Program-made: the position numbers and the translations under genes
Notes under the pieces: model-generated
Told to the model about the DNA's origin: nothing
The model's database searches: none
What the model saw: the letters and a program-made list of their open reading frames with translations, nothing else
Source: an uncultured bacterium
GTDB taxonomy: Bacteria; Cyanobacteriota; Vampirovibrionia; LMEP-6097
Length of the DNA stretch: 34,402 nucleotides
Reading direction: 5' to 3'
Assembly: GCA_903930015.1 (NCBI GenBank)
Contig: CAIYXB010000222.1
Coordinates: 1-34,402 of the forward strand
Part shown: positions 1-34,402 of the stretch, in pieces
Numbering within the stretch: the stretch's first letter is position 1
How the letters are laid out: each line of letters begins with the position of its first letter

Positions 1-123
1 GAGATTTCGAGGGTCAATATTATACCTAGCAGCAATGACGGCAATCTCCTCTTTTTCTCTCAACGCTTCCAAAACAGCCTTAGCTTTGATCTCGGAACTT
101 GTTTGTTTATATTTTCTTGACAT
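1..123 (-). CDS. IS3-family-like transposase OrfA N-terminus (partial, runs off left edge)
   Basis: Reverse translation MSRKYKQTSSEIKAKAVLEALREKEEIAVIAARYNIDPRNL: typical HTH_Tnp_1 start of IS3 OrfA; SD-like AAGGAGAA upstream of the ATG. Confidence 0.75.
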   Translation of the reverse strand, partial: MSRKYKQTSSEIKAKAVLEALREKEEIAVIAARYNIDPRNL

Positions 124-206
124 TCTTTTCTCCTTATTATCTTATAGACGATCTTAGGAAGGAAAAGTTTTTAATTTATTTTGGCCCTTTTTCGCGGGAC
201 ATTACA
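1..206 (-). mobile_element. IS3-like insertion sequence, left end (partial)
   Basis: OrfA start plus candidate IS terminus TGTAATGTCCCGCG (reverse strand, from about position 206); the other end is outside the window. Confidence 0.5.
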
Positions 207-369
207 GTGTGTTAGGTTTACCTGTATATTTACCGCTTTTGCACCATTCGATCCATTGTTTTGGATAATCTTTGAATAGATATGAATGTATGTGAAGCTT
301 TGGCTTGTCTAAGTTATTTGAATTAGGATTTTTGTAATCGATTCCCTGATTATTGCAAGAGATACCAAT
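203..369 (-). pseudogene. ORF fragment apparently truncated by the IS end (IGISCNNQGIDYKNPNSNNLDKPKLHIHSYLFKDYPKQWIEWCKSGKYTGKPNTL*)
   Basis: Open reverse frame without a start; its TAA stop falls inside the candidate IS terminus TGTAATG; an in-frame TAG lies upstream at 370-372. Confidence 0.35.
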
Positions 370-422
370 CTATTCATTGGCCAGAAAGTACATGAATTTT
401 TTTCTATTGTACTAAAGTGACC

Positions 423-647
423 CTATTTACCTCTTGATAAATACTTCTGAATCTCTTTAGCTAAGCTTGATACAGCTCGCTTTGGTTTTTCAACTATTTT
501 TAAGTCTGGACCGTTTTTCTTATAAGCATTAGATCCCAAAATCAAAAAATCCTTACAATCCATGAGTATTTTTTTCTCTTTAGTTGTATAACTAAATTTT
601 TTTTTGAATAGCCTTTGCAAATCTTGGACTGTTTTTCTCATCTTCAC
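423..647 (-). CDS. Small basic hypothetical protein (third ORF of AlbA_2 operon)
   Basis: 74-aa ORF whose start overlaps the 3' end of the upstream ORF by 56 bp, same strand. Confidence 0.35.
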   Translation of the reverse strand: MKMRKTVQDLQRLFKKKFSYTTKEKKILMDCKDFLILGSNAYKKNGPDLKIVEKPKRAVSSLAKEIQKYLSRGK

Positions 648-1557
648 TAATCTTTCGCCTATACAATCGATGTCGATTAGCTAATAAATACTTTGCATAA
701 CTTTTAATACTGACCGATTTACGACACTTAATAATCTCCATAAGAATTTTTTCGATTCTGAAAAATGAAATTTCTGTTCCAGTCTCTGGAGTGTAAAAGC
801 CATCAGCTTTAAAAAATAACCCAACAAAATCACCGTCTTGAATCAGGAAGCAGCTCTCAATAGCTTCAATCATTTTCCCAACATTATCGGTGATAACTGG
901 TGATTCATGAATTGGACCGGATATTTCAATTAGCATCATAAAGTTTAGATGCTGGTATTTCCCAATTTCATAGAGAATTTTTTCCCCATTGTTAAGTTGA
1001 TAATGATTTTTAGACTTGTATAGTTTATCTAAGTCTTTTAGAACAGTTTCATTTCTTTTACTAGCGTGTAAAATGTTACGAGCTGTTCTTTCTTTAAAAA
1101 GTTTACTAGTCTTGATAGCAATTTCACAACTAAAAAGTTTACTAAGATCAAGAAGCGGTCTAAGCATATTCCTACTAGCCTCTTTATCTATTCCTTCGTG
1201 AGAAAAGTTAATTAAGCTAACTTGGACTATGAGTAGATGAAAGCATTGGGCAAAATTAGACACTATTTCATATATAAATTCTATTTTTGTATTTTTATAA
1301 GAGGCCAGTAATTCAAAAGTTAGATTGACTAGTTTAAGAATGAAATCTTCAAACTCATCAATTGATTTAATCTTAGTGCTTTTATTTAAGTGCTTAGTGA
1401 TATCTTCTACTGACTTTTTATCTTCGGTGTCTTTGATTTGTATATAAATGTTCAGAATAGAAGATCGATAATAATCAACAAATCTTTTGGACAATATCTT
1501 TAAAAGCTTTCTGCTTTCTTGTTCTAAAAATTTGGTCCTATTAAAAGTTCTAGCCAT
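592..1557 (-). CDS. Hypothetical protein, companion of AlbA_2 protein
   Basis: 321-aa ORF; start overlaps the stop of the upstream gene (ATGGCTAG), indicating translational coupling. Confidence 0.7.
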   Translation of the reverse strand: MARTFNRTKFLEQESRKLLKILSKRFVDYYRSSILNIYIQIKDTEDKKSVEDITKHLNKSTKIKSIDEFEDFILKLVNLTFELLASYKNTKIEFIYEIVSNFAQCFHLLIVQVSLINFSHEGIDKEASRNMLRPLLDLSKLFSCEIAIKTSKLFKERTARNILHASKRNETVLKDLDKLYKSKNHYQLNNGEKILYEIGKYQHLNFMMLIEISGPIHESPVITDNVGKMIEAIESCFLIQDGDFVGLFFKADGFYTPETGTEISFFRIEKILMEIIKCRKSVSIKSYAKYLLANRHRLYRRKISEDEKNSPRFAKAIQKKI

Positions 1558-3196
1558 TAACTTTCAACTGAGGTGACGTAAATTGCCACTCACCTTTTTT
1601 GCCAGTTTGCCTTAATGATCCTTCCTCTCTCCATTTTCGAAAAAGATTAGAAAGCTGTGTTGTCTCAGATTTTGTATTTGTCAGTCCTATTAAGTCTCTT
1701 GCTTGTGTGTTATTGATATAGCCTCCGCTATATTTGGAGATGTGACTTAAAAAACCAAAATAAAATTTTTCTTCATCAGAAGTAAATTTAATGGTTTGCT
1801 GTCCGTCAAAAACTGCTTTTGCCCAACGTTTTAACATTAGTTTTTCTTCAAAGCGAATAACTGGACTAGATGAACTTTCAATGACTTTATTTGCGATTCT
1901 TTTGTAATGTTCATCTAATGCATTAATTATTTCACTCCAAGCTTTATCTCTCCAGAGAACCAAAGCTATTGCGATTCTCCATTCGTCTGGATTCTTGAAG
2001 TATTGTTTCAACCTTTCAATGAGATTTAGGATAGCCATATTCGTATCTTCATTGTAGAGAGTTGTTTTCCAGCGAGCATGAGTTTTAAATGGCTCGAACT
2101 CAATAATTGGCTCTCGCTTTCCTTGCTCAATCATGTGTCTAAAAATACGATTTTTACCAGAGCCCAGCTCATCGGTTAACTTACTTATTCTCAGTGTATG
2201 CATTAGTAATTTATTTTTAGTGCTATTAATCCTAGAAAACCATTTATCTACAAACAATTCTGCATCTAGAGAACAATTATTTGATATTACAATTCTATTT
2301 GGAAACATTTCAATTACTATGTCTCCCTGGTCTTTGGAATAAAATGCATGAGCAACTGCATTAGCGATACTTTCTCTTAAAGCACTAATAGGATAAGGTT
2401 CTTCTTCTTTTGCGGTAAATGATGATATGAGTACAGTCCCTTGCCTTCTTGTCCAGCTTTGTATCTCTTCTATAAATTTATCATCTAAAATTCCATATAA
2501 ACCCTTCTGCTCATGTTGGTCTAAAATATCACCATTAATATCACAGTGAACGATTCTTACTATAAAGTCACCAAAAAGAATACCTGAAACATTTTTACTT
2601 TTAATTCCTAGCTTATTTAAAACATCAGTTGCGGTTAAATTTTCAGTATTCTCAAATAGGTCTTTTGAAACTGCAGTTAATTTTTGAGCAAAACTCATTA
2701 CTAATGAGCTGTTCACAGATCCGTGATAGTTTGCTTTAGAGAAATCATGTCCTGGCAGACTCAGAGTTAATTCTAGAATTTCAGGAGGTGTCATTTCTTC
2801 ACTATGTGTGCCAATCAGTTTATAAGCTTTACCGTTCCAATAAACAACATCATCCGGTGGGATAATTTCTATCAATAAAATATGATTTCCACTTATTTCT
2901 TCCCCGGTAATAAAAATATTCATTAAGTTTGGTTCTAAGTACTCAGAGACATGATTGGAAACTTGTTGTTCAGTTTCTTTCAACCAATTTAAATCTTTGT
3001 TTAGAAGCTTTCCATGATCATTAACTCCTATGATTAACCAGCCACCTTCTCTACTATGATGATTAGCTATTGCAGAAATATCTTCTCCATGTCCTTGTCT
3101 CCATGAAGATTTAAAATCTAGGCTAGGGGCCAAAACCTCTTGAATTGCTTCTTCCCTTAACTTATTGATAATGTCTTCTTTTGAAATTTTAGACAT
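1550..3196 (-). CDS. AlbA_2 (Schlafen-type) / GHKL ATPase (HATPase_c_4) domain protein
   Basis: N-terminal SLDFKSSWRQGHGEDISAIANHHSREGGWLIIGVNDHG resembles AlbA_2; ALRESIANAVAHAFYS...GDIVIEMFPNRIVISN resembles HATPase_c_4; winged-helix-like C-terminus; AAGGAAG SD. Confidence 0.8.
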   Translation of the reverse strand: MSKISKEDIINKLREEAIQEVLAPSLDFKSSWRQGHGEDISAIANHHSREGGWLIIGVNDHGKLLNKDLNWLKETEQQVSNHVSEYLEPNLMNIFITGEEISGNHILLIEIIPPDDVVYWNGKAYKLIGTHSEEMTPPEILELTLSLPGHDFSKANYHGSVNSSLVMSFAQKLTAVSKDLFENTENLTATDVLNKLGIKSKNVSGILFGDFIVRIVHCDINGDILDQHEQKGLYGILDDKFIEEIQSWTRRQGTVLISSFTAKEEEPYPISALRESIANAVAHAFYSKDQGDIVIEMFPNRIVISNNCSLDAELFVDKWFSRINSTKNKLLMHTLRISKLTDELGSGKNRIFRHMIEQGKREPIIEFEPFKTHARWKTTLYNEDTNMAILNLIERLKQYFKNPDEWRIAIALVLWRDKAWSEIINALDEHYKRIANKVIESSSSPVIRFEEKLMLKRWAKAVFDGQQTIKFTSDEEKFYFGFLSHISKYSGGYINNTQARDLIGLTNTKSETTQLSNLFRKWREEGSLRQTGKKGEWQFTSPQLKVNG

Positions 3197-3249
3197 TAAT
3201 TTGCTTCCTTTTTTGACACTCTATTCATACTACTAAAAGCGATGGCAGT

Positions 3250-3334
3250 GCGATGGCATACCGGTGAAAATGGCTAAAACTCTAGTTTTTTAGGCTTTTT
3301 TTATAAAAACAAGGGCGATGGCATACCGGTGAAA
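3250..3334. repeat. 20-bp direct repeats GCGATGGCATACCGGTGAAA (3250-3269, 3315-3334)
   Basis: Exact copies; inverted partial copy GGTATGCCA at 3381-3389. Confidence 0.8.
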
Positions 3335-3483
3335 TAATGGTTATGTATCTATTAATATTGGAAATAAAAAGCATTGTTTAGGTATGCCAGCTATAATAAT
3401 CCTGACTAACGCAACTAACGCATGGTCTTGAACTCAAATCATTCTAGCAAAGCCACGCGATATAAAGGTTTTTTGAAATGAGA

Positions 3484-3529
3484 TTACGGTTCGTAGCCGA
3501 GTCCTCTATCCAGCTGAGGTAAAGCCCTA
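3484..3529 (-). tRNA. Truncated tRNA-Arg(ACG)-like fragment (5' half through anticodon arm)
   Basis: Reverse strand AGGGCTTTACCTCAGCTGGATAGAGGACTCGGCTACGAACCGTA matches bacterial tRNA-Arg(ACG) D-arm and anticodon loop; no matching T-arm or acceptor 3' strand follows. Confidence 0.6.
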
Positions 3530-3671
3530 AGTATTATTGTTACTTGCAATTCACTCTCCCCTCAAATTGCTTCATTATTATAGTTTATCTACCAAACCAA
3601 CGCCTTAAAAAAAACAAAAAAAGTCAGCATGCTTTAGCGTGCTATAACTATAGATCAAGAGGATTTTAAAA

Positions 3672-4214
3672 ATGAAAAGCAATAGACTAACTATTATTTT
3701 AAGTTTAGTGATAGTGTCACTAGGCTCAGTAAAAGCATTTTACGATATGGGTATTTACCAGCAGAATTACAAGGTTGATTCAGAAGAATCAATACTTATT
3801 CTTGAAGCAGGTACTAAATACAAACTTAAATTTAAAGGGATCAGCAAAGATGTTAATGAAACAACTTTAGACACTCAAAACATGTCTAAAGAGGTAGTAG
3901 AAATTAAATACGATGAACACAAAACTATGGGTAGCTCAACTATTCACGTTGTAGAAATCGCTAAAGATGCACCTGCGTCTGCTGGATACATTCAGTTAGT
4001 GACTTACGATGGGGATGGTGGGGATAGAGTAAAGCATGCAGCTTACAAAATCAGAACTATTATTGTTGCAGGCTCAGACCACTCGACTAAAGTAAATAAA
4101 GTATGTGGAGAAGTAGATTTTGGTAAGGGAGATAGATACCAGATTGGATTTAAAAACAGAAAGCAACTTGATGATGCAAAAGCTAAGTACATCAAAGATG
4201 GTCACTGTAAGTAA
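3672..4214 (+). CDS. Secreted hypothetical protein (signal peptide)
   Basis: MKSNRLTIILSLVIVSLGSVKA signal; SD AAGAGGA upstream. Confidence 0.75.
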   Translation: MKSNRLTIILSLVIVSLGSVKAFYDMGIYQQNYKVDSEESILILEAGTKYKLKFKGISKDVNETTLDTQNMSKEVVEIKYDEHKTMGSSTIHVVEIAKDAPASAGYIQLVTYDGDGGDRVKHAAYKIRTIIVAGSDHSTKVNKVCGEVDFGKGDRYQIGFKNRKQLDDAKAKYIKDGHCK

Positions 4215-4238
4215 AGCACCATTCTAAGTATAAATTAT

Positions 4239-4265
4239 AAGCCTCGTTGAAAAGCGGGGCTTTTT
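4239..4265 (+). terminator. Rho-independent terminator
   Basis: AAGCCTCGTTGAAAAGCGGGGCTTTTT stem-loop plus T-run just after the 3672-4214 stop. Confidence 0.7.
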
Positions 4266-4624
4266 CATTGGACGGCAAAATCTAGCAGAAGATTTTTATC
4301 AATAATATCTAAACATCTTTCATGGCAAGAATTTAAAAACAATTTTGGAGCAACTCCATCTTCATATGCTTGTAGCCATCTGCTTGCGCATAAGCACCAC
4401 TTATCACCAGGATTTAGACCTGGAAAATTATACTCAGGTCTTGGGGTGCTTAAGTCATTACCCATAGATTTGGAATATTCCAGGAAGCTTTCAGAGACTT
4501 GCGTACAGACTGTATGTGAGCCCATGTCACTATCATCAGTACGACAAAAGCCATCTCTAAAATAACCAGTCATAGGGCTTGTGCAACAAGATTCTAATTC
4601 ATCTCCAAAAATATTTTTGTGCAT
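4265..4624 (-). CDS. DUF2237 family protein
   Basis: Motifs SPMTGYFRDGFCRT, GSHTVCTQVSESFLEYSKSMGNDLSTPRPEYNFPGLNPGDKWCLCASRW. Confidence 0.9.
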   Translation of the reverse strand: MHKNIFGDELESCCTSPMTGYFRDGFCRTDDSDMGSHTVCTQVSESFLEYSKSMGNDLSTPRPEYNFPGLNPGDKWCLCASRWLQAYEDGVAPKLFLNSCHERCLDIIDKNLLLDFAVQ

Positions 4625-4633
4625 TATTGTTGT

Positions 4634-4819
4634 TTACTCCTTCTCATTCTTGTCTTCAAAAATACATTCTTGAGAATGCGCACGCCAGGTGCCACCTTGC
4701 TCGCTGCAAATCTTAGCAGCGTCCATTTTGATGTAATTAAAATTATTCATAAACATCATGTAAGCAAGTAAAGCAAAAATTATTATTCCAATTAGTGAGT
4801 AAATTCTAGATCCTGCCAT
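4634..4819 (-). CDS. Small single-TM hypothetical protein
   Basis: MAGSRIYSLIGIIIFALLAYMMFMNNF...; the internal Met start reduces overlap with the MATE gene compared with the track start at 4888. Confidence 0.55.
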   Translation of the reverse strand: MAGSRIYSLIGIIIFALLAYMMFMNNFNYIKMDAAKICSEQGGTWRAHSQECIFEDKNEKE

Positions 4820-6132
4820 TTTCTTTTCTTCCATATATAGATAAATATAGCGCCTTGTAGCAAATGCATACTGGTTTGCCAAATCCAAATGCTAAAAAGA
4901 CCTTGTTTAAAGACAAAAACCAGCAAAAGTGCACCAGGCAAAAACACCAACCATTGCCAAACAAAAGATATTATCGAAACTTTCTTTGAATAACCCAGTC
5001 CCTTTAAACCCTCTACTAAAATAAAGCCAAGCATCTCAAAACCCAAAGTGAGTCCCATTACTCTAAGAGCAGGTTCTGCTGCTTTAATAACTTCAGCACT
5101 ATCGGTGAAAATTCCTAAAATTCCATGTGACATTAAGAAAAACGGTAGCGCAACTAAGCTTAAAAGCATTACCCCAAGTTGGACGATTTCTTTTCCCCAT
5201 GAGTATGAATGTTCTTTATCACCTTCACCAAGAGCCTGTCCTGAAAGAGTAGCCAGTGTAATTCCAAGTCCTAAAGCGGGTAGTAGGGCTACCATAAAAA
5301 TATTCATCAAAATATTTAAAGAAGCTAGTTCATTAACACCAATTTTTCCTACTAACCAATAAAGTGCAACCACGTTTGTCATTGTGATAGTGAGTTCAAG
5401 TCCTGCTGGTAAAGAAATTTTAGTAAGCATTGTTAGGTACTTGAGATTTGGCATTTTCTTCAAAAAACCATGACTAGAAGCAAGTTTGACAGCCTGTACA
5501 AAATAAATTATAAATCCGAGTACTATAGATCCAGCAGTTGCTATCGCAGCACCATTGGATTCAAGGCGCGGAAAACCAAAGTTGCCAAAGACCAATAGAT
5601 AATTAAAAACTATATTTGTAAGATGCATGACTATCAAACTATTCATATATATTTTTGATAAATCTACTGAATTCCAATAACCTCGAAAAGCAAAATTTGC
5701 GATGGCAAAAAAACAAACTGAAATTCTAATTAAAAAATATTCCCTTGCTAGTTTTGATACAGTCTCAGTTGTAGTAAGCATGTCAAAAAGAGGCTTAGCA
5801 AAAGTAAATGCCACTATAAGAATTAAAATAGAGCTAACAAAACAATAAACTAAAGCATTATTTAGGGAATAAGCTGTTTCAGAAGTTTTACCCTCTCCTT
5901 TTTTGCGTGCACTTATTGCTTGCACACCAGAAGTAACTCCAAGCACGGGAGCTAAAAACATAAACGCTACCATTGATGAGATACCAACTGCTGCAAGCGC
6001 GTCAGGACCTAGTCTTCCAACCATTGCAGTGTCAACAAGATTAAGTAGATTTTGCGATAACATTCCTGCAACAATAGGCATCGCAAGCCCAAATATTCTT
6101 TGTAATCTGGCTGCTTCAATTTTTGGAATCAT
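4792..6132 (-). CDS. MATE family efflux transporter
   Basis: 446 aa, LAMPIVAGMLSQNLLNLVDTAMVGRLGPDALAAVGISS typical of MATE/DinF. Confidence 0.92.
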   Translation of the reverse strand: MIPKIEAARLQRIFGLAMPIVAGMLSQNLLNLVDTAMVGRLGPDALAAVGISSMVAFMFLAPVLGVTSGVQAISARKKGEGKTSETAYSLNNALVYCFVSSILILIVAFTFAKPLFDMLTTTETVSKLAREYFLIRISVCFFAIANFAFRGYWNSVDLSKIYMNSLIVMHLTNIVFNYLLVFGNFGFPRLESNGAAIATAGSIVLGFIIYFVQAVKLASSHGFLKKMPNLKYLTMLTKISLPAGLELTITMTNVVALYWLVGKIGVNELASLNILMNIFMVALLPALGLGITLATLSGQALGEGDKEHSYSWGKEIVQLGVMLLSLVALPFFLMSHGILGIFTDSAEVIKAAEPALRVMGLTLGFEMLGFILVEGLKGLGYSKKVSIISFVWQWLVFLPGALLLVFVFKQGLFSIWIWQTSMHLLQGAIFIYIWKKRKWQDLEFTH

Positions 6133-6136
6133 TGGT

Positions 6137-7699
6137 TTATAGTTTTTGTAAGTTTTTTTTGTAATCTTGAGCTTGCCTTAAAATAAGCTCTTGTTCAATA
6201 GTATCCATTTTATCCCAAACTCTATAAACCATTGACATTCTCATATTGTTTGATAATTTTTCCTTATGTTTAGCTAGAAAATCCCAATAAAAGGAATTAA
6301 AAGGGCAAGGTTCTTTTTTATCTCCTACTTTTGAGTATTTGCTTTTATAGTCGTAGTGACAATTTTTACAATAGTCGCTCATTTTGTTTACATAGTTTGC
6401 GCTACTTATATAAGGTTTTGTGGCAACTCCACCTCCATCAGCCCATTGGCTCATACCACGTGTGTTAGTGATTTCAACCCAATCCAGAGCATCTATATAT
6501 ATACCTAAATACCAGGCGTCAACCTCATCAGGATGTACTTCTGCCATAAGCGCAAAATTACCAGTTATCATAAGTCTTTGGATATGATGTGCATACGCAT
6601 TATCAAGAGAATTTTGGATGCAATTTTTTAAACAGTTCATTTTAGTTTTTCCATCCCAGTAAAATTTTGGTAATTGTTTTTCATTATCAAAAAAATTAGT
6701 TTTTGCAAAACCTGGCATTTTGATCCAATAAAATGAGCGCATATATTCTCGCCAGCCTAGAATTTGCCTTATGAACCCCTCTACCTGTGAGATCTCTAGA
6801 TCTATACTATTATTTTTGTATTTAGCTTCAGCTTTTTCTATAACTTCAAGGGGTGAGAGCATTTTGGTATTTAAAGCAAATGACAGTCTACTGTGAAAGC
6901 CATACTCATGTCTCTCTGACATAGCGTCTTGATAATCACCAAATTTTATAAGTAGATTTTCAATAAAATAATCAAGAATTTCCAGAGACTGTTTTCTGTT
7001 GATAGGATATTCAAAACACTTTGGATTTTTGATATTGCCGATAGTTTTGATTTTTGATTTTTGTATCATCTCGTAAATATCGGAAACATCATTATGAAAA
7101 GCTTTGTGAGTGGGTATATTTATTTTTGCAGGAAACTTATTCCTGTTTTCTGTATCAAAATTCCATTTACCTAAAAGTGGTTTATCTTCGTGCATAAGAA
7201 CGTTATACTTTTTGCGCATTCTTCGATAAAAACTCTCCATTAAATATTTTTCTTTTTTGCCAAACATTTCCTCTAATTCATTGCGATCAGCTAGAAAATG
7301 CTCAGCCCCATTGATTTCAAGCTCTATGTCGAGTGTTTTTAAATACTTCTTGAAATACTGATCTAGCCTATATTCGTCTGACTCTATCATTTCAAATTTA
7401 ATGAATTTTTGTGTTTGTAAAATTTCATCTAAGTTTTTTGCAAAATCTTGGTGATTATTTTTATCATCTAGCTTCAAGTAAATAAAGCTGTGACCTTTCT
7501 TCTCGTGATGATTTTTAAATTCACGCATTGCAGCAAAAAAACCTAAAACCTTTTGTATATGGTGGGAGGCGTAGTCTGTTTCGGAGCGTATCTCCATCAT
7601 TACATATTGAATTAAAGGATCAGGTTTTTCTTCAAACCAACTGTGCTTATAATTAAGTTGATCACCAAGTATTAGTCTTAATGTTTTTTCTTTTGACAT
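6137..7699 (-). CDS. Cryptochrome/photolyase family protein (FeS-BCP, deoxyribodipyrimidine photolyase-related)
   Basis: TLRLILGDQLNYKHSWF N-term; HHIQRLMITGNFALMAEVHPDEVDAWYLGIYIDALDWVEITNTRGMSQWADGG; Cys cluster YCKNCHY...CPFN. Confidence 0.93.
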   Translation of the reverse strand: MSKEKTLRLILGDQLNYKHSWFEEKPDPLIQYVMMEIRSETDYASHHIQKVLGFFAAMREFKNHHEKKGHSFIYLKLDDKNNHQDFAKNLDEILQTQKFIKFEMIESDEYRLDQYFKKYLKTLDIELEINGAEHFLADRNELEEMFGKKEKYLMESFYRRMRKKYNVLMHEDKPLLGKWNFDTENRNKFPAKINIPTHKAFHNDVSDIYEMIQKSKIKTIGNIKNPKCFEYPINRKQSLEILDYFIENLLIKFGDYQDAMSERHEYGFHSRLSFALNTKMLSPLEVIEKAEAKYKNNSIDLEISQVEGFIRQILGWREYMRSFYWIKMPGFAKTNFFDNEKQLPKFYWDGKTKMNCLKNCIQNSLDNAYAHHIQRLMITGNFALMAEVHPDEVDAWYLGIYIDALDWVEITNTRGMSQWADGGGVATKPYISSANYVNKMSDYCKNCHYDYKSKYSKVGDKKEPCPFNSFYWDFLAKHKEKLSNNMRMSMVYRVWDKMDTIEQELILRQAQDYKKNLQKL

Positions 7700-7715
7700 A
7701 TGTTAGTTTTTAAAT

Positions 7716-8189
7716 ATGAACTTGTTTATCATAAGCCTTATCTTAAATATTTTTAGTTGCGCTTTTATGACTGGTGTAATATGGCTCGTACAAGTCGTAA
7801 ATTATCCCCTTTATAGACATGTGGGTATTGAGAATTTTACTCAATATCAAGGAGAACATATACGCCGAATTACACGAGTAGTTGCTCCTATAATGATCAT
7901 TGAACTCTTTACTAGCCTTGGTTTAATTAGTTTTTTACCACTTGAACTAGCGCAGCAAAATATCCTATACCCACTATTGATAAATTTTGTTCTTGTAGTT
8001 TTGATATGGCTTGCGACAGTCTCTTATTCAGTTCCTATTCATCAAAATCTCAAAGATTCTTGGAGTCAAGAACTTTACTTGAAACTACTCGCTACGAACT
8101 GGACAAGAACTATTGCTTGGACAATTAGATCTTTTATAAACACCTTGATTTTGTATCAACTCATAATAAGATTTGAAATTATACGTTAA
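7716..8189 (+). CDS. Hypothetical polytopic membrane protein
   Basis: 157 aa, about 4 hydrophobic segments, motif QVVNYPLYRHVG..NFTQYQGEHIRRIT; divergent from photolyase gene. Confidence 0.75.
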   Translation: MNLFIISLILNIFSCAFMTGVIWLVQVVNYPLYRHVGIENFTQYQGEHIRRITRVVAPIMIIELFTSLGLISFLPLELAQQNILYPLLINFVLVVLIWLATVSYSVPIHQNLKDSWSQELYLKLLATNWTRTIAWTIRSFINTLILYQLIIRFEIIR

Positions 8190-8257
8190 TTAAACAAGCA
8201 AAATGCGGATTAGATATTTTCTTATCCTCGTACCTAAATTATTCTCAAAAATTGCAT

Positions 8258-8286
8258 TTGGGTTAGCATGATTGGTGATATATTTA
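8258..8286 (+). promoter_or_regulatory. Candidate promoter of rhodopsin-blh operon
   Basis: TTGGGT-N17-TATTTA followed by a leader and SD AAAGGAG before the 8318 ATG. Confidence 0.3.
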
Positions 8287-8317
8287 GGAAGTTAATAACA
8301 TAAGCAAAGGAGAAATT

Positions 8318-9058
8318 ATGGATTTATTAGTTTTAGCTACCCAGTATTTGTTTTGGGTTGGTTTTGTTGGCATGGCTGCAGGTACTTTATACTTTTTAGT
8401 GGAAAGAGACAGTCTTCCAGAAAAATACAAGTCTACTGCTACAGTTGCAGCTCTTGTAACTTTTGTTGCAGCAATTCATTACCATGCAATGAAACATTAT
8501 GTTGGAACAGATGGTTCAATTGACTCACTGTTAACATTCCCAACAGAAATTAGATATATCGATTGGTTAGTAACAACACCATTGCTCCTAATAAAATTTC
8601 CAACAATTTTAAGGCTTCCTAAGGCTGAGTCTGGTTCTTTACTCACAAAGCTAGTTTTTGCAGATATCATAATGATTGTTACAGGATATGTTGGAGAGAC
8701 TTCTATTAACAGTGCTGGAGCAGCAACTAGTACAGGCTGGATTATGTTCGCTGTAAGTATGGTTGCTTGGCTTTATATTGTGAGTATTTTATTTGGAAAA
8801 GTAACAGAAGCTGCGCAAAAAGAGCCAGAAGAGATAAAACAAGGATTACTCTCTATGAGATCTTTTGTTCTTATAGGTTGGGCCATTTACCCAATTGGTT
8901 ATTTAGTCACTTTACTAGTATCAGGAGATGGAGCAGAAATGGCTATTGTACTAAGAGAGTTCATTTACAACATTGCTGATTTAATCAATAAAGTTGGATT
9001 TGGTCTTGTAGCTATACTTTCAATTAAGGCTGCTACAAATGCTGGCAAAGTACAATAA
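8318..9058 (+). CDS. Microbial rhodopsin, predicted outward proton pump with DTK motif
   Basis: Seven-helix type-1 rhodopsin; helix C RYIDWLVTTPLLLIKF; helix B His (AAIHYHAMK); helix G Schiff-base Lys (YNIADLINKVGFG). Confidence 0.96.
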   Translation: MDLLVLATQYLFWVGFVGMAAGTLYFLVERDSLPEKYKSTATVAALVTFVAAIHYHAMKHYVGTDGSIDSLLTFPTEIRYIDWLVTTPLLLIKFPTILRLPKAESGSLLTKLVFADIIMIVTGYVGETSINSAGAATSTGWIMFAVSMVAWLYIVSILFGKVTEAAQKEPEEIKQGLLSMRSFVLIGWAIYPIGYLVTLLVSGDGAEMAIVLREFIYNIADLINKVGFGLVAILSIKAATNAGKVQ

Positions 9059-9965
9059 ATACTTTTCACACCAATTAATATTCATTTTAATAGCATCAAG
9101 CTTTTTAGTGCTTGGTGCTATTAATTTTTTTGAAGACTTAAATTTTCAGATATATCTAGTTGCAATTTCAGTAATACTTTTTGGTATACCTCATGGCGCA
9201 TTAGATTTTGAGCTAATGAGTGAACAATCTCTTTTGAAAAAGTATATTAACAACAAAGTTAAATTTACTTTTGCATATTTATCTAGTTCATTTTTAATTT
9301 CATTGTTTTGGTTAAATTACCCTGATATTTCTCTATCTTTGTTTTTACTAATCTCCGTTTTTCATTGGGGTGAGTCAGATGCATTGCCAAAAAAAACAGA
9401 TGAATCAAACATAATTAGATATCTTTGTGAGACCACTTTTTATGGATCGGCCCTATTAAGTCTAAATACAATATTCTATAGTCAGGATTTAGTTGAATTG
9501 TATGCTTATTTAAGTGATTCAGAATTTTCCCAGAAAATAGTTGCTGTTTCAAGCCTGGTAGTACCTATAACTATCTCAGCATTCACTTATCTAATTTTTC
9601 ATTATCTTAAAAAAGGTCAAAAGCAAAAAGTCTTAGAAATATCCTTAATATTTATTACAATGATTTGCCTTAAACCTTTGATCGCGTTTTTGTTATATTT
9701 TTGTTTTTTTCACTCACCAAAACACTTGATTGATTTTTTTCATTATAAGAAAGAAAAGTCAGATTATCTAAAAAAAATGCTGCTAGCTTCTATAATCTCT
9801 ATAGGCTTTCTTTTAACTTTTAACTTTTTTATTGATAAAGACATGATTCAATATGCAAGTAGCATTAACTTAGGTCTATTTAGAAGCGTTTTTATTTGCC
9901 TCGCCGCCTTGACGATACCTCATGTCGTACTGGTTGTCTTATGGCACAGAGAATCTAGAAATTAA
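9039..9965 (+). CDS. blh: Brp/Blh family beta-carotene 15,15'-dioxygenase
   Basis: FGIPHGALDFEL, FHWGESD, FFHSPKHLIDFF, IPHVVLV..WH motifs; overlaps the rhodopsin stop by 20 bp. Confidence 0.93.
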   Translation: MLAKYNKYFSHQLIFILIASSFLVLGAINFFEDLNFQIYLVAISVILFGIPHGALDFELMSEQSLLKKYINNKVKFTFAYLSSSFLISLFWLNYPDISLSLFLLISVFHWGESDALPKKTDESNIIRYLCETTFYGSALLSLNTIFYSQDLVELYAYLSDSEFSQKIVAVSSLVVPITISAFTYLIFHYLKKGQKQKVLEISLIFITMICLKPLIAFLLYFCFFHSPKHLIDFFHYKKEKSDYLKKMLLASIISIGFLLTFNFFIDKDMIQYASSINLGLFRSVFICLAALTIPHVVLVVLWHRESRN

Positions 9966-9966
9966 A

Positions 9967-10920
9967 TTAGTAACTATTTTTTATTAATTGATCTGCCAAT
10001 CTTGATGAGCTCAAAAAAGCCGCTTCGATATTGTCTCCGAGCATATAATCTCCGCAGCAAGCGAGGCTATTTTCTTTATCAAATATAAAGTCTGTATTTA
10101 AAGGTTCTAAAGTTCTGCCGTAAAGCCATCTGTGACAGGCAAGATAAATTGGATTTTCGTCTTTAAAACCAGTTTGTATTTCGAGCTCTTTTAGAGCAAG
10201 ATTAGTTATTTCAACGCGATCCATTTCTGCGTTTTCAAGTGACCATTTGAAATTGGTATGTAATATTATGCCCAGAGTTTTATCTCTTTTAGGTTTTTGA
10301 GAATTGATTCCAATCCAATTTAGCATAGAATCTTGTACATTCATTTCACTAAAACCAAAATCAAAATTTTTGGAACTGATTAACATTACAGCAAAATGTA
10401 CTTTCATTTCTACTTTGGAAAGAAACTCAAACTTTTCATAGCCCCTAAATAATTCTGCGGTTTGTTTTGGTGGAGCAGTACTTATAACTAAATCAAAGCC
10501 ACCAAGCCTGTTTCCCTTATCATCGTAGAGGAAATTCAAATCATCTTTTTTAATAACATGATGAACTTGCACTTCATATTTGGAATTAATATTGCTCATC
10601 AAATATTTTGTGAAAGCATTCATGGCTGGGACTGGAACGTAAGTATTTTGTGTTCCAAGTTTAGTGAATTTATCAACAATTCCAGCTTGTTCTAGTTCAT
10701 TAATCAAAGTTTGAAACTCTTTTGTTTCCACATCAATATATTGAGCTCCATGATCAATAGTATAAGTTTTATCACCATCTGAAAAACGTCTTGATGAAGC
10801 TCTTCCACCCGGTCCACGTGCTTTTTCAAAAACAGTCACTTCAAACCCGTTTGAGCTTAATCTGGAAGCTAAATTTACTCCTGAAACACCGGCACCAATA
10901 ATTGCAATTTTTTTACTCAT
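9967..10920 (-). CDS. NAD(P)/FAD-dependent oxidoreductase (renalase-like)
   Basis: KKIAIIGAGVSGVNLASRLSSNGFEVTVFEKARGPGGRASSRR; C-terminal CGDYMLGDNIEAAFLSS. Confidence 0.9.
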   Translation of the reverse strand: MSKKIAIIGAGVSGVNLASRLSSNGFEVTVFEKARGPGGRASSRRFSDGDKTYTIDHGAQYIDVETKEFQTLINELEQAGIVDKFTKLGTQNTYVPVPAMNAFTKYLMSNINSKYEVQVHHVIKKDDLNFLYDDKGNRLGGFDLVISTAPPKQTAELFRGYEKFEFLSKVEMKVHFAVMLISSKNFDFGFSEMNVQDSMLNWIGINSQKPKRDKTLGIILHTNFKWSLENAEMDRVEITNLALKELEIQTGFKDENPIYLACHRWLYGRTLEPLNTDFIFDKENSLACCGDYMLGDNIEAAFLSSSRLADQLIKNSY

Positions 10921-11484
10921 TTAATTTAATAACTTTTCTAGTTCATGAGTATTTTTATTGCTCGCTAAACCTTTTGCTTGCCAAATTATTTCATGTTTTT
11001 GATTTATCAAATAAGCATAAATAAACTCTTCGGATTTAATTGAAAGTGAATCTTTGAATTTTTCTTTATCTAAATATAGTGTGATAGTTCTTTCTCTTTG
11101 TTCTTGTGAAGGAATCCCATACCTCATCCCATTATTAATATTAAACCTAAGAAACAAATTCATTTCTTTTATAGTTGGTAGTTCATATACAGCAAAATTA
11201 TTATGCTTGCTCAAAAGTTTTTTTGTTGCATCAAGCCAAGTATCTACATCTTTTTGTTGTTCTCTTTTGAAAGCAACAATTAAAAGTCTTTTAGCTCCTG
11301 TCAAATCTTCCGGTATATTAACGATCTTGCCTTCTAAATTTGAGCCACTAACTTTTGGAAAAAATTTCTGACCTTTTGTTTTGCTGAAAAATTCCACCTT
11401 AGATATTGGTCCTGATGCGATTGGTAATATTGCTGCTTGAGCAAAGCTGCATAATGACAATAGAATTACTAAAAATTTTCTCAC
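10921..11484 (-). CDS. Exported protein, possible ATP10/thioredoxin-fold-like
   Basis: Signal peptide MRKFLVILLSLCSFAQA; FPKVSGSNLEGKIVNIPEDLTGAKRLLIVAFKREQQKDVDTW; GTG start. Confidence 0.6.
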   Translation of the reverse strand: MRKFLVILLSLCSFAQAAILPIASGPISKVEFFSKTKGQKFFPKVSGSNLEGKIVNIPEDLTGAKRLLIVAFKREQQKDVDTWLDATKKLLSKHNNFAVYELPTIKEMNLFLRFNINNGMRYGIPSQEQRERTITLYLDKEKFKDSLSIKSEEFIYAYLINQKHEIIWQAKGLASNKNTHELEKLLN

Positions 11485-11503
11485 AAAAATATATTAGCCC
11501 AAT

Positions 11504-11616
11504 TTTGTCATTGCGAGGCTACGAAGTAGCCGTGCTAATCCAGAGGCTAGTGTTGATTTGGTATTTTAGAAGTTTGGATTGCTTCGTCGTCGTTTCACTC
11601 CTTCTCGCAATAACGG
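11504..11616. repeat. Palindromic intergenic element (GTCATTGCGAGG...GGATTGCTTCGTCG...CTCGCAATAACGG)
   Basis: Imperfect inverted arms TTTGTCATTGCGAGG / CTTCTCGCAATAACGG and CTAATCCAGA / TTTGGATTGCTTCG. Confidence 0.75.
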
Positions 11617-11641
11617 TCCTAGCTATGCCATAATGATAATA

Positions 11642-12592
11642 ATGAGACCAAATTTCAATCAGAATATCATTGCGATTGTGTGGGATTTTGATAAAACCTT
11701 GATTCCTTATTACATGCAAAAACCTCTTTTTGAAGAGTATGGGGTCAATGAAGCTCAATTTTGGTCAGAAGTAAACCAATTACCGACTCTATATAAAGAA
11801 CAAGGAATTACGGTTAGTCCCGACACTGCTTACTTAAATCATATTTTGACTTATGTCAAAAAAGGTATCTTTAAAGGTCTTAACAATAAAAAACTACGTT
11901 CTTTTGGAGCTAAGCTTGATATGTTTCCAGGCTTGCCTGATTTTTTTAGGGTGTGCAGGGAGATTATCGAAACAAATGCTGATTATCAAAAGTTTGATCT
12001 TAAGTTAGAGCATTATGTCGTGAGTACTGGGCTTACTGAAGTGATCAAAGGCTCAAGCATAAATCCTTTCATTGACGGGATTTGGGGCTGTGAATTTATA
12101 GAGAGTTATTATGCACCTGAGCAAGATAAATTAGAATTAAATTCTGAATCAGAGATAAACAATATCGCCTACTTAATTGACAACACTACTAAAACGCGTG
12201 CGCTTTTTGAAATAAACAAAGGTGTAAACATTCACCCCGAAGAAATAAGTGTAAATCAATCTATGGACGAAAAAGACCGAAGAGTACCTTTTGAAAATCT
12301 GATTTATATTGCAGATGGTCCAAGCGATATTCCAGCTTTTTCTGTGGCTAAGAAAAATAACGGCAAAACTTTTGCGGTCTACAATAAAGATGTTCCAAAA
12401 TCCTTTAAACAGGCAAAGCAACTTGTCGAGGATAAAAGAGTTGATAATTGTTTTGAAGCTGATTATCGTGAGGGTACACAAGCCTTTTTATGGCTCACGA
12501 ATGAAATTATCGATATCGCTGATAGAATAGTTGCCTCAAAAAAATCCCAGTTAAGACAAGGTAAAAACTCAGTTCCCCTTCATATTAATTAG
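11642..12592 (+). CDS. HAD superfamily hydrolase
   Basis: IIAIVWDFDKTLIPYY (DxD motif I), YVVSTGLTEVI, IYIADGPSDIPAFSVAK (motif IV); start moved downstream of the repeat element. Confidence 0.88.
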   Translation: MRPNFNQNIIAIVWDFDKTLIPYYMQKPLFEEYGVNEAQFWSEVNQLPTLYKEQGITVSPDTAYLNHILTYVKKGIFKGLNNKKLRSFGAKLDMFPGLPDFFRVCREIIETNADYQKFDLKLEHYVVSTGLTEVIKGSSINPFIDGIWGCEFIESYYAPEQDKLELNSESEINNIAYLIDNTTKTRALFEINKGVNIHPEEISVNQSMDEKDRRVPFENLIYIADGPSDIPAFSVAKKNNGKTFAVYNKDVPKSFKQAKQLVEDKRVDNCFEADYREGTQAFLWLTNEIIDIADRIVASKKSQLRQGKNSVPLHIN

Positions 12593-12683
12593 CGTAAATA
12601 ATACGTAAGTACTTAATTAATTAATTAATTTAATCTATTACTTCTAAAGAGACTAGGGGTTTAAGCCGACTTGTTTCTGTGAA

Positions 12684-13772
12684 GTGCCTAATACAAAACA
12701 ACAATTCAAAAATATTTTTCTTGGAGTAAAAACCTTATCTACGATATTTGATTTGAGTAAACAAAAAACTCAAACACAAAAACTGATTAACGAAGTTCTT
12801 TTTAAAGAAAGTCATGATGTTGCGTTTAAGATTGTTTCTAAGTATGGAAGCGAATCCTTAGATTACTTCAAAACAACCCCAGATAAATCGATATTTATCT
12901 ATAAGGAAACTTTAATCTCATATGCAGTTTGTGATGCTAACTTGATTGTACTGGGGGATCCTGTCGGACCCAGGAAACAAATTAGGGCTGCAATAAAAAA
13001 ATTTCAAAGCTTCTGCTTGGGACATGGTTGGCGATTAAGTTTCTTTCAGTGTTCGACAAAATATTTGGACAAATTTAAAGTGCTTGGTTTTGAAAAAATA
13101 AAAATTGGTTCGGAAGCAATTGTCGATATAGAGAATTTTAATTTGGATGGACCTAAGAAAAAAGATTTTCGTAATAGACTCAGAAAAATTGAAAAACTTG
13201 GTTATTCAATGAAAGTCTATAGTGATAATGTTGACGAGACTATCTTTAATAAATTAAAAGTCGTCTCAGATGAGTGGCTTGACGAGCCAAATAGAATTGA
13301 AAGAGGTTTTTCTTTGGGGTATTTTTCACGTCAGTATTTAAATGAAAGCAAGATTATGACTGTTGAAAATGACCAGGGTAATATTGTTGCTTTTATTAAT
13401 TTGATATATTCATGTAAAGAAGATCAAGTTACTATCGACCTTATGAGAAAATGCAAAGATGCTCCAAGTGGTGTAATGGATTATATTTTCGTGAAAGCTA
13501 TTTTAGAATTAAAAGATAGAGATTTTAAATCTCTTAGTCTTGGGCTTGCGCCAATGTCGGGTTTTCAAGAAAATGAAAAAGTAAGTTTCACTGAATCTGC
13601 GGTGCACACTATTTTTAGGAGATTAAACTTCTTGTTTAATTATGAAGGACTGAAAGTTTTCAAAGACAAGTTTGCAACAAGCTGGGAGCCAAAATACCTT
13701 ATCTATCAAAATTTGCCTCAATTACCTATGTTAGCTTTTTCAATCAAAAAGCTTTTAGAAAGAATCGAATAA
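12684..13772 (+). CDS. DUF2156 / MprF C-terminal-like (GNAT-fold) protein
   Basis: SYAVCDANLIVLGDPVGPRKQIRAAIKKFQSFCLGHGWRLSFFQCS...; ...SGVMDYIFVKAILELKDRDFKSLSLGLAPMSG; GTG start. Confidence 0.85.
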   Translation: MPNTKQQFKNIFLGVKTLSTIFDLSKQKTQTQKLINEVLFKESHDVAFKIVSKYGSESLDYFKTTPDKSIFIYKETLISYAVCDANLIVLGDPVGPRKQIRAAIKKFQSFCLGHGWRLSFFQCSTKYLDKFKVLGFEKIKIGSEAIVDIENFNLDGPKKKDFRNRLRKIEKLGYSMKVYSDNVDETIFNKLKVVSDEWLDEPNRIERGFSLGYFSRQYLNESKIMTVENDQGNIVAFINLIYSCKEDQVTIDLMRKCKDAPSGVMDYIFVKAILELKDRDFKSLSLGLAPMSGFQENEKVSFTESAVHTIFRRLNFLFNYEGLKVFKDKFATSWEPKYLIYQNLPQLPMLAFSIKKLLERIE

Positions 13773-13812
13773 CCGCGATCTTATTTGAAGTTAACTGATT
13801 AAGCAGAAAAAT

Positions 13813-13842
13813 CTGACAGCTTTGTATTTTATTCGCTAGAAT
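13813..13842 (+). promoter_or_regulatory. Promoter upstream of cytidine deaminase
   Basis: CTGACA-N18-TAGAAT, 9 nt before the ATG at 13852. Confidence 0.5.
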
Positions 13843-13851
13843 TTAAGTTTG

Positions 13852-14562
13852 ATGTCAAAGACATTTTCTGTTTTAGTTTTAGTCCTGATCATGGCTCTTG
13901 GTGCCTGGTCTACTAAAATTTATGCAAAAAAAGAAACTGTAATTTTAAAAGATCATGGTAAAGAATTGAAAATTAATACTCTTGATGAAAATTCCAAGTC
14001 GAATAAAGATGATGAGTATTGTGATATAAAAGATCCGTCCCATTGTGATCCAAAGAGCAAGAAGAAACAAGATCAAAAAGTTGACTTTGCTAAATCAAAA
14101 TTTAAAACACTTAAATATAACGACCTTAATAAAATTCAAAAAAAACTTTTAGATGCTGCTGACAAAGTCTCCAAAAACTCTCATAGTCCATATTCTCACT
14201 TTCAAGTAGGAGCTGCATTGCTTTGTGATGATGGTGAAATCATCACTGGTACTAATTTTGAGAATGCTGCTTATGGTTCAACGATTTGTGCAGAGAGAGC
14301 TGCTATACTCAGAGCAAATTCACAAGGAAAAAGAAATTTTTCCAGAATCGCAATCATCGGACGTGGAAAAGATTTTGATACTATTGACCCTGTTTCACCA
14401 TGTGGTTCTTGTCGCCAAGTGATTATGGAAATCTCTCAAATCTCAAACAAGAATATCGAGGTCATTATGTCTAATTCTAAAAAAGACAAAATCATTATTT
14501 CTTCAATCCAAGAGCTACTTCCACTCGGATTTGGACCACAGAATCTAGGTATTAAGATCTAG
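13852..14562 (+). CDS. cdd: Cytidine deaminase with N-terminal signal/anchor extension
   Basis: SPYSHFQVGAALLCDDGEIITGTNFENAAYGSTICAERAAI...PCGSCRQVIMEI preceded by a hydrophobic segment FSVLVLVLIMALGAWS and charged linker. Confidence 0.88.
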   Translation: MSKTFSVLVLVLIMALGAWSTKIYAKKETVILKDHGKELKINTLDENSKSNKDDEYCDIKDPSHCDPKSKKKQDQKVDFAKSKFKTLKYNDLNKIQKKLLDAADKVSKNSHSPYSHFQVGAALLCDDGEIITGTNFENAAYGSTICAERAAILRANSQGKRNFSRIAIIGRGKDFDTIDPVSPCGSCRQVIMEISQISNKNIEVIMSNSKKDKIIISSIQELLPLGFGPQNLGIKI

Positions 14563-14665
14563 TCATCTCCTATATATATTTTAAGCTCATGACTTTGTGC
14601 TCTATCATTAGCTGAAGCTGGGGGTGGATCAAACTCAATTCCGAGTTCATTAGCTGATTGCTTTT

Positions 14666-15151
14666 TTATTTTTCAAAATAATTAGATATTCTTTGACCAC
14701 GTTTACCTTTTAAAGTACCTTTAATTAATTGGATTTTCTGATTGAAAGCTTCATGGGTGTCAAGCATACAAACTTGTTTCATCAATTCTTTTAATAAATC
14801 CAAAGCAATCTTTACTCTCTTCTGTAGCTCGTTTTTTGTATCAACATCATCTTCATGCTTTTTATCAGTAAAAAGTTGATCTAAATATTTTAAAAAATCA
14901 CGCAATACTAGATCTTCGTGTAAAGTTTCTACAATATTGTTTTTAATAGGACCTTTACGTCTCATTGTTTTGCCGCAGAGCAGATCCTGATAAAGAAGAG
15001 GGTCTTTCAAGTCAGATTCCCGCCTTTCCCTCTTAAAATCTTGATCTGGGTTAGCATTATCATGCTGAGCTTCAAGTTCATATCGTTCTGTAATTAGATT
15101 ATTAACCGTAACGGCAAAAAGGACTCTTCTGTGGTCAGATAACAATGCCAT
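14666..15151 (-). CDS. Hypothetical protein
   Basis: 161-aa hydrophilic ORF in an otherwise empty interval. Confidence 0.55.
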   Translation of the reverse strand: MALLSDHRRVLFAVTVNNLITERYELEAQHDNANPDQDFKRERRESDLKDPLLYQDLLCGKTMRRKGPIKNNIVETLHEDLVLRDFLKYLDQLFTDKKHEDDVDTKNELQKRVKIALDLLKELMKQVCMLDTHEAFNQKIQLIKGTLKGKRGQRISNYFEK

Positions 15152-15195
15152 CGCTTAGTACTTATAGTATGAATACTAAGGAAATATAAGGAAAA

Positions 15196-15224
15196 TTGTA
15201 TGACATATTGAGAAGTGCTACAAT
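15196..15224 (+). promoter_or_regulatory. rpsO promoter
   Basis: TTGTAT-N17-TACAAT. Confidence 0.5.
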
Positions 15225-15272
15225 TCAAAACGGTCTTGAAATTGTAAATTTTAAGGCTCTATTGAGATCGTC

Positions 15273-15289
15273 ATGAGCAGGAAGCTCAT
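15273..15289 (+). promoter_or_regulatory. rpsO leader hairpin
   Basis: ATGAGC-AGGAA-GCTCAT perfect 6-bp stem 26 nt before the rpsO ATG. Confidence 0.5.
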
Positions 15290-15315
15290 AATAAAGGATT
15301 CAAAAAGGAAAACAA

Positions 15316-15585
15316 ATGCCAATCACTAAAGAACAAAAGCAAAGTGCTATCGATAAATTTGGAGATCATCCAAAAGATACTGGTAAAGCAGAAGTACAAA
15401 TTGCTATTTTGTCTAAGGATATCGAACTTCTTACTGAGCATCTAAAAGTTAATAAGAAAGATCATCACTCAAAAAGAGGTCTTTTCCTAAAAGTTTCAAA
15501 GCGTAAAGGCTTACTTAATTATCTTAAAGAAAATGATATCAATAGATATCGTGAAATTATTACTGCACTTGGTTTAAGAAAGTAA
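15316..15585 (+). CDS. rpsO: 30S ribosomal protein S15
   Basis: 89 aa, [62 protein letters not shown]. Confidence 0.98.
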
Positions 15586-15658
15586 AATCCAAGGTAGAAT
15601 GTCTTTATAGGAATTAAAGCCTTCACTGAATTTAGTTTCTATCTTTCTTTATTTGAAT

Positions 15659-15676
15659 CAAGCTATTTTTAGCTTG
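15659..15676 (+). promoter_or_regulatory. pnp leader hairpin
   Basis: CAAGCTA-TTTT-TAGCTTG, perfect 7-bp stem between rpsO and pnp. Confidence 0.5.
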
Positions 15677-15717
15677 GGTATATTGTATTTGTATAAGAAG
15701 AAAAGGTAGAAAACAAA

Positions 15718-17997
15718 ATGTTTAAAGAACACGAATTAGAATTTGAATTTGCTGGAAAAACCATCAAGGTTAGTACTGGTAAGTACGCGCGTCAAGCGAC
15801 AAGCAGCGTAATAATCACATGCGCAGAAACCGTACTGATGGTAAACGTTACAGCAAGCGAGGAGCCAAGAGAAGGAATTGATTTTTTTCCATTAATGGTT
15901 GACTTCGAAGAAAAATTATACGCAGTCGGTCGTATCCCAGGTAGTTACGGTCGTCGCGAAGGCAAGGCTTCTGATAAAGCAGTTCTTTATTCAAGACTTA
16001 TTGATAGACCGTTTAGACCTTTATTTAAAGAGGGTTACAAAAACGATGTTCACATCGTAGTAATGACTTTAAGTGTCGATGAAAATGTACCACCTGATGT
16101 TCTTGCAATGATGGGTGCTGGCTTTGCTGTTGAACTTGCTGGTCTTCCTTATGATGGACCTGTTGGTTCTGTCAGAATTTGTTTAGACGAAAATGGTGAA
16201 TTTGCAATCAATCCTTCAGAGGCAGAGCAATTAGCTTCTGATTTAGATTTAGTTGTTGCAGGTACAAAAGATTCAATCATGATGGTTGAAGCTGGTGCAA
16301 ACTTTGTTCCAGATACTAAAGTTGTAGATGCAATTGAATTTGGTCACAAATACATTGCTGAGCAAATTGCACACATGGAAAAATTCGCTCAAATGGTTGG
16401 AGTTAAAAAAATAGAATTTACTCCACCAGAAGAAAACAAAGCACTTACAAAAATCATCGAAGAAAATGCAAAAGTTGACCTTGAGAAATCAATGATCAAC
16501 GCAACAAAAGCTTCTCGTAAAGAGCTTGTTGGCGCTGCAAAAGACAAAGTAAAAGCTGCTCTTGAGACACTAGGTGAAGATCACGAACTTAATCTTTATT
16601 TGGCGAAAGATAAAAATGCTTTTGGTGAAGCTATGAAGAAATTTGAGAAAAAACTTCTTCGTGCACAAATCAAGGACAAAGAAGTTCGTGCTGATGGACG
16701 TAAACCAACTGAAGTAAGAGAGCTTAATGTTGAAGTTAGTCAACTTCCAAAAGTTCATGGTGATGGATTATTTACTCGTGGTGATACACAGGTACTTTCA
16801 ATCGCTGCTCTTGCAACAGAGCGTATGGCAAGAGGACTTGATGGAATTGATAGTGAAACTGAGAAATTTTACATGCACAACTACAACTTTCCTTCTTGGT
16901 CAGTTGGTGAAGTAAGACCTAATCGTGGACCAGGTCGTCGTGAAATTGGCCATGGTGCACTTGCTGAAAGAGCAATTGAGCCAGCGTTACCTTCACGTAA
17001 AGACTTCCCTTATGCAATCAGAGTTGTATCAGAAGTACTTTCATCTTCTGGATCCACTTCGATGGCTGCAACTTGTGGATCTTCACTTGCCTTATTTGAT
17101 GCAGGTGTACCTATGAAGTGTGCTGTTGCTGGTGTTGCAATGGGTCTTATCCAAGAGCCTGACAAGACTGTTGTGCTGACTGACATTCATGAGCTTGAAG
17201 ATTTCCTTGGAGACATGGATTTTAAAGTTGCTGGTGATAAGGACGGAATTTCTGCACTGCAAATGGATATTAAAGTTAGAGGCATCCCAATGAAGACAAT
17301 CAGGGCAGCTATTGAGCAAGCAAAAGCAGGAAGATTGCATATGCTTGAAGCAATGAATGCTGTGATGCCTAAGCCACGAGATGGTTTGAGAGGTAATGCT
17401 CCAAGAGTAACTCAGGTAATGATACCTACTGATAAGATCGGTGCTGTGATTGGACCTGGTGGTAAAAACATCAAGATGATTATTGAAAAAACTGGTGCTG
17501 ACTTAGATATCAATGATGATGGAACTGTAAACATCTACTCAACAAGTGATGAAGCTGCTCAGATGGCTAAAGAGTATGTTGAGATTGGTGCAAATGGTGT
17601 TAAGAACGGGCAAGTTTACGATGGAGAAGTTGTAAAAGTTCTTGATGGCGTTGGTGCGATTGTAGAGATGATCGCAGGTGCTTCAGGTCTTGTACATATC
17701 TCACAGATTGCTGTTGAGAGAGTTGATGATGTCAATGCTTATGTTAAAGTTGGAGACAAAGTAAAAGTTAGAGTACAAGGTACTGACTTTAAAGGAAGAA
17801 CTTCACTTTCAATTAAAGAAGTTGATCATCCACCTACTGAAGAAGAAGTCAAAGCGCGCGAAGAAAAAGCTAAAAGCGGTGGAGATAGAGACCGTGGAGA
17901 TAGGGATCGCGGCGGAAGAGGCGGCGATCGTAGAGGCGGTGGAAGAGATAACAGAGACCGTGGCTCTAGAGATAGAAAAGAAGAGGCTAACGCCTAA
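15718..17997 (+). CDS. pnp: Polyribonucleotide nucleotidyltransferase (PNPase) with RGG-rich tail
   Basis: 759 aa; RNase PH repeats, KH (IGPGGKNIKMIIEKTGADLDI), S1 domain, then GGDRDRGDRDRGGRGGDRRGGGRDNRDRGSRDRK. Confidence 0.98.
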   Translation: MFKEHELEFEFAGKTIKVSTGKYARQATSSVIITCAETVLMVNVTASEEPREGIDFFPLMVDFEEKLYAVGRIPGSYGRREGKASDKAVLYSRLIDRPFRPLFKEGYKNDVHIVVMTLSVDENVPPDVLAMMGAGFAVELAGLPYDGPVGSVRICLDENGEFAINPSEAEQLASDLDLVVAGTKDSIMMVEAGANFVPDTKVVDAIEFGHKYIAEQIAHMEKFAQMVGVKKIEFTPPEENKALTKIIEENAKVDLEKSMINATKASRKELVGAAKDKVKAALETLGEDHELNLYLAKDKNAFGEAMKKFEKKLLRAQIKDKEVRADGRKPTEVRELNVEVSQLPKVHGDGLFTRGDTQVLSIAALATERMARGLDGIDSETEKFYMHNYNFPSWSVGEVRPNRGPGRREIGHGALAERAIEPALPSRKDFPYAIRVVSEVLSSSGSTSMAATCGSSLALFDAGVPMKCAVAGVAMGLIQEPDKTVVLTDIHELEDFLGDMDFKVAGDKDGISALQMDIKVRGIPMKTIRAAIEQAKAGRLHMLEAMNAVMPKPRDGLRGNAPRVTQVMIPTDKIGAVIGPGGKNIKMIIEKTGADLDINDDGTVNIYSTSDEAAQMAKEYVEIGANGVKNGQVYDGEVVKVLDGVGAIVEMIAGASGLVHISQIAVERVDDVNAYVKVGDKVKVRVQGTDFKGRTSLSIKEVDHPPTEEEVKAREEKAKSGGDRDRGDRDRGGRGGDRRGGGRDNRDRGSRDRKEEANA

Positions 17998-18050
17998 GCA
18001 CACTCGCCTATCACCGGTGCGTATTCATTGAAAATAACAAACAAAGAAAT

Positions 18051-18080
18051 AAGGGACTTCGCAAGGAGTCCTTTATTTTT
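18051..18080 (+). terminator. Rho-independent terminator after pnp
   Basis: AAGGGACT-TCGCAAGG-AGTCCTTT then ATTTTTT. Confidence 0.75.
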
Positions 18081-18132
18081 TGACTTGATTAGATGTTTTT
18101 AAATGAAGATTGTATTGACTTAATTATTAATG

Positions 18133-18161
18133 TTACATATCTTACTTTGATAATCTATAAT
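18133..18161 (+). promoter_or_regulatory. Promoter of APC permease
   Basis: TTACAT-N17-TATAAT, 9 nt before the ATG at 18171. Confidence 0.6.
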
Positions 18162-18170
18162 TCTTTTCAT

Positions 18171-19910
18171 ATGATTATTGAAAGACTTTTTCGTAAAAAG
18201 AATATTGTGGAATTAAATGAAGAACCTGTTGATAGCGTTGGTCATATTAATTTAAACAGAATCCTTACCACAAAAGATTTAACTGCCCTTGGTGTTGCAG
18301 CGATTATTGGTGCTGGTGTGTTTAGTACTGTAGGGCGCGCTTGTTTTAATGGTGGACCAGCGGTTTCGCTACTTTTTGTTTTTACTGCAATTACTTGCGC
18401 TTTTTGCGCTCTTTGTTATGCAGAGTTTGCATCAAGAGTACCAGTAGCAGGTAGTGCTTATACTTATGCATATGTAGCCTTCGGTGAAATAATTGCTTGG
18501 ATAATTGGCTGGAACCTTATTATGGAATATGCAATTGGAAACATCACCGTTGCTATTGCTTGGTCAAGTAATTTAGTAAGTTTTTTAGCTGGTTTTGGAC
18601 TACGCATACCAGATTATCTTGCAAATAGTTATATGGGTGCTTATAAAGCCCACATAAAGTACATGGAGATTACATCTCAAACTGTAACTCCAGAGATAGT
18701 CGAGATCCCAGATCATATTAAATATCTACATGAAGTATGGATGAATGCACCTCAAATATTTGGCTATCATTTGATAATCAACTTACCTGCTTTTATTAGT
18801 GTTGTTTTGATTACAATCCTTGTTTATGTTGGTGTAAAAGAATCTCGAAATATTACAGTCTTTATGGTTGTATTCAAAGTGGTTGTAGTAGTTTTAGTAA
18901 TCCTTATTGGTGCTTTTTATGTCAACCCTGAGAACTGGGTGCCGTTTGCACCAAACGGTGTCAGTGGCGTAATGCAAGGAGTGTCAGCGGTATTTTTTGC
19001 TTATGTTGGCTTTGATGCAATTTCAACAACTGCAGAAGAATGTAAAAATCCACAAAAAGATCTTCCTCAGGGAATGATTAATTCGCTTTTGATTTGTACT
19101 GTTCTATATATTGGGATTGCAGTTGTTTTAACTGGAATGGTTAAATATACGAAATTAAATGTTGGAGATTTTATTGTTGTAGCTTTCAATGCAGTTGGTT
19201 TACATTGGTTGGGTGGAGTACTTGCGCTTAGTGCAGTTATCGCAACTACAAGTGTAATGCTTGTGTTTCAGTTAGCTCAACCGCGTATTTGGATGGCTAT
19301 GAGTCGTGATGGTCTTTTACCTAAGAAGTTTTCTTACGTTCACCCAAAATTCCTTACACCAAGTTTTGCAACGATAGTTATGGGCGTCATGGTGGCTTTC
19401 CCAACTCTTATTCTTGATGCTGAACTTGCGACAGATATGAATAGTATTGGTACTTTGTTTGCTTTTGCTGCTGTATGTGCTGGTATTTTAATGCTGCCTA
19501 AAGAAGGTACTCACGGTAAATTTATGGTGCCATTTATTAATGGGCGATATTTAATTCCTGGACTTGCTTTGATTAGTGTTTTATTGTTTTATGTTTATAA
19601 TCATACAAATTTTCTAGAATTTTTTAGTTTTAGTCATGAGAGCCTAACTCCAATGCAAGTATTTATAAACAAGATTCCATATTTAAGCTTCTTTGCTTTA
19701 GTAATCTTGATGTCTATTTTAAGTTTTGTAAAAAAACTTTCTGTAATTCCCGTTCTAGGATTACTTTCATGTTTTTATCTAATGACTGAACTTGGAATTA
19801 ATAACTGGCTAAGATTTGGAGTTTGGTTATTGATAGGAATTTTGATTTATCTTGTTTACGGTTATCGCAATAGCAAAATGTCAAAAAAGATTGATAGCAC
19901 AGCAAATTAA
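18171..19910 (+). CDS. APC family amino acid permease (cationic amino acid transporter-like)
   Basis: LTTKDLTALGVAAIIGAGVFSTVGRA, FFAYVGFDAISTTAEECKNPQKDLP; start revised from 18093 using the promoter. Confidence 0.93.
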   Translation: MIIERLFRKKNIVELNEEPVDSVGHINLNRILTTKDLTALGVAAIIGAGVFSTVGRACFNGGPAVSLLFVFTAITCAFCALCYAEFASRVPVAGSAYTYAYVAFGEIIAWIIGWNLIMEYAIGNITVAIAWSSNLVSFLAGFGLRIPDYLANSYMGAYKAHIKYMEITSQTVTPEIVEIPDHIKYLHEVWMNAPQIFGYHLIINLPAFISVVLITILVYVGVKESRNITVFMVVFKVVVVVLVILIGAFYVNPENWVPFAPNGVSGVMQGVSAVFFAYVGFDAISTTAEECKNPQKDLPQGMINSLLICTVLYIGIAVVLTGMVKYTKLNVGDFIVVAFNAVGLHWLGGVLALSAVIATTSVMLVFQLAQPRIWMAMSRDGLLPKKFSYVHPKFLTPSFATIVMGVMVAFPTLILDAELATDMNSIGTLFAFAAVCAGILMLPKEGTHGKFMVPFINGRYLIPGLALISVLLFYVYNHTNFLEFFSFSHESLTPMQVFINKIPYLSFFALVILMSILSFVKKLSVIPVLGLLSCFYLMTELGINNWLRFGVWLLIGILIYLVYGYRNSKMSKKIDSTAN

Positions 19911-19912
19911 AT

Positions 19913-21535
19913 ATGTTTGAACAACAGATTTTTTTAAAATTTTTTGGACTCTTGGGTGGTGCATCTCTATTGCTTTACGGGTTAGATTTAATGTCACAAA
20001 ATCTATCAAAAATGGCCGGGAATTCTTTAAGATTAATATTAGAGAAGGCTACTCAAACACCAATCTTAGGCTTATTAATAGGCGCTTTTGTAACAGGCTT
20101 AGTAAATAGTTCAAGTGCAGTAACTTCGATTCTTGTTTCTTTTGTTCAATCAAATTTGATGACTTTTGAAAAAAGTATCGCAGTTATTTTAGGCGCTAAT
20201 ATTGGCAGTACGGTGACAGGTCAGATCATGGCGTTTGATATTACCAAATGGGCTATGGCGATTATATTTTTAAGTTTTACTGCACGAGCTTGTGCAAAAG
20301 ATTCCAATACGAAATATTTATCTATGATCACAATGGGTCTAGGAATTCTTTTCCTTGGCCTTGAGTATATGTCAAGTTCAATGGTGAGCTTTAGGGAATC
20401 GAAGTTTTTTATTGATCTTATGATTCAATGTGAAGATGTTTGGTTTGGAATTGTAATTGGTGCTGTGTTTACTGCAATTATCCATTCAAGTGGCGCGTTC
20501 ACAGGAATAATCATAGGACTTGCGATGCAAAATCTTATAACGCTGGAGATTGCTGTACCTTTGATCCTCGGGTCAAATATTGGAACTTGTGTTACGGCAT
20601 GGATCGCTTCGATCGGCTCAGGGACCTCTGCCAAGAGAGTTGCAATGGCTCATATACTTTATAATTTAATTGGAGTTCTAATGTTTGCATTTTGGGTTCC
20701 AGATTTTATAAAATTAACAAAGTTTTTTACTCCTGATTCAAGTGATGTACCTCGATTAATAGCTAATGCACAAACCTATTTCAATATATTTTCGGCAATA
20801 ATTTTTCTGCCATTCTTAAAGCAATTAGAGTGGTTGACAAAGATGTGTGTGAAGCAAGGAAAAGAAGAAGATAGGACTATTTATCTACTTCCAAATGTAA
20901 AAGAATTTTCATTCAATCCAGAATTACTTTTACTTAGCTCAACTAAAGCTATAAGAGAATACAAAAATCAGATCAAGGAGATTTTGTGGCTCGCAAGATC
21001 TTCATTTATTTCTAGAAATCATAAGATCTCTAGAAAAATTATTTATCTCAATGAACTTCAAGAAAAAAATAGATTCCAGATTCTAGATTTTTTAAATAAA
21101 GTTGGAAAGCTTAAACTTCCCTACTTGCAGGTTGAAAGAATCATTCACCAAGTTACTTTGACAAATGAGATTCACAACCTAGCAATGAAAATACAGCTTT
21201 CACGAGATATTCTTAATAAAAATATAGAAGAAATAAAATATCAATCTTATGATAAACATTTTACGTTAGCAGTAAAATATTTCTCTAAGGCATGCAATTC
21301 GATACTAAACGATTCTCTAGATGATGCTTATAGAGTTATTAATTATTTAGATAAATCTAAAAAAGTAACAGAAGAGTTTCGTAAGAAAACTATTGAGAAT
21401 CTCAAACTTGATTCTGATAGTCATGAAGCAGAAAAAATTACTTTATGGTTGATCGAGTTTATTGATTCTATAAATTCTTGTTCTTATAAAATTTCAACTA
21501 TGTCGATAGAGAAATATAATCGACATGGAATTTAG
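19913..21535 (+). CDS. Na/Pi cotransporter family protein (PhoU-like C-terminus)
   Basis: GLLGGASLLLYGLDLMSQNLSKMAGNSLR, NSSSAVTSILVSFVQ, GANIGSTVTG, SSGAFTGIIIGLA, GSNIGTCVTA. Confidence 0.93.
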   Translation: MFEQQIFLKFFGLLGGASLLLYGLDLMSQNLSKMAGNSLRLILEKATQTPILGLLIGAFVTGLVNSSSAVTSILVSFVQSNLMTFEKSIAVILGANIGSTVTGQIMAFDITKWAMAIIFLSFTARACAKDSNTKYLSMITMGLGILFLGLEYMSSSMVSFRESKFFIDLMIQCEDVWFGIVIGAVFTAIIHSSGAFTGIIIGLAMQNLITLEIAVPLILGSNIGTCVTAWIASIGSGTSAKRVAMAHILYNLIGVLMFAFWVPDFIKLTKFFTPDSSDVPRLIANAQTYFNIFSAIIFLPFLKQLEWLTKMCVKQGKEEDRTIYLLPNVKEFSFNPELLLLSSTKAIREYKNQIKEILWLARSSFISRNHKISRKIIYLNELQEKNRFQILDFLNKVGKLKLPYLQVERIIHQVTLTNEIHNLAMKIQLSRDILNKNIEEIKYQSYDKHFTLAVKYFSKACNSILNDSLDDAYRVINYLDKSKKVTEEFRKKTIENLKLDSDSHEAEKITLWLIEFIDSINSCSYKISTMSIEKYNRHGI

Positions 21536-21591
21536 TAAGATAAGATATTAATTCCAGCAATCAATACGACTTTTTTGGGTAAAAAGTAAGT

Positions 21592-22134
21592 ATGCACACC
21601 TTGGACTATAAGAGTCTATTTTTAAATATTAACGGTGAGTTTTTTGTACAAATTCTTGTTTTACTTTTTTGCGCTGGTTTAATTGGCCTAGAAAGGCAAA
21701 TCAGTAAAAAACCTTCTGGAATTAGAACCTCGATCCTTATTGCACTTGGCTCAATGCTATTTGTTAAATACAGTATTATAGCTGGTCAAGACAATATGGC
21801 TGTGAACGCTGATCCTGCTAGAGTTATGGGACAAGTAGTGTCAGGGATTGGTTTTTTGGGTGCTGGTACAATTATGAACCGTCAAGGTTTGGTGGCAGGA
21901 CTTACAACCGCGTCCTGTATATGGGTGGAAGCAGCTATTGGAGCTGTTGTTGCACTTGGATACTATGTTGATGCAGTGATTTTTTCATTGCTTTGTGTAT
22001 TTGTATTGCAAGGGCTCTCAAAACTTGAGGTTTGGTTTAGGCTTTCAAAAAACGTTAAGGGTAGCGGTAGAGTGCGGGAAGGCGTAGGAAGATTTATCAA
22101 CGAGGACTCTGAATCGGATTCTTACGAAGACTGA
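21592..22134 (+). CDS. MgtC/SapB family membrane protein
   Basis: AGLIGLERQISKKPSGIRTSILIALGSMLF, GQVVSGIGFLGAGTIMNRQGLVAGLTTASCIWVEAAIG. Confidence 0.93.
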   Translation: MHTLDYKSLFLNINGEFFVQILVLLFCAGLIGLERQISKKPSGIRTSILIALGSMLFVKYSIIAGQDNMAVNADPARVMGQVVSGIGFLGAGTIMNRQGLVAGLTTASCIWVEAAIGAVVALGYYVDAVIFSLLCVFVLQGLSKLEVWFRLSKNVKGSGRVREGVGRFINEDSESDSYED

Positions 22135-22178
22135 CACTATCCAGTAAATAAAAAATTTTTTCAGTAAAATGTGAATAA

Positions 22179-22723
22179 TGTTATTATCTTGATGTATTAA
22201 TTTCAAGAACTGAATTTTTTGGATTATACCAAGCAAATGAGTCCGGATGGGTATTTGCCTCAAGAACCCATGGTAGAGATACGCAAAAAACACCTACTGA
22301 GTTAAATCTAATAAACCATGATGCAACTATTATGGCTCCAATTATCGAAAAAATGGCAAACCTAATATTATTCTTGGATTAGATCAAAGACCCACACTCA
22401 CAAATAAATTTAGACAAGGACCGCATATCGAAGCTAGTGGCGGGCTCAATATGGATGAAAAAAGTAGAGAAACAAACTCTAAAAATGCAGAAGCTGAAGA
22501 AGAATCTGGCCTTGAACCAGGAAATAAAATTAAAGGCTCAAAACTACAGGGAGTAGCATCCTCAGCTTGGCTTACAAATGAGACACAAGGGGTTTTTGCA
22601 AGATGGTTTAAGCTTCCAGAAACAGGTAAAGTAAATTTAAATAAAATAAAAGAGGAAACTATACTAAAGTCTTTTACAGTGGCGCTTGAAAATGCTGTCA
22701 ATTTCTTACATGAAAAAACCTAG
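22179..22723 (+). pseudogene. Frameshifted, start-less hypothetical gene
   Basis: Frame 1 (...SRTEFFGLYQANESGWVFASRTHGRDTQKTPTELNLINHDATIMAPIIEK) continues after the A6 run (22348-22353) in the -1 frame (NGKPNIILGLDQRPTLTNKFRQGPHIEASGGLNMDEKSRE...NFLHEKT*). Confidence 0.5.
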
Positions 22724-22943
22724 CAAGTGTTTAATGTTGGAGCAAACACTTTGGTTGCAGTTTTGAATACTATAGGGGTTTTAAAAATAAACCAAAAACT
22801 TGATCAACACAAGATCCAAGCTGAAGAACTATGGACTCTAGAAAATCATAAAAATACAAAAATCTTCAAAAATAAGGTTTTAAGAATATACTTCATCGTG
22901 ATGTTTGTCTTGCAACTGCAGCTTAATGCTTTAAAATAAAACA

Positions 22944-23972
22944 ATGCCTGATTACCAAGCAATGCTTTTTTATGGACCTGAAGATCTTAGGTTTGAAAAG
23001 CTTGCACAAAAAGAACTTGCAAGAAATGAAGTTAGAGTAAAAATTGAAACGGCACTAACTGGTGGGACAGATATTAAAACATATTTTCGAGGTCATCCTA
23101 AAATCATCAAAGAATTACCATCAGCTTTTGGTTATGAATTTGCGGGAGAAATTATCGAAAGCAAAAATCCTAATTTTAAAATTGGTCAAAAAGTAATTGC
23201 CGCAAATACAGCACCATGCAACCAATGTTTTTTTTGCCGTAAAGACCAACAAGAACTTTGCATGAATTTAAAATTTTTAAATGGTTCTTTCGCCCAAGAA
23301 ATTATAATCCCGGTAGATATCACAAAAAACAATCTTCACAAATATCCAAAAAGCATGAGCGCACAAAGAGCAGCTTTTACTCAAACACTGGCAGTATGCA
23401 TGCTTGGCTTTGACAGAACACGAATTCAGGATAGAGATATTGTTTGTATATATGGCATTGGAGCAATAGGGCTTTGTTTTATCAAATTATGCAAAGCTCT
23501 TAGAGAGAACATAACTATTATTGCCATTGGCTCTTCAGAAAAGAAAAAAGAACTTGCAAGAAAAAGTGGTGCTGATTATGTTTTTGATTATAAAAAAGAT
23601 GACTTGAAAAAAGAAATTCAAAAAATCTCTGAATTTGGAGCTGATAAAATTATCGAAGCAACGGGAAAACCTGATGTATGGCAACAATGCATTGAACTTA
23701 TTCGCCCAGGAGGGCTAATTAATTATTTTGGCGGTTGCCCACATGATTCAAAAATCGAGATTTCAACTTATGATCTACATTACAAAGAAATCACTCTGAC
23801 TGGCAGCTTTCACCATAATCCCAAATATATTCAAAAAGCTCTCACCATACTACAAAGTGATTTAATAGATGTAGAGAGCATTATTACACACGAGATGCAA
23901 CTTAAAGATCTTCAAAAAGCTCTTATGCTGATGGTTTCGGGTGATGCGATTAAAGTGGCAATCCTACCTTAG
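22944..23972 (+). CDS. Zinc-dependent alcohol dehydrogenase family (MDR) protein
   Basis: GYEFAGEIIE, CNQCFFCRKDQQELC structural Zn site, VCIYGIGAIGLCFIKL Rossmann motif. Confidence 0.92.
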   Translation: MPDYQAMLFYGPEDLRFEKLAQKELARNEVRVKIETALTGGTDIKTYFRGHPKIIKELPSAFGYEFAGEIIESKNPNFKIGQKVIAANTAPCNQCFFCRKDQQELCMNLKFLNGSFAQEIIIPVDITKNNLHKYPKSMSAQRAAFTQTLAVCMLGFDRTRIQDRDIVCIYGIGAIGLCFIKLCKALRENITIIAIGSSEKKKELARKSGADYVFDYKKDDLKKEIQKISEFGADKIIEATGKPDVWQQCIELIRPGGLINYFGGCPHDSKIEISTYDLHYKEITLTGSFHHNPKYIQKALTILQSDLIDVESIITHEMQLKDLQKALMLMVSGDAIKVAILP

Positions 23973-24079
23973 CAATAATGATAAAAGCTTTTGATGATGG
24001 TAGATCCATTACTTATTTCAAACCGTCATTACTGTAAAGGTCATAATTCGTTAGCATCTACTCAATAATGAATTTCTCA

Positions 24080-24292
24080 CTTTATCTCAATTATTTCAAG
24101 CTGGTCATTCCAATGGGTTCAAACTTCCTTACTCAAAGGAAAATTCTATGATTGTCTCACAAACGCGTCCGCTAGGAATTGTACTTTAAGCACACAAATG
24201 ATTTTAGACTGGTTCGCCAATCATGAATTTTTTCTTTGCTTCAGTCGTTTTCACCTCATTTCCATTTTAAGCTTGAAATAATTGAGATAAAG
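24080..24292. repeat. 23-bp perfect inverted repeat enclosing about 170 bp
   Basis: CTTTATCTCAATTATTTCAAGCT (24080-24102) / AGCTTGAAATAATTGAGATAAAG (24270-24292). Confidence 0.85.
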
Positions 24293-24379
24293 CTATTAGT
24301 GTTAATTGAGACTACTTATACTGTCAAAGAATTACATAACCCCTACAACGATGACGCCTAAATTCAAAATATGCAGCAA

Positions 24380-25051
24380 TCAAGCATCCAAACGAAACTT
24401 ACCATCATCACCAGCAATATCGATATTGCCTCGTGCTTTCCACTCTACAAGCTTAATTGCAAGTTCATCACGTTTTGCCTTACGAGATGTAATATCATTT
24501 TCAATTTGTACAATCTCAGCTTCGATATCTTCAATCTCAGATTTTTTAATTCTTGGCTGATCCAATTTTTTGGTTAACTCATCAAGCCTAATTAAAGACA
24601 AATCATCTTGCCAATCTAGTTCCTTAATTTGTTTATGAATTTTTCGATCTAACTTTTCTCTATTATTAGGTAAATTGCTCAGGTTTTCATTGAAGTCTGC
24701 AACTTTTATTTGACCGATAGCAACCATTAAAAGAATTTCTTCTTTAGTTCTAGCAAAGCCTGGCACTAATTTACGGCAATCTTTTACATAATGATCTAAG
24801 TCAAAAAGAATTTTCTTTACTGTTACATTTTTGTAAGTTTTTAATTCCTTTTTAAACAGAGCGAGATGATCCTTCCATCCACTAGGATCTAAAGATCTCC
24901 AAAATTCTTGTAATTCAGGAACTGGTTTTTGATTAGTCCCCTTATCAAAACTAATTATTGCTGTTTTAATAGCAGCTTTTGCCATTAAAAGTTCCATCTC
25001 AGCCTTAAGCTCAGCAGGAGTTTTCTTTTCTTTCGGATTTTTATCCGTCAT
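24380..25051 (-). CDS. Hypothetical coiled-coil protein
   Basis: 223-aa hydrophilic ORF, heptad-like C-terminus. Confidence 0.65.
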   Translation of the reverse strand: MTDKNPKEKKTPAELKAEMELLMAKAAIKTAIISFDKGTNQKPVPELQEFWRSLDPSGWKDHLALFKKELKTYKNVTVKKILFDLDHYVKDCRKLVPGFARTKEEILLMVAIGQIKVADFNENLSNLPNNREKLDRKIHKQIKELDWQDDLSLIRLDELTKKLDQPRIKKSEIEDIEAEIVQIENDITSRKAKRDELAIKLVEWKARGNIDIAGDDGKFRLDA

Positions 25052-25097
25052 GCAATATCAATAATACAATAGACTTCTGCTAAAACAAAACTTGACT

Positions 25098-25223
25098 TAG
25101 CTGCTGTTAACAAAGTTCGAGAACAAGGCTTTCGAGCAGCGAAAAGGCTGAGTTTACTGGTGGTAAATGATGACTTTGAGCTGCGAGAGTAACGCAGTTA
25201 TCGGGCTTTGTCAACAGCAGCTA
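25098..25223. repeat. Hairpin element copy A
   Basis: Arms TAGCTGCTGTTAACAAAG / CTTTGTCAACAGCAGCTA; core shared with copy B. Confidence 0.85.
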
Positions 25224-26219
25224 GGCAACTTTTAAAGGAACATCCCAAGGAGCTTTAATTACACCAAAATCAATTGAACTAACAAATTCTATCGCTAGCT
25301 CTGTTGGTAATTTTTTTGGTGCCGCTGATGGGCTTGGTGGAATTATTCTTGATTGGTTTTTTTCTAAATTTCTCACTGCTAGCAAATCTGCCCTTTCACC
25401 CGCTGAATTTGCGATCGAAGTTGATAATGTATTTTGAATTGACTCAACTTCATTTGGATTATTTATTGAGACCATTGACCTCATTAAATTAATATTTTCC
25501 CCACCTGTAGCAAGTAATTCTGACGTTGATAAACTATCACCTTTAATAGTTGCATGAAAATCATGAATTAATTCTTTAGTAGAGTCAAGCAATGGACCCT
25601 TCGCTTGTTCACGCTGAATAAAGGCAACAAATTTTTTACCTCTATCGCCTCCTAGCGTAAAGATTTTCTCAAGCATCGCGTCAAGTGGGTCTTTAGTTTT
25701 CTTATTAGATTTTTTCTGTGCTTCTGGGTCTTGGCTTTGAACTGCTTGCGCTGCTATTTGGTGATTTTGCTGCGCTTCAGGCTTGTCGACAGCAGGCTTT
25801 CTTAAATTCAAGACTGATGATTCTTGATTATTAATTTTTTGAGCAAACTCAGTAGCTCTTTGTTTTAAGTCTTCATCTTTTTTTACTTTACTTGCAAGCT
25901 CACTAATAGAATTTGCTCTTTCGGTCACATCCCCAGAAACTATTCTTTGCTGAAAAGAATCTGTCTTTTGTCTTGCTTCAGAAATACTTGATCTAATATC
26001 TTTTACCGTCTCAGTGTGCTTTTGCTCTGCAAGCTCAACTTGTTTTTCAGTTAACTGTTTTGGAGCGACTGTATTAGCAGGGTTTGGTGAAACTGGCTTA
26101 GTTACAGTAGTTGAAGTTTTTGCAATAGCAGCACCCTGCTGCTGCGCTTGTTGAGCAGCTGACTTTTGTGGGATATGAGGGGCTTGAAAAGACCCAGCTT
26201 GATTACCAATACCAGACAT
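25221..26219 (-). CDS. Hypothetical Q/A/S-rich protein (possible secreted protein)
   Basis: 332 aa, disordered N-terminus QQAQQQGAAIAKTSTTVTKPVSPNPAN; shared promoter motif upstream. Confidence 0.7.
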   Translation of the reverse strand: MSGIGNQAGSFQAPHIPQKSAAQQAQQQGAAIAKTSTTVTKPVSPNPANTVAPKQLTEKQVELAEQKHTETVKDIRSSISEARQKTDSFQQRIVSGDVTERANSISELASKVKKDEDLKQRATEFAQKINNQESSVLNLRKPAVDKPEAQQNHQIAAQAVQSQDPEAQKKSNKKTKDPLDAMLEKIFTLGGDRGKKFVAFIQREQAKGPLLDSTKELIHDFHATIKGDSLSTSELLATGGENINLMRSMVSINNPNEVESIQNTLSTSIANSAGERADLLAVRNLEKNQSRIIPPSPSAAPKKLPTELAIEFVSSIDFGVIKAPWDVPLKVA

Positions 26220-26228
26220 TACAGATAC

Positions 26229-26259
26229 ATTGTAAAAAAAACACGTTAAAATTTGGTTA
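26229..26259 (-). promoter_or_regulatory. Shared-architecture promoter of 25221-26219
   Basis: Reverse strand TAAC-N7-TAAC-N10-TACAAT. Confidence 0.55.
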
Positions 26260-26273
26260 TGAATTTGAAGAGA

Positions 26274-26525
26274 TTATGCTTCCGCAATTGAATTTTTTTG
26301 AGAGAACTGCGAGAAATCATACTTAATAGAGCTATTGCCTTTAGTACCAGAGCTTGTAAGAGATTCTTTAGCATCCCTTACTAAATCAGAGACTCTTTCT
26401 CTATTAGAATCCTGGTTACGAGATTCTTTAAGAGTATCTTTAAAAGATTTATCTGCATCAAAAATCGAGCTTGTGAAACCAGCTTGACTTTGTAAAAAAG
26501 CATTTGGATTAATTAAATCTGACAA
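26274..26525 (-). CDS. Small hydrophilic hypothetical protein
   Basis: 83 aa; TTG start with upstream AGGA; shared promoter motif. Confidence 0.6.
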   Translation of the reverse strand: MSDLINPNAFLQSQAGFTSSIFDADKSFKDTLKESRNQDSNRERVSDLVRDAKESLTSSGTKGNSSIKYDFSQFSQKNSIAEA

Positions 26526-26555
26526 ATTAAAATTCCTATTTGGGGATTACTCTTT

Positions 26556-26586
26556 GGTATAGCATTTCAAATTTAAATATTAGTTA
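26556..26586 (-). promoter_or_regulatory. Shared-architecture promoter of 26274-26525
   Basis: Reverse strand TAAC-N7-TAAA-N10-TATACC, TGC extended -10. Confidence 0.6.
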
Positions 26587-26635
26587 AATGACTCTTCGTC
26601 TAAAAAAAGGTTTTGAAAAGAAGAAATTATAAACA

Positions 26636-26758
26636 CAGGACTTACGCGTTTGGCTTAGTACAAGGCATATTTGAGGCAAAAAAGCGCAGTTTACTGGTTG
26701 TAAATGAGCATTTTGAGCCGAGAATTAACGCAGTAATAAGTCAAACGCGTAAGTCCTG
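26636..26758. repeat. Hairpin element copy B
   Basis: Arms CAGGACTTACGCGTTTG / CAAACGCGTAAGTCCTG, perfect 17 bp, extended to 22 bp with one mismatch. Confidence 0.88.
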
Positions 26759-26766
26759 AAACAAAA

Positions 26767-26798
26767 AAAAGACACTTCTAATATTAGAAGTGTCTTTT
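26767..26798 (-). terminator. Bidirectional terminator, 32-bp perfect palindrome
   Basis: AAAAGACACTTCTAAT/ATTAGAAGTGTCTTTT just after the 26829 gene. Confidence 0.85.
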
Positions 26799-26828
26799 AG
26801 GGAGGGAGGGAGAATTTACAAAAGAGAA

Positions 26829-27389
26829 TTAAGATCCGGTCGCAGCTGCACCAGCGCCTTTAATTGATTCTTCATCTTTTTTAGATTTTGCACCTGGATC
26901 AATTGCTTGATCCTTAGCTGGACTAGGTATTGCGGTAAAAGCTACTTTATCTGTAGTAACTTTACTTCCTATATCTCTACTTTCATTTAAGAAAAGTAAG
27001 TCTTCATTTGGTTCGACTTTAGCATCGAATTTAAACTTAGATTCTTTCGGCAGTTTAGCTTTTTCCTCAGATTCTTTCTCTAGTTTAGCTTCTTGCTTTT
27101 CTTGTTCTTTTTGAATATCATGTTGTTCTTTTTCAATTTCCTTAAAAGCTTCAACATTTTCTTTAATTTCAGCAGAACTTGCGTCTGCTCTATGTCCTGC
27201 TGCTTCAGCTTGATATCCTTTAGCTTCGTTTTGCAATGAAAGAATTTTACTTCTTAGGCTATTCTGCTTAGAACCATCCTCTTCACCAAGAGAATCTAAT
27301 TCTCTATTGATAGTAGAAGCTTTTATATTAGCTTGGTTTGCATTGTTGGTTGCAGTTTGAGCGAGTTGATTATGAGTTGTACTTTCCAT
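26829..27389 (-). CDS. Hydrophilic coiled-coil hypothetical protein
   Basis: 186 aa, N/Q/S/T-rich N-terminus MESTTHNQLAQTATNNANQANIKAST, E/K-rich coiled coil; SD AGAGGA. Confidence 0.7.
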   Translation of the reverse strand: MESTTHNQLAQTATNNANQANIKASTINRELDSLGEEDGSKQNSLRSKILSLQNEAKGYQAEAAGHRADASSAEIKENVEAFKEIEKEQHDIQKEQEKQEAKLEKESEEKAKLPKESKFKFDAKVEPNEDLLFLNESRDIGSKVTTDKVAFTAIPSPAKDQAIDPGAKSKKDEESIKGAGAAATGS

Positions 27390-27418
27390 GATTTTATAGT
27401 CCTCTGTTACGTGATTTT

Positions 27419-27449
27419 TGTATAGCAGTTTCAGTTTAAGGTGAAGTTA
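27419..27449 (-). promoter_or_regulatory. Shared-architecture promoter of 26829-27389
   Basis: Reverse strand TAAC-N7-TAAA-N10-TATACA within two 11-bp repeats TTTAAGGTGAA/GTTAAGGTGAA (27435-27456). Confidence 0.65.
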
Positions 27450-27474
27450 AGGTGAATTAAAGTCACAGAATTGC

Positions 27475-27480
27475 TAGAAT
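27475..27480 (+). promoter_or_regulatory. Extended -10 (TTGCTAGAAT) of the chaperonin gene
   Basis: TAGAAT 8 nt before the ATG at 27489; suggests leaderless or very short leader. Confidence 0.45.
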
Positions 27481-27488
27481 TATTGAAT

Positions 27489-28919
27489 ATGCAGGCAAGT
27501 TCTAAGCATTCTATAACTCTTGATAAGAATTATGAAGCAATTCAGTCAGTAACGGCCATCGTTGCTGATACACTCGGACCTGACGGTCTCAATGTGATGC
27601 TTGTTGACGAATTTGGTAGCTCATTTTGTACAAATGATGGTGTTGCCATTTTAAGTAATTTACAAATAAAAAATCCGATCGCAAAATATGCAAAAGATGC
27701 TGCCCTTGCTCAAGAAGAAAGAGTAGGAGATGGAACTACCAGTGTTTGCGTAATGCTTGAAGCAATTTTAAAAAAATGCATTGAAAAATTAAAGACCGAA
27801 GATATTGGCGCAATTAAACTCTCTAAAGAAATTCAAATCGCCAAAGAAATAATCAAAACCATAATCAAAAAAAATTCAAAGAAAATCGAAGACATTGAAG
27901 ATTCCCATCTATTTTTTGCAAGTCGTATTGCTTCAAGGAACGATGAAGAATTAAGTAAAGTAGTTTCAGAACTATACAGAAAAAGCTTTAAAAATTACGT
28001 GGGTGAATTTTTTGATTTGAGTAATCATATTTACGGTTATAAGAATCAAGAAGAGAGAGTAGTAGAAGGCCTGCTATTGAAGAAAAAAGCACATCTCAAT
28101 TCAAAAACCCGAATCAATAATGGAAGTCTACTCATGATCAAAGGTTCATTTGAACCACAACCTATCTCAAGTGAAGCTGCAAACACTGATGAAGGGGTAA
28201 GGAAATTTTCTAATAACGTACAAGAAATACTCGAAGTATGTAAAAAAATCAAAAAGAAAAACATAGAAGCTGTTTTTTGTTCAGGATCAATATTCCAACA
28301 AGCAGAAGAATTACTTGTCAAAGAAGGAGTTTTTGTAATCTCTCATCTCAGTGAAAGTCAATTCAACAATATTCAAAAACTCAGCAAAGCTAAAGTCGTG
28401 ACAAGATCTGAATTATTTGAACAAGATCAAAATTTCTTTCTTGAGAAGATTGGTGAATTTAAATCAATAACATGGGATGAAGGACTAAAAGCCTTTTTAA
28501 TATCAGGTCCAAGATTTAATTTTAATAGTTTAATTTTAAGTCAAAATACAAAAACACTCTTAGAAGAAAGAGTCCGAGTTGCTGAGGATTCAGCAAAAGT
28601 TTTTTATGCAACTTTTAAAGAAGGTTACTCTGAAGGTGGAGGTGTTACCGAGATCATAGCCTTGAAAGAATTTCGAGAATCATATCCTAACAGCCCTATC
28701 TTGGATATACTTGAAGCTGCTCTTACAAGTATTTTTAGACAAATAAAAATCAATTCTGATTATCGTGAAGAGTTTTTAGAGCTGAGACAAAAATACAAAG
28801 AAGCTCAGGTAGTAGATTCTACTCGAGTAAAAACATCTATTGTGGATATTTCTTTTGATCTGTGCTCACAAATTATTAAAGTTAAAAGTGTTGTTTTAGC
28901 AAATAATTGCTCAGATTAA
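27489..28919 (+). CDS. Group II/III-type (thermosome/CCT-like) chaperonin
   Basis: DTLGPDGLNVMLVDEFGSSFCTNDGVAILSNLQIKNPIAKYAKDAALAQEERVGDGTTSV; apical IEAVFCSGSIFQQAEELLVKEGVFVISHLSESQFNNIQKLSKAKVVTR; C-term SEGGGVTE. Confidence 0.9.
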   Translation: MQASSKHSITLDKNYEAIQSVTAIVADTLGPDGLNVMLVDEFGSSFCTNDGVAILSNLQIKNPIAKYAKDAALAQEERVGDGTTSVCVMLEAILKKCIEKLKTEDIGAIKLSKEIQIAKEIIKTIIKKNSKKIEDIEDSHLFFASRIASRNDEELSKVVSELYRKSFKNYVGEFFDLSNHIYGYKNQEERVVEGLLLKKKAHLNSKTRINNGSLLMIKGSFEPQPISSEAANTDEGVRKFSNNVQEILEVCKKIKKKNIEAVFCSGSIFQQAEELLVKEGVFVISHLSESQFNNIQKLSKAKVVTRSELFEQDQNFFLEKIGEFKSITWDEGLKAFLISGPRFNFNSLILSQNTKTLLEERVRVAEDSAKVFYATFKEGYSEGGGVTEIIALKEFRESYPNSPILDILEAALTSIFRQIKINSDYREEFLELRQKYKEAQVVDSTRVKTSIVDISFDLCSQIIKVKSVVLANNCSD

Positions 28920-29336
28920 GACTTGCTGAATTTTAATCAACTTTCCCGCATCCTCAGGAGATTTAAGTTTAATTTGGTTATATAACTCACCATTACCTAG
29001 AGAAATATCTAATTGCTGCTTTCCCAACATACCTATTCTAAAAAGTTTTCCCAGATATCCACATTGAGTGGAACCATCAGGATTGATAATTTCTACGCTT
29101 ACTCTTTTACCTACTAAGGTGCCATACTTTTGATCTGTGACTCTTTCATAAAGAGCACGCAAACTATCCCCATTATCATCAGCATTAACTTCGCCCATGT
29201 ATGTGACCACATCTTTTGAAGAAGGCTCATGAAGCTCAACAATTGAGGTTGAAACAGTACTAAGCTTCTCTTCGGAAGCTCTAATAGGCTTTTGAGCTTC
29301 CCATCTCTTACTACTAGCATCAACACCATTAACCAA
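28911..29336 (-). CDS. Hypothetical protein
   Basis: 141 aa, convergent with chaperonin; TTG start uncertain. Confidence 0.55.
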   Translation of the reverse strand: MVNGVDASSKRWEAQKPIRASEEKLSTVSTSIVELHEPSSKDVVTYMGEVNADDNGDSLRALYERVTDQKYGTLVGKRVSVEIINPDGSTQCGYLGKLFRIGMLGKQQLDISLGNGELYNQIKLKSPEDAGKLIKIQQVLI

Positions 29337-29464
29337 TCTACATTCAAATCTTTGAAAACTATTTCCCCTAATAATAACTATAGCATATTATCTTTATCTT
29401 GAAAAAGAAGAAAGCCTTATACTAAGATCAGCTTTAGCCCAAAATTGCTAAAATCATAAGCCTT

Positions 29465-30820
29465 ATGGGAAAATCATTGTTTGAAAAAGTTTGGGATGCA
29501 CATGTAGTTGAAGAATTACCTGGAAATAATAGTTTGGTTTTTATGGATCAAATTATTGCTCACGAAATTACAACTCCACAAGGGGCAATTCAAATTGATG
29601 AAGAATTCGACGGTAGAATTTATGATGCAAAAAGAATTTTAGCTATTAATGACCACGTTGCACCAGCGAAAGATACTGCAACAGCAATACAAGCAGAAGT
29701 GCTAAGAAAATGGTCAAAGAAACATGGTATTAGACATTTTGATATTGGCGAAAATGGAATCTGTCACGTTGTAGCACCGGAAAGAGGTTATGTGCAACCA
29801 GGTATGACTTTATGCTGCGGTGATTCGCACACTTGTACCAATGGTGCTTTTGCATGTTTTGCACTTGGGATAGGTACTACTGCGAACGCAGGTGCAATGC
29901 TCTCACAGTGCTTACTTCTTAAAAAACCAAAAGTAATGAACATCAAAGTCACTGGTAAACGCAAAGAAGGTGTTTACGCAAAAGATCTTATACTTGCAAT
30001 TATCGAAAAAGTAACGTTTAAAGGAGGCACTGGATATGTTCTTGAATTTACTGGAGAAGCAATCGAAGCTTTAGACATGGAAGAAAGAATGACTGTCTGC
30101 AATATGGCGATCGAAGCTGGTGCTACAAGTGGCATGATTGCTGCTGATGAAACTACTTTTAAATATCTTAAGGGCAAAGAACAAATTTCAGATGCTGATT
30201 TTGATAATTTAAAGAAAGAATGGTCTGCTTTCAAACCTGATGCTGATGCGCAGTACGATAAAGTTGTTGAACTTGATGTAACAAATCTTGATCCAATGGT
30301 TACTTGGGGAATTAATCCTGGGGAAGCAGTGCAGACATCTGGTGTTATCCCAAGTAACGCAGAAGACAAAGCATTAGAGTACATGGGATTAAAAACAGGT
30401 GATAAAGTTTCAGATCTTGAATTAGATCAAGCTTTTATTGGAAGCTGTACCAACGCAAGAATTTCAGATTTAAGAATCGCAGCTGCGATTCTTAAAGGAC
30501 AAAAAGTTTCTATCCCGACTATCATTACACCTGGTTCACAACTTGTAAAAAGACAAGCAGAAAAAGAAGGTTTACATGATATTTTCCAAGATGCAGGAGC
30601 TTTGTGGACTCATGCAAGCTGTGGTCCTTGCCTTGGCATGAGCATGGGTGTTGTAGCCCCACAAAACAGATGTATCTCATCTACTAATAGAAATTTTCCT
30701 GGGCGCATGGGCATGGGAGCAAGAACACATCTTGCAAGCCCTGCAACTGTTGCAGCATCTGCAATTACAGGTAAAATTACAAAAGCTCAAGATTTAAAAA
30801 GTTTTGTTGCTAGTAAATAA
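29465..30820 (+). CDS. leuC: 3-isopropylmalate dehydratase large subunit
   Basis: CCGDSHTCTNGAFACFALGIGTT, FIGSCTNARISDLRIAA, ASCGPCLGMSMG, NRNFPGRMG. Confidence 0.95.
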   Translation: MGKSLFEKVWDAHVVEELPGNNSLVFMDQIIAHEITTPQGAIQIDEEFDGRIYDAKRILAINDHVAPAKDTATAIQAEVLRKWSKKHGIRHFDIGENGICHVVAPERGYVQPGMTLCCGDSHTCTNGAFACFALGIGTTANAGAMLSQCLLLKKPKVMNIKVTGKRKEGVYAKDLILAIIEKVTFKGGTGYVLEFTGEAIEALDMEERMTVCNMAIEAGATSGMIAADETTFKYLKGKEQISDADFDNLKKEWSAFKPDADAQYDKVVELDVTNLDPMVTWGINPGEAVQTSGVIPSNAEDKALEYMGLKTGDKVSDLELDQAFIGSCTNARISDLRIAAAILKGQKVSIPTIITPGSQLVKRQAEKEGLHDIFQDAGALWTHASCGPCLGMSMGVVAPQNRCISSTNRNFPGRMGMGARTHLASPATVAASAITGKITKAQDLKSFVASK

Positions 30821-32151
30821 TGAAAACTATTGTAAAAAAGTTAGAAAAAAAAATCTTCATATCACTTGATATACCGGGAGATAAATCAATTTCTCATAGA
30901 TCAGTAATTTTTGGATCAATTATTCCCGGTGAAACTACTATAAGAAATTTTTTACAGGGTGATGATTGCAAGCATACACTTGAAGCTTTTGAAGCCATGG
31001 GCGTTGAAGCTAGTCTCAAAGACAAGGTTCTAGTCATCAAAGGTAAAAGCCTTGACTCAATGCAAAAACCCAAAAAAGATATTTATCTAGGAAATTCCGG
31101 TACAAGCATAAGGCTTTTATCTGGGCTTTTTTCTGGATTGCCATTTACAACAACTCTGACTGGGGACGCATCACTACAAAAAAGACCAATGAAAAGAGTT
31201 ATTGATCCACTTGCAAAAATGGGCGCGAAGATTGAATCCTTAGAAGGTGGACTTGCTCCACTCAAGATCAATCCCAATGAAGAAAAAAATCATTTGAAAG
31301 CAATACAATATGATTCCCCAATTGCTTCAGCGCAAGTAAAATCTTGTTTGATTTTGGCTGCCTTGAGTATTGATGGCGAAACAACAATCACTGAACCGCA
31401 TCTATCTAGAGACCATACCGAAAGAATGCTGAAATATTTAGGTGCCCAAATCATCACAGAGGGTACTAAAATCAAAATCAATGGCAAAGAAGCTTATAAG
31501 CAATTAAAACCAAAAGAAATTTTTGTACCTGGTGATATCTCAAGTGCTGCTTTTTTTATGGTTGCTGCTGCAATTTTGGAGAATTCAGAAATCACAGTTA
31601 AAAACATTGGGCTTAATCCAAGTCGAACAGGTATTCTTGAAGCATTTGATTTAATGAATGTTAATTATGAGATTATAAATCCAAGAGAAGTGAATAATGA
31701 ACCAATTGCTGATATAAAAGTAAAAACTTCTAATATTAAAGCGGCTGAAATTGGTGGGGAATTAATTCCTAAGTTAATTGACGAAATTCCTATAATCGCC
31801 ATACTCGCTGCACAAGCGCAAGGTACCACTGTAATAAAAGACGCAGAAGAATTGAGGGTTAAAGAATCAAATAGAATAACAAGTACTTTAAACATGCTAT
31901 CAAAACTAGGTGTTGATGCTAAGGAAACTCCTGACGGAATGATTATTAAAGGGAGATCTAGAAAGCCTTTTGAGGTTAGCTATCTAACAGAAATTGATAG
32001 TCATGGCGACCATAGACTTGCTATGAGTAGTGCAATAGCAGCTCTTTACTCTACTCAACCAATTGAAATACAAAAAACCGAATTTGTACAAACTTCTTTC
32101 CCAAATTTTTTTGATTTACTCTACAAGCTTTATCACTCTGATGAAAATTAA
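30820..32151 (+). CDS. aroA: 3-phosphoshikimate 1-carboxyvinyltransferase (EPSP synthase)
   Basis: IPGDKSISHRSVIFGSI, YLGNSGTSIRLLSG, SRDHTERML, RVKESNRI, HGDHRLAMS; TAATG overlap with leuC. Confidence 0.96.
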   Translation: MKTIVKKLEKKIFISLDIPGDKSISHRSVIFGSIIPGETTIRNFLQGDDCKHTLEAFEAMGVEASLKDKVLVIKGKSLDSMQKPKKDIYLGNSGTSIRLLSGLFSGLPFTTTLTGDASLQKRPMKRVIDPLAKMGAKIESLEGGLAPLKINPNEEKNHLKAIQYDSPIASAQVKSCLILAALSIDGETTITEPHLSRDHTERMLKYLGAQIITEGTKIKINGKEAYKQLKPKEIFVPGDISSAAFFMVAAAILENSEITVKNIGLNPSRTGILEAFDLMNVNYEIINPREVNNEPIADIKVKTSNIKAAEIGGELIPKLIDEIPIIAILAAQAQGTTVIKDAEELRVKESNRITSTLNMLSKLGVDAKETPDGMIIKGRSRKPFEVSYLTEIDSHGDHRLAMSSAIAALYSTQPIEIQKTEFVQTSFPNFFDLLYKLYHSDEN

Positions 32152-32911
32152 ACCTCATATTGAAAATTTTTTAAAAGATTTAGGAGCTGGAGCTAATTTC
32201 TTAGGACACCAAATATATATTGTTGGTGGGGCTGTTCGCAATCATATCTATCAAGAATTACATAACCACGATTCAACAAAACCACAAGATCTTGATTTAT
32301 TGATTAATACAAATGCAATTACTTTTGCAAAACAATTTCAAAAATATTACGAAGATAACAACGATGATCACATTAGCTTTGATATTCTGGAAGAATTTGA
32401 ACAATTCGGCACTGTGAAAATTAATCACCCAGAAGATAGTACCTGTTTGATTGAAATTGCTAGTACGCGCAGCGAAATTTATAAAGAACCTGCTGATTTT
32501 CCAGTTGTCACTCTTGTCAGTTCGATTGAAACTGATTTACCAAGAAGAGATTTTTCAATCAATGCCTTATTAATGTCACTCAACAAGGTAGATTACGGTG
32601 AGATCATTGACCACGTTGGTGGAATAAATGATATTCAAAATAAGCTTGTGAGAGTTTTTCATGACTATAGCTTTATTGATGATCCCACGAGAATCTATAG
32701 AGCGGTAAGAATGATGCTTGAATATGATTTTCAAATTGAAGTTCATACTTTGGAATTACTTACAGCTGCTCTAAAACACCCTGATTTTGATTCTTGGTAT
32801 AAAAAACGTAAAAATAGATTTGTGATTGAAAAAAATAATATCACCAAATTAGGTGAAGACAAAAATCAAAAAGCAAAAGATTTTTTTACTTGCTTCCACC
32901 ATAACTATTAA
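32141..32911 (+). CDS. Poly(A) polymerase/CCA tRNA nucleotidyltransferase-like head domain, short
   Basis: YIVGGAVRNHIY, DLDLL, LPRRDFSINALLMSL, DDPTRIYRAVRMMLEYDF; start revised to the ATG overlapping the aroA stop. Confidence 0.85.
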   Translation: MKIKPHIENFLKDLGAGANFLGHQIYIVGGAVRNHIYQELHNHDSTKPQDLDLLINTNAITFAKQFQKYYEDNNDDHISFDILEEFEQFGTVKINHPEDSTCLIEIASTRSEIYKEPADFPVVTLVSSIETDLPRRDFSINALLMSLNKVDYGEIIDHVGGINDIQNKLVRVFHDYSFIDDPTRIYRAVRMMLEYDFQIEVHTLELLTAALKHPDFDSWYKKRKNRFVIEKNNITKLGEDKNQKAKDFFTCFHHNY

Positions 32912-34402
32912 GCCAAGTGAAATTTTGTCTTAAGGATTGGGTAGCTTCTTCTAAATTATTTACTGGTCCTTTCATGCTAAAAGCAAAATAGTCTTTATCT
33001 TTAGAACCAGGATTTCTCAAATTAATAATACTTAGTAAATTTCCCACATTGAATTGCTTAACTCCGAGTAACTGCAGGAAGCTATTAGATCTTTCAGGTA
33101 CTGCACCCAAGCCTCTTATAGTGAGGTAATCCTTTGCATAATCAACAAAGCCTTCTAGATGAATTTCTATTTCCTCGGAACGCAAGAGTAATTTATCAGT
33201 AGTGATTTTACCTTTGTCAAATTTTATATAGGTAACCAAGTCTTGAAATAGACCGCCTTTATATGTGATTAGAGTTTGAAAAACATTATTAAAGTCAAAA
33301 TTCTTCAAGGTATTTACAGCAGACAAAAGTTTTTGCATTGTTTTAAGTGAACTTAGCTTTCCGTCTCGTACAAGAGCACTCGCTTCACCCTCTAAATTAA
33401 AAAACATTTCATCTGGCAATAACCCTTTTGTTTTACCCTCAAACTGTCCACTCACAGTACCTTGTGGAACTTCATACCCAAGAGCAAAAAAGCTTTCTGC
33501 AGCCTTATGCGCAGAAAGGTTATTTGCTTTAATTTTGAACTTAGACTCTAAGGTCTTAAAATCAAAAGAAATATTTGATCTAATAAAGCCATCATCAAGC
33601 TTTGCCCTTATTCTATCTATATTCATTTTTGTTTCAGTAATTTCCATATCAAACTTGACACGAGTAAAATCCAAAATCTTCCACAGTCCATCATTTAAAC
33701 TTACTTTTACAAAAACAGGTTTGTCCTTAACTGAAATCAAATTCACACTAGAACTACTACTCGTTAAATCACCGATACCAAAATTTTTAGCGACAGCCTT
33801 ATCTAAAAACTCAATATCACAAAAAGTATGCCTTGAATCAAAGTCACCATCTGTACGACATTGAACAGTACCTGTACCAGGATCTAAATTCAAGGTTTCA
33901 ATACTCTTTATATGAGGTTCAATTAAATCCAAATCTACAGGTATATAATTACCATTAACATCAATTGGTGTGTAAGCATCAATTGAATACTTTAACTCAT
34001 GCTCTTTATTCTTCCAGTCGTGAATTTCAAAATCAGCCGCAACTGTAGTGCCTGAATTAATGTTTTTAAGATTTAAAACCGTATTTTTTGACAGTATTAA
34101 TTTTGGAGTAAATGAAAAACTGGATTTAAAATCTGCTTTTACTTTAGTGTCATATTCTAACCAATCTGCAAATGAAAGTTTTTCAATTTTATTGAAATTA
34201 CCCTCAACGTCTAAATAAAACTTTTGAGAGTCACCTTTTGCTTTTACATGAAGAGGTAAATATCCCTTCATATGTAAAAGTTCTGCTATCCCAGCTGGTA
34301 TAAAGCTTTCAAATTCAGATATTTTGAGTTCAGAGTCAATATCAATATCGTAATATTTATCTTTAGTAAAAAAGCGATTTATTTTAAAACTATTTGCCTT
34401 TA
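32886..34402 (-). CDS. AsmA-like / DUF3971-type envelope protein (partial, runs off right edge)
   Basis: Frame stays open upstream of the track start to the edge (KANSFKINRFFTKDKYYDIDIDSELKISEFESFIPAGIAELLH-MKGYLPLHVKAKG...); C-terminal FDKGKITTDKLLLRSEEIEIHLEGFVDYAKDYLTIRGLGAVP. Confidence 0.8.
   Translation of the reverse strand, partial: KANSFKINRFFTKDKYYDIDIDSELKISEFESFIPAGIAELLHMKGYLPLHVKAKGDSQKFYLDVEGNFNKIEKLSFADWLEYDTKVKADFKSSFSFTPKLILSKNTVLNLKNINSGTTVAADFEIHDWKNKEHELKYSIDAYTPIDVNGNYIPVDLDLIEPHIKSIETLNLDPGTGTVQCRTDGDFDSRHTFCDIEFLDKAVAKNFGIGDLTSSSSSVNLISVKDKPVFVKVSLNDGLWKILDFTRVKFDMEITETKMNIDRIRAKLDDGFIRSNISFDFKTLESKFKIKANNLSAHKAAESFFALGYEVPQGTVSGQFEGKTKGLLPDEMFFNLEGEASALVRDGKLSSLKTMQKLLSAVNTLKNFDFNNVFQTLITYKGGLFQDLVTYIKFDKGKITTDKLLLRSEEIEIHLEGFVDYAKDYLTIRGLGAVPERSNSFLQLLGVKQFNVGNLLSIINLRNPGSKDKDYFAFSMKGPVNNLEEATQSLRQNFTWLNSYGGSK

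Follow-up and report, generated by a model that had tools for sequence, protein, structure and literature searches.

A divergent bacterial Group III-type chaperonin outside the dnaK operon in a Caenarcaniphilales-type Melainabacterium

The locus described here raises two questions: to which chaperonin group does a protein encoded next to a block of orphan genes belong, and are these neighbours its clients? The window, that is, the whole stretch of 34,402 nucleotides that was analysed, comes from a Caenarcaniphilales-type Melainabacterium (Cyanobacteriota), the family of which was placed via named relatives. Group III chaperonins are rare; they have been described mainly from Firmicutes and in dnaK operons, and it is disputed whether they are ancestral or of archaeal origin.

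Inspection of the plus strand showed that the reading frame at 27489–28919 was open throughout from an ATG start and encoded a 476-aa Cpn60/TCP-1 chaperonin, with a match to PF00118 (Cpn60_TCP1) spanning the protein length (6.2e-59). An alternative TTG start at 27471 is possible; the ATG is favoured by the homologues. The ORF of about 476 aa proposed in an earlier note on this DNA was therefore real. The ATPase motifs named there were found at residues 48–55 (TNDGVAIL) and 80–84 (GDGTT), and the archaeal-like apical stretch that it had recognized, EAVFCSGSIFQQAEELLVKEGVFVI, was present as well. The features of the gene are given below, with residues aligned to Ch-CPN, the Group III chaperonin of Carboxydothermus hydrogenoformans (PDB 5x9u/5x9v; An et al. 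2017, PMC5635000), for which the roles of the ATP-site residues have been established.

27489–28919, plus strand: Group III chaperonin gene, 476 aa (PF00118; tree; AF2 model; Foldseek 5x9v/5x9u)
27630–27641, plus strand: TNDG stem-loop motif; N49 and D50 correspond to Ch-CPN N55 and D56, D50 being catalytic (alignment; roles from PMC5635000)
27726–27740, plus strand: GDGTT phosphate-binding loop; D81 and T83 correspond to Ch-CPN D87 and T89 (alignment)
27936–27938, plus strand: R150, corresponding to Ch-CPN R155, the Group III substitute for the Group II nucleotide-sensing lysine (alignment)
28152–28274, plus strand: built-in lid (helical protrusion), about residues 222–262 (model helices 228–231 and 234–256; alignment)
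28587–28589, plus strand: D367, corresponding to catalytic Ch-CPN D373 (alignment)
28752–28817, plus strand: C-terminal deletion site, residues 422–443, where the inter-ring helix and the adenine hairpin GxDxxTG are absent (alignment)

The catalytic and phosphate-binding residues of Ch-CPN were kept in the window protein (N49, D50, D81, T83, R150 and D367), as was the GGG motif. The six-residue nucleotide-sensing loop that precedes R150 in archaeal Group II proteins was missing. Absence of this loop marks Group III chaperonins (PMC5635000; PMC12696368), and the Arg at the Ch-CPN 155 position is likewise a Group III feature, whereas the sensing loop itself is typical of Group II thermosomes. 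Measured from landmark to landmark, the lid segment was 68 residues long in the window protein and in Ch-CPN, 72 in archaeal Group II proteins and 48 in GroEL, so the roughly thermosome-like length suggested earlier was right to within 4 residues. The AF2 model (pLDDT 89.5), a high-confidence prediction of the fold, placed lid helices at residues 228–256; the helical protrusion and the catalytic residues, whose lack would have spoken against the earlier reading, were both present. The Group I features, lack of an apical lid and membership of the GroEL clade, were not found.

Profile comparison gave the same picture. The window chaperonin scored 132.7 bits with the NCBIfam thermosome models versus 76.9 bits with the GroEL models; with custom profiles, Group III (240.6 bits, from a profile built without any Caenarcaniphilales sequence) ranked above archaeal Group II (124.1 bits) and GroEL (68.9 bits). 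The best Foldseek matches of the model were 5x9v and 5x9u. By sequence, the top PDB matches were an ancestral chaperonin and Ch-CPN, with thermosomes and CCT next. As a separate observation, PDB entry 9rwq_N is labelled an ancestral Group II protein (ACII), yet it matches the Symbiobacterium Group III chaperonin at 678 bits; it may be the protein that PMC12696368 describes, by another name, as a Group III ancestor.

In the tree, all Caenarcaniphilales chaperonins, the window protein included, formed one clade (support 98/97), which joined the remaining bacterial Group III chaperonins at 97/94 in a 37-row tree and at 88/88 in a 29-row tree. CCT was compared via profile scores alone, its sequences being left out of the trees. 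The terminal branch of the window protein was the longest in the tree (1.4), so that its exact position in the clade is less secure than the fact that it belongs there. A placement with GroEL, named beforehand as evidence against the earlier reading, was rejected (p-AU 8e-6). That the protein is a divergent GroEL paralogue is scarcely conceivable: GroEL models do match the N-terminal equatorial part, and GroEL lacks the sensing loop too, but the lid segment is 20 residues longer than that of GroEL, the profile scores and the topology test speak against it, and a true GroEL is encoded elsewhere in the genome.

Direct acquisition of an archaeal Group II thermosome by the Caenarcaniphilales is also improbable. 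The top NCBIfam models were thermosomes, and a clade of all Caenarcaniphilales proteins with archaea was not rejected (p-AU 0.08). Against this stand the missing sensing loop, the R that replaces the sensing K/S/T/A, the four-residue lid deletion common to Group III, the doubled Group III profile score and the rejection of the window protein with archaeal sequences (p-AU 3e-6). Where the entire Caenarcaniphilales clade came from is less certain than where the window protein belongs. Tree, profiles, AlphaFold/Foldseek, lid length and the absent sensing loop agree that the window protein is a bacterial Group III-type chaperonin. The earlier note was right that the protein is not GroEL, and its thermosome/CCT-like, group II/III assignment can be sharpened: the group is III and not II. 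It was also observed that two chaperonins of 464–468 aa on IMG/VR contigs classed as viral (L069 and L070) are of Group II type and group with archaeal thermosomes.

Of the 9 genomes of the host's order, 8 had the gene, and the one without it is only 54% complete; it was also present in 3 of 5 genomes of a second family of the same class (f5), the named members of which likewise bear Caenarcaniphilales names. These homologues had to be sought with an alignment query, a single-sequence scan of the genome contigs having given no match. Among 292 genomes drawn from the phylum, none yielded another Group III protein, and the full-length matches were GroEL; GroEL-like full-length matches (E ~1e-47) in other Vampirovibrionia families were inspected and proved to be true GroEL. 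A 6-kb contig of a Gloeobacterales MAG encoded a Group III protein; this contig could have been misbinned. On G012:C88 (L030), the full gene was followed downstream by two additional C-terminal chaperonin fragments, at 7592–7816 and 8571–8771, one of them with a stop. In a literature search of partial coverage, no report of a Group III chaperonin in Melainabacteria was found.

The separate groEL and groES that the earlier note had suggested looking for were found together on contig C140 of the window genome, and dnaK lay on contig C133, not on the contig of the chaperonin. A search for prefoldin in this genome found none, with the control search positive in 4 of 4 archaea, and no HrcA/CIRCE element was detected in the window or at groESL. 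The picture of a non-GroEL chaperonin that bears a lid, looks ATPase-competent by its residues and exists alongside GroEL/GroES in a bacterium was borne out.

Close pairs of relatives gave dN/dS values of 0.056, 0.062 and 0.080, which indicated that the gene is kept by selection; none of the relatives measured is close to the window. The Group III chaperonin evolves much faster than GroEL: in one genome pair its identity was 38%, versus 82% for GroEL and 84% for leuC. The excess divergence of the window copy lay mostly in the C-terminal equatorial part (29% identity, versus 41% when the family's other genera are compared with each other). The lid was conserved, with 46% mean identity to the family versus 34% for the whole apical domain.

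The C-terminal landmarks were separated by 35 residues in the window copy versus 50–57 in other Group III proteins. In Ch-CPN, F461 on a C-terminal hairpin lies near the adenine, and L439 packs across the ring interface (PMC5635000). The adenine hairpin (Ch-CPN F461–M469) was lost in the window copy alone and kept in 10 of 10 relatives; its absence appears to be a local loss and was not used as a Group III criterion. A frameshift concealing the hairpin was ruled out, as the other frames at the deletion site held no trace of it. At the L439 position, other aligned Group III proteins, archaeal sequences and f5 have L, I or V. The window's family instead has H, A, N, E, K or Q there, followed by a shortened helix. 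The hydrophobic residue of this contact between the rings was lost in 8 of 8 proteins of that family, and in the window copy the position itself is absent.

Because the adenine hairpin is absent, nucleotide handling may differ in the window copy, and with the family-wide loss of the inter-ring Leu, ring–ring coupling and nucleotide affinity are probably altered in this lineage. The missing F461 hairpin and the C-terminal equatorial divergence also mean that the ATPase activity of the window protein could be weak or lost. A bolder reading of the same residues, speculative and unlikely, is that the Caenarcaniphilales branch would have abandoned standard double-ring coupling while still closing by its lid, and the window lineage the standard adenine pocket too, to give a Group III machine that works as a single ring, or with its rings uncoupled, and uses nucleotides differently. 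That the protein is instead a degenerating or non-ATPase derivative, an MKKS/BBS-like scaffold whose nucleotide binding was destroyed by the deletion, we regard as unlikely. The lost hairpin, the long terminal branch and the low identity beside a well-conserved GroEL would fit such a derivative, but the ATP-site residues and the GGG motif are all retained at 38% identity, the ORF is intact, and conservation in the lid exceeds that in the rest of the apical domain.

The neighbourhood of the gene bears on the second question.

24380–25051, minus strand: orphan gene w24380, helical/coiled-coil, confined to the host's family; neighbour of flgK in three relatives (G001, G004 and G005)
25221–26219, minus strand: fast-evolving orphan gene w25221, adjoining w24380; 22–25% identity to positional homologues
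26829–27389, minus strand: orphan gene oriented divergently to the chaperonin gene; fast-evolving, with 23% identity to positional homologues
28911–29336, minus strand: 141-aa orphan ORF between the chaperonin and leuC, in this genome only, overlapping the chaperonin stop by 9 nt
29465–30820, plus strand: leuC-type aconitase-family gene, a downstream neighbour conserved in five genomes
30820–32151, plus strand: aroA, a conserved downstream neighbour
32120–32911, plus strand: CCA-adding/poly(A) polymerase-head gene (cca), a conserved downstream neighbour

The distance from the chaperonin to leuC was 14–73 nt in four relatives versus 545 nt in the window, where the convergent ORF at 28911–29336 interrupts the otherwise tight chaperonin-leuC-aroA-cca string. 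A chimeric MAG was rejected, because the leuC-aroA-cca synteny is common to four other MAGs and GC3 is uniform. Group III genes, with one exception, belong to the dnaK operon (PMC5635000; PMC5220055), whereas no Caenarcaniphilales Group III gene sits in one.

The earlier suggestion of a dedicated client in the orphan block did not survive comparison with relatives. The block adjoins the chaperonin in G000, G002 and G006, and both evolve fast. However, in G001, G004 and G005, w24380 directly follows flgL, flgK and one more orphan, apart from the chaperonin; in G008 it lies on a different contig from the chaperonin; and the f5 genomes with the chaperonin have neither w24380 nor flgK. That the chaperonin is dedicated to the orphan proteins next to it is thus very improbable, and the block is more likely flagellum-linked than a client set, a view drawn from position only. 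A fold search with w24380 indicated a helical protein with no significant match. Between w25221 and the protein that lies between flgK and w24380 in those three relatives, hhalign gave a probability of 1.8%, and only the position matches. The intergenic stretches 25098–25223 and 26636–26758 were noticed to hold hairpin repeats that belong to one family and resemble a REP or MITE element; the repeat core GTTTACTGGTNGTAAATGA occurred in 21 copies in the genome versus 0 in a reversed control. Elsewhere in the window, a microbial rhodopsin gene (8318–9058; PF01036, 5.5e-53; pump motif D-T-K by eye) is followed by a Brp/Blh beta-carotene dioxygenase gene (9039–9965; TIGR03753), a predicted light-driven pump with a retinal-making gene in a non-photosynthetic cyanobacterial relative; a literature search on Melainabacteria and rhodopsin returned nothing clearly on such a pump.

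We consider it likely that the protein is a working Group III chaperonin that closes by its lid and is secondary to GroEL/GroES. By homology with Ch-CPN, its subunits would assemble into octameric rings; ATP bound at TNDG/GDGTT/R150/D367 would move the stem loop and shut the ring with the built-in lid, enclosing an unfolded client without GroES, and hydrolysis would reopen the ring. It would work beside GroEL/GroES and without prefoldin, on a client set of its own and not on the adjacent orphan proteins. A vertically kept, fast-changing Cyanobacteriota copy outside the dnaK operon adds a new branch to the question of Group III origin. It is also an experiment of nature on which elements of the ATP pocket and of the ring interface are dispensable in a lid-closing chaperonin, and given its structural departures, its ring number and nucleotide use merit measurement.

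Compared with known systems, the window protein shares the Cpn60 fold and the GDGTT motif with GroEL (Group I), which has no lid and needs GroES. With the archaeal thermosome (Group II; 1q3r, 3kfb) it shares the built-in lid, the ATPase motifs and the overall fold; the sensing loop, the four-residue longer lid segment and the prefoldin partners of the thermosome have no counterpart in the window protein or genome. The chaperonins of Seinonella and Symbiobacterium (L066 and L067) likewise fell in Group III in the tree, but their genes lie in hrcA-(grpE-dnaK)-dnaJ operons, unlike those of the Caenarcaniphilales: the Seinonella locus reads hrcA-cpn-grpE-dnaK-dnaJ (hrcA and grpE named by eye), and the Symbiobacterium locus, hrcA-cpn-dnaJ (hrcA named by eye), confirms the operon placement in part. 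Ch-CPN was the closest solved fold (Foldseek 1.6e-32) and shares the missing sensing loop, the equal lid length, the same catalytic residues and a host that also has GroEL. The window protein differs from it in being only ~22% identical, in lying outside the dnaK operon, in a host that is not a thermophilic Firmicute, in the L439 equivalent not kept in its family and in the deleted adenine hairpin. It truly belongs to Group III; what is new is its lineage and its gene context, and the machine itself varies a known kind and does not found a new one.
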